From positions 1-64,000 of the forward strand of contig PWZL01000030.1 in assembly GCA_003567475.1 (NCBI GenBank): a stretch of DNA of 64,000 nucleotides. Reading direction: 5' to 3'. Numbering within the stretch: the first letter of the stretch is position 1; every line of letters begins with the position of its first letter. The DNA is from Gammaproteobacteria bacterium. Its GTDB lineage: Bacteria > Pseudomonadota > Gammaproteobacteria > Steroidobacterales > PWYM01. The translations under genes were made by a program, and so were the position numbers. Below are positions 1 to 64,000 of this stretch, piece by piece. The notes beneath the pieces were generated by a model. It did no database searches. It was not told where the DNA came from and was given only the letters and a program-made list of their open reading frames with translations.

Positions 1-1773
1 CTGCTGGCCATCGCGCCGGCCTACGCCAGGCTGCTGCCGCAGCTGCTGTCACTGGAGTGCTGGGGCGGGGCGACGTTCGACGTGGCCATGCGCTTCCTGA
101 AAGAAGACCCCTGGGAGCGGCTGCGCGCGCTGAAGGCCCGTGTGCCGAACATCCTGCTGCAGATGCTGCTGCGCTCGTCCAACGCCGTGGGCTACACCAA
201 CTATCCCGACAACGTGGTGCAGTTCTTCGTGCGCCAGGCGGCGGCCAACGGGGTGGATCTCTTTCGTGTGTTCGACTCGCTGAACTGGGTCGAGAACATG
301 CGTGTGGCCATGGACGCGGTGCTCGAAACCGGCAAGCTCTGCGAAGGGACCATCTGCTACACGGGCGACCTCACGGCGAAAGACCCCGGCAAGTACGCTC
401 TCGACTACTACGTGAAGATGGCCCGCGAACTCGAGGCGGCCGGTGCCCATATCCTCGGGATCAAGGACATGGCCGGGGTCGCCAAGCCCGCGGCGGCGAA
501 GCTGCTGGTCGCTACGTTGAAACAGGAAGTGGGTATTCCCATCCACTTCCATACCCACGACACCAGCGGAATTGCCGCAGCCAGCGTGCTGGCGGCTGTC
601 GAGGCCGGGGCCGACGCCGTGGACGGTGCGATGGATGCGATGAGCGGGCTCACCTCCCAGCCGAATCTCGGCGCCATCGTCGAGGCACTGAGAAACAGCC
701 CGCGGGACCCCGGCCTGCCGCGCCAGGCGATGCGTGACATCAGCCGCTACTGGGAGGTCGTGCGCGAGTACTACGCCGCCTTCGAGAGCGACATCCGCTC
801 GGGCACGGCGGATGTCTACCGCCACGCCATGCCGGGCGGCCAGTACACCAACCTGCGCGAGCAGGCCCGCTCGCTGGGGCTGGAGCACCACTGGCCGGAA
901 GTGGCCGAGCGCTACGCCCAGGTCAACGAGCTGTTCGGCGACATCGTCAAGGTCACCCCGACCTCCAAGGTGGTGGGTGACATGGCGCTGTACATGGTCA
1001 CCAGCGGGCTCACGCCCGAGCAGGTGCTCGATCCGGATGAAGACGTCGGCTTTCCTGAATCGGTGGTGCAGCTGTTTCATGGTGACCTGGGCCAGCCGCC
1101 CGGCGGCTGGCCGGCGGCGCTGCAGGCCAAGGTGCTTGCCGGCGAGACGCCGCTGACCGAGCGCCCGGGGGCGTCCCTGCCACCGGCCGATCTCGCGGCC
1201 ACCCGCGAGGAGGTGCAGAAGAAGATCGGCCGCAAGGTGGACGACTGCGATCTCGCCTCGTATCTGATGTATCCCAAGGTGTTCATCGAGTTTGCCGCCA
1301 ACCGCCGCCACTACGGCGACCTCTCCATCCTGCCCACACCCGTGTTTTTCTATGGTCTCAAGGGTGAGGAGGAGATCGCGGTCGATATCGAACCGGGCAA
1401 GACCCTGATCATCCGGCTGCTGGCGGTCGGCGATCCGGACGCCGAGGGCAAGCGCAAGCTGTTCTTCGAGCTCAACGGCCAGCCGCGCACGGTGATCATC
1501 ACCGATGCCAGCGTCACCGCCACGGCCGTGGCCAATCGAACGGCCGAGGAGGGCAACCCCGCGCACGTGGCCGCCCCCATGCCGGGGCTGGTGGTGTCCG
1601 TGTCGGTGAAGGCCGGGCAGGCCGTCGAGCGCGGCGATGCACTGGTCTCGATTGAGGCGATGAAGATGGAGACCGTGCTCCGCGCCGAGCGCGAAGGCAC
1701 GGTGCGGGAGGTGGTGGCCCCGGTGGGCACCCAGGTCGAGGCGCACGATCTGCTGGTCGAATTCGAGCCCTGA
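1..1773 (+). CDS. pyc: Pyruvate carboxylase, C-terminal part (carboxyltransferase + biotinyl domains), 5' truncated by window
   Basis: Frame 1 is open from base 1; motifs GGATFDVAMRFLKEDPWERL, RVFDSLNWVENMRVA, IKDMAG and the biotinylation motif EAMKMET; ends TGA at 1773. Confidence 0.93.
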   Translation: MLAIAPAYARLLPQLLSLECWGGATFDVAMRFLKEDPWERLRALKARVPNILLQMLLRSSNAVGYTNYPDNVVQFFVRQAAANGVDLFRVFDSLNWVENMRVAMDAVLETGKLCEGTICYTGDLTAKDPGKYALDYYVKMARELEAAGAHILGIKDMAGVAKPAAAKLLVATLKQEVGIPIHFHTHDTSGIAAASVLAAVEAGADAVDGAMDAMSGLTSQPNLGAIVEALRNSPRDPGLPRQAMRDISRYWEVVREYYAAFESDIRSGTADVYRHAMPGGQYTNLREQARSLGLEHHWPEVAERYAQVNELFGDIVKVTPTSKVVGDMALYMVTSGLTPEQVLDPDEDVGFPESVVQLFHGDLGQPPGGWPAALQAKVLAGETPLTERPGASLPPADLAATREEVQKKIGRKVDDCDLASYLMYPKVFIEFAANRRHYGDLSILPTPVFFYGLKGEEEIAVDIEPGKTLIIRLLAVGDPDAEGKRKLFFELNGQPRTVIITDASVTATAVANRTAEEGNPAHVAAPMPGLVVSVSVKAGQAVERGDALVSIEAMKMETVLRAEREGTVREVVAPVGTQVEAHDLLVEFEP

Positions 1774-1916
1774 ACGCCTGGGACCAGTTGTCCGGACAGT
1801 GTCGTGGTCAGGACGCCACACCGGTCTGACTGTTGCATATGACACACCATTAAATTTGACCAAAAGGTTCCCAAGCCTCGGCTTTTGGGTTAACTTCCGC
1901 CCCACACCGAGGAAGA

Positions 1917-1959
1917 ACCGTGCCCGATTCCCCTGCTGATGCAGGCGTGTCGGGTCGGT
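1917..1959 (+). other. Imperfect stem-loop in the leader upstream of the TonB receptor gene
   Basis: ACCG(1917-1920)/CGGT(1956-1959), CCCGA(1923-1927)/TCGGG(1950-1954), CCTGC(1932-1936)-TGAT-GCAGG(1941-1945). Confidence 0.5.
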
Positions 1960-2101
1960 AATCAGTCGGTCTGAGACGTCAGGGGCCCCTGGTGGTAATT
2001 TGGCAACACCAGAAGTCGTGGCAATAGACCGCGACCAGCCACCAGGCCCAGGGTGCCGGGCGTCGACACAGTCTTTTCCAAGCTTTGGAGGAATGTCAGG
2101 A

Positions 2102-4984
2102 ATGGCAAACAGAAACCTAGCGAATGCCGTGCGCATCGCCCTGCTGTCGGCTGGCGCCGCCGGTACCGGCCTCGTCGGTGTCAGCGCCAGCGCCCAGGAT
2201 GGCGGCGCCGCCCTTGAGGAAATCGTGGTCACCGGTACCCGCGTCCGCTCGCCGGGCCTGGTGTCGAGCAGCCCGATTTCCAGCGTCGACGATTTCGAGA
2301 TCGGGCTGCGTCAGCCGGTCACCGTCGAAGAATTCGTCCGGACCCTGTCGGCCGCCGTGCCGGCAGCCGGTCCCGGCACGAACAACGGCTCGCCCGGTGC
2401 GGCCACCGTCGACCTGCGTGGCCTCGGCTCCAACCGTAACCTGGTGCTGGTCAACGGCCGCCGGGTCACGCCGTTCAACCTCGGCGGCTCCGTGAACACC
2501 GACAACATCCCCGTGGCCATGATCGAGCGCGTCGACCTGGTCACCGGTGGTGCCTCGGCCGTGTACGGTGCCGACGCCATCACTGGCGTGCTGAACTTCA
2601 TCCTGCGCAGCAACTTCGAGGGTGTCGATTTCTCGACCTCCTACGGCGTGGCCGACGAGGGCGATGGCGACCGGTTCCGTGCCGACCTGACCTTCGGCGC
2701 CAACACCTCCGACGGCCGCGGCAACGTGACCATGAGCGTGGGTTACACCAAGACCGATCCGGTGCTCCAGGGCGACCGCGATGTCGGTCTGGAGACCTTC
2801 AACTCGGCCACGGGCCAGCCGTTCGGCTCCATTGCCGCCGTACCGGTGGTGACCAGCTCGCCCGGCATCCTCGGGGGCGCACTGCAGCTGAATCCGGCGA
2901 CCGGGGCCTACGAGCCCATCTTCAACATCTACAACTTCAACCCGCCGAACCTGTTCCAGACGCCGCTGGAGCGTACGCAGTTCACGGCGCTGGCGAACTA
3001 CGAGATCGCGCCGTTCGCCGAGGTGTATGCAGAAATGTTCTACACCAACAGCGAGGTGGTGACGAACCTGGCGCCCAGCGCGACCTTCGGTGCCGCCCGC
3101 CCGATCAACATCGGTAATCCGTTCATTCCCGATGCCGCGCGCAACCAGCTCTGCGACGGCCTGGGCGTGGATCCCGAGGCCTGCGTGCCCGGTACGATCG
3201 CCAACCCGGGTGAGCAGTTCATCATCCCGGTCGCGCGCCGCTTTACCGAGTTCGGGCCGCGTATCAACGTTTTCGATAACGAGTTCTACCAGTACAACCT
3301 GGGTGTCCGCGGCGACATCAACCCGTCCTGGAGCTATGACGTCAGCTGGTCGTATGGCGAATCGCAGCAGACCCTGCAGCGTATCCAGTGGGGCTCCAAC
3401 GCCAAGCTGAGCCAGGCGCTGCTGGCCGCGACGGATCCGGCCACCGGCGAGATCGTCTGTCTCGATCCCAGCGGCGGCTGCGTGCCGATCAACGTCTGGG
3501 CGGCCGAGGGCGGCATCACCCAGGAGATGCTGGATTTCATCGACCTGAACGCCATCCTCGGTGAGAAGGTGCAGCAGGAGGTCGGCAACATCGGTTTCGC
3601 CGGCGAGCTTGGCGGCCTGCGCAGCCCGATGGCCAGCGACTCGCCGATCGGCGTGGCCTTCGGTTTCGAACACCGTCGCACCAGCGCGTTCACCAACTCC
3701 GACGCGGCCTCCCAGATCCAGGGTGAAGTACTCGGCACCGGTGCACCTCGTCCGGACCGTGGTGGTTCCTTCAAGCTGAACGAGCTCTACGCAGAGGCCA
3801 TCGTGCCGCTTATCACCGGCATGCCGGGCGTCAACTCGCTGTCGCTCGACCTCGGTATCCGTCACACCGAGTTCAGCACGGACTCGAGCGACAACTACCG
3901 CTCGTGGAAGGCGGGTCTGTCCTGGGAGCCGACCAACGACCTGCTCGTGCGCATGATGTTCCAGCGCGCCACGCGTGCGCCGAACGTCAACGAGCTGTTC
4001 GCCCCGCTGGTCACCGGCCTGTCCAACCTCGACAACGACCCCTGCGCCGGTCCGGGTCTGGATCCGGCCAATGCCGGTACTCCGGGCACGCTCGAGAACC
4101 TCTGCGTGCAGACGGGTGTCGATCCGGCAACCGTCGGTCTGGTGCCGCAGCCGACGGCCGGTCAGATCAACCTGACCTCCGGTGGCAACCCGGCGCTTGG
4201 GCCCGAGGTGGGCAGCACCTTCACCTTCGGCGGCGTGTGGCAGTCGGATATCGGCCTGACGCTGACGGCCGATTACTGGCGGGTCAAGGTGACCGACGCG
4301 GTCTCCTCGCCGAGCAGCTCGGACATCGTCGAGGACTGCTTCGATCCGGCGCGTAACCCGGGCTTCGGTTTTGTCGGTGCCTGCGCCAACGTCGACCGCA
4401 GCCCGACCGACGGCGGTCTCAGCAGCGGTGGTCTGGGCATCATCACGGCGCTGTCGAACCTCGGGTACTTCAAGACCGATGGTATCGATCTGAACGCCCT
4501 CTACGGCTTCGACTTCGCCAACCCGTCGCTGGGCCGGATGGACTTCAACCTGAACCTCACCCATGTGCTCAACTACGAGCAGCAGCCCACGCCGGCCTCC
4601 ACCCTGCGTGACTGCCTGGGCAAGTTCAGCACGTCCTGCTCGAGCCTGATTCCGAAGTGGAAGGGTAACCTGCGCACCACCTGGTCGCTGGCCGACTACG
4701 CCGTGTCGCTGAACTGGCGCTACATGAGCAGCATGGAGTCCGAGACTCAGATCTTCCCGGCGTTCCAGAAGATCAGCTCGTTCAACTGGTTCGATCTGAC
4801 GGGTAGCTGGGAGGCGACGGACAACGTGGTCCTGAGCCTGACCATCAACAACCTGCTGGACAAGTCTCCGCCGTTCGTGGGCAACACCGTCAGCACCAGT
4901 TCGACGAACAGCGGCAACACCTTCCCGCAGTGGTATGACGCGATCGGCCGGTTCTACACCGTGGGTGTCCGCTTCAACTTCTAA
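2102..4984 (+). CDS. TonB-dependent receptor
   Basis: Signal peptide then EEIVVTGTRV (TonB-box/plug start), LVLVNGRRV, ASAVYGADAITGVLNFILR, C-terminal GVRFNF; GGAGG upstream of ATG 2102 (ATG 2093 also possible). Confidence 0.92.
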   Translation: MANRNLANAVRIALLSAGAAGTGLVGVSASAQDGGAALEEIVVTGTRVRSPGLVSSSPISSVDDFEIGLRQPVTVEEFVRTLSAAVPAAGPGTNNGSPGAATVDLRGLGSNRNLVLVNGRRVTPFNLGGSVNTDNIPVAMIERVDLVTGGASAVYGADAITGVLNFILRSNFEGVDFSTSYGVADEGDGDRFRADLTFGANTSDGRGNVTMSVGYTKTDPVLQGDRDVGLETFNSATGQPFGSIAAVPVVTSSPGILGGALQLNPATGAYEPIFNIYNFNPPNLFQTPLERTQFTALANYEIAPFAEVYAEMFYTNSEVVTNLAPSATFGAARPINIGNPFIPDAARNQLCDGLGVDPEACVPGTIANPGEQFIIPVARRFTEFGPRINVFDNEFYQYNLGVRGDINPSWSYDVSWSYGESQQTLQRIQWGSNAKLSQALLAATDPATGEIVCLDPSGGCVPINVWAAEGGITQEMLDFIDLNAILGEKVQQEVGNIGFAGELGGLRSPMASDSPIGVAFGFEHRRTSAFTNSDAASQIQGEVLGTGAPRPDRGGSFKLNELYAEAIVPLITGMPGVNSLSLDLGIRHTEFSTDSSDNYRSWKAGLSWEPTNDLLVRMMFQRATRAPNVNELFAPLVTGLSNLDNDPCAGPGLDPANAGTPGTLENLCVQTGVDPATVGLVPQPTAGQINLTSGGNPALGPEVGSTFTFGGVWQSDIGLTLTADYWRVKVTDAVSSPSSSDIVEDCFDPARNPGFGFVGACANVDRSPTDGGLSSGGLGIITALSNLGYFKTDGIDLNALYGFDFANPSLGRMDFNLNLTHVLNYEQQPTPASTLRDCLGKFSTSCSSLIPKWKGNLRTTWSLADYAVSLNWRYMSSMESETQIFPAFQKISSFNWFDLTGSWEATDNVVLSLTINNLLDKSPPFVGNTVSTSSTNSGNTFPQWYDAIGRFYTVGVRFNF

Positions 4985-5005
4985 ACCGACAACAACACGC
5001 CGGCC

Positions 5006-5075
5006 CCCGGCCTGCTTCGGCAGGCCGGGTCAACGTCCGGCCTCGGCCCGCTACGCGAGTGGCGGGCTTTTTTTT
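5006..5075 (+). terminator. Tandem hairpins: UUCG-capped 10-bp stem followed by an intrinsic terminator with 8 T
   Basis: CCCGGCCTGC-TTCG-GCAGGCCGGG (5006-5029); GCCCGC(5046-5051)/GCGGGC(5062-5067) then TTTTTTTT (5068-5075). Confidence 0.85.
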
Positions 5076-5132
5076 GCCTGGAATCTGCGTGCGACGCTTG
5101 CGTGCCCGGCGGCGCTTGGCGATGATTGGCCC

Positions 5133-5777
5133 ATGAGCATCAGAGATGGCATCTTCTCCGGCCTCCTGGCGACGGCCCTGGCCCTTTCCGCGCTGTCCCC
5201 CGCCGTGCAGGCCGCGCTGGCCCCCGACAGCTTTGCCGAGGTCCACGGCCACGAGCGCAGCATCGAGCGCATGCAGGCGCTCGATACGCTGGTCGGGCGC
5301 TGGGCGCTCACCAGCACCGAGGTCATGCCTGATGGCGGTGCCCTGCAGGCACGCGGGGTGCGCACCTGCCGCTGGGCCCTGAACCACACCGCCATCCGCT
5401 GTGATGACCGTTTCGACCTGTTCGGCAGCGTCAACGGTGCGCTGCAGCCGGTCAGTGTGGTCGACTCGCTGTTCTACCTCAGCTTCAACGCCGCGACCGG
5501 CCTGTACGAATACACCTACTACTCGCCCACGCTGCCCGAGCTTCGCACCGTGCCGGCGAGTTTCGATACCGCGGGCCGGGTACTCACCGGCTCCGCCTGG
5601 GTCACCGACCCCCAGGGTGAGCCGCGCCTGGCGGTGAACGAAAGCCGCCTGCTGGGCCTGGACCGCATCGAGGAGACGCTGACGCTGTCGTTGCCGGGCA
5701 GCGACGAGCGCCTGGAGCTGCTGGAAATCAGCCTGGTCCGTCGCGAGGGTCGCGTCCCGCCGGTGCTGCACTTCTAG
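5133..5777 (+). CDS. Secreted DUF1579-like hypothetical protein
   Basis: ATG 5133, signal peptide, 'LVGRWALTSTEVMPDGG...' beta-barrel-like pattern. Confidence 0.65.
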   Translation: MSIRDGIFSGLLATALALSALSPAVQAALAPDSFAEVHGHERSIERMQALDTLVGRWALTSTEVMPDGGALQARGVRTCRWALNHTAIRCDDRFDLFGSVNGALQPVSVVDSLFYLSFNAATGLYEYTYYSPTLPELRTVPASFDTAGRVLTGSAWVTDPQGEPRLAVNESRLLGLDRIEETLTLSLPGSDERLELLEISLVRREGRVPPVLHF

Positions 5778-5829
5778 CGTTGATGCTGCCCGCGGGAACG
5801 CCTGGGCGGCCCCGCCGGTCGAACCGCTC

Positions 5830-6513
5830 ATGATCTGGATCGTGCTGCTCCTCGGGCTGCTGGCCCTGCTGTTCCTGCCAGCCCTGTGGGTCCGTCGGGT
5901 GATGGCGCGGTATGCTGAACCGGCGGACCGTTATCCTGTCAGCGGCGCGCAGCTGGCGCGGCGACTGCTCGACTCGCTGGGGCTGGGCACGGTGCGGGTG
6001 GAGCGTACCGAGGCCGGGGATCACTATGATCCTGAGGAGAAGGTGGTGCGCCTGAGCGAGGCCAATTACGCCAGCCGCAGCCTGACGGCCATCACCGTCG
6101 CCGCCCATGAGGTCGGCCATGCCCTGCAGGACCACAAGGGCTTTGTGCCACTGCGCCTGCGCGGTACGCTGGTCAGGCTGGCCATGGGCGCGCAGCGGGC
6201 GGCCCCGGTGCTGCTGATGGCCGCCCCCGTGCTGGTACTGGCGACCCGCTCGCCGGTGCTCGGTCTCCTGGCTGCCGTGGGCGCCTTCGGTGCGATGCTC
6301 TTGATGACGGCCGTGCACCTGGTGACCTTGCCGGCGGAGATCGATGCCAGTTTCGGGCGGGCCATGCCCATGCTGCGCCAGGAAAATGTGCTGATTCCAG
6401 GCGATGAACCGCACGCCCGGCGGCTGCTGACCGCCGCGGCGCTGACTTACGTCTCGGCCGCCATGATGAGTCTGCTGAGCCTTGCGCGCTGGCTACCGCT
6501 GCTGCGGCGCTGA
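5830..6513 (+). CDS. Zinc metallopeptidase (YugP/Zn_peptidase_2 family), membrane
   Basis: AAHEVGHALQDHKGFVPLRLR motif and hydrophobic segments. Confidence 0.85.
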   Translation: MIWIVLLLGLLALLFLPALWVRRVMARYAEPADRYPVSGAQLARRLLDSLGLGTVRVERTEAGDHYDPEEKVVRLSEANYASRSLTAITVAAHEVGHALQDHKGFVPLRLRGTLVRLAMGAQRAAPVLLMAAPVLVLATRSPVLGLLAAVGAFGAMLLMTAVHLVTLPAEIDASFGRAMPMLRQENVLIPGDEPHARRLLTAAALTYVSAAMMSLLSLARWLPLLRR

Positions 6514-7575
6514 CAGCTCGACCGGCCAGTCCGCGTCGAACCAGGCGTGGCGCACCCGGTCGCCCGGGCGAATCCCCAGCGCCTCCGCCACGCCGCCATT
6601 GAGCTCCAGCACCCAGCGCGAGGGCGTGGGGCTGGTGATGGCTGCCAGCGATCCGGGCACCGTCTCCGCCGCCACATGCACCAACGTGCCCGCGTTTTCG
6701 AGAAACAGCATGTCCAGTGGGATCAGGGTGTTGCGCATCCACATCGACGGCTGCTGGCCGCGCGGGCCCCAGAAGATCATGCCGGTGTGCCGCGGCATCG
6801 ACTCGATGAACATCAGCCCGCGCATGCGCTGGCGTTCATTGCGCGCCATGTAGGCTTCGAAGTGGTAGCACATGCCGGCCGCCGCCGCCTCCACCAGCAG
6901 CGAGGACCGCTCGAAACGGCTCTCCAGTGCCGGGACCGGTCCACTGAGCGGCGCCGCGGAGCGTATCGCCTGCGGGGCGCGCGCGGTGGCGCGGTCCGCG
7001 ACGGCCACGACCTGCGGCGTCTCGACATCCTCATCGTCGTCGACCCTGAACAGTCCGGTGAACACCAGCCGCGGCACCGAGACCGACCCTTCGCCGCCCA
7101 CCTCCGCCACGCCGCGTATGCACCACAGGTGACCGCTGACGCGATAGCCGCCGGCCTCCAGCGCGTCGTTGGCGTCGATATCCGCCCAGCAGCCGGCGTG
7201 CTGGCGGGTGCTGAAAAACCGCGCCTCGGCTTCGATCACCAGCGTGAGATTGGCTGGCAGTTCCTGGGCGGTGACACCGGGCCTCAGTCCCTCGATCCCG
7301 ATCACCACCCCGAGCTGTCCGCCGCCGGGCAGCGGCCCGCGAAATTGCAGCCGTCCGCCCGCCTGGTCGGGCCGGGGCATGCCGCTGCAGGCCAGCTCGG
7401 CGCCCTGCCAGTCGAGCTCGCCGGTGAGCGCGCCGCCCAGGCTCGCGCTCAGCCGGGCCTCGGGCAGCGCCTCGCAGGCCTCGCCACCGCCAGGAAGGCA
7501 GAGTGCCGCGAGCGCCAGCAGCGGAACCGCCACCCTGCGTGCGGGGTCTGTCAGTCGGGAGGGAAGCCTTGGCAT
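6493..7575 (-). CDS. DUF192 domain protein with N-terminal secreted extension
   Basis: C-terminal 'RNERQRMRGLMFIESMPRHTGMIFWGPRGQQPSMWMRNTLIPLDMLFLE' is typical of DUF192; N-terminal signal peptide. Confidence 0.8.
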   Translation of the reverse strand: MPRLPSRLTDPARRVAVPLLALAALCLPGGGEACEALPEARLSASLGGALTGELDWQGAELACSGMPRPDQAGGRLQFRGPLPGGGQLGVVIGIEGLRPGVTAQELPANLTLVIEAEARFFSTRQHAGCWADIDANDALEAGGYRVSGHLWCIRGVAEVGGEGSVSVPRLVFTGLFRVDDDEDVETPQVVAVADRATARAPQAIRSAAPLSGPVPALESRFERSSLLVEAAAAGMCYHFEAYMARNERQRMRGLMFIESMPRHTGMIFWGPRGQQPSMWMRNTLIPLDMLFLENAGTLVHVAAETVPGSLAAITSPTPSRWVLELNGGVAEALGIRPGDRVRHAWFDADWPVELSAPQQR

Positions 7576-7665
7576 GCGTGCTCAGGGGTCGCCGCCACCG
7601 GAATCGGTGCAGGCGGCAGTGTAGCAGTGCTGGACCCTTCTGGCGCCTTGTGCCGGTGTGGCGTC

Positions 7666-7671
7666 TACAAT
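7666..7671 (+). promoter_or_regulatory. Candidate -10 (TACAAT) upstream of the MoxR operon
   Basis: TACAAT 39 nt upstream of ATG 7711; no clear -35. Confidence 0.35.
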
Positions 7672-7710
7672 CCGCACGCGGCCGTGCGTGGCCATTGATC
7701 GGGAGCAGGG

Positions 7711-8675
<965 letters not shown>

Positions 8676-8679
<4 letters not shown>

Positions 8680-9686
8680 CCCGCCCCCCCGACGCCTCGC
8701 CGGTGGCGGTGACGCTGCCGGAGCTCATCCGCCTCGCGGGCCCCGCGGCGGCCTCGAGCCTGGGCCGGCCGCGGCGTGAGAGCCGCCTGCAGGGGGGCAC
8801 GGTGGGTCGCCTTCGCGGCCGGGGCATGGAATATGCGGAGTCGCGGCCCTACCAGACGGGCGATGATCCCCGCAGTATCGACTGGCGCGTGACCGCGCGT
8901 ACCGGCCGGGCGTACACCAAGCTGTTTCGCGAGGAACGCGAGCATCCCCTGCTGCTGTCAGTGGACCTCCGGCCGGCGATGTTTTTCGCCACCGAGGGCG
9001 TGTTCAAGGCAGTGCTTGCCGCCCGGGCCGCCGCGCTGCTCGCCTGGGCGGCCGTGCAGCGTGGTGAGCGGGTGGGGCTGCAGCTGCTCACTGCTGAGGG
9101 GCTGAGCTCGCGCCGCCCGGGCCGCGGCCGCCGCGCCGCCCTGGGGATTTGCCGCGCCTTGGCAGACGCCCATGGAATCCCCGCAGTCAGGCCTTCGCCG
9201 GGGGCGTCGCCCCGGGTGGCGCCCCCGCCCGCTGCGAGGGGCGGCCCCGCACTCACGGCGGCCCTGGCCGATCTCGCCGCGGTGACCCGCCCGGGTGCGC
9301 GCCTCGCCGTGATTGGCGACTTCCATGACCTCGATGAAGCGGGCACCCGCAGGCTGGGCGAGCTGGCGCGCCATGTTGAAGTGCTGACGGTGCTCATTCA
9401 TGACCGTCTGGAGGCGCAGCTGCCGCCGCCCGGGCGCTATCGGGTGCTGAGCGCCCGGGGCGAGGCCGTGCTGGACGCCCGCAGTGACCAGGCCGCGGCC
9501 CTCCAGCGCAGGGTGTTCGGCGCTCGCCTCGCGCGTCTCCAGCGGGTCGCGGCCCTGCCGTCTGCCGAGACCCTGGTGTGCCACACCGGGCAGGACGTGG
9601 TCAGCCTGTTGCAGCGTCGTGCGGCACCGCTGCGGACAGTCCCGTCTGCCCTGGCGCGGCCGCCGGGCGCGGCCGGCGGGCGATGA
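8676..9686 (+). CDS. DUF58 domain protein
   Basis: GTG 8676 overlaps the upstream stop; 'GRGMEYAESRPYQTGDDPRSIDWRVTARTG' DUF58 motif. Confidence 0.9.
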
Positions 9687-10180
9687 ACGGCGTGCGTGTC
9701 CCGCCTGACAGCCTGCCGCTGCGCGACATTCATCTGCCCGGTGAGACGCTGGCGTCGACGGCTGCCCCGGCGTTGACAGGCCTCGTGGCCCTGGGGGTGC
9801 TGGCTGCCTGCCTCGCCCTGGTGCTGCTGGCCTTGCGGCGGCGGCGTGGCAGGCTGGTGCGTGCCGCGCTCGCCCGGGTTGAACGGCAATGGGTCGCGGC
9901 GCCCGGCGATCCGGCCTGGTTGCTCGCGCTCTCGGAGCTGCTGCGGCGTGCGGCGCTCGCGCGCTATCCGCGTGCCGAGGTGGCCGGGCTCACTGGCGAG
10001 CAGTGGCTCGCGTTTCTGGCGCGCCAGGGGGGCGATCCGGCGTTTACGGGGGCGGCCGGGCGCTGGCTGGTCGAGGGCCCCTACCGCGTGCAGGTCACCG
10101 TGCCGCCGGCGGAGGCCACGGCCTTGCTGGCCGCCGCCCGCCGGTGGCTCGAGGCCAGGCCCAGGGGGGCGGCGTGCTGA
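9683..10180 (+). CDS. DUF4381 domain protein
   Basis: 'LPLRDIHLPG' N-terminus, one TM helix, position in aerotolerance operon. Confidence 0.8.
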   Translation: MNGVRVPPDSLPLRDIHLPGETLASTAAPALTGLVALGVLAACLALVLLALRRRRGRLVRAALARVERQWVAAPGDPAWLLALSELLRRAALARYPRAEVAGLTGEQWLAFLARQGGDPAFTGAAGRWLVEGPYRVQVTVPPAEATALLAAARRWLEARPRGAAC

Positions 10181-11184
10181 CGCTGGCCTGGCCAGTCTGC
10201 CTGCTGCTGCTGCCCCTGCCCTGGTGGCTGCGCCGTCGCCTGTCCCCCTGCCCTGGCGGGGCGGGTGCGGCCCTGCGCCTGCCGGCGGGTCTCACGCTGG
10301 CCGGCACCGCCACCAGCGGGTCGGCGCGCCGGGCCGGCGCGCCGCTGTGGCTGCTCTGGCTGGCGTGGACGCTGCTGCTGCTGGCCGCCGCCCGCCCCCA
10401 GTGGCTTGGCGAGCCGGCCGATCCACCTGCCAGCGGGCGTGACATCCTGCTCGCCATTGATCTGTCCGGCAGCATGGCCGAACGCGATTTCCAGACTGCC
10501 GACGGCTGGCTCGACCGCCTCAGCGCGACCCGGCAAGTGGCCGGCGATTTCATCGAGCGGCGGACCGGCGATCGCATCGGACTCATTCTGTTTGCCAGCG
10601 AGGCCTACCTCCAGGCGCCGCTGACCTTCGACCGCGGGACCGTGAGGCGGCTGCTCGATGAGGCGTTTATCGGGCTTGCCGGCCGCGAGACCGCGATCGG
10701 CGATGCCATCGGGCTTGCGCTGCGGCGGTTCGACGCCGAAGACACCCCCGGAGAGCGGGTCCTCGTGCTGCTCACCGATGGTGTCAACAACACCGGCGAA
10801 CTCCAGCCTGTGGAGGCCGCCGAGCTGGCGGCCCGGCGAGGGGTGCGCATCTACACGATTGGCGTGGGCAGTGAGGGTGGTGTCGGGGGGGTTCCGCCTG
10901 GCGCACTGCCGCGGCGCGCTGCCGATCTCGACGAGCCGGGTCTGATCCGCATCGCCGAGATGACCGGAGGGCATTATTTTCGAGCCACGGACGCCATGGA
11001 ACTGGCCGAGATCTACGGCGAACTCGACCGGCTCGAACCGGTGGTGGCACCGGCCAGCGGGCTGCGCGCCCGCCGCGAACTCTATCCGTGGCCGCTCGCC
11101 GCGGCGCTGATCCTGTTTGCCGGTCTGCTCGCCAGGCGGCATGGCGCGCTGCGCTGGCAGCCCGGGAGGCGGGCCCATGCCTGA
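10174..11184 (+). CDS. VWA domain protein (BatA-like)
   Basis: DILLAIDLSGSMAERDF MIDAS motif; GTG start overlapping upstream gene. Confidence 0.88.
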   Translation: MLTLAWPVCLLLLPLPWWLRRRLSPCPGGAGAALRLPAGLTLAGTATSGSARRAGAPLWLLWLAWTLLLLAAARPQWLGEPADPPASGRDILLAIDLSGSMAERDFQTADGWLDRLSATRQVAGDFIERRTGDRIGLILFASEAYLQAPLTFDRGTVRRLLDEAFIGLAGRETAIGDAIGLALRRFDAEDTPGERVLVLLTDGVNNTGELQPVEAAELAARRGVRIYTIGVGSEGGVGGVPPGALPRRAADLDEPGLIRIAEMTGGHYFRATDAMELAEIYGELDRLEPVVAPASGLRARRELYPWPLAAALILFAGLLARRHGALRWQPGRRAHA

Positions 11185-12895
11185 CTGGGTTCTGCTGCGC
11201 CCGGCCTGGCTGCTCGCCCTGCTGCCCCTCGGGTGGCTGGTCTGGCGCCTCTATCGCGGCGGGACGTCGGCCGGACCGTGGCACGGCTGGATCGATCGGA
11301 GCCTCGTCGGGCACGTGCTGACGGATCCCGCCGCCGCCCGCCGGCCGCGTCTCGCGCTCGCCACGGCACTCGCCGGGCTGGCCGCAGTCACGGCGCTGGC
11401 CGGGCCGGCCTGGGACCGCGCACCCCAGCCGTTGTTTCGCGGTGACTCCGCACTGGTGATCGTCCTCGATCTGTCGCGATCCATGGACGTCCAGGACGTG
11501 GCGCCCAGCCGTCTGGCCCGCGCCCGCCTGAAACTCGCCGACCTGCTGGCCCGTCGTCCGGCCGATCAGGTCGGGCTGGTGGTGTACACGGCCAACGCCT
11601 TCACCGTCTCGCCGCTGACCACCGACACGGCCACGCTCGTGCTCACCCTGCCGGCACTCTCGAGCGAGATCATGCCCAGCCAGGGCAGCCATCCCGCGCT
11701 GGGGCTTCAGAAGGCCGCCGACCTGCTGGCCCAGGCGGGGCTGCGCCGCGGCGAGGTGCTGCTGGTGACGGATACGGCCGGCGGCCCGGACACCCGTGAA
11801 CATGCCGCACGGCTTGCCGCCGAGGGGCTGTCGGTCTCGGTACTCGCCGTGGGCACGCCCGAGGGCGGGCCCATCCCGATGGCGGAGGGCAGTGTGCTCC
11901 GCGATCGCCAGGGTCGCGTTGCGATGCCTTCACTGGATGAGGCGGCATTGCGTCGGCTGGCCGCGGCCGGCGAGGGGCGCTTTGCCCTGCTGAGCCCCGA
12001 CGACAGCGATCTCGATCATCTGCTGGCCCCATTGGAGGGTCGTGCGATGCGCGCGGCTGTCGAGGCCGAGGCGCGTGGCGCCGACTGGCGTGACCGCGGG
12101 CCATGGCTGGTGCTGGCGCTGCTGCCGCTGGCGCTGCTGGCGTTTCGCCGCGGCCTGCTGGCGGCGGTCTGCGTGGTTGCGCTCGCCCCGGCGATGGCCG
12201 TGCTGCCGGGCACCGCCATGGCGCTCGGCAACGGGCCGGCCGAGGCCCTGGCCCGCGAGTGGCAGGCCGTGGAGGCCTATCGGGACGCGCGCTGGTCCGA
12301 GGCGGCCGCGCTGCTCGATGGCCTGGAGGGCGCTCGGGCGCACTACAACCGCGGCAATGCCCTGGCCCGTCTCGGCGACTACCCGGGGGCCCTGGCGGCC
12401 TGGGAACAGGTGCTTGCCGATGAGCCCGAGCACGCGGATGCCGCCTACAACCACGCCTTGGTCTCGGCCCTGATGGCGGCCGCGGCCACGCCCGCTGAGA
12501 CCGACGAGGCGGCCGGGGAGGGCGAGGCGGCCGGGGAGGGCGAGGAGGGCGGTGATGGCGAGGCGGGTGGTGACGCCCCGGCCCGCGAACAGACCGCGGC
12601 AGAGGCCGCTGGCCAGTTTGCGGAGGCTGGGGAGGCGGCTGCTGGCCTGACGCCTGATGAGACGGCGATGGCCGAGTCGCCCGATCCGCGGCAGCCGGCT
12701 GAACCCGCGGTCTCTGCGCCCGGGGACGACCCGCCCGGCGGTCTCGATACGGACCTGCTCGAGCAGCGCCTGGCGCGGGCTGAGGGCGATCCTGCGGAAT
12801 TGCTGCGCCGGCGCTTCGAACTGCTGTACCGGCGCCAGCAGCGTGACCAGGACGGCAACCCGACCTGGCCGGGCGATCTGGCGCAGCCATGGTGA
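11177..12895 (+). CDS. VWA + TPR protein (BatB/BatC-like fusion)
   Basis: VIVLDLSRSMDVQDV MIDAS; 'ALLDGLEGARAHYNRGNALARLGDYPGALAAWEQVLADEPEHADAAYNHALV' TPR; acidic low-complexity C-terminus. Confidence 0.88.
   Translation: MPDWVLLRPAWLLALLPLGWLVWRLYRGGTSAGPWHGWIDRSLVGHVLTDPAAARRPRLALATALAGLAAVTALAGPAWDRAPQPLFRGDSALVIVLDLSRSMDVQDVAPSRLARARLKLADLLARRPADQVGLVVYTANAFTVSPLTTDTATLVLTLPALSSEIMPSQGSHPALGLQKAADLLAQAGLRRGEVLLVTDTAGGPDTREHAARLAAEGLSVSVLAVGTPEGGPIPMAEGSVLRDRQGRVAMPSLDEAALRRLAAAGEGRFALLSPDDSDLDHLLAPLEGRAMRAAVEAEARGADWRDRGPWLVLALLPLALLAFRRGLLAAVCVVALAPAMAVLPGTAMALGNGPAEALAREWQAVEAYRDARWSEAAALLDGLEGARAHYNRGNALARLGDYPGALAAWEQVLADEPEHADAAYNHALVSALMAAAATPAETDEAAGEGEAAGEGEEGGDGEAGGDAPAREQTAAEAAGQFAEAGEAAAGLTPDETAMAESPDPRQPAEPAVSAPGDDPPGGLDTDLLEQRLARAEGDPAELLRRRFELLYRRQQRDQDGNPTWPGDLAQPW
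12506..12541 (+). repeat. Perfect 18-bp tandem duplication inside the VWA/TPR gene
   Basis: GAGGCGGCCGGGGAGGGC x2 (12506-12523, 12524-12541), encodes EAAGEG EAAGEG. Confidence 0.9.
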
Positions 12896-14682
12896 GCCGG
12901 GCAGACCGCCGTGTGGCCTCGGGGCCCGCCCGACGAGGCGCCCTGATGCTCGCAGTGGGCTCGCTGTTCGGGCTGTGGTCGCTGCTCGCCGCGCCCGTGC
13001 TGGCCGTCACCCCCGCCCCCGTCCCCGCGGTCGCGGCCTGGCTGGAGCGCGACGCCGTGCCGGAAGACGAATCGCTGACGCTGCACCTCAGCATCACCGG
13101 TGACATCGACGAGACGCCTGACTGGTCGGTGCTGCTGCCGGACTTCGAAATCCTGCATCGCGCCCGCCAGACACGGATCCGGGCCGATGGTGAAACGTTC
13201 CGCCAGGAGATCGCGTGGGAACTGGGCCTGATGCCCAGGAGCAGCGCGGTTCGGGAGGTGCCCCCCGTGCCGGTGGGTGCGCTGCGCACGCCGGTGCTGC
13301 CCTTCGAGCGGCTGCCCCCGGGCGACCGTCCCGTCGCCGGGCGGGATGTGGTTGTCGAGGCCAGCGTGGCGGCGCCCGAGACCTGGGTGCTGGCGGAGCT
13401 GGTCTATACCACGCGCCTGTATCTGGCGGTCGGCGCGCGCGGGACACGCCTGTCCGAGCCCCGGGTGATTGAGGGCGAGGCCACCCTCCGGCGGCTTGGG
13501 GAGCCTCGCCAGTACCAGCTGCGCCGCGAGGGACGACACTACCTGGTGTGGGAGCAGCACCACGCGCTCGTGCCGCAGCGCAGCGGCACGCTGGTGATCG
13601 ATGCCGTGGCGCTTGACGCTGAACTCTCCGCGCCGGGGCAGCGGTCCCGGCGGGTGCGGGTGCAGTCCGACCCGGTGACCGTCGAGGTGCATCCGCCGCC
13701 CCCGCGCCCGACCGGGCTGCCGGCGGGTCCCTGGCTGCCGGCGGCCGAATTCGCGCTGCGTCTGGAGGCGCCGCCGGGCCCACTGCGCGCTGGTGAGCCG
13801 GTGACCCTGGAGCTCGTGGCGACGGCGCTGGGGGCATCGCCGGGGGCGCTGGCCCTGCCGCTGCCAGAATCGACGGATCCCGGGCTGAGACTGTATCCCG
13901 AGCGGCCGCGGCTCGACGCGACCGTCGATGCCTCGGGGATGAGCAGGCTCCGGCAGGTCCAGCCGATCGTGCTGCTGGCAACGGCCGAGGGCCGGTATCC
14001 GAGCCTGGAAATGCGGGTGCCCTGGTTCGATACGGGCACTGGCCGCTGGGCGGTGGCCGAAGCCCGGCTGCCAGCCCTGGAGGTCGGGCCGGCGCCGGGG
14101 GCACGGGCTGAGGGCGTGGGCGGGTCGGCGGTGGTCGTGGACAGTGGCGGCCTGCCGGCGGCCGTGATCGAGGGTCAGGTGCCTGGGGCGCCCGCGGGCG
14201 CCGCAGCGGGCCGGCGTGAAATCGATCCATGGCGGCTGGCAGCCCTGGTGCTCGGGCTGGGCTGGGCGCTGACGCTGGCATGGACCTGGACCTCGGCCCG
14301 CGCCGCCCAACGGCGGCGCCGGGCGCGGGCCGCCGATCGGCGCGTTGCGACTCCACCGGCCCGGGCTGTCCTGAAGCGCCTGGCGCGGGCCGCCCGGCAG
14401 GATGACCCGGCGGCGGCGCGTGAGGCGCTGCTCGCGTGGGGGGAGCAGCAGTGGCCGCAGGCACCGCCGCGCGCCATCGGCGAGCTGGCCGCTCGCCTGC
14501 CGGCCGAGCTTGCCGGGCCCGTCCATGGGGTGTCGCGGGCGCTGTACGCCGACCAGGCCGGCCCTTGGCAGGGACGCGATCTGGCCACGATCGTCGATGA
14601 TCTGCAGCGGTTGCCCCGCGCAGCGGGGTCGCTTGACCGCCAGTCCGCCCTGCCACCCCTCTGGCCGCGCTCCAGCACCTGA
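12889..14682 (+). CDS. BatD / oxygen-tolerance family protein
   Basis: Signal peptide, Ig-like domains, C-terminal TM; last gene of aerotolerance operon. Confidence 0.82.
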   Translation: MVSRADRRVASGPARRGALMLAVGSLFGLWSLLAAPVLAVTPAPVPAVAAWLERDAVPEDESLTLHLSITGDIDETPDWSVLLPDFEILHRARQTRIRADGETFRQEIAWELGLMPRSSAVREVPPVPVGALRTPVLPFERLPPGDRPVAGRDVVVEASVAAPETWVLAELVYTTRLYLAVGARGTRLSEPRVIEGEATLRRLGEPRQYQLRREGRHYLVWEQHHALVPQRSGTLVIDAVALDAELSAPGQRSRRVRVQSDPVTVEVHPPPPRPTGLPAGPWLPAAEFALRLEAPPGPLRAGEPVTLELVATALGASPGALALPLPESTDPGLRLYPERPRLDATVDASGMSRLRQVQPIVLLATAEGRYPSLEMRVPWFDTGTGRWAVAEARLPALEVGPAPGARAEGVGGSAVVVDSGGLPAAVIEGQVPGAPAGAAAGRREIDPWRLAALVLGLGWALTLAWTWTSARAAQRRRRARAADRRVATPPARAVLKRLARAARQDDPAAAREALLAWGEQQWPQAPPRAIGELAARLPAELAGPVHGVSRALYADQAGPWQGRDLATIVDDLQRLPRAAGSLDRQSALPPLWPRSST

Positions 14683-14821
14683 ACACCGATCAGCGAATCT
14701 GCGAGCCGAGTCCCGGCGTACCGGGAGAGCGAACCCGGAAAATGATCGTGTTCTGGCTGTCACCGCGGGCGAAATCGCGCGAATCAGCGCGCGCGGCGAA
14801 CCGGTGGCGGCGGAACCGCTT

Positions 14822-14827
14822 TATACT
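14822..14827 (+). promoter_or_regulatory. Candidate -10 (TATACT) for RND operon
   Basis: TATACT in a locally AT-rich stretch 53 nt upstream of ATG 14881. Confidence 0.4.
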
Positions 14828-14880
14828 ATTCTGTCAAGTGTTGGCCGCAGGTCCCGCCCAGGGGCTCGAGAGAACGGATA

Positions 14881-15984
14881 ATGAAAACGAACAGGGGCAA
14901 CATCCTGTTGCGGGTGGTCGCGGGCCTTGGCCTGATCGCCATGGCCGTGGCGTTCAGTCTGTGGCTGAACCGCGAGCAGGACATGCCGGGTTCGCCCGGT
15001 CCCCGCGGCGGCGCGCCGACGGTGATCACCGAGCCGGTGCGGGTCCAGGTGATGGCGCGCGAGATCGAGGCGCTCGGCACCTCCAGCGCCAGCGAATCGG
15101 TCACCATTGCCTCACGGGTCAGCGGCCGGATCGAACGCATCAATTTCCGCGAAGGCGAGCCGGTGGCGCGTGGCCAGGTGCTGATCGAACTCGAGGCCAA
15201 TGAGCAGCGGGCGGCCCTGGCTGAAGCCGAAGCCAACCTGGTGGAAAGCCGCAACCAGCTGCGCCGTGCCACCTCACTGTTCGACCAGCGGGTGATTTCG
15301 CAGTCGCAGATCGATGAACTCGAGTCCCGCGTGCGCGCAGACGAGGCCCGTGTGGCCGCCGCGGAGGCCCGGCTGGCCGACTTCCTCATCCGTGCCCCGT
15401 TCGACGGCCGTGTCGGCCTCAGGCGAGTCAGCGTCGGTGCGCTGGTCGGTCCCAGTGACACCATCACGACGCTGGACGACACGCGGGTGATCAAGGTGGA
15501 CTTTTCGGTGCCGGAGACTTTCCTCGCGGATGTCGAGGTGGGTCTGGACATCACGGCCGAAAGTGTCGCCTTTCCCGAGCGGCCGTTCCGGGGCACGGTC
15601 GAAAGCATCGACAGTCGTATCGATCCGATCACCCGCTCGGTGACCGTGCGCGCGGCGGTACCGAATCCGGATGGGCAACTGCGCCCGGGCATGTTCTTCA
15701 GCGTGCAGCTTTCGCAGCTGGAGCGCCAGGCCACACTCATTCCCGAAGCCGCCCTGGTGCCGGTACAGAACCGCCAGTTCGTGTTCGTGATCCGGGACGG
15801 TGTCGCCGAGCGCCGTGAGGTCATCACCGGCCGGCGACGCCCGGGTATCGTCGAGGTGGTCCAGGGCCTCGACGCCGGGGAGACTGTCGTGGTCGAAGGC
15901 GTTCAGAAAGTCCGCCCCGGTTCGCCGGTCCGGGCCCTCGCCGCCACCTCCCTGCCCGATGATGGCGAGACCATGACGCCGTGA
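14881..15984 (+). CDS. RND efflux periplasmic adaptor (membrane fusion protein)
   Basis: 'SRVSGRIERINFREGEPVARGQVLIELEANEQRAALAEAEANLVESRNQL' lipoyl-like/coiled-coil pattern; followed by RND permease. Confidence 0.92.
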   Translation: MKTNRGNILLRVVAGLGLIAMAVAFSLWLNREQDMPGSPGPRGGAPTVITEPVRVQVMAREIEALGTSSASESVTIASRVSGRIERINFREGEPVARGQVLIELEANEQRAALAEAEANLVESRNQLRRATSLFDQRVISQSQIDELESRVRADEARVAAAEARLADFLIRAPFDGRVGLRRVSVGALVGPSDTITTLDDTRVIKVDFSVPETFLADVEVGLDITAESVAFPERPFRGTVESIDSRIDPITRSVTVRAAVPNPDGQLRPGMFFSVQLSQLERQATLIPEAALVPVQNRQFVFVIRDGVAERREVITGRRRPGIVEVVQGLDAGETVVVEGVQKVRPGSPVRALAATSLPDDGETMTP

Positions 15985-18900
15985 TCATCTCGGAGGTCTC
16001 CATCAAGCGGCCGGTGTTCGCCACGGTGATCAGCCTGCTGCTGGTCATCCTCGGCGTCATGTCCTACGACCGGCTGCCGGTGAGGGAGTACCCCGATATC
16101 GATCCCCCGATCGTCTCGATCAGCACCGATTACCGTGGCGCTTCGGCCGATATCATCGAGACCCGTGTCACACAGGTTCTGGAAGACGCCGTGGCCGGCG
16201 TCGATGGTGTGCGCAGGATCACCTCGACCAGCCGCGACGAGCGCTCCAGCATCACCATCGAGTTCAACCTCACGCGTGATGTCGACGCCGCCACCAACGA
16301 CGTCCGCGATCGCATCGGGCGGGTGGTCGGGCGTCTGCCGGACGAAGCCGAGCAGCCGCGCATCGCCAAGCAGGACAGCGATGCCGATCCGGTGATGTGG
16401 CTGAATCTCTCCAGCGACCGCATGAGTGTGCTCGAGCTCACCGACTATGCCGAGCGGGTACTCATCGACCGCTTCTCGGTCGTCGACGGTGTCGCACAGA
16501 TCAACCTCGGCGGGGCGCGACGCTTCGCCATGCGGCTGTGGCTGGACCGGCGTGCGCTCGCGGCCCGCGGCCTCACTGTCGAGGATATCGAGCAGGCGCT
16601 GCGCCAGGAGAACGTGGAGCTGCCGGCCGGACGGCTCGAGTCGCTGGAGCGCGAGTTCACCCTGCGCACGCAGACCGGCCTCCAGACCGAACAGGACTTT
16701 CGCGCGCTGGTGGTGGGTCGGGGGGCAGACGGCTTCCTGGTGCGGCTCGGCGAAGTGGCCGATGTCATGCTGGACGCGGAGAACTTCCGCAGCACTTCGC
16801 GCAGCAACGGCGTGGCCGGCATCAGCATGGGCATTGTCCAGCAGTCCAAGGCCAACACCGTGGAGATCTCGGCACGGGTGCGCGAGGTCATCGAACAGAT
16901 CCGGCCCAGCCTGCCCGAGGGGATGTTGATCGACGTCAACAACGACCGCGCGATCTTCATCAACGAATCCCGTAAGGAAGTCTTCAAGGCGATCTTCTTC
17001 GCACTCGGGCTGGTGCTCGTCGTCATTTACCTGTTTCTCGGCAATCTGCGCGCCCTGGCGGTGCCGGCAGCGGTCATCCCGGTCTCGCTGATCGCCACGT
17101 TCACGGTGCTGTATGCCTTGGGCTTTTCGATCAACGTGTTGACGCTGCTCGGTCTGGTATTGGCCATCGGGCTGGTGGTCGACGACACCATCGTGGTGCT
17201 CGAGAACATCTATCGGCGGATCGAGGCCGGTCAGCAACCGCTGCTCGCGGCCCTCGATGGCAGCCGGGAGATTGGTTTTGCCGTGATCGCCACCACGCTC
17301 GTGCTGGTGTCGGTATTCGTCCCGCTGTCGTTCATGGAAGGCAACATCGGCCGACTGTTCGGCGAGTTCGGTATCGCCCTCGCCGCCGCGGTGATCTTCT
17401 CGAGCCTGGTGGCGCTGACGCTCGTGCCGATGCTGTGCTCCAAGCTGTTCACCGATGCCCGCAGTCGGGGCGGGTTCACGCACCTGGTCGACAGGGGCTT
17501 CCGGCGCATGAGTGAGGCCTACAAGCGACTGCTGCGACGGGTGGTGCTGGCACCCTGGGTTGTCGCCGCCGGCGGCCTTGCCACGGCGATCGTCGCCGGG
17601 GGCCTGCTCGCGGCCCTGCCCTCCGAGTACGCCCCTGACGAAGATCGCGGGGTGATCGTGCTGCGGCTGGAAGCGCCCGAGGGCGCGAGTTTCGAATATA
17701 CGGACAACTACACCCGGCGCATGGAAGAGGTGGTCATGCGCTACATCGAGACCGGTGAGGTGCGGCGGATGCTCGCGCGCGTGCCGGCCGGCTGGGCAGG
17801 CACGGGGGAGGTCAACAATTCTTTCGCCTGGCTGATGCTTCAGCACTGGAACGAGCGCGAGCGGGGCGTGGCGGAGATTGCCGACGAGATGGCCGCGGAA
17901 CTCGCCGACCTTCCGGGGGTGATGATCCGGGTGTTCCGACCGCGCAGTCTCGGTATCCGTGGCAATGTCCGTCCCCTGAGTTTCGTGCTCAGTGGCGGCA
18001 ACTACGATGAGATTGCGCAGTGGCGGGACCTCGTCTTCGAACGGATCCAGAACAATCCCGGCATTATCGGCCCGACTTCGGACTACGACGAGACCAAGCC
18101 CCAGATCAGCGTCATGGTCGATCGCAACCGCGCCGCGGATCTCGGCGTTTCGCTGTCGGCCGTGGGGCGCACCCTCGAGACCGCACTCGGCTCGCGCGTG
18201 GTCACCACGTTCACTCGCGAGGGTCAGGAGTACAACGTCATTCTTCAGGCGCGTGAGGAAGACCGCGCATCGCCTACCGACCTCTACAACCTCTACGTAC
18301 GCTCCTCGCGCAGCGGTGAACTCGTGCCGCTGGCCAACCTGGTGCGAACCGAGGAGCGTGCCGGCGCCTCGCGCCTGAACCGGGTCGATCGCCTGCGTTC
18401 GATCTCAGTGAACGCAGGTCTGGCCGACGGCTACGCGCTGGGCGATGCCATCGCCTTCATCGAAAGCGTGGTGGCCGAAGAGCTGCCGCCCTCCGCGCTG
18501 CTGTCCTGGAGTGGCGTGTCGCTGGAGTTCAAGGAGAGCGGACAGTCGCTGTACTTTACCTTCGTGCTGGCGCTGCTGATCGTGTTCCTGGTGCTCGCGG
18601 CGCAGTTCGAAAGCTTCCGCCACCCGATGATCATCATGACCACCGTACCGCTGGCGCTGACCGGTGGGCTGCTGGGCTTGTGGCTGGTCGGCGGCTCCCT
18701 CAATGTGTTCTCCCAGATCGGGGCCGTCATTCTGGTCGGCCTGGCGGCCAAGAATGGCGTGCTGATCGTCGAGTTCGCCAACCAGTTGCGCGATCGGGGC
18801 ATGGCGTTCATCGATGCGATCGTCGAGGCCTCGGCGGTCCGTCTTCGCCCGGTCCTCATGACCAGCATGTGCACCGCCTTCGGGGCGGTGCCGTTGATCC

Positions 18901-19100
18901 TCGCTACCGGCGCCGGGACCGAGACCCGTCAGCCTCTCGGCGTGGTCATTTTCTCAGGGGTGTTGTTGTCCATGGTGCTGACGCTGTTTGTCGTGCCGGC
19001 GTTCTATGCGCTGTTCGCGCGCAACACCAAGACCCCTGACCACGTCAGCCGCAAGATCCGCGCCCTCCAGGAGGGCATGCAACCGAGCGGGCAGGCCTGA
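15981..19100 (+). CDS. RND (HAE1-type) efflux permease
   Basis: 'KRPVFATVISLLLVILGVMSYDRLPVREYPDIDPPIVSI', 'LGLVLAIGLVVDDTIVVLENIYR', 'GLAAKNGVLIVEFANQLRDRG'. Confidence 0.97.
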   Translation: MIISEVSIKRPVFATVISLLLVILGVMSYDRLPVREYPDIDPPIVSISTDYRGASADIIETRVTQVLEDAVAGVDGVRRITSTSRDERSSITIEFNLTRDVDAATNDVRDRIGRVVGRLPDEAEQPRIAKQDSDADPVMWLNLSSDRMSVLELTDYAERVLIDRFSVVDGVAQINLGGARRFAMRLWLDRRALAARGLTVEDIEQALRQENVELPAGRLESLEREFTLRTQTGLQTEQDFRALVVGRGADGFLVRLGEVADVMLDAENFRSTSRSNGVAGISMGIVQQSKANTVEISARVREVIEQIRPSLPEGMLIDVNNDRAIFINESRKEVFKAIFFALGLVLVVIYLFLGNLRALAVPAAVIPVSLIATFTVLYALGFSINVLTLLGLVLAIGLVVDDTIVVLENIYRRIEAGQQPLLAALDGSREIGFAVIATTLVLVSVFVPLSFMEGNIGRLFGEFGIALAAAVIFSSLVALTLVPMLCSKLFTDARSRGGFTHLVDRGFRRMSEAYKRLLRRVVLAPWVVAAGGLATAIVAGGLLAALPSEYAPDEDRGVIVLRLEAPEGASFEYTDNYTRRMEEVVMRYIETGEVRRMLARVPAGWAGTGEVNNSFAWLMLQHWNERERGVAEIADEMAAELADLPGVMIRVFRPRSLGIRGNVRPLSFVLSGGNYDEIAQWRDLVFERIQNNPGIIGPTSDYDETKPQISVMVDRNRAADLGVSLSAVGRTLETALGSRVVTTFTREGQEYNVILQAREEDRASPTDLYNLYVRSSRSGELVPLANLVRTEERAGASRLNRVDRLRSISVNAGLADGYALGDAIAFIESVVAEELPPSALLSWSGVSLEFKESGQSLYFTFVLALLIVFLVLAAQFESFRHPMIIMTTVPLALTGGLLGLWLVGGSLNVFSQIGAVILVGLAAKNGVLIVEFANQLRDRGMAFIDAIVEASAVRLRPVLMTSMCTAFGAVPLILATGAGTETRQPLGVVIFSGVLLSMVLTLFVVPAFYALFARNTKTPDHVSRKIRALQEGMQPSGQA

Positions 19101-19110
19101 TGCCGGTCCT

Positions 19111-19986
19111 GTGACGCCGGCTCACCTGGGACTGCTGCTCGGCATCAACCTGATTTTTGGTTTCAACCTGATCGCCAGCAAATTCGGCATGGGGCAGCTG
19201 CCACCGCTGTTTTTCACGGGTCTGAGGTTTGCCGTGGTCACCGCCGTGCTCTGGCCGCTGCTGCGACTGCCGCGTCCGCAGCTCAGCCTGATTCTGCAGG
19301 TGGCCCTGGCCGTCGGCGTGGTTCACTTCGGCCTTATCTACCTCGGCCTTGCCCTCGCCGATGACATCTCTACCGTCGCGATTGCCCTGCAGATGGTCGT
19401 ACCGTTCACCACGCTGCTCAGCATTCTCATGCTGGGGGAGCGGGTCGGCTGGCGGCGGACGCTTGGCATGGCGCTGGCCTTCGGGGGCGTCATGCTCATC
19501 GCCTTCGATCCACGGGTGCTGGGCTACCTCGGTGCCCTGGGGCTGGTGCTGCTGGGCGGGCTCGCCATGGCCTTCGGCACCATCCTGATGAAGCGGCTTT
19601 CCGGGGTGAAGCCGCTGGAGCTGCAGGCGTGGATCGGGCTGGTCGGCGCGCCGTGCCTGCTGGGACTGTCCTGGGTGTTCGAGCAGGGGCAACTGGCGGC
19701 CGCGCAGGCGGCGGCGCCGCTGGTGTGGGTGGCGGTGGTGTTCTCGGCGTTGGGCGCGAGCGTGGTCGCTCATGGGGGGCTGTACTGGCTGATCCAGCGG
19801 TATGAAGTGTCGTTGATCTCGCCGCTGATGCTGCTCTCGACGCTGTTTTCGGTGCTCTTTGGCGTCTGGCTGATGGGCGACGTGTTGACGCCGGCGATCC
19901 TGTTGGGTGGGGCGGCCACGCTGGCCGGGGTGGCCGTGATTGCGGTGCGCAGCGGCGGCCGGGCGGGTGTGACCCCGTCCCCTTAG
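19111..19986 (+). CDS. EamA/DMT family transporter
   Basis: GTG 19111; ten hydrophobic segments, 'GLRFAVVTAVLWPLL', 'LGERVGWRRTLGMALAFGGVMLI'. Confidence 0.9.
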   Translation: MTPAHLGLLLGINLIFGFNLIASKFGMGQLPPLFFTGLRFAVVTAVLWPLLRLPRPQLSLILQVALAVGVVHFGLIYLGLALADDISTVAIALQMVVPFTTLLSILMLGERVGWRRTLGMALAFGGVMLIAFDPRVLGYLGALGLVLLGGLAMAFGTILMKRLSGVKPLELQAWIGLVGAPCLLGLSWVFEQGQLAAAQAAAPLVWVAVVFSALGASVVAHGGLYWLIQRYEVSLISPLMLLSTLFSVLFGVWLMGDVLTPAILLGGAATLAGVAVIAVRSGGRAGVTPSP

Positions 19987-20124
19987 CCGTTGCCGACCCG
20001 TCGGTCAAAACGTGACCCATTAGGCACATCCTGACCGGCTGGAGGTCTAGACTGATCCTCCGTCAAGGGGCGGCTGCTTTGGCCTGCGCCTTGCGCGCGC
20101 GCGTTTTCGGGGGTTGCAGTCCGG

Positions 20125-21366
20125 ATGATCTTCCCGTCACTCGAGAGTGATACCAACGGCTCACCGTTCGGGCGTCAGTTGCGTGACGGGTTCACGACGT
20201 TGCGCTTCGATCCGAGCCTCGAAAAGGATTTCCGGGATTACTACCTCGAGTTCTCGCGCGCCCGCGTGCAGGTGGCTGTGGGCGCGGTGCTGGTGCTGGT
20301 GCTGGTGCTGGTCGGCTTCGACTACGTCATCACCAGCGAGGGCGGCGAGGGCGACCGACACAATGTCGTGCGTCTGGCTTTCCTGCTGCCGATGCTCGGC
20401 ATGGGCATTCTGACCCTGTTCCATCCGGACCTCCGCAGTCACCAGCAGACGCTGTTCGGTTTCGGCGCGACGGCTTTCGGCTGCGCATCGAGCTATATCG
20501 CCGTGACTGCCGGCGTGACCGGTGCCACGCATCTGTTCGGTGCGGTCGTGCTGCTGGTCATGTTCATCAACCTCTTTCTCGGGCTGCTGTTCCACACGGC
20601 GTTGATGGCCAGCGGCACGGTCGCGCTCGTCTACATTGCCATGGGCGCCCTGTTCGGCTTGCCTGGCGAGGTGCTGTTCTACCAGACGATGATCGTGATC
20701 GCGGCGGTGGCGATCGGCGGCGTCGGGGTCTACACGTTCGAATATGCGGTTCGCCGGGGCTATCTTGAATCGCGGCTGCTATCGGAGCTCGCCCAGCGCG
20801 ACGGCCTCACCGGACTCTACAATCGCCGGCTGTTCGACGACCAGATGAGTCGGATGTGGCGCCAGGCACGGCGTGAGTGCTCGCCGGTGCAGATCATTCT
20901 GATCGATATCGACTACTTCAAGGTTTTCAACGATCTCTATGGACACCAGGCGGGCGATGATTGTCTGCGCAAGGTCGCCGAAACGCTGAACGCCGCGGCC
21001 AAGCGTCCGCTCGATCTCTGCGCCCGCTACGGTGGCGAGGAGTTCGTGCTGGTGCTGAGCGATCCGCCGCGTGACTATGCCGAAACGCTGCCCGAACGCT
21101 TGCGGCGGCAGGTGGCCGCGCTCGGGGTGCCGCACGAAGGCTCCCCGGTGGCCAACGTGGTCACCGTCAGTGTCGGCGTTGCCATGGTGACACCGGGAGA
21201 AGGCCGCAGCCTCGCCGGGGCCGTGCAGATGGCCGACGAGGCGCTCTACCAGGCCAAGGAAGAGGGACGCAATCGGGTCATCTTTCGGGAGTCATTCTCC
21301 AGCATCACCACCGGTTCGTTCCGCGCCGGCCGCGGCAAGCGCAGCCGTGCCAGCGACGCTGCCTGA
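20125..21366 (+). CDS. Membrane diguanylate cyclase (GGDEF; GGEEF active site)
   Basis: 'RDGLTGLYNRRLFDD', 'DIDYFKVFNDLYGHQAGDDCLRKVA', 'RYGGEEFVLVL'. Confidence 0.95.
   Translation: MIFPSLESDTNGSPFGRQLRDGFTTLRFDPSLEKDFRDYYLEFSRARVQVAVGAVLVLVLVLVGFDYVITSEGGEGDRHNVVRLAFLLPMLGMGILTLFHPDLRSHQQTLFGFGATAFGCASSYIAVTAGVTGATHLFGAVVLLVMFINLFLGLLFHTALMASGTVALVYIAMGALFGLPGEVLFYQTMIVIAAVAIGGVGVYTFEYAVRRGYLESRLLSELAQRDGLTGLYNRRLFDDQMSRMWRQARRECSPVQIILIDIDYFKVFNDLYGHQAGDDCLRKVAETLNAAAKRPLDLCARYGGEEFVLVLSDPPRDYAETLPERLRRQVAALGVPHEGSPVANVVTVSVGVAMVTPGEGRSLAGAVQMADEALYQAKEEGRNRVIFRESFSSITTGSFRAGRGKRSRASDAA
20286..20309 (+). repeat. Hexanucleotide SSR (GGTGCT)4 in first TM helix of the GGDEF gene
   Basis: ggtgctggtgctggtgctggtgct read directly; encodes VLVLVLVL. 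Confidence 0.9.
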
Positions 21367-21392
21367 CGCGAGCCGGGCCCGCGCCCACGCGC

Positions 21393-21878
21393 TCAGATGC
21401 TCAGACCCTGCGGCAGCTCTCCCGTGAACGGGCTGACGCCGTCGATCAGCCAGCAGTCTTCGCAGCCGGGTACGACCTGACGACGCAGCAGGTAGAGATA
21501 GCTGACACGCTGACCATCCGCGGCGATGATCTCCACCGGCACGCCGACATGGCCGGGCAGGGGCTCCTCGCGGCCGATACTGGCCTCGCGGTGCCCGAGC
21601 AGCGGGCGATACAGCGGACCCTGCAGCAGGCTGCGAAAGCCCTCGGCTTCGCCGATACCGGCACGGTTCCCGGGCGAGGCGAAGCGCAGTGCCACCGTCA
21701 GCGCCTCGTCATCACCCCGGCTCAGGGCCGCAAGCTGCAGACTGACCACCTCGCGCGCGGTGAGCTCCGGCGTGGGGCGGGGTCCGCTCTCGCGTGGGCG
21801 ATCGGCGCAGCCTCCGGCGCCCGCGAGCGCCACGGCCAGGGCGAAAACCAGCACCGCCCGCCGCCACCCGGCAGGCAT
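21393..21878 (-). CDS. DUF4864-like lipoprotein/secreted protein
   Basis: Start MPAGWRRAVLVFALAVALAGAGGCADRP; 'EVVSLQLAALSRGDDEALTVALRFASPGNRAGIG'. Confidence 0.65.
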   Translation of the reverse strand: MPAGWRRAVLVFALAVALAGAGGCADRPRESGPRPTPELTAREVVSLQLAALSRGDDEALTVALRFASPGNRAGIGEAEGFRSLLQGPLYRPLLGHREASIGREEPLPGHVGVPVEIIAADGQRVSYLYLLRRQVVPGCEDCWLIDGVSPFTGELPQGLSI

Positions 21879-22297
21879 CACCAGTGTCCGGTGTTGGGCA
21901 TCGACGCCCACGGCTCGCGCACCGGCAGCGCATCGCCGGCCTGCAGCAGTTCAATGGAGATGTGGTCCGGCGAGCGAATGAACGCCATGCGGCCATCGCG
22001 CGGCGGGCGGTTCAGGGTGACGCCGGCGTCCAGCAGCCCCTGGCAGGTGGCATAGATGTCCTCGACCTCGTAGGCCACATGGCCGAAGTTGCGGCCCTCG
22101 CTGTAGCCCGATTCATCCCAGTTCCAGGTCAGCTCCAGCGGGCAGTCCTCGTGCCCCGGGGGGGCCACGAACACCAGCGTGAAGCGCCCCTGCGCACTGT
22201 CGAAGCGGCGAATTTCCCGCATGCCGAGCTTGCCGCAGTAAAACCCCAGCGAGGCGTCCAGGTCACTGACGCGCACCATGGTGTGCAGGTATCTCAT
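21878..22297 (-). CDS. gloA: Lactoylglutathione lyase (glyoxalase I)
   Basis: MRYLHTMVRVSDLDASLGFYCGKLGM, 'LELTWNWDE', 'YGHVAYEVEDIY'-like, C-terminal metal ligand 'ISIELLQ'. Confidence 0.93.
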   Translation of the reverse strand: MRYLHTMVRVSDLDASLGFYCGKLGMREIRRFDSAQGRFTLVFVAPPGHEDCPLELTWNWDESGYSEGRNFGHVAYEVEDIYATCQGLLDAGVTLNRPPRDGRMAFIRSPDHISIELLQAGDALPVREPWASMPNTGHW

Positions 22298-22371
22298 CGC
22301 TCCCTCCCGGGCCGCTCGACCGACGGTGATCTGCCTGCGATAGACTCTAGCGCATCCACGGAGGCGCAACC

Positions 22372-23097
22372 ATGTTCCGGCACCAGACCGATCCCACCCG
22401 CCTGCGAGTGCTTTCGCTCGATCTCGACGACACCCTGTGGGATGTCGCGCCGGTGATCGAGGGCGCGGAGCAGGCGCTGCGCGCGTGGCTGGGCCGCCAC
22501 TGCCCGCGGGTCACAGCCCGGTATTCGCCGCACGGGCTGCGGAGCCTGCGTGACCAGATCAACCGGGAGCATCCGGACCGCGCGCATGACCTCAGCTGGA
22601 TGCGTGTGCGGACGCTCGAGCTGGCACTGGAGGGCTGCGGGTATCCGTCGGCGCTTGCGGGCGATGCGTTCGAGGTGTTCCTCGCCGCGCGCAACCGCGT
22701 TGCGCTGCATGCCGATGTGCTGCCGGCGCTCGACGCGCTGCAGCGACGGTATACGCTGGTGGCCCTGACCAACGGCAATGCGGATCTCGCGCGGGTCGGC
22801 CTGGAGCGCTATTTCGATCACTACCTGTGTGCCCGGGGGGTCGGGGCCGCCAAGCCCGACCCCCGCATGTTCCACGCCGTCACTGAGGCCACGGGCCACG
22901 CGCCGGAGACGGTACTGCATATCGGCGACGACCCCGTGCGCGATGTCGTCGGTGCGGCGCGGGCCGGCATGCTGACGGCCTGGGTCAACCGGCGGGGTGC
23001 CCCGTGGCCTGTCGATCATCCGCCGCCGGACACGCGGATCAGCGAACTGCTCACGCTGTCGGACTGGCTGCTCAGGGCGGCGTCTCCGGGGCGCTGA
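22372..23097 (+). CDS. HAD-superfamily hydrolase
   Basis: LSLDLDDTLWDV motif I, 'LTNGNADL', 'KPDPRMF', 'HIGDDPVRDVVGA'. Confidence 0.92.
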   Translation: MFRHQTDPTRLRVLSLDLDDTLWDVAPVIEGAEQALRAWLGRHCPRVTARYSPHGLRSLRDQINREHPDRAHDLSWMRVRTLELALEGCGYPSALAGDAFEVFLAARNRVALHADVLPALDALQRRYTLVALTNGNADLARVGLERYFDHYLCARGVGAAKPDPRMFHAVTEATGHAPETVLHIGDDPVRDVVGAARAGMLTAWVNRRGAPWPVDHPPPDTRISELLTLSDWLLRAASPGR

Positions 23098-24526
23098 ACG
23101 TCACGTCGATGCGCCGGTTGCGTGCACGGCCTTCCGCGGTGTCGTCGGTGGCGATGGGCCGGGCCGACCCCAGGCCGATCGCGCGCAATCTCGCACGCGC
23201 GAGGCCCTCAGCCTCCACGAGGTAGTCCACCACCGCGTCGGCACGCTCCTGCGAGAGCCGCAGGTTCAGCTGTGCGCTGCCGCGCGAGTCGGTATGGCCC
23301 TCGACCGTGAACCGGGCCTGGGGAAAGATGTTCGCGGCCTCGGCGAGGCGCGCCAGCAGCGGCCGTGCCGCGCTGTCGATGGCCGCGCTCCCGGTGGCGA
23401 AATTCAGGCCGACGAGACGCACGATCACCTGTTCGCCCTCGCGCAGGACCACCGCCTCGTCGCGCTCGAACAGCGCTTCGAGTCGCGCGAACTGTGCCCG
23501 TACCTGCGCCTGTGCCTCCAGCGCCATGATCAGCTCGGAGCGTTCCCGCGCGACGCCGCCGAGCTGGCGATCGAGCTCGCGGAGCTCCTCGTCCATCGCG
23601 AGCACGCGCTGGTTGGCCGCGGTGAGCTCCGCCTCGCTGCGTTTCAGGCGTGTTTCCAGCGTATCGAGGTGGGCGATCAGGGCCTCACCGAGCGCTTCGG
23701 GACGACCCGCCTCGGCATCCTCCAGCCCGGCTGCCCGGGCCGCCGCGCGCAGTGGTGCTTCCTGCGCCAGCAGCGCCGCCTCCACGCTCCCCCCGCGGCT
23801 GCGCGCCTGCTGCACGGCCGAGGCCAGCGCCCGCGCATGTCGCGCCAGCGCCTCGGCCCGGGCGGCGAGGCTGGTCGCCGCGTCGACCGCTTGCCGGTCC
23901 TCGCCCAGCGTCTCTTCGGCCTGCGCCAGCACCGCCTGCGCGCGCGCCAGCGTCTCGGGCGCATGGCGCTCGACCCGGGCGGCCCGTGCCTCGGCAATTT
24001 CCGCGCGCGCGCGGCTGAGCAGCCGGCCCTCGATCGCGAGCAGCTCGACGGCGAGGTATTCGGCGGTGGCGGCGTCGGTGAGTTCGCCGGCGCGCTCGGT
24101 GCGGCCGCGCTCGCGCGCGACGGTGGCGGTGGCCAGCGCGCGCTCCGCCGACTGCCAGGCGGCCGGGTAGAGCTGATCAGCGGCGTTTTCCAGCGCGGCG
24201 GCCCGCGCTTGCAGGGGGGCGGCAAACTCGGGCTGGGTGCCGGTGGCGTGGCGGGCAGCGGCCGTGAATGCCGCCTCCGCCTCGTCGAGGTCGCGGCGGA
24301 TCCGCTCGAGCGCACGCCCTCGGGCGTAGTCTGCGCGGGCGCGCTCCAGTGCCGCCTCGGCCTGTCCCTGGGCCTCAGGGGCAAGCAGCTCGGCGCGCGC
24401 AGCCAGGGCTTCGGCGCGCGCCGCTTCCGCCGGACCGAACAGGGAATCGCGCACGTCATCCGCCAGCAGCGGAACGCTCGTCAGGCAGCACAGGAGCAAC
24501 AGGGCGGAGCGACAGCTTCGGATCAT
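23072..24526 (-). CDS. OmpA family protein with N-terminal DUF4398-like coiled coil
   Basis: C-terminal 'FTVEGHTDSRGSAQLNLRLSQERADAVVDYLV' OmpA peptidoglycan-binding motif; signal peptide from M at 24526. Confidence 0.9.
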   Translation of the reverse strand: MIRSCRSALLLLCCLTSVPLLADDVRDSLFGPAEAARAEALAARAELLAPEAQGQAEAALERARADYARGRALERIRRDLDEAEAAFTAAARHATGTQPEFAAPLQARAAALENAADQLYPAAWQSAERALATATVARERGRTERAGELTDAATAEYLAVELLAIEGRLLSRARAEIAEARAARVERHAPETLARAQAVLAQAEETLGEDRQAVDAATSLAARAEALARHARALASAVQQARSRGGSVEAALLAQEAPLRAAARAAGLEDAEAGRPEALGEALIAHLDTLETRLKRSEAELTAANQRVLAMDEELRELDRQLGGVARERSELIMALEAQAQVRAQFARLEALFERDEAVVLREGEQVIVRLVGLNFATGSAAIDSAARPLLARLAEAANIFPQARFTVEGHTDSRGSAQLNLRLSQERADAVVDYLVEAEGLARARLRAIGLGSARPIATDDTAEGRARNRRIDVTFSAPETPP

Positions 24527-24583
24527 CAGGGGCTTCCGGGGAGGGGTCAGGTTGAAGGTCAGTGTAGCCATTCAGGCTGCAAA

Positions 24584-24787
24584 TGTGCGCGAGCGCACAC
24601 CTTCGAGCCGCCCCGGGCGGGGTGCATTGGAAAAAGTGTGCCGTGGCTCACGGCTGGCAGCATACCCCGCGATCTATGCTGTTTCCGCGAGTGCGCTGAC
24701 CGCCCAGGAGGTCTGCCGCGCTCGCACTTTCCTCCTGAGAGTGTCATCCCCCTGAAATTATCCCGGCGCCCGCGCCGGGATTTTTTT
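24584..24787 (+). ncRNA. Candidate structured RNA (sRNA or leader) ending in an intrinsic terminator; no known family recognised
   Basis: Consecutive hairpins TGTGCGC-GA-GCGCACA, CCGCCC-C-GGGCGG, GCCGTG-GCT-CACGGC, CAGCATA-N10-TATGCTG, plus long-range GGAAA..GTGTG/CGCAC..TTTCC, then terminator. Confidence 0.5.
24760..24787 (+). terminator. Strong intrinsic terminator with no annotated + strand gene immediately upstream
   Basis: ATCCCGGCGC-CC-GCGCCGGGAT followed by T-tract (24781-24787). Confidence 0.88.
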
Positions 24788-24849
24788 ATCCGCCTCGGTG
24801 ACTGGCGACCGGTCTCCCGGAGCGGCTTGGGGCGGGCGCGCGCGCGTGC

Positions 24850-24855
24850 GACAAT
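24850..24855 (+). promoter_or_regulatory. Candidate -10 (GACAAT) of lipA, downstream of the terminator
   Basis: gcgtgcGACAATgcc, 36 nt before GTG 24892. Confidence 0.35.
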
Positions 24856-24891
24856 GCCCGACCCAACGAACACAGCAGGGAAGTGTGCGTC

Positions 24892-25896
24892 GTGAGTGAT
24901 TTCAGAGGCATTCCGGTGGTGGTCAGCGGTGGCAAGTTCCGCACCGAGCAGGGCTTTACCGCCATCAAGAACGGGGTCAAGCAGCGCACGGACCGCGAAG
25001 CCCCCGCGCGCGGGCAGAAACCGCGCTGGCTGCGTGCGCCGATGCCCTCGGGAAAAGTGTTCAGCGAGGTGCGCGAGGTGGTCCGTGAGCATCGGCTCGC
25101 CACCGTATGCGAGGAGTCGATGTGTCCGAACATCGGCGAGTGCTGGAATAACGGCACGGCCACGCTGATGCTTATGGGGGCGGTGTGTACGCGGGCCTGC
25201 CAGTTCTGTGCGGTCGACACTGGCAACCCGCGCGGCTGGCTCGATCCCGACGAACCGGCCCATGCCGCACGCTCGGTGCAGTTGATGCGCCTGAAATACG
25301 TGGTGCTGACCTCGGTGGACCGGGACGATCTGCCCGACGGCGGTGCGGCGCACTATGCCGCCTGCGTGCGCGCCATCAAGGCACTGAATCCAGAGACCGC
25401 CGTCGAGGCGCTCACACCCGATTTCGCCGGTCGCCATGACTGCGTGGCCACGGTGGTGGACTCCGGGCTGGAGGTGTTCGCGCAGAACGTCGAGACGGTA
25501 CGCCGGCTCACCCACCCGGTGCGCGATCCGCGCGCCGGCTACGAGCAGACCCTTGATGTGCTGGCCCAGGCCAAACGCCACCGCCCGGAGGTGATCACCA
25601 AGACCAGTCTGATGGTCGGGTTGGGCGAGACCGACGAGGAGATCGCCGAGACCATGGATGATCTGCGCGCGGCGGACGTCGACATCGTCACTTTCGGCCA
25701 ATATCTGCGCCCGACCGTGAATCACCTGCCGGTGGAGCGCTACGTCACGCCCGAGCAGTTCGCCCTGTACCGGCAATGGGGGCTCGCGCGGGGGTTCATG
25801 GAGGTCGTCTCCGGGCCCCTGGTGCGTTCGAGTTACCGCGCCGATCGCGTATTCGAGCAGAACAACGTCGGCCTCGCGGCCGCAGACCGCGCGTGA
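24892..25896 (+). CDS. lipA: Lipoyl synthase
   Basis: '[40 protein letters not shown]' with both Fe-S cysteine motifs. Confidence 0.97.
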
Positions 25897-25909
25897 CGCA
25901 GCCGGCGGC

Positions 25910-26932
25910 ATGACAGCCCTCCTCGCCGACTACGGCCTGTTTCTTGCCAAGCTGCTGACGGTCGCCGCGATCATTGTGGTGATCGGGGGCGCCATCGCCG
26001 GCATGGCGCGCCGCCAGCAGCAGGAGCCGGAGCTCGTCATCGAGCGCCTGAATGACCGATACGAGCGGATGGCCCTGGCGATCAAACGCGCGACCCTGAG
26101 TCAGGACGCCTGGAAGAAAGTCCGCAAGGACGCCCGTGCCCGTGACAAAGCGCGCCGCAAGGGTGAGTCCTCGGCGAAGCGGGTATTCGTGCTGGATTTC
26201 CGGGGTGACATCCGTGCCAGTGCCACCACCAGCCTGCGCGAGGAGGTCTCGGCCGTCATCGCCGCCGCCGAGCAGGGTGATCGCGTGCTGCTGCGCCTGG
26301 AGAACGCCGGGGGTACCGTGCATGAGCACGGCCTGGCCGCCTCGCAGCTCGCCCGCCTCAAGGCCGCCGGCCTGCACCTGACAGTGGCTGTGGACAAGGT
26401 CGCTGCCAGCGGCGGCTACCTCATGGCGGCCATGGGCGACCGCATCCTGGCCGCCCCCTTCGCCATTCTGGGCTCGATTGGTGTGATCGCTCAGCTGCCG
26501 AACTTTCATCGCTGGCTCGAGGCCCGCGGCGTGGACTTCGAACAGGTCACCGCCGGACGCTACAAGCGCACGCTCACGGTGTTCGGCGAAAATACCGAAG
26601 CGGCGCGCGAAAAACTGCGCGAGGAGCTCGAGGATATCCATAGACTGTTTCGTGACGAGGTCGCGCGTCACCGACAGGCGGTCGATGTCGAGGCCGTGGC
26701 CACGGGTGAGGCCTGGTATGGCACCCGGGCCCTGGAGCTCAAGCTCGTGGACGAACTCGGCACCAGCGACGACTGGCTGCTGCAAGCGGCCGCAGAGGCG
26801 GACCTGTTGCATGTGCACTGGCAGCTCAAGCGCAAATTGCCCGAGCGGCTGGCCCGGCGGAGCGCTGCCGCGTGGGCCGGTGTCTTCGATGCGCTGGCCG
26901 ATCGCGCGTGGCGAGACCGGCTGATGCGCTGA
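25910..26932 (+). CDS. sohB: S49 protease SohB
   Basis: 'RVFVLDFRGDIRASATTSLREEVSAVI', 'VDKVAASGGYLMA', 'ILGSIGVIAQLPNFHRWLE'. Confidence 0.95.
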   Translation: MTALLADYGLFLAKLLTVAAIIVVIGGAIAGMARRQQQEPELVIERLNDRYERMALAIKRATLSQDAWKKVRKDARARDKARRKGESSAKRVFVLDFRGDIRASATTSLREEVSAVIAAAEQGDRVLLRLENAGGTVHEHGLAASQLARLKAAGLHLTVAVDKVAASGGYLMAAMGDRILAAPFAILGSIGVIAQLPNFHRWLEARGVDFEQVTAGRYKRTLTVFGENTEAAREKLREELEDIHRLFRDEVARHRQAVDVEAVATGEAWYGTRALELKLVDELGTSDDWLLQAAAEADLLHVHWQLKRKLPERLARRSAAAWAGVFDALADRAWRDRLMR

Positions 26933-26948
26933 GCCGCCCCGCGTGGCC

Positions 26949-27356
26949 TCAGCCAGGCAGCAGCGCCGCGATCGCGCCCACCAGCGCGGTGATCACCAGC
27001 ACCGCGTTGGCTGCCAGGCCCAGCGCGAAGCCTGGCCCCCGGGCCGCCGGGTTGTGGACGTAGGCCCGATAGTACATGGCTCGCCCCAGCACGAACCCCA
27101 GTCCCAGGATGGCCGCTGCATAGACGTCGGCATACCAGCCGGCGATCCAGATGGCGGGGAGGAAGATGATCAGTTGCTCCAGGGTGTTCTGCTGCACGCG
27201 GTAGTACCGCTCGAACTCCTCGTGGCCTGTGGTCTTGGGCGCAGGCACGCCACAGCGCAGCCGCGCGCGCCCCACCTGGTAGACGAAGTACAGGTATTCC
27301 ACCAGCGCCAACGCCACCACCACGGCGACCGGTGCCATGCCGCCATAGCCGCTCAT
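26949..27356 (-). CDS. MAPEG family membrane protein
   Basis: 'FERYYRVQQNTLEQLIIFLPAIWIAGWY' MAPEG motif. Confidence 0.9.
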   Translation of the reverse strand: MSGYGGMAPVAVVVALALVEYLYFVYQVGRARLRCGVPAPKTTGHEEFERYYRVQQNTLEQLIIFLPAIWIAGWYADVYAAAILGLGFVLGRAMYYRAYVHNPAARGPGFALGLAANAVLVITALVGAIAALLPG

Positions 27357-28507
27357 GCCTGCTCGCGCCGGTCTGGATACAGCGGCTCGATGACCGGCTT
27401 CAGTCCCTTGGCCTCATCGATGAACAGCTGGAGGTGTGGGAATGGGATCTCGATACCCGCCTCGTCCAAGGCCTCCTTGATCGCCTCCAGCAGCTCCGCG
27501 CTGATACGTGGTTGACTATCGAAGCTCTCGGGGCTTAGCCAGTAGATCACCGCGAGATCGATCGACGAGTCCCCCAGGGCGGTAGCGACCACACGCGGCT
27601 GCATGCCGGGCAGGTCGAGCACATGAGCGTGTTCTTCGAGTATCGGCATGATCACTGAACGGGCGGCCTTGATCGACTCCTTGTAGGCGATCCCCACCGG
27701 AATACGCACGCGCACCGGCCCCTCGGTGCTGAAGTTGATGATTTCTGCCGAGGCCACGCTGTCGTTCGGAATCATGGTGAAGATGTTGTCCCGGGTCCGC
27801 AGCCAGGTGGTGCGCAGCGCAATCCGCATCACCTTGCCTTCCTGGTCGTTGATGCGGACCCAGTCGCCGATCCGGAACGGTCGCTCGATCAACAGCGTGA
27901 TGCCCGCGATGAAGTTCGCCAGCGTGGATTGCGCGGCAAAGCCCACGGCCAGGCCCACAATGCCAAGGCCTGCCACCAGCGCAAAAATATCCACACCGAA
28001 CTGGCCGAGCACGGTCACGCTGCCGACGACTGCGATGATCACCGAGATGACGTTGCGCAGCAGTTGCTCGATGGACCGGTCAAGGTCGTGACGCGCCAGG
28101 AGCGTCAGCAGGATACGGGTCACGAGCGTCCAGGCGACGTAGAACATCAGCGCGATCAGGGCTGCGCGAGCGACCGCTGCAAGCAGCTCCTGGGCGACGC
28201 CGAGCTGGGCCATGATGGCCAGGGCAGTCAGCAGAAAAAAGACATAGCGCAGGCCGATCACCAGCGGCTTTTCGACCTGCGTTCGCCAGCGGATACGCGA
28301 GACGAAGGCGTCGAGCACGCGTCGAAGCAGGAGATAGGCCGTCAGGAAGATGACGATCAGCACGAGCGCCACCAGCAGCTGGGTCAGCCATTCCGCCAGG
28401 ATCGTCTCGACGCCCTGTTCGCCCACCTCGAAAATGCGAAAGGTGTCCACCAGGCTGCGTTGCAGGGCTTCCAGGAAACCCGCCAGGAACGAGGGTTTTG
28501 CAGTCAT
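27353..28507 (-). CDS. Mechanosensitive ion channel (MscS family)
   Basis: 'ALVAGLGIVGLAVGFAAQSTLANFIAGITLLIERPFRIGDWV' MscS pore/beta-domain motif. Confidence 0.94.
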   Translation of the reverse strand: MTAKPSFLAGFLEALQRSLVDTFRIFEVGEQGVETILAEWLTQLLVALVLIVIFLTAYLLLRRVLDAFVSRIRWRTQVEKPLVIGLRYVFFLLTALAIMAQLGVAQELLAAVARAALIALMFYVAWTLVTRILLTLLARHDLDRSIEQLLRNVISVIIAVVGSVTVLGQFGVDIFALVAGLGIVGLAVGFAAQSTLANFIAGITLLIERPFRIGDWVRINDQEGKVMRIALRTTWLRTRDNIFTMIPNDSVASAEIINFSTEGPVRVRIPVGIAYKESIKAARSVIMPILEEHAHVLDLPGMQPRVVATALGDSSIDLAVIYWLSPESFDSQPRISAELLEAIKEALDEAGIEIPFPHLQLFIDEAKGLKPVIEPLYPDRREQA

Positions 28508-28599
28508 TGGAACGGACCTCCCGTCCGCCAGGACACGTTGGCAGCGCAACCAAACGTCCACGTGCAGGTCTTACGCTGGTGGACCTGATGTCCGGCAGT

Positions 28600-28630
28600 G
28601 TAGCAGCGTGCCGAGATTCGGTAGCAGCGT
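28600..28630. repeat. 10-bp direct repeat GTAGCAGCGT at 21-bp spacing upstream of M48 gene
   Basis: GTAGCAGCGT at 28600-28609 and 28621-28630; TATAAT at 28639-28644. Confidence 0.6.
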
Positions 28631-28638
28631 CGCTGCAC

Positions 28639-28644
28639 TATAAT
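28639..28644 (+). promoter_or_regulatory. Candidate -10 (TATAAT) of M48 peptidase gene
   Basis: Consensus TATAAT 31 nt before ATG 28676. Confidence 0.5.
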
Positions 28645-28675
28645 CCCGAGAGTCCCGGAAGCCTGGAGCCCGACG

Positions 28676-29467
28676 ATGTTAGCCAGAATCGCCATCCTTA
28701 CTGCCGTTGCGCTGACCCTTGCCGCCTGCGCTGCGTCGCCGACAGGTCGCTCGCAGCTGATCCTGGTCTCGGATGCCGAGGTGAACCGGATGGGTGGGCA
28801 GGCGTATCAGCAGATGCGGGCCGAGCTCGAGCTCTCCCGCGACCGGGCCAAGGTCAACATGGTCAACTGCATCACCGAGGCGCTGGTCATGCAGCTCGAT
28901 GAACCGCATGCCCCGGAGACCTGGGAAGTCACGGTATTCGCGGATGACATGATCAACGCGTTCGCCCTGCCCGGGGGTTACATGGGGGTGTTCGAGGGAC
29001 TGATGAATGTTGCCGAGGACCAGCATCAGCTCGCTGCGGTGATCGGTCATGAGATTGCGCATGTGACCGCCCGCCACGGCGCCGAGCGTGTCTCCCGCCA
29101 CCAGGCCACGGGGTTCGCCGTCAACGTGCTCGGCGGCGCCACCGGCAGTCAGCAGACTGCGGCACTGCTGGGTCTGGGCGCCCAGGTCGGCCTGCTGCTG
29201 CCGTTCGGCCGCGCTCAGGAAACCGAGGCCGATCGGCTGGGGCTGGATTACATGGCCCGCGCGGGGTTCAACCCGGCAGGGGCGGTGAAGCTCTGGAACA
29301 ACATGGCTCAGGCCAGCGGCGGCGGTGGCCCACCGGCGTTCCTGTCCACGCACCCCACCAGCGACTCCCGCATCCGTGATCTCACCAACCGCATGCCGCG
29401 CGCCATGGAGCTTTACCGCGAGGCCCAGGCTCGCGGTCTGCGCCCGGCCTGCGACATGCCCCGCTGA
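28676..29467 (+). CDS. M48 family metallopeptidase lipoprotein
   Basis: Lipobox LAAC; 'AAVIGHEIAHVTARHGAERVSRHQA', 'ETEADRLGLDYMARAGFNP'. Confidence 0.94.
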   Translation: MLARIAILTAVALTLAACAASPTGRSQLILVSDAEVNRMGGQAYQQMRAELELSRDRAKVNMVNCITEALVMQLDEPHAPETWEVTVFADDMINAFALPGGYMGVFEGLMNVAEDQHQLAAVIGHEIAHVTARHGAERVSRHQATGFAVNVLGGATGSQQTAALLGLGAQVGLLLPFGRAQETEADRLGLDYMARAGFNPAGAVKLWNNMAQASGGGGPPAFLSTHPTSDSRIRDLTNRMPRAMELYREAQARGLRPACDMPR

Positions 29468-29485
29468 GGCGCGGTGGCGGCGGGC

Positions 29486-30499
29486 ATGGAAGCTCGCACG
29501 CCCCTGGTCCTGCCGACGTCCGAGGGGCTGTATTGTCCGGCCGGGGGTTTTCACATCGATCCCTGGCGCGCGGTCCCGCGGGCGCTGATCACCCACGCCC
29601 ATGCCGACCACGCGCGCCACGGCAGCCGCGGCTATCTCGGCGCCATGCCAGGTGTGCCGCTGCTGCAGCGCCGGCTGGGTGCCGATAGCGTCATCGAGGG
29701 CATGGCCTACGGCGAGCGCAGGCGCATCGGTCAGGTCGACGTCTCCTTTCATCCGGCTGGCCACGTGCTCGGTTCCGCGCAGATCCGCATCGAGCACCGC
29801 GGGGAGGTCTGGGTGGTCTCGGGCGACTACAAGCGCGACCCCGACCCCACCTGTGCGCCGTTCGAGGTCGTGCCCTGTGACACCTTCATCACCGAGGCGA
29901 CCTTCTCCCTGCCGGTGTACGTCTGGCCCGGCGGTGAGCGGGTTGCCAGGGAGATTCTCGCCTGGTGGGACGCCAACCGCGCCGAGGGTCGGCCCTCGGT
30001 GCTGTTCTGCTACGCGCTCGGCAAGGCCCAGCGGGTGTTGGCGGAACTCGCCCGGCTGACCGACCGCACCGCACTGCTGCACGGCGCCGTCGCGCCGCTG
30101 GTCAAACTCTATCGCCAGGCCCATATCCGCATGTTGCCGACGGCATCCGTCGACCTGCGCAGCCGCCGGGACTACGCCGGCGAGCTGGTGATCGCGCCGC
30201 CCGGGGCGGCGGGTACGCCCTGGATGCGCCGCTTCCGCGGTGCCTCTACCGGCTTCTGCTCGGGCTGGATGCGCCTGCGCGGCCAGCGCCGCCGCCGGGC
30301 CTACGATCGCGGCTTCGTGCTCTCCGATCATGCTGACTGGCCAGGGCTGTTGCGCACGGTGGAGGAGACGGGGGCCGCCCGCGTGCTCGCCACCCACGGC
30401 CAGAGCGATACCCTGGTGCGGTACCTGCGTGAGCGCGGCATCGCGGCCGATGCGCTGGAGACGCTGTATGCCGGAGAAGACGGCGCGGAGCAGGCGTGA
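29486..30499 (+). CDS. Ligase-associated DNA exonuclease (MBL fold)
   Basis: 'GLYCPAGGFHIDPWRAVPRALITHAHADHARHGSRGYL'; adjacent to DNA ligase. Confidence 0.92.
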   Translation: MEARTPLVLPTSEGLYCPAGGFHIDPWRAVPRALITHAHADHARHGSRGYLGAMPGVPLLQRRLGADSVIEGMAYGERRRIGQVDVSFHPAGHVLGSAQIRIEHRGEVWVVSGDYKRDPDPTCAPFEVVPCDTFITEATFSLPVYVWPGGERVAREILAWWDANRAEGRPSVLFCYALGKAQRVLAELARLTDRTALLHGAVAPLVKLYRQAHIRMLPTASVDLRSRRDYAGELVIAPPGAAGTPWMRRFRGASTGFCSGWMRLRGQRRRRAYDRGFVLSDHADWPGLLRTVEETGAARVLATHGQSDTLVRYLRERGIAADALETLYAGEDGAEQA

Positions 30500-32145
30500 G
30501 GGCCTTCGCCGGGTTGTTCGAGGCGCTGGATGCGACCACCTCCACGCGCAGCAAGGTGGCGGCCATGCACCGCTACTTTGCCGCGGCCCCCCCACGGGAT
30601 GCCGCCTGGGCGGTGTACGTGCTCTCAGGGCGTCGCCAGAAGCGGCTGGTCGGTGCGGCGGAACTGCGTGCCTGGCTGGAACAGGCGGTGGACCTGCCTG
30701 CCTGGTTGATCGAGGAGGCCTATACCGCGGTGGGCGACCTGGCCGAGACCATCGCGCTGCTGACCGCGGGTACCGACGGGCAGGGAGTGGTGCAGCGTGG
30801 CGCGCCGGACACGACGCCAGTGCCCGATCGGGAAGTCAGCCTGGCCGACTGGCTCGAGCACCGCCTGCCCGCGCTGCGCGAGGCCGACGCCGACACCCGC
30901 CGCGAGACGGTGATCGGCTGGTGGCGCAGTCTCGACCCCGCCCAGGCCTTCCTGGTGACCAAGCTTATGACCGGCGCGCTGCGGGTCGGGGTTTCCCGGC
31001 TGCTGGTGGCCCGAGCCCTGGCTGAACTCGCCGAGCTTCCGCGCCCGGTGATGCAGCATCGACTGATGGGCCAGTGGCAGCCGCAGGCCGCTTGGTTTCG
31101 CGCGCTGCTCGATCCGGACACCTCAGAAGCGGAGGCGTCCCGGCCCTACCCGTTTTTTCTCGCCTCGCCCCTGGGAGAGACCGCCGATCCGGCGACCGTG
31201 CTCGGCGACGTCGGCGACTGGCGGGTCGAATGGAAGTGGGACGGCATCCGCGCGCAGTGCATCCGCCGCGGTGGCGGGCACTTCATCTGGACGCGGGGCG
31301 AGGAACTGGTGACGGAGCGCTATCCGGAAGTGGCCGAGGCCGTGGCGACGCTGCCGGAGGGCAGCGTGCTCGATGGCGAGCTTGTGGCCTGGCGCGACGG
31401 GGCGGTACTGCCGTTCGCCGAGCTGCAGCGCCGGATCGGGCGCAAGCAGGTGGGGGCTCGGCTGCGCGCCGAGGTGCCGGTGCGCCTGCTGGCCTATGAC
31501 CTGCTCGAGCACGCCGGTCAGGACCTGCGCGAGCAGTCGCTGGAGATCCGCCGGCAGCAGTTGGAACGTCTTCTCGCCGAAGCGCCGCCCGCGTTGGGCC
31601 TCTCGCCGCTGCTGGCGGCCGGTGGCTGGCCGGCGCTCGCCCGGGCGCGCGCCGGCGCCCGCGAGCGCGGCGTGGAAGGTCTGATGCTCAAGCGTCGCGG
31701 TTCACCCTATGCGGCCGGGCGGGTGCGGGGCGACTGGTGGAAATGGAAGCTCGAGCCGCTGACACTCGATGCGGTGATGGTGTACGCCCAGGCGGGCCAC
31801 GGCCGGCGCGCCAGCCTGCACAGCGACTACACCTTCGCCGTGCGGGATGGCGAAGACCTCGTGCCGATTGCCAAGGCCTATTCCGGGCTGAGCGACGAGG
31901 AAATGGGCCGCCTGGACCGGTGGATCCGTCGCCACACCCTGGAGCGCTTCGGACCCGTCCGCCAGGTCGAGCCGGTGCAGGTCTTCGAACTCGCCTTCGA
32001 GGGCATCGCCCGCTCGACCCGCCACCGTTCCGGCCTGGCGCTCAGGTTTCCGCGCATCCGTCGCTGGCGTGAAGACCTGGGCCCCGGGGACATCGAGACG
32101 CTGGCCGAGGTCGCGGCGCTGCTGGCCGACAAGGCGGCCGGATGA
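30496..32145 (+). CDS. ATP-dependent DNA ligase (ligase-associated repair cluster type)
   Basis: 'EWKWDGIRAQCIRRGG' active-site lysine motif, 'VLDGELVAW', 'GLMLKRRGSPYAAGRVRGDWWKWKLEP'. Confidence 0.95.
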   Translation: MRAFAGLFEALDATTSTRSKVAAMHRYFAAAPPRDAAWAVYVLSGRRQKRLVGAAELRAWLEQAVDLPAWLIEEAYTAVGDLAETIALLTAGTDGQGVVQRGAPDTTPVPDREVSLADWLEHRLPALREADADTRRETVIGWWRSLDPAQAFLVTKLMTGALRVGVSRLLVARALAELAELPRPVMQHRLMGQWQPQAAWFRALLDPDTSEAEASRPYPFFLASPLGETADPATVLGDVGDWRVEWKWDGIRAQCIRRGGGHFIWTRGEELVTERYPEVAEAVATLPEGSVLDGELVAWRDGAVLPFAELQRRIGRKQVGARLRAEVPVRLLAYDLLEHAGQDLREQSLEIRRQQLERLLAEAPPALGLSPLLAAGGWPALARARAGARERGVEGLMLKRRGSPYAAGRVRGDWWKWKLEPLTLDAVMVYAQAGHGRRASLHSDYTFAVRDGEDLVPIAKAYSGLSDEEMGRLDRWIRRHTLERFGPVRQVEPVQVFELAFEGIARSTRHRSGLALRFPRIRRWREDLGPGDIETLAEVAALLADKAAG

Positions 32146-32174
32146 CCGCCCCCGGCCCCACGGTGTCCCGTGGC

Positions 32175-32495
32175 TTACCTGATCCGCATGTCGTTGTTGA
32201 CGCGCTTGACGCCCGGCACGCTGCGCGCGAGCTCGGCGGCCCGGTTGGCCTGGGCCTGGCTGGTGACGAAACCGCTGAGCTGCACGACGCCGTCATAGGT
32301 CTCGACGCTGACCTCCATGACGCTGATGTCGGAATCTCCGGCCATCGCCGCCTTGACCCTGGTGGTGATGACGCTGTCATCGATGTATTCGCCGACGGGC
32401 TGACGTTCGCGTGAATCCGTGGAGGCACAGCCTGCGACAAAGCCTACGGGCAGGGTAAGCATCAGCAGTAGAAGAGTTCGACCGGCGGTGTTCAT
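32175..32495 (-). CDS. BON-domain lipoprotein
   Basis: Lipobox VAGCAS; 'DDSVITTRVKAAMAGDSDISVMEVSVETYDGVVQLSGFV' BON pattern. Confidence 0.88.
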   Translation of the reverse strand: MNTAGRTLLLLMLTLPVGFVAGCASTDSRERQPVGEYIDDSVITTRVKAAMAGDSDISVMEVSVETYDGVVQLSGFVTSQAQANRAAELARSVPGVKRVNNDMRIR

Positions 32496-32630
32496 GATTG
32501 GCTACTCCAGAATAGAAAAGACGCCCCTTGGGCTGCTGCCCGTCACGCGGTCGCTCGACAAGCGGTGCGCGGGCAGCCAGGGTGAAGTATTGGCGCGACT
32601 GGCCCGCCCCGTCGGTTCGCTACCGTACGG

Positions 32631-32650
32631 CCGCCCGGCGCGCCGGGCGG
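32631..32650. promoter_or_regulatory. Perfect 20-bp GC palindrome directly upstream of a GATACT -10-like hexamer
   Basis: CCGCCCGGCGCGCCGGGCGG is its own reverse complement; GATACT begins 32653. Confidence 0.5.
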
Positions 32651-32703
32651 GCGATACTCTGCCCACGGCCTGGTAACGTGTCCGCTGCCTGAAGACCGAT
32701 CAC

Positions 32704-35178
32704 TTGGAGATCAACCCCGCCATCGAACGCTGGTTCAGCGCCCAGTCGCGGGAGGTGCTGCCCTTCCAGCGCGCCGCGTGGGCGGCCTCGCTCGCCGGAC
32801 GCTCCGGGCTCATTCACGCCCCCACCGGCAGTGGCAAGACGCTGGCTGCCTGGCTGGGTCCCGTGCAGGCGCTGGCCGTCGAGTGTGCGGCGGCGCGTCC
32901 CCCCGGCTTGCGGGTACTCTGGATCACCCCGCTGCGCGCGCTGGCCGCCGATACCCGCCGCGGGTTGGCCGCGGCGCTCGAGGCGCTGGATCTGGACTGG
33001 CCGGTGGAACTTCGCAGTGGCGATACGCCGCAGGGGGTCCGCGCGCGCCAGTGGCGAAGCGCCCCCGTGGCGCTGGTCACCACGCCGGAGACCCTGTCGG
33101 TGATGCTGTCCACGAAAGGCGCGTCGGACTACTTCGCCCGGCTGCACACGGTCATCGTGGATGAGTGGCACGAACTCATCGGTGGCAAGCGCGGCGTACA
33201 GCTCGAGTTATGCCTGGCGCGCCTGCGTAGCCTGTCCCCGGGGCTGCGCACCTGGGGGCTGTCGGCGACTCTCGGCAACCTCGCGCAGGCGCGTGATGTC
33301 CTGCTCGGCCCCGGCGTCGCCGGTGAGCTGATCGAGGGTCAGGTGGCCCGGCCGGTGGTCATCGAGGCCCTGCTGCCCGAGGACCCGAGCCGCTTTCCCT
33401 GGGCCGGTCACCTGGGCGAGGTGCAGCTCGGTGCCGTGGTCCGGGCGCTGGAGGGTGCGGGCTCGACGTTGATGTTCACCAACACGCGCGCCCAGGCCGA
33501 GCGCTGGCATGCGTCCCTGGTGGCCGCGCGCCCTGACTGGGCCGACACGGTTGCGCTGCATCATGGCTCGCTGGACCGCGCGCTGCGCGAGCAGATCGAG
33601 GCGCGCCTGGCCGCCGGCGAGCTGCGCTGCGTGGTCTGTACGTCTTCACTGGATCTGGGGGTGGATTTCCATCCGGTCGAGCAGGTGCTGCAGGTCGGCA
33701 GCCCGAAGGGGGTCGCGCGTCTGCTGCAACGGGCCGGACGCAGCGGTCATCGGCCGGGTGGGGTCAGCCGGGTGCTCTGTGTCCCGACGCATGCCTTCGA
33801 GCTGATTGAGATTGCCGCCGCCCGCCGGGCGGCCAGCCGCGGCGAGATCGAGGCGCGTATCCCGCTCACGCTGTCGCTCGATGTGCTTGCCCAGCACGTG
33901 GTGACGCTCGCCGCCGGCGACGGCTTCCGTCCCGCGGCGCTGTTTGAGGAAGTCCGGCGCACCCACGCCTTCGCGGCGCTCAGCGTCGAACAGTGGCAAT
34001 GGCTGCTTGAGTTCGTGACCCGGGGTGGGCCGGCGCTGGCCGCCTACCCCCAGTTTCGCAAGGTCGTCATCGGTGAGGATGGCCTCGCGCGCGTCGAGGA
34101 CACGCGTATCGCGCGCCTGCACCGCATGGGCATCGGCACCATCAGCTCCGATCCCATGATGCAGGTGAAGTGGCTGCGCGGCGGACGGCTCGGCACCCTG
34201 GAGGAGAGCTTCATCGCCAGGCTCTCCCCGGGGGATCGATTCCTGTTCGCCGGGCGGGTGGTGGAGCTTGCACGCGTGCGCGACATGGTGGCTTACGTGC
34301 GTGCCGCAAAGGCGCGCACCCGCATCGTGCCGCGCTGGCAGGGTGGGCGCATGCCGCTGTCCACGGCACTGGCCGACAGTGTGCTGACGCTGTTCGGCGA
34401 GCTCCCGACCGGCCAAGTGGAGGCACCGGAACTGCCGGTGCTCGAGCCCATGCTGGCGCTGCAGGCGCGCTGGTCGCGGCTGCCTGCCCCCGGGGAACTG
34501 CTGCTCGAGTCCGTGGAGACCCGCGAAGGCCACCATCTGTTCATCTATCCCTTCGCCGGGCGGCTGGTGCACGAGGGGCTCGCAACCCTGTTCGCCTGGC
34601 GCCTGATGCGCGGTGTGCCAGCGACCTTCACGCTGTCGGTGAACGATTACGGGTTCGAGTTGCTGAGTCCGGAGCCTGTGGCCCTGTCGGCGGCGGCGCT
34701 GGCTGGTCTGCTCGATGACACCACTCTGCTCACTGACCTGCTGGCATGCATCAACGCTTCGGAAATCGCCCGCCGACAGTTCCGCGATATCGCGCGCATC
34801 AGCGGGCTGGTGTTTCAGGGCTATCCGGGAGCACAGAAGAGTACCCGCCAAATCCAGGCGTCCAGCGGACTGATGTTCGACGTACTCGCCCGCCATGACG
34901 AGGGCAATCTGCTGGTGGCGCAAGCCCGCCGCGAGGTGCTGGAGAGCCAGCTCGAGTTCGCGCGCCTCCGCGCCACGCTGGCGCGAATGCGCGCCCAGCG
35001 ACCGATGCACTGTCGGCCTGCGCGGCTCACGCCGCTGGCCTTTCCGCTGTGGGCCGAGCGGCTGCAGACGCAGGTGATGTCCTCCGAGGACTGGCGCACC
35101 CGGGTCCTGCGCATGGCCGCGCAGCTTGAGCGGGCCGCCGATGCCGGCGCGACGAAGACCGGGGCCACACGTGGCTGA
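32704..35178 (+). CDS. Ligase-associated DEXH-box (Lhr-like) DNA helicase
   Basis: TTG start; 'HAPTGSGKTLAAWLGPVQ', 'IVDEWHELIGGKRGVQLELCLARLR', 'LLQRAGRSGHRPGGVSR'. Confidence 0.95.
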   Translation: MEINPAIERWFSAQSREVLPFQRAAWAASLAGRSGLIHAPTGSGKTLAAWLGPVQALAVECAAARPPGLRVLWITPLRALAADTRRGLAAALEALDLDWPVELRSGDTPQGVRARQWRSAPVALVTTPETLSVMLSTKGASDYFARLHTVIVDEWHELIGGKRGVQLELCLARLRSLSPGLRTWGLSATLGNLAQARDVLLGPGVAGELIEGQVARPVVIEALLPEDPSRFPWAGHLGEVQLGAVVRALEGAGSTLMFTNTRAQAERWHASLVAARPDWADTVALHHGSLDRALREQIEARLAAGELRCVVCTSSLDLGVDFHPVEQVLQVGSPKGVARLLQRAGRSGHRPGGVSRVLCVPTHAFELIEIAAARRAASRGEIEARIPLTLSLDVLAQHVVTLAAGDGFRPAALFEEVRRTHAFAALSVEQWQWLLEFVTRGGPALAAYPQFRKVVIGEDGLARVEDTRIARLHRMGIGTISSDPMMQVKWLRGGRLGTLEESFIARLSPGDRFLFAGRVVELARVRDMVAYVRAAKARTRIVPRWQGGRMPLSTALADSVLTLFGELPTGQVEAPELPVLEPMLALQARWSRLPAPGELLLESVETREGHHLFIYPFAGRLVHEGLATLFAWRLMRGVPATFTLSVNDYGFELLSPEPVALSAAALAGLLDDTTLLTDLLACINASEIARRQFRDIARISGLVFQGYPGAQKSTRQIQASSGLMFDVLARHDEGNLLVAQARREVLESQLEFARLRATLARMRAQRPMHCRPARLTPLAFPLWAERLQTQVMSSEDWRTRVLRMAAQLERAADAGATKTGATRG

Positions 35179-35827
35179 CGGGGCCTACGAACTCGTGCTC
35201 GCCGGCGAACGGCTGCTGCTGCACCCGGCGCGTGCCGTGCTCTGGCCGGCGGCGCGCATGGCCATCGTCGCCGACGTCCATCTCGGCAAGGAAGGGGTGT
35301 TCGCCGCGCATGGGATGGCCGTGCCGCGCGGGCCGAGCGTCGACGATCTCGCGCGGCTCGGCGCGCTGGTCGATGGTCACGACTGCACGCGTCTGCTGGT
35401 GCTCGGCGATCTGTTCCACGGCGCCAGTGGCGTCGACGACGCCTTGCTCGTCGCGCTGGCGGCGTGGCGTGCAGCGCGCCCCACGCTGCGGTTGCTGGCG
35501 ATCGCGGGTAACCATGACCGGCCGGCGATGCGCGCCCGCAGTGCGGGCCTGGTCGAGTGGTGCGAGGATGAGCTGCGGGAGGGTGGCTTCGCCTTCCGCC
35601 ACGAACCCGGGAAGGCGGACGCGGCGTTCGTGCTCGCGGGCCACGTGCATCCAGCCTTTCGCCTGGGCAGCGCCGGGCGTGACCGGCTGCGCCTGCCCGT
35701 CTTCTGGCAGCGGCCGGGCTGCCTGGTGCTGCCCGCTTTCGGGAGTTTCACCGGGGGCTGGAACCTGCGCCCGGCAGCGGATGAACGCCTGTATGCCGTG
35801 GGGCCGGATGCCGTGCTCGCGCTGTAG
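35171..35827 (+). CDS. pdeM: Ligase-associated DNA damage response endonuclease PdeM
   Basis: 'AIVADVHLGKEGVFAAHGMAVPRG', 'LGDLFHGA', 'IAGNHDR', 'VLAGHVHPAF'; GTG start overlapping helicase end. Confidence 0.93.
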   Translation: MADGAYELVLAGERLLLHPARAVLWPAARMAIVADVHLGKEGVFAAHGMAVPRGPSVDDLARLGALVDGHDCTRLLVLGDLFHGASGVDDALLVALAAWRAARPTLRLLAIAGNHDRPAMRARSAGLVEWCEDELREGGFAFRHEPGKADAAFVLAGHVHPAFRLGSAGRDRLRLPVFWQRPGCLVLPAFGSFTGGWNLRPAADERLYAVGPDAVLAL

Positions 35828-35863
35828 CAGGCGGGCGCTGGCGGTTCGGGTGGGCAAGACTGG

Positions 35864-35869
35864 TATACT
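35864..35869 (+). promoter_or_regulatory. Extended -10 (TGGTATACT) 7 nt before the L,D-transpeptidase ATG
   Basis: TGG-TATACT at 35861-35869, ATG at 35877, no Shine-Dalgarno in between. Confidence 0.5.
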
Positions 35870-35876
35870 GAAACCC

Positions 35877-37007
35877 ATGGAAATTCAGCGACCCACGCGG
35901 GTTTTTGCAGGTGTTCGGGCCGCGCCGGTGGTGCTTGCCGCCGTAGTGCTGGCCGGGTGCGCTGCGCTCGAAAGGGGGGGCGCGGGTGACGCGGCGGCCC
36001 TGCAGCTGCCCGAGCCTCCGCTTGCGCTGGAACAGGCGCCGCTGGAGACGTCACGCTTCGTCATCGCGGATCCCGGCGAGCGGCTGCTGGGTGAACTGCA
36101 GATCCTGCGCACCCGCAGCGAAGACACCTTTGTCGATATCGCGCGGGCCTACAATCTGGGCTTCGAGGAGCTCGTCGCCGCCAACCCGGGGATCGACCCC
36201 TGGCTGCCGGGAGAGGGCACGGAGGTGGTCCTGCCGACGCGCTTCATCGTGCCGCCCGGGCCGCGCGAAGGCCTGGTCGTCAACAACGCACAGATGCGCC
36301 TGTTTTACTTCGAGCCGCCGGCCGCTGACGGCACCCAGGTCGTCTATACCCATCCGATCGGCATCGGACGCATCGGCCGGGCGACGCCCACCGGGCAGAG
36401 CACCGTGATCGACAAGGCGACGGACCCCACCTGGTATCCGCCCCTCTCGGTGCGCCGCGAGCACGCCGAGCAGGGCGATCCGCTGCCAGCCATCGTGCCG
36501 CCGGGGCCGGACAATCCGCTCGGCAGGCATGTCTTGCGGCTTGGCCTGCCGAGCTATCTCATCCACGGGACCAACCAGCCGCCGGGGGTGGGCATGCGCG
36601 TGAGCGCCGGCTGCGTGCGCATGTTTCCGGAAGACATCGAGGCGTTGTATCCGCGGATTGCACTGGGCACGCCGGTGCGGCTGATCAACGAGCCGGTGCT
36701 CGCGGCCTGGCATGGCCGCCAGCTCTACGTCGATGCCCATGCGCTGCTGGAAGAGGACTCGCGCGACCCCGACACACTGCTGGTCGAGGTCATCGAGCAG
36801 GCGATGGCCGAAGCTGGCCAGCCGCTCGGGACCGTGGATTTCAGGCGCGCGGCGGAGGTGTTTGCCGAGGGCCGGGGGATCGCGCTGCCGACCCTGCGCA
36901 ACAGCGCCGACGCCGGCGAGGTGCTGGCGTCGGCCCGTCGCGTGGAGAATGTGGTGGCACGCGGCGATCAGGAGCTGGCCGCGCTGCGCAGCACGGCCGA
37001 CGACTGA
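35877..37007 (+). CDS. L,D-transpeptidase (YkuD) with LysM-like N-terminal region, lipoprotein
   Basis: Lipobox LAGC; 'PSYLIHGTNQPPGVGMRVSAGCVRMFPEDIEAL' YkuD catalytic motif. Confidence 0.94.
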   Translation: MEIQRPTRVFAGVRAAPVVLAAVVLAGCAALERGGAGDAAALQLPEPPLALEQAPLETSRFVIADPGERLLGELQILRTRSEDTFVDIARAYNLGFEELVAANPGIDPWLPGEGTEVVLPTRFIVPPGPREGLVVNNAQMRLFYFEPPAADGTQVVYTHPIGIGRIGRATPTGQSTVIDKATDPTWYPPLSVRREHAEQGDPLPAIVPPGPDNPLGRHVLRLGLPSYLIHGTNQPPGVGMRVSAGCVRMFPEDIEALYPRIALGTPVRLINEPVLAAWHGRQLYVDAHALLEEDSRDPDTLLVEVIEQAMAEAGQPLGTVDFRRAAEVFAEGRGIALPTLRNSADAGEVLASARRVENVVARGDQELAALRSTADD

Positions 37008-37050
37008 GTTCGATGCCAGCAGATTCCCCGGGGAGCGTGTGGATTTCGCG

Positions 37051-37176
37051 ATGGATATGAGCGAGTGGATGAAAGTCATGCTCGAGGAGATCGAGCGCAA
37101 GCGCGAGGAAGCGGAAGCGGCGCGTGAAGAACAGGCGGCCCGGGACCGCGAGGGCGCCCCGGCGGATACGGACTGA
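37051..37176 (+). CDS. Small charged coiled-coil protein (about 41-45 aa), start uncertain
   Basis: MDMSEWMKVMLEEIERKREEAEAAREEQAARDREGAPADTD; stop 4 nt before the next gene; GTG at 37039 is an alternative start. Confidence 0.45.
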   Translation: MDMSEWMKVMLEEIERKREEAEAAREEQAARDREGAPADTD

Positions 37177-37180
37177 GCCC

Positions 37181-37942
37181 ATGGCAGAAGAGACCCTGGC
37201 CAAACGCGTCGCCGCGGCCGGGCGGGAGGCGCGTGTCGTGCTGCTCGGCTCCGGTCTGACCGATTTCCGCGAGCCTGAGCAGCGCCTTGAGCAGGCGGGT
37301 GTCACTCACACCACGCTGCGGCTGTCCATGGGTCCCCAGGCCAACCGCGATGACTTCCGCGAGCTCACCGAGCAGACTGGAACGCGCTTGCTGCCCCAGT
37401 GTTTCCTCGACGGCAAGCATGTCGGCGGCCCGCTCGAGCTTTATGCGCGTCTTGGCCTGACCGCGCCCGTGGGCACCGGGAGTGGCGAGCGGCTCATCGG
37501 GCTCGCCCAGGCCCTCGGCTATGGTGGCCTGATCCCGTTTGTGGTTGGCGGCGCGATGGTCGTGTTGTTCGGCAATGGCCCGGTATTCGGGGTCGATCCG
37601 GTCTTTTTCGTCGCCAGCTACGCCGCGGTGATCCTGTCTTTCGTGGGTGCCGTCCACTGGGGGGTTGCACTGGCGGGGCCGGTACGTCCACTCAAGGCCC
37701 GATTCATGCTCGGCATGTCGGTGCTGCCGGCCCTGGTCGGTTGGCTCGCGCTGCTCGCGGGCCCGGAGTCCGCGTCGGCCATTCTCGTCCTGCTGGCCGG
37801 GTTCGTGGGCTGGTGGCTGTACGAATGGATGGTGCCCGGGAAGCGGATCCTTGCCCGCTGGTACGTCCGGTTGCGCCTGCAGTTGAGTGCGGTGGCCTCG
37901 CTGGTGCTGCTGGTGGTCTGGCTGCGTCTGCTGCTGGGTTGA
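37181..37942 (+). CDS. Glutaredoxin-like domain fused to DUF3429 membrane domain
   Basis: 'TGTRLLPQCFLDGKHVGGPLEL' Grx-like C-terminal half; then DUF3429 'IPFVVGGAMVV...SFVGAVHWGVAL'. Confidence 0.75.
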   Translation: MAEETLAKRVAAAGREARVVLLGSGLTDFREPEQRLEQAGVTHTTLRLSMGPQANRDDFRELTEQTGTRLLPQCFLDGKHVGGPLELYARLGLTAPVGTGSGERLIGLAQALGYGGLIPFVVGGAMVVLFGNGPVFGVDPVFFVASYAAVILSFVGAVHWGVALAGPVRPLKARFMLGMSVLPALVGWLALLAGPESASAILVLLAGFVGWWLYEWMVPGKRILARWYVRLRLQLSAVASLVLLVVWLRLLLG

Positions 37943-38008
37943 ATGCCCCAATCTGACCGTTCGGCCCAATATGTTGTGGTGAGGGCTGCAAGCGACACAA
38001 GCACTGGT

Positions 38009-38040
38009 ATGATGGCCTGATTTGCGGCTCAGGCCATCAT
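38009..38040. repeat. Perfect 12-bp inverted repeat spanning -10-like hexamer and start codon of tail-sheath gene
   Basis: ATGATGGCCTGA(38009-38020)-TTTGCGGC-TCAGGCCATCAT(38029-38040). Confidence 0.85.
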
Positions 38041-39616
38041 GGACGCCGGATCGCTCGAGACCTGGAATACGGGGATGACTGTCGGGGAGCACCCGGCGCC
38101 GGGCCAGCCCATCCCGGTCAGCCGGCCCTCGGTGGTGGCTTTCGTCGGTCGTGCGCGCCGCGGTCCACTGCATACCCCCATCGCAATCTCGCATCCCGCG
38201 GAATTCCAGAGCGTCTTCGGACCGGCCACGGCCTGGTCGTGGCTCGGTCATGCCGTCGGTCAGTTTTTCGAGCACGGCGGGCAGCGGGCGGTGGTCGTGC
38301 GCGTCGCCAATGGGGCGAGTTCTGCCACCCTGCATCTGCCGGCCGGTGACAGCCGCCTCGTGCTGCGCGCCCGCGATCCCGGGCGCCATGAACACCTGCG
38401 GGTGTCGGTAGATCATGATCGGGTGGAGGATGATCCGCTGCGTTTCAACCTGGTTGTCCAGCGCCTGAGCGACGAGCAGCCGCGCCGGGTCATCGACCAG
38501 GAGATCTTCCGCCGGCTCAGTGTCAAGCCCGCGGATGACGAGTATATCGGCAACGTACTTGCGGGTTCGGCGATGCTGCGCCTGGCTGGCGCGTGTCCGG
38601 CACAGCGCCCCGAGCGTACCGTGTCCAGCGCGCCGGGCGGTGTGGTCAGCTACATTGACCTCCGGCCGGATGGGCACGATGGCGACGATCTCTGTGACTA
38701 CGATCTGGTGGGTTCCGCGGTCGAGCACACGGGGTTGTTCGCCCTGGCAGGCTGCGATGAGCTGTCGATGCTGTGTCTGCCGCCGCCCTCTCCCGGCCGC
38801 GATCTTGGCCTGCCCGCGCTGGTGGCCGCCGAGCACTTCTGTCGCCAGCGCTCGATGGTCCTGCTGATCGATCCCCCGCAGGCCTGGCGCGATGTCGACA
38901 GTGCGCTGACCGGCGCCGGGCGGCTCGGGTTCGCGAGCAGCCATGTGGTGAGCTACTACCCGTGGTTGCGCCGGCGTGGCGAGGGCCTTGGGCGGCTGGT
39001 GCCCGCGAGTGGCGCCATCGCCGGCATGCTGGCACGCAAGGACACCAGCGCCGGGATCTGGCGGGGCCTCGACTCGCAGACTGGCGTGCTGCGCGGTGGC
39101 TGGCTGCCGGCCGAGGATGTGCCGCCGGCGCAGGCGCTGCGTCTGCACCAGCGCGGTCTGAACGTGCTCGCGCGGACTGCGGGCGCCGGCGCGGTGTTTC
39201 GCGGCGACGTGACCCTGGCGGGCGGCACCGCAACTGTCCCGGAGTGGCAATCGTTGACCCGAACGCGGCTGGTGCTGTTCGTGCTGGAGGCCGTGGCACG
39301 ATCGACGCGCTGGCTGGTGTTCGAGCAGAACGACCCCGTGCTGTGGGCACGGGTCCGGCATCAGGTGTCGGCGTTCCTGCAGCGGCTGCATGAGCAGGGG
39401 GCCTTTGCCGGGCTGACCCCGGAGCAGTCGTGGTTCGTCAAGTGCGACGCCGAAACGCAGTCCAAAAACCGCAGCGGTGAGCCGCAGCTGAATATCCTGG
39501 TCGGGCTGGCGCTCAGCCGTCCGGGAGAGTTTCTGATTTTCAGCATCGGGCACCGTCCGGCCGGGACGCGCATCAGCGCCATGCCCCTCACCCGCGGCCT
39601 CTCCCTCGCGGGTTGA
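38039..39616 (+). CDS. Contractile tail sheath-like protein (orphan)
   Basis: 'RPSVVAFVGRARRGP', 'FFEHGGQRAVVVRVANG', 'TRLVLFVLEAVARSTRWLVFEQNDPVLWARVRHQVSAFLQRLHEQGAFAGLTPEQSWFVKCD' sheath C-terminal signature. Confidence 0.88.
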   Translation: MDAGSLETWNTGMTVGEHPAPGQPIPVSRPSVVAFVGRARRGPLHTPIAISHPAEFQSVFGPATAWSWLGHAVGQFFEHGGQRAVVVRVANGASSATLHLPAGDSRLVLRARDPGRHEHLRVSVDHDRVEDDPLRFNLVVQRLSDEQPRRVIDQEIFRRLSVKPADDEYIGNVLAGSAMLRLAGACPAQRPERTVSSAPGGVVSYIDLRPDGHDGDDLCDYDLVGSAVEHTGLFALAGCDELSMLCLPPPSPGRDLGLPALVAAEHFCRQRSMVLLIDPPQAWRDVDSALTGAGRLGFASSHVVSYYPWLRRRGEGLGRLVPASGAIAGMLARKDTSAGIWRGLDSQTGVLRGGWLPAEDVPPAQALRLHQRGLNVLARTAGAGAVFRGDVTLAGGTATVPEWQSLTRTRLVLFVLEAVARSTRWLVFEQNDPVLWARVRHQVSAFLQRLHEQGAFAGLTPEQSWFVKCDAETQSKNRSGEPQLNILVGLALSRPGEFLIFSIGHRPAGTRISAMPLTRGLSLAG

Positions 39617-39726
39617 GCGTTTTCGACTCGCGAACCGCGTGACGACTGTGCTATCGTCGAACCCTAGGTAGTTTTACGTATTGACGGGCGTACGGACCCA
39701 CCGAGTGGTGTCCGTCGGGGGAGTCG

Positions 39727-40008
39727 ATGAAGGCCATCTGGCACGATGCCATCCTCGCCGAGAGCGATGACACCCTGGTGATCGAAGGCAATCACTACTT
39801 TCCGCGCTACTCGCTGCGCCGCCATTTCCTGAAGGATTCTCCAACCACCTCGTTTTGCCCGTGGAAAGGCACCGCGCATTACTACACGGTTGCGGTGAAC
39901 GGTGCGGTCAATGAGGACGCGGCCTGGTATTACCCCGAACCGCTGTCCGCCGCGGCTGAGATCCGGGGCCGGGTGGCCTTCTGGAAAGGGATCAGGATCG
40001 TCGAGTAG
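39727..40008 (+). CDS. DUF427 domain protein
   Basis: '[35 protein letters not shown]...[12 protein letters not shown]' DUF427 pattern. Confidence 0.92.
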
Positions 40009-43000
40009 CGGGGGGCGGGCCGTAGCCGCCGCCGCCCGGCGTGGCGATGTCCAGGGCGTCGCCCGGCGCCATCTCGATGGCCGCGCAGGCGGGCAGCAGG
40101 CGGGTCTCGCCGCTGGCCCGGATCAGACGATTGACGCCAGGCTGGCCCGCCTCGCCTCCCGCCAGCCCGAAACCCCCGGCGCGGCGGTTGTTCGACAGGA
40201 TGGCGGCGGACATCGGCACCAGGAAACGCAGGCGCCGGATGATGCCCGCCCCGCCCGGCTGCCTGCCGGGACCGCCTGAGCCCCGCCGGAGGGCAAACTG
40301 CTCGAGGCGCACCGGATACCGGAATTCCAGCACCTCGGCATCCGTGAGTCGCGAATTGGTCATGTGCGTGTGCACCGCGCTGGCGCCGGGAAAGTCCGCG
40401 CCCGCGCCGGCGCCGCCGCACAGTGTCTCGTAGTACTGATGTTCGCTGTTGCCAAATGTCAGGTTGTTCATCGTGCCCTGTGATCCCGCGAGCACGCCCA
40501 GCGCGCCGAACAGGGCGTCGGTGATGCACTGCGAGGTCTCGACGTTGCCGGCCACCACGGCCGCCGGGGGGCAGGGGTTCAGCAGGCTGCCTGGCGGGTT
40601 GATGATCGTGATCGGTTCGAGGCAGCCCGCGTTCAGCGGAATGGCCTCACGCACCAGGCAGCGGAACACATAGAGCACGGCGGCCTTCGCGACGGCGGCC
40701 GGCGCATTGAAGTTGCCCGTCCCCTGGGCTGAGGTGCCGGTGAAGTCCACCGTCGCCGTGCCTGCGCGGACATCGAGGCGCACGGCCACGACGACGTGTT
40801 CGCCCCCGTCCATCACCACTTCATAGCGGCCCTCGCCAAGACGGCCGATGACCTCGCGGACCGCGGCGGCGGCATTTTCCCGGATATGGCGCATGTAGGC
40901 GCGGACGGTATCCACCCCCCAGATGTCGAGCATCTGACCAAGCTCCTGTGCGCCGCGCGCGTTGGCCGCGAGCTGGGCCCGGAGGTCGGCCACGTTCTGA
41001 CGGGGGTTGCGCGCCGGCCATGGGCCGGCGGCAAGCCGTTCGAGCAGCGCCTCTTCGCGGAAGCGGCCGTTCTCGACCAGGGGGAAGACATCGAACAGCA
41101 CCCCCTCCTCATCGATGTGTCGGCTGTGCGGGGGCATCGAGCCGGGCGTGATGCCGCCGACGTCGGCGTGGTGCGCACGAGAGGCGACCCAGAAGGCCGG
41201 TTGCGGCTCCTTCGGCAGGAACACCGGTGAGACCACGGTCATGTCTGGCAGGTGCGTGCCGCCGTGGTAGGGATCGTTCAGCAGGTAGGCGTCTCCCGGG
41301 GCCACGCGCCCGCCGCGCCGGGCCATGACGGCAGCGACGCTCTCGCCCATCGAGCCCAGGTGGATCGGCATGTGCGGTGCGTTTGCCACCAGCCGGCCTG
41401 CCTCGTCGAACAGCGCGCAGGAAAAATCCAGCCGTTCCTTGATGTTCACCGACTGGGCGGTGTTCTCCAGCACCACGCCCATCTGCTCGGCCACATGCAT
41501 GGTCAGCCGGTTGAAGATCTCCAGCACCACCGGGTCGGCGCGCTGCGCGTCGGTGCGCCTGGCTGCGGCGACGCGGTGGCGGCGTAGCAGCAGATGCCCC
41601 CACGCGTTCACCTCGGCCCGCCAGCCGTCCTCGATCACGGTGGTGGCCGTACACTCGACGATCACCGCCGGTCCGGTCACAAGCATGCCGGGTTGCAGCG
41701 CCTCACGGTCATGAAAGGGCAGCTCGCGCCAGCCGTCCGCACACCAGACCGGATGTCGGGCCAGCACCGGTGGTGAGGCGGTCGCCGGCGCCGGCGTGAG
41801 CCGCCGCTCGGCCGGGCGGGGCATGTGCCCGATGGCTTCCACCTGAACGCTCTCCACTACCAGGGCGCGGGTCTCGTCGCGGAAGCCGAACTGCCGGGCA
41901 TGGATGCGGTGAAACGCCTCGCCCGCCGCCTCGATGGAGAGCGGGTCGGCGACGTCCACCGCGAGTGTGGTGTCGCTGCCGGCCAGGCGCAGCAGCAGCC
42001 TGTGTCGAAGTTCACGTCGCTCGAACACCATCGCCTGGGCCTCGAGCTCGGCTTCCGCGTCACCGGCCACGGTGGCCAGGAGCTGCGCGATGGCCGTCGC
42101 CTGGCCCCGCTCGAGCGCCAGCTCCGCCGTGCGTTCCCGCGCAACCCGGACATCCGCCAGACCCATCCCGTAGGCCGACAGCACGCCGGCCAGCGGGTGC
42201 ACGAACACTTCGCGCATCCCCAGTGCATCAGCCACCCGACACGCATGCTGTCCGCCGGCGCCGCCGAAGACGCACAGCGCAAAGCGGCTGACATCGTGGC
42301 CGCGCTGCGTTGAGATCTGCTTGATGGCGCTGGCCATGTTTTCCACGGCTACGGCCAGTGCGCCCTCGGCCAGGGTTTCGGCGCTCACCGGCCTGCCAGT
42401 CTGGGCGCCGATGGTGGCCGCCAGTTCGGCGAAGCCGCTCCGCACCCCGGCGACGTCCAGCGGAGCGTCGCCTTCGGGGCCGAAGACCCGAGGGAAATGA
42501 TCCGGCTGGATCCGCCCGAGGAGCACGTTGCAGTCGGTCACGGTGAGGGGCCCCCCGTTGCGGTAGCACCGGGGGCCCGGTTGCGCGCCGGCCGATGCCG
42601 GGCCGACCTGCAGACGGCCCTGGCGCCAGGTGATCACCGAGCCTCCGCCCGCGGCCACCGTGTGGATCCGGAGCATGGGCGATCGGACCCGGGTGCCGGC
42701 GATCACGGCATCGAGGGTACGCTCCAGTTCGCCCGCGTACAGGGAGACGTCGGTCGAGGTTCCGCCCATGTCGAAACCGATGACGCGTTCCAGGCCGGCC
42801 ACGCGCGCGGTTTCGGCCATGCCGACCACACCGCCTGCGGGCCCGGAGAGGATGCTGTCCTTGCCCTGGAAGGCGCGGGCACGGGTCAGCCCGCCATGAC
42901 TCTGCATGAACAGCAGCCGCTGAGCCGGCAGCAGACCCTCCAGACCCGCCAGCACCTGCGCCACGTAGCGCTGCAGCACGGGTGAGAGATAGGCATCGAC

Positions 43001-43630
43001 GCAGGTGGTCTCTGCCCGCGGGACCAGCTTCATCAGCGGACTGACCTGATGCGAGACCGAGATCTGCGCAAAGCCGAGCTCGCGCGCGATGGCGGCGGCC
43101 TGGCGTTCGTGCAGCGGATGACGGTCGGCGTGCAGCAGCACGATGGCCAGCGCGTCGATGCCGCCCTCGCGCACCGGCCGCAGCGCCTGGCGGAGCGCGT
43201 CGGCGTCCAGCGCACGGATCACACGGCCGTCTGCCGCCAGGCGCTCGTCAGCCTCGACGATCTGTACGGGCAGCGGGCGGTGCTTGCGGATCTGCAGCGC
43301 GAACAGGTCCGGCCGCTGCTGATCGCCTATCTCCAGCGCATCCCCCAGCCCCCCGGTGATGACCAGGGCACAGGGCTCGCCCCGTCGCTCCAGCAGCGCG
43401 TTGGTCGCCACGGTCGTGCCCATGCGAACGCTGTCGATCGTCTTCGGAAGGTCCGGGTGGCGTTCCAGCAGCCGCAGAATGCCCGCCACTGCCGCGTCCC
43501 GGTAACGGGCCGGGTCCTCGGAGAGCAGTTTGGCGGTCTCGATGGCACCATCCGGCCGGCGGGCGACGATGTCGGTGAACGTCCCGCCGCGATCGATCCA
43601 GAATGCCCAGCGTCCTTCGGGCGCGGTCAT
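39992..43630 (-). CDS. Hydantoinase A/B fusion, 5-oxoprolinase type
   Basis: '[19 protein letters not shown]', '[15 protein letters not shown]', '[24 protein letters not shown]', '[11 protein letters not shown]'. Confidence 0.94.
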
Positions 43631-44391
43631 CGTGTCGACCGCGCCCGAGGTCGATAGAACGCCCTCAGCTGCTCATGTACCGCCGGGTACTGGGCTCGGA
43701 TGGCATGGGGGTCGGTGAAGAACCACTCGCTGGCCACCGCGAAGAACTCGCCGGGATCTTCGGCCGCGTAGTCGTCGAAAGGCAGCCAGTCATCCGCGTG
43801 ATCCACCCGGCGGCAGAAGTCTTCATACGCCGCGCTGAAGGCATCCCGCCAGGCGGCCACCGACATGCCCGGGTGCAGCGGTGGCAGGCCGTTGGCGTCG
43901 CCGTTCTGCATGTCCAGCTTGTGTGCGAACTCATGGATCACCAGGTTACCGCCCAGACTCTCCCAGGCGCCACCGCGGGCACCATGCCAGGACAGCACCA
44001 CCGGTCCGTCGGGCCAGGCCTCGCCCGACAGCGCGCGTTCGCCGCTGTGGACCACACCGGCCTCGTCGGTGTATTCGAAAGGCGCGACGAAATCATCCGG
44101 GTAGACCACCACGCTGTACCAGCCGCGGTACCAGTCCAGGCCCAGGTGCAGGATCGGCACGCAGGCCTGGACCGCGATGCTCGCACGCATCTCGTCACTG
44201 AGTTCGAGGCCGCCGGCACCGACAAGATCCTTGCGTTTGAGAAACTGCTCGGCGAGTTCCCGCAGCCGCAGCAGCTCGTCGGAGCCCAGATGCCGCAGCC
44301 ACGGCAGGCTGCGAAGAATCGCCGACCACAGCGGGTCCGGGATCGGGACGCGCCCGCGACGGCGCCACCACGTGGCCAGCGAGGCAATCAC
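43627..44391 (-). CDS. MtfA-family (M90) zinc-dependent peptidase
   Basis: '[25 protein letters not shown]' and 'ASEWFFTDP'. Confidence 0.92.
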
Positions 44392-44427
44392 CGTCGACTC
44401 ACCGACAGACGGGTCGGACGACCGCGG

Positions 44428-45177
44428 TCAACCGGCCGGATCCGGTGCCGCGAGCAGTCCGGCACGGGTTGCCAGCGCCACCGCGTGGGTGCGGTTTACG
44501 GCGTCGAGCTGGCGGATCGCCGTTTTCATGTGGAACCGGACGGTTTCGACGGAGCGGTCGATTCTCTGCGCGATGGCCCGGTCCGAGAGTCCACCGGCGG
44601 CCAGCTGCAGACACTCCAGTGCGCGCGGCGACAGGGGGCCGGAGGCCCGCCAGCCGCCGCAGTGATCGAAGATCTCGAAGAATTCCCGCCCGAAACCGCG
44701 CATACGTTCCAGCTGCTGCGGCTCGATCACGGACAGGGTCGGCGCCATCCAGCTGAGACACCCGATACGGCCAAATGGCCGGCGCACCGGCACGGTCACC
44801 CCTTCGCTCACCCCATGACGTCGCAGGTAGGACAGGCCCGCGGCCTGGCGGGCCGTCAGTCCGCGGGTCGTCGTCGGGTGGCTCTCGGGCAGCGTCCAAT
44901 GCACGACGGTATCTGGCTCAAGGGGGCGATCCTGCAACGGAAAGTGACTAGCCAGGCCATTGCGAAGCCAGCCGTTCAGAAAGTCCTGCGGCCAGCCGAA
45001 ACGTCTGGCCCAGGTGGTGGCGTCAGCCAGGCGTGGGGCGACAGGCGTGTCCACCTGGTCTCGAAACCCGACGATGGCAAAGCCGAACACACCACGACTT
45101 TCGGCCAGCAGCTCGAGGCATTCGACGCCGCTGCATGCGGCGCGCAGATCCTGGAAAAGGCGCTCTTCGGTGGACAT
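44428..45177 (-). CDS. LuxR-family regulator with autoinducer-binding-type N-terminal domain (LuxR solo)
   Basis: C-terminal HTH 'LSPRALECLQLAAGGLSDRAIAQRIDRSVETVRFHMKTAIRQLDAVNRTHAVALA'; N-terminal region aligns by eye with the LasR/LuxR sensor; no luxI-like gene in window. Confidence 0.88.
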   Translation of the reverse strand: MSTEERLFQDLRAACSGVECLELLAESRGVFGFAIVGFRDQVDTPVAPRLADATTWARRFGWPQDFLNGWLRNGLASHFPLQDRPLEPDTVVHWTLPESHPTTTRGLTARQAAGLSYLRRHGVSEGVTVPVRRPFGRIGCLSWMAPTLSVIEPQQLERMRGFGREFFEIFDHCGGWRASGPLSPRALECLQLAAGGLSDRAIAQRIDRSVETVRFHMKTAIRQLDAVNRTHAVALATRAGLLAAPDPAG

Positions 45178-45203
45178 TCGGCCGTCCGGGAGTTCTCGTC
45201 AAG

Positions 45204-45221
45204 CCTACCCGATCGGGTAGG
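45204..45221. promoter_or_regulatory. Perfect 18-bp palindrome resembling a lux/las box
   Basis: CCTACCCGATCGGGTAGG; fits the CT-N12-AG core; lies between divergent luxR-type gene and TBDR. Confidence 0.75.
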
Positions 45222-45241
45222 TCTGGCTGATGACGCCATTG

Positions 45242-45247
45242 TATACA
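45242..45247 (+). promoter_or_regulatory. Candidate -10 (TATACA) of TBDR promoter
   Basis: attgTATACActcc; palindrome overlaps the expected -35 position. Confidence 0.5.
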
Positions 45248-45285
45248 CTCCAGCGCTTCATGTGCCCGAGATGGAGGGATCCGAG

Positions 45286-47622
45286 ATGAGCACGACACGA
45301 CGCCTGGGGACTCTGGGAGCGGTTGCCTCCGCGGTGGCTGCGGCACTGTCCGCCGCGCCGGCAGCGGCGCAGGGTGCCTCCTCGGTACTCGACGAGATTA
45401 CCGTCACCGCGCGCAAACGCGACGAAAGCCTGCTCGAAGTGCCGCTGACGGTCACGGCCTTCTCGGAGGAGGATATCGCCCGCATTGGCATTCGCAGTCT
45501 TGAGGACATCTCCGATTTCGCTCCTGGCCTGTTCTACTCGACCATGGGCAGCCAGCGGGGCGGGCGGTCGGAGTCGGTCGTGCGCTTTCGTGGCATGGAC
45601 ATCAACGACGTTACACCGGTGCGCCAGCTGGCGTCCGTGTTCGTGGACGGCGTCTACGTATCCGGGGGTCTCTCCAGCATCAGCATGGAGGACGTTGCCC
45701 GGGTCGAGGTGATCAAGGGCCCCCAGAGTGCCTACTTCGGCCGATCGACCTTTGGCGGCGCAGTTAATTTCGTCACCCGCAGGCCCGCCGAGCGTCTTGA
45801 AGGGCAGGTCAACGTGACCGCTGCCGAAGACGGCGAATACGATGTCAGCGCCTCCGTGGACGTGCCGCTGGTCGACGACCGCCTCGCAGCCCGACTGACA
45901 GCGCGCTACTACACCACCGACGGCCGCTGGCGCAGCGCAACCGATGGAGGGCGGCTGGGTGAGGAGGAAACCCGCTCACTCGCCCTCACCGTCAACGCCC
46001 GCCCGACCGACGCGTTGGAGCTGACGTTCCGCGGGTTCATCTCCGAGGACGAAGATGGGCTGCCGCCGACCTTTGCGCTGGACGGCAGTTTCCACAACTG
46101 CGGACCGTTCTTCGAGGGCGGCCGAACCTACATCTGCGGCACGCTGCCCCGCGTCCGGGACATCGAGATCAACACGGTGCTCGACGGCGAGCCGCGGGAC
46201 ATCTATCTCAACAATTCGCGCAACAGCGAGGCGCTCGAGCGTGGCCCCGGGCTGAGCGGCATGGGCCTGCGACGCAAGATGCGCCGCGTCAGCCTGTCCG
46301 GCGACTGGGACATCGCCGACACTGGAATGGTGCTGGCGGGTGCGGCGAGCTACAACCGGCTCGAACAGCGCCGGCTGATGGACCTTGACTACACCGGTGC
46401 GCAGGTCTGGCTGGAAGGTAATTTCCAGGATATCTCCGATACGGGTCTGGAACTGAGGCTGTCCGGCGGGGGCGACAGATTCGACTGGCTGGTCGGCGTC
46501 AGCCGTTTCGCGCTCGACTTCGACACCACCAGTGGTGCCTCTATCGGCTATCTCTATCCGAACCCCGTGTTCGTCAACGGGTTCTTCCTGGACCAGGCGG
46601 TCGTAACCGATGAGGTCACCACCAACGCGGTATTCGGCGCCGTGTCCTACGACCTCACCGACACCGTCAACCTGAGCGTCGAGACTCGCTACCAGCGCGA
46701 CAGAATTGACCAGGGCCAGGTCGCCGATACCGCTGTCCGCGAGACCTTCACCAATTTCCTGCCGCGTGTGATCCTGCAGTGGCAGCCGACCGCCGACACC
46801 AACCTCTATGCGACCTTCGCGAAGGGCAACAAGCCCGGCAACTTCAACATCAGCCTGCTCTCGCTGACAGCCGAGCAGCGAGAAGAAGTCCGCCAGCAGA
46901 CCGGGGCCGTCGAGTTCGTGGATGAGGAGGAGCTCAAGAACTTCGAGCTCGGTCTGAAGCAGCGCCTGTTCGACGGCCGCCTGTTCGTCGGTGTCGCCGC
47001 GTACTATATGGAGTGGACCAACCAGCAGACGCGCACGACCGCGGTGATCACAGATCCGAACACCCCCGCCGGGTTCCGGACCACGCCGGTGATCGTGACG
47101 GCCGGCAAGACCGATCTCTGGGGTGTCGAGCTCGAGAGCACCTTCCAGGTTACAGACCGGCTGTTCCTGCGTGGCGCCTTCAACTGGGCGGCGTCCGAGT
47201 ACAAGGACTTCGAATGTGGCTTCTGCGAGCGGGTCACGGGCACGGTCGACGTCCGCGGCAACGAAACACCGCGCTTTCCGAAGTACTCCGGCAGCCTCGG
47301 TGCCGAGTGGATCGACCAGGTCAATGCCGAACTCGACTACTTTCTCCGTGCCGACGTTATCTACACCGGCAGTGCCTGGGACGAGGCCTTCAACCTGGCG
47401 AAAACAAGTGATTACACCCTGGTCAATGCCCGCGCCGGCCTGCAGGCCGACCGCTGGCGTGCAGAGGTGTTCGTGACCAACCTGTTCAACGATCGCAATT
47501 ACCGTTCCGCCGCCCGTTTCACGGACTTCACGACCGGTACCTTCAACCTCAGCGACTTTGTCACCAATGTCACCCCTGCCGATCCCCGGAAGCTGGGTGT
47601 GCGCCTGAGTTATCGCTTCTGA
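45286..47622 (+). CDS. TonB-dependent receptor
   Basis: Signal peptide; 'LDEITVTARKRDESLLEVPLTVTAF', 'VARVEVIKGPQSAYFGRSTFGGAVNFVTRRP', C-terminal 'LGVRLSYRF'; GGAGGG upstream of ATG 45286. Upstream ORF extension to 43603 is not coding. Confidence 0.94.
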   Translation: MSTTRRLGTLGAVASAVAAALSAAPAAAQGASSVLDEITVTARKRDESLLEVPLTVTAFSEEDIARIGIRSLEDISDFAPGLFYSTMGSQRGGRSESVVRFRGMDINDVTPVRQLASVFVDGVYVSGGLSSISMEDVARVEVIKGPQSAYFGRSTFGGAVNFVTRRPAERLEGQVNVTAAEDGEYDVSASVDVPLVDDRLAARLTARYYTTDGRWRSATDGGRLGEEETRSLALTVNARPTDALELTFRGFISEDEDGLPPTFALDGSFHNCGPFFEGGRTYICGTLPRVRDIEINTVLDGEPRDIYLNNSRNSEALERGPGLSGMGLRRKMRRVSLSGDWDIADTGMVLAGAASYNRLEQRRLMDLDYTGAQVWLEGNFQDISDTGLELRLSGGGDRFDWLVGVSRFALDFDTTSGASIGYLYPNPVFVNGFFLDQAVVTDEVTTNAVFGAVSYDLTDTVNLSVETRYQRDRIDQGQVADTAVRETFTNFLPRVILQWQPTADTNLYATFAKGNKPGNFNISLLSLTAEQREEVRQQTGAVEFVDEEELKNFELGLKQRLFDGRLFVGVAAYYMEWTNQQTRTTAVITDPNTPAGFRTTPVIVTAGKTDLWGVELESTFQVTDRLFLRGAFNWAASEYKDFECGFCERVTGTVDVRGNETPRFPKYSGSLGAEWIDQVNAELDYFLRADVIYTGSAWDEAFNLAKTSDYTLVNARAGLQADRWRAEVFVTNLFNDRNYRSAARFTDFTTGTFNLSDFVTNVTPADPRKLGVRLSYRF

Positions 47623-47642
47623 GTCTGATGGGGTCAGCGACC

Positions 47643-49160
47643 ATGGTCAGCAGGCGCCGTCTCCTGGCCGCCGCCGGTGCGGCGGCGGCCTCGGTCTCAC
47701 TGCCGCTGCGAGCTGCACAGGCTGCTGGCCAGTCCTGGGATCTGCTGATCATCGGCGGCGGAACCGCGGGCCTGCCGGCCGCTATCGCGACTGCCCGTGC
47801 CGGCGGGCGTGTGCTGATCGTCGACAAGGCACCGCGACTCGGTGGCACCCTGTGGTTCTCGGGGGGGCAGATGAGCGCCGCGGGAACACGGTTGCAGCGG
47901 CAGCTCGGTATCGAGGATTCGCCTGCCGATCATCTGGCCGATATCCAACGGCTAAGCCGCGACACGGCCAATCCCGAAATCGCGGGGCTTGCCGTTGAGC
48001 ACGCCGCCGAGACGATCGACTGGCTGCTCGACCGGGGGCTCGAGTTGATGGAAGGACATCCGGTCGTCGGCACCGGGCACGAGCCCTACCTGGTCCGTCG
48101 GGTTTATGGACCGCCAGGCCGTGGCCCAGCGATCCTGCGCCTCCTGGAGGAAGCGCTCACCGGCAGTGCAGGGGCTGTTCGCACGATGACCTCCACTGCG
48201 GCGGTGGAACTCATCCAGGATCGTCGTGGGCGGGTCCGTGGTGCGCTATGCCGCTCGGATGGGTCGGCACCGGTCGAGTTTCATGCGCGCGCCGTGCTGA
48301 TCGCCAGCGGCGGGCACAACGCCAACCCGGAACTGTTCGAGGCCTTGACCGGTGTGCCGCTGTACCGTGCCGCCTGGGTGGGTGAAAACACCGGTGGTGG
48401 TCTGCAGCTCGGTCTGTCTGCCGGTGGGTTCGTGCAGGGCGGTGAGCATTACCTGTGTGATTTCGGCAGTATTCCCGCAAGCCTGGATTGGCCGGCCAAC
48501 GAGTTCGCGCGCTCGGTGCACCATCCCCAACGCCGCGCTCCCTGGGAGTTGATCGTCAACGTCGAGGGTGAGCGTTTCCTGCGCGAGGATGAGCCGAGTG
48601 TCGACCTGCGCGAACGGGCGCTGCTGGAGCAGCCCAGCCAGCGCTACTGGCTGGTGTTCGACCACGCCGCACTGACGCGTGCCCCGACGCTGATTCACTC
48701 GGCGCCGCCGGCCAGCGGTGCCTGGGATACCGGGCGGCTGCTGGGGACATTCGCGTCGCGCCATCCGGCATTCCGCTCGGCGGCCAGTCTGGAGGCGTTG
48801 GCAGAGGCCTGCGGGATGCCTGCGGAGCGCCTCGTCGGCACTGTCGACGACTACAACACGGGCGTGGCGCGAGGAAACGACCGGTTCGGCAGGCGACATC
48901 TACCGCGGCCTCTTGGCGAGCCGCCGTTCTATGCGATCCTGCACCAGGGCAGCAGTCTGTTGTCCTGGGCCGGCCTGGCTGTCGACCGCACGCTTCACGT
49001 GATCCGCACCGACGGCTCGCCCATCGCGGGGCTGTATGCTGCGGGAGAGGTGCTCGGCAAGGGCCAGCTGTCCGGGCAGTGTTTTGCCGGCGGCATGATG
49101 GTGACGCCGGCCCTGACATTCGGCCGCCTGGTCGGCGAGCGGGTGATGGCCGAAGGCTGA
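47643..49160 (+). CDS. Tat-exported FAD-binding (fumarate reductase/ketosteroid dehydrogenase-like) flavoprotein
   Basis: SRRRLLAAAG Tat motif; 'LLIIGGGTAGLPAAIATARAGGRVLIVDKAPRLGGT'; C-terminal 'GLYAAGEVLGKGQLSGQCFAGGMMVTPALTFGRLVGE'; ATG 47628 also possible. Confidence 0.88.
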   Translation: MVSRRRLLAAAGAAAASVSLPLRAAQAAGQSWDLLIIGGGTAGLPAAIATARAGGRVLIVDKAPRLGGTLWFSGGQMSAAGTRLQRQLGIEDSPADHLADIQRLSRDTANPEIAGLAVEHAAETIDWLLDRGLELMEGHPVVGTGHEPYLVRRVYGPPGRGPAILRLLEEALTGSAGAVRTMTSTAAVELIQDRRGRVRGALCRSDGSAPVEFHARAVLIASGGHNANPELFEALTGVPLYRAAWVGENTGGGLQLGLSAGGFVQGGEHYLCDFGSIPASLDWPANEFARSVHHPQRRAPWELIVNVEGERFLREDEPSVDLRERALLEQPSQRYWLVFDHAALTRAPTLIHSAPPASGAWDTGRLLGTFASRHPAFRSAASLEALAEACGMPAERLVGTVDDYNTGVARGNDRFGRRHLPRPLGEPPFYAILHQGSSLLSWAGLAVDRTLHVIRTDGSPIAGLYAAGEVLGKGQLSGQCFAGGMMVTPALTFGRLVGERVMAEG

Positions 49161-49248
49161 GCGTCGCTGCCTTCGCCATGTCGTCCCCGCTTGATGGTCG
49201 ACAGTGCTACGCTCCCGGCCGTGCCGGACTGACCTGAGGAGAACATCC

Positions 49249-49902
49249 ATGCGCATGCCCGCCATCGTGTCGCTGCTGGTCCTGGGCGGCCTTTCGCTCG
49301 ACGCGGCCGCCTGGGAACCCAGGCTCTTCGACCCGTCCGGCTACTCGCAGACGGTGACGGCCTGTGATGAGCTTGCCGCGCATCCGCTGGATCCATTCAA
49401 GGTTGCAGCAGGCCATTCGCAGGGCGATGTCGATCTCGCCGCGGCGGTGCCCGCCTGCGAGGCGGCCGTGGCGGCGGACCCGGACAACCCGCGTCTCAAC
49501 TATCAGCTCGCACGGGTCTACGGGTACAGCGGCCAGGGACACAAGGCCTATCCATACCGGAACCGCGCGGTCGAGGCCGACTATCCCCAGGCGCTGTTCG
49601 TGGTCGGGTTTCTCCACATGTTCGGGCTGAACGAACAGCCGCTGGATCGCTGCCGTGGGGGCGAGTTGATTCGCCGGTCCGCGCTGTATGGCCGCTCGGC
49701 CGGGCTGGTCAGCTTTCCGCGTTATGCGCTGCAGGGCCACTTCGAGACCTGCGAGTGGCCGATCGAGCCTGCAGAGCTGCTGGGTTTTCTCGACTATGCC
49801 GATCGCCGGTTCGGGCGGGACTTCTACCGAGGCATGCTCATCGAGTTGCTGGCGGAGCAGGTGCGGGCGCGCTGGCCCGAGGATGCGCCGGACGCCGGTT
49901 GA
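49249..49902 (+). CDS. Secreted TPR/Sel1-like hypothetical protein
   Basis: Signal peptide MRMPAIVSLLVLGGLSLDAAA; 'PDNPRLNYQLARVYGYSGQGHKAYPYRNRAVEADYPQALFVVGFLH'. Confidence 0.7.
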   Translation: MRMPAIVSLLVLGGLSLDAAAWEPRLFDPSGYSQTVTACDELAAHPLDPFKVAAGHSQGDVDLAAAVPACEAAVAADPDNPRLNYQLARVYGYSGQGHKAYPYRNRAVEADYPQALFVVGFLHMFGLNEQPLDRCRGGELIRRSALYGRSAGLVSFPRYALQGHFETCEWPIEPAELLGFLDYADRRFGRDFYRGMLIELLAEQVRARWPEDAPDAG

Positions 49903-50001
49903 CCGCGCGGGGCTGCGCCCCGGCCGCATCTGGCCTGCGGCGGCTGTGTTCACGCGTGGCCGGGCGTACAATGAGTGTCCGCGCTCAACCCGGAGAACCG
50001 C

Positions 50002-50283
50002 ATGCTTGCCGACCTGTTCGAGACCCTGAGGACGACGCCCGAAAAGCTCATCGATCGCCACCATGAAGGCGACGAGGCGCTGATGAGCCTGGTGCGCCGG
50101 GTGGCGGCCGAGCCGGACATGAGTCCGCGGGAATATCTCGCCATGGCCGTGGACAACTTCGTGGACAGCACGTCGGAGTCGGACTGGCTGCCCATCGCCC
50201 AGCGCCTGCACCAGCAGGAGGACCCTGAGCGCTCCTGCATGCACGAGATTGTCCGCGGCCAGATCGAGCGTGATCGAGCCTAG
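50002..50283 (+). CDS. Small hypothetical protein
   Basis: ATG 50002 preceded by CGGAGA; 93 aa, overlaps downstream hydrolase. Confidence 0.6.
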   Translation: MLADLFETLRTTPEKLIDRHHEGDEALMSLVRRVAAEPDMSPREYLAMAVDNFVDSTSESDWLPIAQRLHQQEDPERSCMHEIVRGQIERDRA

Positions 50284-50776
50284 GCCTCCGGTCTGTTTTT
50301 CCCATGGCAAGGAGAGCGGGCCATGGGGGACCAAGATCCGCCGGCTTGCCGACGAGGCCGAGGCCCTCGGCTGGCCTGTGGAATCGCTCGATTATCGCGG
50401 CATGGGGGTCGACGAACGGGTCGCCCGGCTGGCGGCCTGGCGCGACACCTGCGCGGTGGCGCCGGTGCTCGTGGGTTCCAGCATGGGCGCTCATGTGGCG
50501 CTGACGCAGGCGGAGCGTGCGTCCGGGCTGTTTCTGATGGCACCTGCCGTCTATATGCCCGGCTACGAGACGGCGACCCCGGCCGCGCCGCCAGGCGTCC
50601 CGATGACGATCGTCCACGGCTGGGCGGACGAGGTGGTCCCGGTCGATGGCGTACTGCGCTATGCGCGCGAGGCCGGCTGCACCCTTCACCTGCTGCCGGG
50701 CGATCACCGACTGCTCGAGCAGCTTGACCTGCTTGCCGCGCTGTTCAGGACCTTCCTGCAGGCCCTGAGGCCCTGA
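50270..50776 (+). CDS. Alpha/beta hydrolase
   Basis: 'VCFSHGKESGPWG', 'VLVGSSMGAHVAL' nucleophile elbow, 'IVHGWADEVVPV', 'GDHRL'. Confidence 0.85.
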   Translation: MIEPRPPVCFSHGKESGPWGTKIRRLADEAEALGWPVESLDYRGMGVDERVARLAAWRDTCAVAPVLVGSSMGAHVALTQAERASGLFLMAPAVYMPGYETATPAAPPGVPMTIVHGWADEVVPVDGVLRYAREAGCTLHLLPGDHRLLEQLDLLAALFRTFLQALRP

Positions 50777-50799
50777 CCCACGAAGCAACAAGGTATGCC

Positions 50800-51480
50800 A
50801 TGCCCCCACTGACGGAACGGATTCCGGAACCCGAACTGATGGAGGCCGCCGACCAGGCGGCAGCCTACGCCGCCGCCGATTTCGAGTCGGCAAACAGCGC
50901 CTTCATCGGTCACCTCGATACCCTGCTTGGTGGTCGCCCGCTGGTGGGTCCGGTGCTTGATCTTGGCTGCGGCCCGGCCGATATCTGCCTGCGGGTCGCC
51001 CGCAGCCACCCGGGCGCCGACATCCATGCGCTGGACGGCTCCGAGGCGATGCTGGCCTGTGCCCGCGAGCGTCTTGGCGCAGCCCCCGAGCTGGCCGGGC
51101 GCATCCGCCTGCTGCACGACACCCTGCCCGTGGAGATGCTGCCCGCGCGGCATTACGAGCTGGTGATGAGCAACAGCCTGCTGCACCATCTGCACCAGCC
51201 GGCCGTGCTGTGGGACACAGTGCGCCGGTTCGGTCGCAGTGGCACGCGGGTGCTGGTGATGGATCTGTTCCGACCGGACTCGACCGAGGCCGCGGCGGCG
51301 CTGGTGCGGACCTGGTCGGGCGATGAGCCGGAGGTGCTGCAGCGCGATTTCTACAACTCGCTGCTGGCGGCTTTCACGCCCGCGGAGGTCGAGGCGCAGC
51401 TCGCAGGCGCCGGCCTGAGCATGCTGGAGGTGCGCGTGGTCTCCGACCGGCACCTGCTGGTGGCCGGACAGCTGCCCTGA
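50800..51480 (+). CDS. Class I SAM-dependent methyltransferase
   Basis: 'VGPVLDLGCGPADICLRVARSHPGADIHALDGSEAMLACA'. Confidence 0.92.
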   Translation: MPPLTERIPEPELMEAADQAAAYAAADFESANSAFIGHLDTLLGGRPLVGPVLDLGCGPADICLRVARSHPGADIHALDGSEAMLACARERLGAAPELAGRIRLLHDTLPVEMLPARHYELVMSNSLLHHLHQPAVLWDTVRRFGRSGTRVLVMDLFRPDSTEAAAALVRTWSGDEPEVLQRDFYNSLLAAFTPAEVEAQLAGAGLSMLEVRVVSDRHLLVAGQLP

Positions 51481-51523
51481 CGCGCAGCCCGGAGCGGTCA
51501 CCCTGTGGCCGGTGCAGGCGTGC

Positions 51524-52468
51524 TCAGCGGTTCGTCAGCAGCTGGATCAGCCCGGGGAATGCAGGGTGTTCGTGGGTGACGACGAATACGGGAATCCCCT
51601 GGAGATAGTCCCGATACCTGCCCTTGGCGCTGAAACGCTCGCGAAAGCCTGAGCGCTGCAGCCGCTCGAGCATGCGCGGCAGAATCCCGCCAGCCAGATA
51701 CACGCCGCCGCGGGCGCCGGCGGACAGGGCCAGGTTGCCGGCGATGGTGGCCAGCATGCGCAGGAACATCTCGACGGCGGCGTCGGCCTCCGTATCGCCC
51801 CGCAGTGCGCGCGCCGTGATCTCCGCCGGATCCAGTGTCTCCACGCTGCGACCCTCCACTCGGGCCAGCAGGCGGTACAGCAGGGCAAGCCCAGGTCCCG
51901 AGACCAGTCGCTCTGCCGACACATGGCCATGCTCGCGCCGGGCCTCGGCGATGACCGCGGCCTCGCGCTCGTCGGCCGCCGCCAGGGTGACGTGTCCGCC
52001 TTCGGCCGCGACCGCGCTCCACCCCCCGTCGTCGCAGGGCACCAGCAGCCCCGTGCCCAGGCCGGTGCCGGGGCCGAGTACGATGCGCGGACTGCGGGGG
52101 TCGCCGAGGCCCTCGCCGAGCGCACGGAGGTCCTGGGGCTTGAGCCGCAGCAGCGCCCAGGCCAAGGCCGTGAAGTCGTTGACCACGTGCAGCCGCTCGA
52201 CACCCAGGGTCCGCGCCAGCCGCGCGCGTGAGAAGGCCCAGTCGATGTTGACCATGGTGACCTGGTCGGTGAGTACCGGACCGGCGACACACAGCGCCGC
52301 ATGGCGCAGTCGCGCCGGTCGGCCGACCTCGGCAAGGTAATGGACCAGCGCTTCGGTGAGGCCGGAGAACCGTTGATTGACCAGTTCCCGAACCGCGGTC
52401 ACCCGGCCGCTGTCGACCAGCGCGCAGCGCGTATTGGTGCCACCGATGTCGGCAATCAGGTCGAGCAT
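51524..52468 (-). CDS. glk: Glucokinase
   Basis: 'LIADIGGTNTRCALVDSG', 'VNDFTALAWALL', 'VLGPGTGLGTGLL', 'EGGHVTLAA'. Confidence 0.95.
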   Translation of the reverse strand: MLDLIADIGGTNTRCALVDSGRVTAVRELVNQRFSGLTEALVHYLAEVGRPARLRHAALCVAGPVLTDQVTMVNIDWAFSRARLARTLGVERLHVVNDFTALAWALLRLKPQDLRALGEGLGDPRSPRIVLGPGTGLGTGLLVPCDDGGWSAVAAEGGHVTLAAADEREAAVIAEARREHGHVSAERLVSGPGLALLYRLLARVEGRSVETLDPAEITARALRGDTEADAAVEMFLRMLATIAGNLALSAGARGGVYLAGGILPRMLERLQRSGFRERFSAKGRYRDYLQGIPVFVVTHEHPAFPGLIQLLTNR

Positions 52469-53856
52469 GCTCCGCTCCGCTCCCGCATGTCTTCCAGCGC
52501 GCCGACGAAGCGTGTTCGCCAGGCGTCGATATCGTTACGGCGCAGCACCTCGAGCATGGCGGCATGGCGCTCGCGCCTCTCGGCCAGCGGCATTTCCAGT
52601 GCCGTCTGGATGCCCTCGGCAACGCCGTCGGTATCATAAGGGTTGATCAGCACCGCCTGCTCGAGTTCGTAGGCGGCGCCGGCCAGCGTCGAGAGCACCA
52701 GTACGCCGGGGTCCGCCGGATTCTGTGCGGCAACGTATTCCTTGGCGACCAGGTTCATGCCGTCGCGCACCGGCGTGACCAGTCCGACCCGGGCCTCGCG
52801 ATAAAGCGCCATCAGCATGCCGCGATCGAAGCCGCGGTTGAGGTAGCGAACCGGCACCCAGTCGATCTCGGCGAAGCGCCCGTTGATATGGCCGGCGATG
52901 CGCTCGAGTTCCTCGCGGATCTCTGCATAGGTCCTGACGCCGGTGCGGGTCGGTGGGGCGATCTGCAGCAAGACGACGTCGCCACGGTTGCCCGGGTAAT
53001 GCTCCAGCAGCCGCTCGTAGGCGTTGAAGCGTTCCGGCAGTCCCTTGCTGTAGTCCAGGCGGTCTACGCCGATGATCATGCGTCGCCCGAGCAGGCTCTG
53101 GCGCAGCCGCTCCACCGGCTTCTTCCCGGCGTTTTCGACCCCGAGTCTGGCACAGCTGTCGACCTCGATGCCGATCGGGAAGACATCGGCCCGCAGCGTC
53201 CGATCGCCCGCCCGGATGCGCCCGTCACTGAGGATCTGTCCGCCAATCTGCGGCTGGGCGATGCATTCCTGGAACGCGCGAAGATCGCGCTGGGTATGGA
53301 AACCGACGACGTCATAGCTGCACAGGCACCGCAGCAGATGTTCGTGCACCGGCAGGGCGCGTAGCACGTCGAAGCTCGGAAAGGGCACATGCAGAAAAAA
53401 ACCGATCGGCTGGGTCACGCCCGCCCGGCGCAGTTCGGCGGCCAGGGGGATGAGGTGGTAGTCGTGGATCCAGAGGATGTCATCAGGTTCCAGCAGCGGC
53501 ACGAGCTTGCGGGCGAACAGCGCATTGACGCGCAGGTAGGCCTCGAAATTGTGCCGGTTGTAGCGGAAGAACCCGAGCAGGAAGTGAAACAGCGGCCAGA
53601 GTGTTTCGTTGCTGAAGCCGTTGTAGTAGGCGTCGAACTCGCTGGCATTGAGGTTGATGGTGGCGTAGGTGACGTTACCGGCCGTCTGCAGTCGTGCATC
53701 GTGGGGTTCGCTGTCGGTGGTCTTGCCATCCCAGCCAAACCAGATGCCGCCGTGCTCCTGCAGTGCCGCCAGCACCCCCACGGCCAGCCCGCCGGCGGCC
53801 TGGCCACCCCGCGGGATGGCCACCCGGTTGGATACCGCGATCAGTCTGCCGCTCAT
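52456..53856 (-). CDS. otsA: Alpha,alpha-trehalose-phosphate synthase
   Basis: 'LIAVSNRVAIP', 'WPLFHFLLGFFRYNRHNFEAYLRVNALFA', 'IWIHDYHLIPLAAELR', 'GVDRLDYSKGLPERFNAYERLL'. Confidence 0.95.
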   Translation of the reverse strand: MSGRLIAVSNRVAIPRGGQAAGGLAVGVLAALQEHGGIWFGWDGKTTDSEPHDARLQTAGNVTYATINLNASEFDAYYNGFSNETLWPLFHFLLGFFRYNRHNFEAYLRVNALFARKLVPLLEPDDILWIHDYHLIPLAAELRRAGVTQPIGFFLHVPFPSFDVLRALPVHEHLLRCLCSYDVVGFHTQRDLRAFQECIAQPQIGGQILSDGRIRAGDRTLRADVFPIGIEVDSCARLGVENAGKKPVERLRQSLLGRRMIIGVDRLDYSKGLPERFNAYERLLEHYPGNRGDVVLLQIAPPTRTGVRTYAEIREELERIAGHINGRFAEIDWVPVRYLNRGFDRGMLMALYREARVGLVTPVRDGMNLVAKEYVAAQNPADPGVLVLSTLAGAAYELEQAVLINPYDTDGVAEGIQTALEMPLAERRERHAAMLEVLRRNDIDAWRTRFVGALEDMRERSGACST

Positions 53857-53890
53857 CCGTACTCCCCTGCACCCGCCGGATGCAGCTACG

Positions 53891-55678
53891 CTAGAACGCC
53901 TCTTCCCAGGGTCGGCTGAGGCGCATCGCTGCGTTGATGATACCGACCATGCTGTAGGTCTGCGGGAAGTTTCCCCACAGTTCGCCCGTCGCTGGATCGA
54001 TGTCCTCCGACAGCAGCCCCAGCGGATTGCGGTGGGCCAGCATGTTTTCGAACAGCTCGCGCGCCTCATCGCGACGACCGGTCGCCGCCAGCGCATTGAT
54101 GTACCAGAACGTACAGATGTTGAAGGCGTTCTCCGGCATGCCGAAGTCATCGGCGGCACCGTAGCGGAACAGGAACTTGCCGCGTCGCAGCTGCTTCTCG
54201 ATCGCGCTCAGGGTGCCGCGCATTCTTGGGTCGTCGGCGGGCAGGAAGCCGAGCTCGTGGAGGGTCAGCAGGCTTGCATCCATTTCCGTACGGCCGAAGC
54301 TCTCCGTGAAGCTCTGCTGCTCCTCGTCCCAGGCGCGGGCACAGATTTCGGCATGGATATGCGAGGCACGGGCCTGCCAGTGCTTCGCCAGTCCGGGCTG
54401 CTCGAGCACAGCTGCGATCCGCGCGAGCCGATCACAGGCGGCCCAGCACATCACCGCCGAGAAGGTGTGGACCCGTTGTCTGCCGCGGTATTCCCACAGG
54501 CCGGCGTCGGGCTGATCGAAGCGCCGTGCGGCCTGCTCGCCCAGTCGTTGCAGCATCTCGAAGGTGGCCTGCTTGCTGTTGGCGGGCAGCCGACGGTCGA
54601 AGAACACCTGGGCCGATGACAGCACCACCGCACCGTAGACATCGTTCTGGACCTGCTCCCAGGCCTGGTTGCCGACCCTCACCGGCCCCATGCCCCGATA
54701 ACCAGGCAGGCTTGTGACCGTCCGCTCGAACAGGCGAGACTGGCCGCTGATGCCATAGAGCGGCTGCAGACCCTGGTCTTCGTCCATGCTGGAGGCGACG
54801 TTGATGATGTAGCGCAGATACGCCTCCATGGTCTTGGTTGCGCCCAGTCGGTTCAGTGCGTGGACCACGAAATAGCTGTCACGCAGCCAGCAGTAGCGAT
54901 AGTCCCAGTTGCGCCCGCTGTGAGCGGCTTCGGGAATCGAGGTGGTCAGGGCTGCGAGTACGGCGCCCGTGTCTTCATATGCGCAGAGCTTGAGGGTGAT
55001 GGCCGCGCGGATGACTGCATCCTGCCACTCGAAGGGAATCGCCAGCGAGCGGACCCAGTGCTGCCAGTAGCTGCGAGTCTCGCGCAGCATATGCCAGGCG
55101 CTATGCCCCGGGTTGTCGGTCAGGGTCTCGTCGGGCCCGAGCAGCAGGTGCAGAGGACCTTCAGGGACAAACTCGTACTCCTCGAGAATGGCGCTGATGG
55201 GACAATCGGTGGTCAGACGCAGTGTGAAGCCCGGGGAGACGAAGCGCACGTGGTTGCTGCCAAAGGTCGTGGCCGGACGCGCGGCGCCCCAGTCGTGGGC
55301 CGGGCGAAGGCTGATGCGGATGCGCGGGGTGCCAGACAGCGGTTCGATCATGCGCACCAGCATCACGGGTCGGAAATGCCGTCCGAACTGCTGATAGCGG
55401 GGCGCAAAGTCGCGGATACGGATCGCCCCGCCCTTGCTGTCGCGCAACGTCGTGACCAGCACCGCGGTATTGGTCTCATAATGCTGCTCGCTCTCCACCA
55501 GGTCGTGCAGATGGACCTCGTAGCTGCCGGACTCCGGGGCGCTCTGGTCGTGCAACAGCGAGCAGAACGCCGGGTCGCTGTCCATCCGCGGCAGGCAGCA
55601 CCAGGTGATTCGCGCGGTCCTGTCCAGCAGGGCTGCGATCTGGCAGTTGCCGATGACTGCAAGGTTCAGGTCGGACAT
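53891..55678 (-). CDS. Glycoside hydrolase family 15 protein (trehalase-like, cytoplasmic)
   Basis: 'NWDYRYCWLRDSYFVVHALNRLG', 'SEDIDPATGELWGNFPQTYSMVGIINAAMRL'. Confidence 0.94.
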   Translation of the reverse strand: MSDLNLAVIGNCQIAALLDRTARITWCCLPRMDSDPAFCSLLHDQSAPESGSYEVHLHDLVESEQHYETNTAVLVTTLRDSKGGAIRIRDFAPRYQQFGRHFRPVMLVRMIEPLSGTPRIRISLRPAHDWGAARPATTFGSNHVRFVSPGFTLRLTTDCPISAILEEYEFVPEGPLHLLLGPDETLTDNPGHSAWHMLRETRSYWQHWVRSLAIPFEWQDAVIRAAITLKLCAYEDTGAVLAALTTSIPEAAHSGRNWDYRYCWLRDSYFVVHALNRLGATKTMEAYLRYIINVASSMDEDQGLQPLYGISGQSRLFERTVTSLPGYRGMGPVRVGNQAWEQVQNDVYGAVVLSSAQVFFDRRLPANSKQATFEMLQRLGEQAARRFDQPDAGLWEYRGRQRVHTFSAVMCWAACDRLARIAAVLEQPGLAKHWQARASHIHAEICARAWDEEQQSFTESFGRTEMDASLLTLHELGFLPADDPRMRGTLSAIEKQLRRGKFLFRYGAADDFGMPENAFNICTFWYINALAATGRRDEARELFENMLAHRNPLGLLSEDIDPATGELWGNFPQTYSMVGIINAAMRLSRPWEEAF

Positions 55679-55706
55679 GAGTGGCCTCCGTGCCGGGGAT
55701 AAAGAG

Positions 55707-56441
55707 TCAGTTCAGCCACTGTCGCAGGCAGGCATGCACCGCGGTGACGTCTGGCAAACAGTAGCGTGCCTGGCTCTGATCGATGGTGCCCACCCGCACG
55801 GTCAGGCCGCCCATGGTGTTGACGGCCTGGAAGCCCGCCTCGTCGGTGACATCATCGCCGATGAATACCGGGGTGCGCGCGCGATAGGGGGGGTCGGCCA
55901 TGAACGCCTGGATGGCACGTCCCTTGTCGCTGCCTGCAGGCATGAACTCGAGCACCATCTTGCCCCGGAGCAGTCGCGTCTGCGGGCCGAGTGACTCGAT
56001 AAGGCCTTCGGCCAGTGCAATGGCAGCCTCGGCCTGGCCGGGCGCGTTGCGGTAGTGCAAGGCGATCGCAGAACCCTTGTCTTCCACCACCACCCCGTCA
56101 TGGCGTCGTGCGAAGGTCTGGAGCCGGGGTGCGAGCCGGTCATGCCAGCCTGGGGGCGGCGGCGCATGGTGTTCGCGGGCCTGCGCATCACGCCGTTGCA
56201 GGCCATGCACGCCCGCCGCAGGCAGCCGCAACGGGCTGAAGAGTTGGTCGAGATCAGCCAGTGTCCGACCGCTGACCAGCGCAAGGGCGCCGGCCAGCCG
56301 CTCGCCGGCATGCTCCAGCAAAGCTTTGGTGGCCGCGCTCACGGTGACCGCGTCCGGCTGGGGCGCAAGCTCCAGCAGCGTTCCGTCGACGTCCAGAAAC
56401 AGGGCCGCCTGCGCAGGTGGCGGCATTTGCATCACAACCAT
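55707..56441 (-). CDS. otsB: Trehalose-6-phosphate phosphatase
   Basis: 'LFLDVDGTLLELAPQPDAV', 'LVSGRTLADLDQLF', 'IGDDVTDEAGFQAVN'. Confidence 0.95.
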   Translation of the reverse strand: MVVMQMPPPAQAALFLDVDGTLLELAPQPDAVTVSAATKALLEHAGERLAGALALVSGRTLADLDQLFSPLRLPAAGVHGLQRRDAQAREHHAPPPPGWHDRLAPRLQTFARRHDGVVVEDKGSAIALHYRNAPGQAEAAIALAEGLIESLGPQTRLLRGKMVLEFMPAGSDKGRAIQAFMADPPYRARTPVFIGDDVTDEAGFQAVNTMGGLTVRVGTIDQSQARYCLPDVTAVHACLRQWLN

Positions 56442-56525
56442 CCCGCCACGATACCTGTTGCCGTGTGCGCCGGAAAGCCACGGTCACGCCGCCGGTATTG
56501 ATACCATGGTCTGCGGCAATCGCTG

Positions 56526-59054
56526 TTGCCGTGGGAGAGGAGGGCGCGAACCTTGCGCTGGCTGGACATGATCGCCGCGCCTTGGCGCGGTCTGCTGCGC
56601 GGGCTGGCGAAACTCTGGGTGCGCTTCAATGTGGCACCGCCGGAGCCTGAGCGGCTGGATATTCCATCGGCCGGCGTATGCTACGTGCTGGAGAATGAGC
56701 TCCTGCTCGACGAGGCCCTGCTCGATGCGGCCTGCCAGCGGCACGGCCTGCCGCGCCCCGGTGCCGAGGTGCTGCTCGGGACCTCGCGGAATCTCTTCGG
56801 TGTCCGTCGTTACCGTGACCGTCTGGTGCGCCGCCCCTTGCCAGAGGCTTCGCCGCGCCTCGCGCGGCTGGTCGATGCCCTGTTGGCCGACCCGAGCGCC
56901 AATGCGACGCTCGTGCCCGTGGTCGTGTTCTGGGGCCGTGCCCCGGCTCGCGAGGATTCCTGGCTCAAGCTGCTGTTCGCCGAGCAGTGGGGTCTGGCGG
57001 GGCGGCTGCGCCGCGTGCTGGTGTTTCTGCTGCATGGCCGCAACGTGCTGGTGCAGTTCGGCCAGCCGATGTCGTTGCGTGAACTCATCGCCGGCCAGAC
57101 GCGTGCAGAGCTTGCGGTACGCCGAACCTCGCGACTCCTGCGCACCCATTTCCGCAATGCTCGCGCGGCGGTGATCGGTCCGGATCTCTCGCATCGTCGC
57201 AGCCTGGTGGCCCAGCTGCTGACCACCGCCCCTGTGCGCCAGGCCATCGATGATGAGGTGGCCGCGACCGGGCAACGCCACGGGCGCGTGCGGGAGCGGG
57301 CACGCCGCTATGGCCTGGAGGTTGCTGCCGACTATTCCTACCCGGCAATCCTGCTGTTCGAGAAGCTGCTGACCTGGCTCTGGACCCGCCTCTACGACGG
57401 CATCGATCTCCACCAGATCGACCGCCTCGGCACGACCGCGCGGGACCACACGCTGGTCTACGTGCCCTGTCATCGCAGTCACATGGATTACATGATCCTG
57501 TCTTACGTGGTGTACAAACAGGGCCTGGCCATTCCCTTCATTGCTGCCGGCATCAATCTCAACCTGCCCATGATCGGGCCGATGCTGCGGCGGGCCGGGG
57601 CCTTCTTCATTCGCCGGAGTTTTGCCGGTAATGCGCTCTACACGGCCATGTTCCGTGGCTATCTCTCCGCCATGCTCAGCCGGGGACACCCGATCGAGTA
57701 TTTCATCGAAGGCACACGCAGCCGCACGGGACGGGCGTTGCCCCACCGCACCGGAATGCTCTCGATGACCGTTCACAGCTACCTCTGTCAGCCGTCGCGG
57801 CCACTGGCCTTCGTCCCGGTGTACTTCGGTTACGAGAAGCTGGTCGAGGGCCAGAGTTATCTCAGTGAACTCTCGGGCCAGGGCAAGAAAAAAGAATCGG
57901 TGCTCGGACTTGTCCGCTCGCTGCGTACGCTGCGTGAGCAGTTCGGCAGAGTGCAGGTGTCGGTCGGTGAACCGATCGAGCTGACTGGCCTGCTGGATCG
58001 TCATCGGCCCGACTGGCGACGCCTGGAATTCTCCCTGGACCACCGGCCCGGGTGGCTGAACTCGCTGGTCGACGAGCTGGGCCGGGCTATTCTCGTGCGA
58101 ATCAACGCAGCGGCGGTGCCGAACCCCGTCAACCTCGTCGCCCTGGTGCTGCTGGCCATGCCCAAGCAGTCGATGGTGGAGCGCGAACTCGCGGTGCAGA
58201 TCGAGCTCTACCAGCGGCTGCTGGCCCGACCGCCATGGTCAATCGGCGCGCGCCTGCCCGCGCTGGAGGCGCCGGCGATGATTCAACGCGCCGAACACCT
58301 GGGTCTGGTGCTCCGACACGCGCATCCGCTTGGGGACGTGATTCACATGGATGAGCGCCGCGCGGTGCTCGCCACCTACTTCCGCAACAATGTCCAGCAT
58401 CTGCTGGCGCTGCACGGCCTGGTGGCCTGCTGCTACATGAATCACCGCAGTCTTGGCTTGCGCCGTATCCGCCGACTCATCCGGCTGGTCTATCCCTACG
58501 TGGCCGGTGAACTGCGGCTGCCCTGGGATCGACGTGGGTTGCGCCGTGCGCTCAACGAGACGCTGGCGGGGATGGGTGATGCCGGCCTGCTGCGCGCCGG
58601 GCGCAATGGTCGCATCTGGAGCCGGGCGCGGGCAGGCTCGGCGTCGACCGCCCAGTTGCTGGTGCTCGGACAATCGATGATGCCCACCCTGCAACGCTAT
58701 TATCTGGTGATCGCCCTGCTGCTGCAGGCCGGCCCCGGGCGCCTGCGGCGCAGCGAACTGCTGGACCTGGCCCAGCAGGTGGCCGAGCGGCTGTCACTGG
58801 TCTTCGAGCTGCATTCGCCGGATTTCTTCGATCGTGCCGTGCTGTCCCAGTTCATCGATGGCTTGAGAGCCCAACAGGTGATCAGGGTTGATGCTGACAA
58901 TCGCCTGCACTTCGACGAGGCCTTGCGCGCCGTCGATGAGGACGCGCGACAGATCCTGGGCGCGCAGATTCGCCAGTCACTGCAGCAGGTGATTTCGCTG
59001 GAGACGCCCCAGGCCACGGTCGAGCCGGAGGACGAACATGACGCCGCCGCTTGA
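56526..59054 (+). CDS. plsB: Glycerol-3-phosphate 1-O-acyltransferase
   Basis: 'VPCHRSHMDYMILSYVVYKQGL', 'GAFFIRRSF', 'IEYFIEGTRSRTGR'; start (TTG 56526 or 56553) uncertain. Confidence 0.95.
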   Translation: MPWERRARTLRWLDMIAAPWRGLLRGLAKLWVRFNVAPPEPERLDIPSAGVCYVLENELLLDEALLDAACQRHGLPRPGAEVLLGTSRNLFGVRRYRDRLVRRPLPEASPRLARLVDALLADPSANATLVPVVVFWGRAPAREDSWLKLLFAEQWGLAGRLRRVLVFLLHGRNVLVQFGQPMSLRELIAGQTRAELAVRRTSRLLRTHFRNARAAVIGPDLSHRRSLVAQLLTTAPVRQAIDDEVAATGQRHGRVRERARRYGLEVAADYSYPAILLFEKLLTWLWTRLYDGIDLHQIDRLGTTARDHTLVYVPCHRSHMDYMILSYVVYKQGLAIPFIAAGINLNLPMIGPMLRRAGAFFIRRSFAGNALYTAMFRGYLSAMLSRGHPIEYFIEGTRSRTGRALPHRTGMLSMTVHSYLCQPSRPLAFVPVYFGYEKLVEGQSYLSELSGQGKKKESVLGLVRSLRTLREQFGRVQVSVGEPIELTGLLDRHRPDWRRLEFSLDHRPGWLNSLVDELGRAILVRINAAAVPNPVNLVALVLLAMPKQSMVERELAVQIELYQRLLARPPWSIGARLPALEAPAMIQRAEHLGLVLRHAHPLGDVIHMDERRAVLATYFRNNVQHLLALHGLVACCYMNHRSLGLRRIRRLIRLVYPYVAGELRLPWDRRGLRRALNETLAGMGDAGLLRAGRNGRIWSRARAGSASTAQLLVLGQSMMPTLQRYYLVIALLLQAGPGRLRRSELLDLAQQVAERLSLVFELHSPDFFDRAVLSQFIDGLRAQQVIRVDADNRLHFDEALRAVDEDARQILGAQIRQSLQQVISLETPQATVEPEDEHDAAA

Positions 59055-59077
59055 GGGCGAAACAGCGGCGCTACCGA

Positions 59078-59293
59078 TCAGGCGTTGAGGTCGGGAATCA
59101 GGCCGCTCTCGAGACGGGTAATGGCATCCTTGAGCTGGAGTTTGCGCTTCTTCAGGCGCCGGAGCATCAGCTGGTCGACTTGGGGGTCATGCGACAGGTG
59201 GTCGATGACCTGGTCGAGGTCGCCATGGGAAATTCTGAGTTCGCGCAGGCGCTCCAGCCGCTTGAAATGCTCGGTCTCGATGTTGCCGCCCAT
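59078..59293 (-). CDS. YdcH/DUF465 family small protein
   Basis: 'LDQVIDHLSHDPQVDQLMLRRLKKRKLQLKDAITRLE'. Confidence 0.88.
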   Translation of the reverse strand: MGGNIETEHFKRLERLRELRISHGDLDQVIDHLSHDPQVDQLMLRRLKKRKLQLKDAITRLESGLIPDLNA

Positions 59294-59337
59294 GTCGTCG
59301 ACTCTCTCCCTGGTGCAACCCGGCGATCCGCCACGGC

Positions 59338-59649
59338 TCAACCGCTCCGCGTCATGCCCACATGTTGCAGGCGCCGTCCGAGCATGATGATAAACCCGCT
59401 CGCTCGCAGCACTCCATCGACGGTGTAATCGAACACATAGGTGCGCTCAAGCCGCAGCCCGCCCGCAGCCAGTCGCGGGCGAAGCGATGCGAGTGACACG
59501 GTCCCGTCGAGCAACTGGAGCCCTTGGCGCTGGCAGGTGCTGGCCGCGACCCGGTTGGCTGCCTCGCGCACCCGCATGGTGTCATACCAGAACGCGGCAG
59601 CGCCAAGCACGCCGAGCAGGATGACCAGCGTGGACAGGCTCAGCGTCAT
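59338..59649 (-). CDS. DUF3301-like single-TM protein
   Basis: N-terminal TM then 'WYDTMRVREAANRVAASTCQRQGLQLLDGTVSL'. Confidence 0.8.
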   Translation of the reverse strand: MTLSLSTLVILLGVLGAAAFWYDTMRVREAANRVAASTCQRQGLQLLDGTVSLASLRPRLAAGGLRLERTYVFDYTVDGVLRASGFIIMLGRRLQHVGMTRSG

Positions 59650-60455
59650 GGTGCACGCCGACCCTCATCTCGGGCTGCCGGCGGCACGGGTGCCAGCCAG
59701 TCACGCCGGGCATCGGCGTAGACCAGAAAAAACCCGTTTCTGAGGCCAGGCCCGGTGTTGTAGCGCAGGGGCTGACCCTCGAGGTCGACGACGAATGCCC
59801 CGGCCGCCTCGGCGACGGCCTGGCCGGCACCCGTGTCCCACTCGGCGGTGGGGCCGAAGCGGGGATAGAGGTCGGCTGCGCCTTCGGCGATGCGACAGAA
59901 CTTCAGTGAGCTGCCGGCCGTGTGTAACGCATGCGGGCCGAGTGCGTCGAGGTAATCGCCGAGGAAACGGTCACGATGACTGTGGCTGCCAAGCACCCGA
60001 AGGGGCACGGCGGCGCGGTCCGCGGCGTGGATCGGGAGGTGTTGTCCGGATGCGGTGATACGACCCGCCCCGCGGCCTGGGATGCCCCACCAGCTCTCGC
60101 CAGTCACCGGCAGATGAACGACGCCCAAGCAGGGTCTATGCTGCTCGATGAGCGCAACGTTGACTGTGAACTCGTCACGACGATGAATGAATTCCCGCGT
60201 GCCGTCCAAGGGGTCGACCAGCCAGTAGCGCGGCCAGGAGAGTCGTTCGGCAGGATCGATGGCCTCTACGCCTTCCTCGGAGAGCACGGGCCAGTCACCG
60301 AGCGCCGCAAGGCCTTCAAGCAGCACCTGGTGGGCGCGCAGGTCCGCCGCCGTGACCGGGCTCGCATCGTCCTTGGTCTCGACCGCGAAGTCGCCACGGT
60401 AGACCTCCATGATCGCTTCGCCGGCGTGCCGACACAGCGCAAGGACATCCTCCAA
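59646..60455 (-). CDS. cysQ: 3'(2'),5'-bisphosphate nucleotidase CysQ
   Basis: 'DDASPVTAADLRAHQ', 'LSEEG', 'WLVDPLDGTREFIHRRDEFTVNVALIE', 'PTAEWDTGAGQAVAEAAG'. Confidence 0.95.
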   Translation of the reverse strand: MEDVLALCRHAGEAIMEVYRGDFAVETKDDASPVTAADLRAHQVLLEGLAALGDWPVLSEEGVEAIDPAERLSWPRYWLVDPLDGTREFIHRRDEFTVNVALIEQHRPCLGVVHLPVTGESWWGIPGRGAGRITASGQHLPIHAADRAAVPLRVLGSHSHRDRFLGDYLDALGPHALHTAGSSLKFCRIAEGAADLYPRFGPTAEWDTGAGQAVAEAAGAFVVDLEGQPLRYNTGPGLRNGFFLVYADARRDWLAPVPPAARDEGRRAP

Positions 60456-60491
60456 CGGGGGCAGGCCTGAGGCCGGCGTAGCGATGGCCGC

Positions 60492-61934
60492 TTACCCCTG
60501 CTGATCGGCGGGCGGGCGTCGCCGTCGCCGTCGGCGCTTGCTGGCGGGGGCCGCCTGTCCGTCGGTCTGGCTGCTCGAGGCCTCATCCGCGGCGCCCGAG
60601 GGTTCACCGGCAGAGGGTTTCGGTGCATCGGCCACCCGCGCGTCCGGCCGGGCCTGAGGGCGGGGCGTGCGCTTGGCTGGGGGACGGGATCGCTCGCGCC
60701 CACCGGAGCGTCCGCCTGGTGGGCCCTCACTGCTGCTTCGGCGCCGGGGTCGGGGCGTGCGGCGCACTTCTGCCAGCAGCTCAGCCTCGACGGTGCCGAC
60801 CGGGATACGGTTGCCGATGTAGGCTTCGATGTCCGGCAGCGACATCACGTAACGCTCGCAGCCGAAGCTGATGGCGTCGCCGGCGGCGCCGGCGCGGGCC
60901 GTGCGGCCGATACGGTGCACGTAGTCTTCCGCATCCTGTGGCAGGTCGTAGTTGAAAACATGGCTGACCTCAGGGACATGGAGTCCGCGAGAAGCCACGT
61001 CGGTGCCGATCAGTACCGGCACTTTACCCGCCTGGAAATCGCGCAACATGCGCAGACGCTTGTTCTGCGGCACATCGCCCGAGAGCGCCTCGGCCTCGAT
61101 GCCGTTGGCGACCAGCTGATCGCGCAGGAATTCGGCCTCCCGACGGGTGTTGACGAACACCATCGAGCGCGGGGTGTCCAGCTTCCGGAGCAAGCCGACC
61201 AACAGCGGCAGCTTCTCCTCGTTCGACGGGTAGTAGATGATCTGCCGGACCCGGTCGGCCGTGACTTTTTCCGGCTCGATCCGTATCAGTTCGGGATCGT
61301 TCATGTGCTCGTACGCCAGTTCGAGCACGCGGTGCGACAGCGTTGCCGAAAACAGCATCGACAGCCGTCGGTCGACCGGCGGGAGACGGCGCATCACGTA
61401 GCGGATGTCCTTGATGAACCCCAGGTCGAACATCCGATCAGCCTCGTCGAGCACCATGACTTCGGTGCTGCGCAGATCGAATACGCCCTGCTTGAAGTAG
61501 TCGATGACCCGGCCCGGCGTGCCGATCAGTACGTCGACGCCTGCGGTGAGGGCGTCGCGCTGCTTGTCGTAGTCGGTGCCCCCATGCGCAATACAGACCT
61601 TCAGGCCGGTATGGCGCGCCAGGGTGGTGGCATCCGCGTGGATCTGCACCGCCAGTTCACGGGTGGGTGCCAGCACCAGCACGCGAGGGCCTTGCTGATG
61701 CTCGGGTGGCGGATGTTGCATCAGCCGGTTGAAGGCGGCGACCAGGAAGGCCGCGGTCTTGCCCGTGCCGGTCTGCGCCTGGCCGGCCACGTCCTTTCCG
61801 GCAAGCGCAATCGGCAGGGTTCGCGCCTGGATCGGGGTGCAGTGGGTGAAGCCGGCGTCGCGGATACCCGCGGCGACCGATTCGTGCAGTGGGAGCTCAC
61901 TGTAGGCCAGTTCGCTGAGATGATGATCGGACAT
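60492..61934 (-). CDS. rhlB: ATP-dependent RNA helicase RhlB
   Basis: '[34 protein letters not shown]', '[25 protein letters not shown]', '[10 protein letters not shown]'. Confidence 0.93.
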
Positions 61935-62140
61935 GGAACTCCAGATTTCACAAGTCCTCGCCAGAGGCTTGCAAATTGGCCTGTGGCGGGGTCAAAATAA
62001 AGGCAATTACGGCGACGCCCGTTGCCGCCCTCCGATACGAGATAATCCCGAGCACGCCGACGGCGATAGACGGAACGCGCTTGATATAGCTCGAATATTG
62101 TGCCTGATTAACCGGGCCACGTCACATCTCCCGCTGCAAA

Positions 62141-62180
62141 GCCGGAAACCGGCCTGACCAGCTTGCCGCTCGGCAACTGG
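62141..62180 (+). other. Two tandem hairpins in the trxA-rho leader
   Basis: GCCGG-AAA-CCGGC (62141-62153); CCAG-c-TTGCC-GCTC-GGCAA-CTGG (62158-62180). Confidence 0.55.
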
Positions 62181-62197
62181 AACCTCCCCATTCCCAT

Positions 62198-62245
62198 ATG
62201 AACAAGACAACACGCCAGTTGACATCACAAGGAGCCTACGAGTGA
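62198..62245 (+). CDS. Possible 15-aa leader peptide overlapping the trxA start
   Basis: ATG AAC AAG ACA ACA CGC CAG TTG ACA TCA CAA GGA GCC TAC GAG TGA = [18 protein letters not shown] overlaps GTG 62242; no Shine-Dalgarno seen. Confidence 0.25.
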
Positions 62246-62568
62246 GTGATCGCATTGTGCATACCAGTGATGCGTCTTTCGAGCAGGATGTGCTCAAGGC
62301 GGATCGCCCCGTGCTGCTGGATTTCTGGGCCGAATGGTGCGGCCCCTGCAAGATGATTGCGCCGATGCTTGACGAGGTGGCGAACGAGTTTGCCGACCGT
62401 CTGACGGTAGCCAAGCTCAACATCGACGAGAATCCGCAGACCCCGCCGCGGTATGGCATTCGCGGCATCCCGACGCTGATCCTGTTCAAGGACGGCACGG
62501 TAGAGGCGCAGAAGGTGGGCGCCCTGTCCAAAGCCCAGCTCAAAGACTTTCTGGAATCGCACCTGTGA
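62242..62568 (+). CDS. trxA: Thioredoxin
   Basis: '[27 protein letters not shown]'; AAGGAG upstream of GTG. Confidence 0.97.
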
Positions 62569-64000
62569 GGGGCTATCTCGGGAATACCACGCGCAACCGT
62601 CCCAAAGGCGGCGGCGAGGGCGGTCAGGGGGGGCAGGGTCCCGCGCCGGGACGCAGTGGTGGCAAAAAGAAGGTGCGGCGGCGTAAGCCTCAGTCGCAGT
62701 CGCATGAGCACGGCCAGCACATGCATGAGGAATTCCCGGACAACGAGGATCTCGAAGTCATCTCCAGTGAGGACCTCGCCCAGTCCCGTGCGGCGATGAA
62801 CCTGACCGAACTCAAGGCCATGCCGGCCTCGAAACTGGTCGATATGGCGACAGAGATGGGCCTGGAAAACCTGGCCCGTTCGCGCAAGCAGGACATCATT
62901 TTCGCCATTCTCAAGGCGCACGCCCGCAAGGGTGAGGACATCTACGGCGACGGCGTGCTGGAAATCCTCCAGGATGGCTTCGGCTTCCTGCGCTCTTCCG
63001 ACAGTTCCTACCTGGCCGGCCCGGATGACATCTACGTGTCACCGAGCCAGATCCGCCGCTTCAGTCTGCGCACTGGCGATACCGTCTCCGGCCTGATTCG
63101 CCCGCCCAAAGATGGCGAGCGGTACTTCGCGCTGCTGAAGGTCGGCGAGATCAACTTCGAACCGCCGGAGGCGGCTCGCCACAAAGTGCTGTTCGAGAAT
63201 CTCACTCCGCTGTTTCCCAAGCAGCGGCTGAAGCTCGAGCAGGGCAATGGCAGCAAGGAAGATCTCACCGCGCGAATCATCGACATGGTCTCGCCAATCG
63301 GGCGGGGCCAGCGGGGGCTGATCGTCTCGCCGCCTAAGGCTGGCAAGACGATGCTGCTCCAGAACATCGCGACCGCCATCGCCGCGAACAGCCCGGACTG
63401 CTATCTGATCGTCCTGCTGATCGACGAGCGCCCGGAAGAGGTGACGGAGATGGAACGCACGGTGCGGGGCGAGGTGGTGTCCTCGACCTTCGATGAGCCT
63501 GCCAGCCGCCATGTGCAGGTGGCCGAGATGGTCATCGAGAAGGCCAAGCGGCTGGTCGAACACAAGCGCGACGTGGTGATTCTGCTCGATTCCATCACCC
63601 GCCTTGCCCGCGCCTACAACACCGTTGTGCCCTCATCAGGCAAGGTGCTTACCGGCGGTGTGGACGCCAACGCGCTGCACCGGCCCAAGCGCTTTTTCGG
63701 TGCTGCACGGAATATCGAGGAAGGCGGCAGCCTGACCATTCTGGCGACCGCGCTGATCGATACCGGCTCCAAGATGGACGAGGTCATCTACGAGGAGTTC
63801 AAAGGTACCGGTAATCTGGAAATCCACCTCGATCGGCGGATCGCGGAGAAGCGGGTGTATCCGGCCATCAACATCAACCGTTCCGGGACCCGGCGCGAAG
63901 AGTTGCTCACCGACGAGGCCGAACTTCAGAAGATGTGGATTCTCCGCAAGGTGCTGCATCCTATGGACGAGCTCGCGGCAGTGGAATTCCTCATCAACAA
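62565..64000 (+). CDS. rho: Transcription termination factor Rho, 3' truncated by window; N-terminal extension
   Basis: '[40 protein letters not shown]', '[20 protein letters not shown]', '[13 protein letters not shown]'; open frame from GTG 62565, conventional ATG at 62796. Confidence 0.95.

Follow-up and report, generated by a model that had tools for sequence, protein, structure and literature searches.

A predicted CRP-activated small RNA upstream of lipA, likely the ORF-less remnant of a dual-function RNA

Introduction

Spot 42 and AzuCR are small RNAs (sRNAs) that also encode small proteins, and a C-rich pairing stretch is a feature of the sRNA CyaR. CyaR is activated by CRP, and Spot 42 and AzuCR are repressed by it (PMC8672173). 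In VcdRP of Vibrio cholerae, four consecutive cytosines form the seed, a protein of 29 residues is encoded, and CRP acts as a repressor (PMC8672173).

The locus in this study is flanked by lipA and a divergent ompA-like gene, in a window of 64,000 nucleotides (64 kb) of gammaproteobacterial DNA. Woeseiaceae and related gammaproteobacteria are common in sediments, and almost no RNA regulators have been described for them; a full-text literature search for Woeseia and small RNA returned no title or abstract about one. Judged from the sequence, the element is likely a CRP-activated, trans-acting sRNA of about 101 nt and what is left of a dual-function RNA after loss of its ORF (Table 1).

Table 1. 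Features of the ompA-like/lipA region. G000 is the genome of the window; G002 and G003 carry the other two ORF-less copies of the unit in this clade.
Feature	Position	Strand	Basis
ompA-like gene, conserved upstream neighbour, divergent	23072..24526	-	PF00691; arrangement also in G004 and Woeseiaceae
Second CRP-like dyad TGTGCGCGAGCGCACA	24584..24599		third-best matrix score in the window, 12.9 bits
CRP-type activator site TGTGCCGTGGCTCACG	24637..24652 (centre 24644.5)	+	42.5 bp upstream of predicted RNA start 24687
-10 element TATGCT	24675..24680	+	21-22 nt past the CRP site in G000, G002, G003 and f5
Predicted sRNA, 101 nt, without ORF	24687..24787	+	promoter geometry, terminator, fold z -6.4, 99-nt orthologs in G002 and G003
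5' hairpin of predicted RNA	24687..24725	+	starts at predicted +1 in G000, G002, G003
C-rich motif CCUCCUGAG, anti-Shine-Dalgarno-like	24731..24739	+	identical in G000, G002, G003, G004
C-rich motif CCCCCUGA, presumed base-pairing seed	24748..24755	+	common to families f1, f2, f5, f6, f15
Intrinsic terminator with 7-T run	24760..24787	+	terminator scan; kept in all relatives
Probable lipA -10, GACAAT	24850..24855	+	conserved just 5' of lipA in f1 and Woeseiaceae
lipA, encoding lipoyl synthase; conserved gene on the downstream side, outside RNA	24892..25896	+	PF04055, PF16881; start VSDFRG common to relatives

Limits and fold of the predicted RNA

The sequence supports an independent + strand RNA at 24687-24787 with a predicted start. 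The initial annotation had proposed an independent RNA ending at the terminator, which stands, and extending from 24584, which does not. All the inverted repeats that it named are present, as is the terminator, at or within 1-2 bases of where they had been placed; the terminator was recovered independently by a terminator scan, as one of 2 terminator-like sites (0.5 expected in shuffles). Folding energies compared with shuffled sequences gave z -6.4 for 24687-24788 and z -3.6 for 24560-24788.

The predicted RNAs of G000, G002, and G003 are 101, 99, and 99 nt long. In each, a hairpin of 37-41 nt (z -4.0, -2.6, and -3.2) starts at the predicted +1; its sequence is just 54-67% identical among the three genomes, and in the window its base is formed by GCGAG/CTCGC. 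In the predicted folds the hairpin is followed by C-rich motifs that are mostly unpaired, and then by the terminator; in the RNA of the window, CUCCU lies in a small loop. When orthologous loci were compared, as had been suggested, the C-rich motifs and the terminator were found to be conserved, and covariation in the 5' hairpin was not significant with just three ORF-less genomes of the clade.

The fold proposed earlier for the left half was not retained. TGTGCGC-GA-GCGCACA and GCCGTG-GCT-CACGGC, previously read as RNA hairpins, are the cores of CRP-like DNA dyads (TGTGN8CACR) conserved in the sister genomes, the first at 24584-24599 and the second in a register moved to 24637-24652. The long-range pairings GGGGTG/CATCCCC and GGAAA..GTGTG/CGCAC are rejected since they would need untranscribed DNA, and the multibranched fold over 24584-24787 falls with the finding that operator DNA makes up its 5' half. 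The earlier view that no known RNA family is involved agrees with the Rfam scan, which gave no match at the gathering threshold in the 64 kb window; at a permissive threshold the best match was anti-hemB (29.5 vs 49.5 bits), mainly to the terminator.

A class II CRP-type promoter

The initial annotation had overlooked a CRP-type promoter, the conservation of the C-rich motifs, and a small protein gene in the unit of relatives. A CRP site centred at about -41.5 with a -10 element downstream is the geometry of class II CRP-dependent promoters. With a matrix built from 64 Woeseiaceae sites, none of them from the clade of the window, position 24637 received the top score on both strands of the 64 kb window (19.9 bits; next 13.4), although its half-sites read TGTGC..TCACG, not TGTGA..TCACA. 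The site is 14/16 identical for every pair among the three sister genomes, whereas the 22 bp past it are 32-41% identical, and it coincides in place with the -41.5 site of a gene, X, in relatives. At the place corresponding to the -10 element, which in the window is overlapped by the CAGCATA/TATGCTG repeat, Woeseiaceae have TA(G/A)TCT-like hexamers. A CRP ortholog is encoded in the genome (equivalog NF008732, 319 bits vs a cut-off of 266). Overall, the position of the site, the -10 element, and the CRP gene are those of a class II CRP-type promoter, whose start is predicted.

The unit in related genomes

In congeneric genomes, the DNA match is limited to the right-hand part of the region, from about 24704. 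A conserved block, CUUUCCUCCUGAG-GUGUCAUCCCCCUGAAUUAUCCCGGC...GCCGGGAUUUUUUU, lies directly 5' of lipA in G002 and G003, and in part in G004. A pattern of CCCCTGA followed by a CCCGG terminator was present in 69 of 296 genomes of the order, nearly always as a single match, and its reversed control gave no match in the same 296 genomes. Most of the matches are from Woeseiaceae, in which the C-rich element is the 3' UTR of the 65-codon gene X.

The syntenic unit (62 loci, nearly all from Woeseiaceae) consists of a CRP site, ORF X, UUCCCCCUGA, and the terminator. The distance from the centre of TGTGN8CACA/G to the A of the ATG of X is 41.5 bp in 54 of the 62 loci, 42.5 in seven, and 43.5 in one, and a TA(G/A)TCT-like -10 lies six bases 5' of the ATG. 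Since the site is centred 41.5 bp from the ATG, the X mRNA appears to be leaderless. A CRP-type site is also found at most X loci of other families.

A C-run seed lies between the X ORF and the terminator in Woeseiaceae, f2, f5, f15, and f1; the C-rich motif common to families f1, f2, f5, f6, and f15 reads CCCCCUGA or CCCCCUGU. Because the set was selected by pattern, CCCCTGA is in part conserved there by construction; conserved independently of the selection are UU before CCCCTGA and a CTGGCG motif (57/61), and, among 20 X loci retrieved by protein match alone, 8 (f2, f5, f15) have UUCCCCCUGU 5' of the terminator.

Variants of the unit were also observed. In several Woeseiaceae (L125:5582-5750, L019, L047) the stretch from X to lipA holds a second copy of CCCCUGA plus terminator; G209 has three such copies, two of them within a tandem repeat of ~139 bp. 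In f10 (L206, L209, L214, L215) another motif stands in the 3' UTR of X. In L209, L214, and L215 it reads (U)CCCCUGGCGGACUU(C), and it may have diverged from a combination of CUUCUGGCG and CCCCUGA, the motifs of Woeseiaceae. Outside these families, many Bradyrhizobium species have, downstream of an unrelated gene ending in ..VNRCY (L073, L075, L081, L092, L102, L114, L115, L128), a UUCCCCCUGA-CUGACGCCCCGGC terminator that is conserved and is possibly an independent C-rich 3' UTR sRNA.

Protein X

X has 65 residues, MSAKYYTQF..EFSGVVEL..IEALLARNFDL..VKLVSWSRLH (L063:1280-1477 and relatives), and a pN/pS-type ratio of 0.19 among relatives. Profile searches found it in 128 of 196 genomes of the order, in many families, and in 3 of 369 genomes sampled from the class, all three of the same order. 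No match was found in Pfam, NCBIfam, or PDB. The AlphaFold model has a beta-beta-alpha-beta arrangement (pLDDT 86), for which Foldseek returned no significant match, the best being archaeal ribosomal LX domains (E 0.05). X therefore appears, from these searches, to be an orphan family of small proteins that occurs, among the genomes sampled, in one order alone.

Loss of the ORF and selection on the RNA

X is absent from G000 (98% complete), G002, and G003 by profile search, and is kept at the same place, 5' of lipA, in G004 and G001 of the same genus. In a comparison of LipA sequences the three ORF-less genomes group together on short branches, which is consistent with a single loss of the ORF. 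Thus, the window has no small protein on the transcript of the predicted RNA; in relatives the sequence places one there.

One alternative is that the C-rich motif and terminator are merely the 3' end of the X mRNA, the locus in the window being a decaying remnant without a regulatory RNA. In its favour, X is the widespread part of the unit (the 128 of 196 genomes above), the X loci of f4, f7, f8, f11, f16, and G070 are without the C-rich motif, and a search for targets, described below, found none. However, promoter, motif, and terminator are strongly constrained in the ORF-less copies although fourfold-degenerate sites of lipA differ by 34-43% among the three genomes, and f5 keeps an ORF-less CRP unit separate from X. 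Outside the terminator, positions 24726-24759 are identical at 32/34, 32/34, and 33/33 sites, vs 57-66% at the lipA fourfold sites, a rate at which 33/33 would arise by chance with a probability of about 1e-6. Decay without a regulatory RNA is thus unlikely.

In the f5 genomes G054, G103, and G070, the ORF-less unit stands beside a GIY-YIG-like gene and X is present elsewhere in the genome. This unit has TGTGA-N6-TCACA, a -10 element 21 bp on, ~56 nt, UUUCCCCCUGAA at the end, and a terminator. The 3' UTR of the X unit in G070 is without the C-rich motif, and in G001 X is kept and the C-rich motif is degraded. Taken with the f5 units, these patterns suggest that either part, protein or RNA, can be lost without the other. 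All of the f5 ORF-less CRP-seed units (L377, L378, L379) are near the GIY-YIG-like nuclease gene; the shared neighbour suggests one orthologous sRNA locus in f5.

On balance, we favour an order-wide CRP-activated dual-function RNA, a leaderless mRNA of the 65-residue X with a C-rich sRNA 3' end, which has been uncoupled at least twice, by loss of the ORF in the clade of the window and in the separate ORF-less unit of f5.

Possible mode of action

We infer transcription of the RNA, its activation by CRP, Hfq binding, base pairing, and the existence of targets as follows. The ancestor would have been a dual-function RNA, a leaderless X mRNA whose 3' UTR had the same motif and terminator; in the clade of the window the ORF would have been lost and the RNA part retained. 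As is established for class II promoters, cAMP-CRP would bind 24637-24652 when the preferred carbon source is low and activate transcription from the promoter with its -10 at 24675. The U tail may bind Hfq, as is established for Hfq-dependent sRNAs; the tail has 7 T, the hallmark being 7 or more, and Hfq is encoded in the genome (PF17209, 104.8 bits). Through the C-rich seeds CCUCCUGAG and CCCCCUGA the RNA would then regulate target mRNAs by base pairing with their G-rich ribosome-binding sites.

Targets were sought as seed complements at ribosome-binding sites in 34 Woeseiaceae genomes, with a G-rich Shine-Dalgarno sequence as control. TonB-dependent receptors were striking among the first loci and then had a similar share in the control, the excess among seed-complement genes not being significant (Plug domain 14/45 vs 8/49 in the control, p = 0.14).

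The C-rich motif could have another role, for example in mRNA stability or protein binding. It is improbable that it binds or titrates a protein or acts on ribosomes, as a sponge or anti-Shine-Dalgarno mimic; CCUCCUGA and CCCCCUGA resemble the 16S anti-Shine-Dalgarno and no specific target class stood out in the search, but C-rich seeds such as the four cytosines of VcdR act on specific mRNAs (PMC8672173).

Neighbouring genes

GACAAT at 24850, pointed out earlier as a -10-like element, is real and is probably the -10 of lipA, since it is conserved 5' of lipA in relatives. An attenuator or riboswitch-type leader of lipA, the other reading offered by the initial annotation, can be set aside as very improbable: the RNA is directly 5' of lipA on the same strand, but it ends upstream of lipA's own conserved promoter, encodes its own protein in relatives, occurs in units away from lipA (e.g. 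f5), and has no Rfam riboswitch match. A transcript shared with lipA is likewise not supported by the order of elements, in which the terminator precedes the conserved -10.

The distal dyad probably belongs to the promoter of the divergent ompA-like gene; in all three sister genomes it is 17 bp from TACACT (24566-24561, - strand). Because this gene has its own conserved CRP-like dyad near a -10-like hexamer (24561-24599 in total), it may be co-regulated with the predicted RNA. A fixed tandem-CRP arrangement was considered and rejected: the spacing of the two dyads is 53, 50, and 52 bp in the three genomes, nearly all relatives are without the second site, and the distal dyad fits the divergent promoter.

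Comparison with known systems

For a group with so few described RNA regulators, the locus offers a CRP-linked candidate with a predicted start, seed, and terminator, adds an orphan small-protein family known from one order alone, and may show, as a natural experiment, how one function of a dual-function RNA is lost.

Among known RNAs, anti-hemB (RF02837) and the Betaproteobacteria toxic sRNA (RF02278) are similarly short, with CUCC-rich stretches and a strong terminator; however, their scores of 29.5 and 21 bits are far under the gathering thresholds of 49.5 and 50, and the match is mostly to the terminator. Spot 42 and AzuCR resemble the unit as CRP-controlled sRNAs with small proteins, but they are CRP-repressed, lie at a different locus, and have no Rfam match in the window. 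CyaR of Enterobacteria is likewise CRP-activated with C-rich pairing, as is predicted for the RNA of the window, but it also lies at a different locus without an Rfam match here; we know of no protein-coding ancestor of CyaR.

By analogy, VcdRP of V. cholerae appears to be the closest described system. Like the unit in relatives, it is a CRP-controlled RNA with a small protein and a C-run seed between ORF and terminator. However, vcdRP is under repression by CRP and the geometry of the site in this study is that of an activator; VcdP has 29 residues and X 65, with no sequence relation seen. The leaderless X mRNA and the ORF-less form in the window are both unlike VcdRP. The RNA family is therefore new, being without a match in Rfam, Pfam, or NCBIfam, but of a kind already known, a CRP-controlled and ancestrally perhaps dual-function sRNA; what sets the locus apart from that kind is the leaderless ORF in relatives and its loss.
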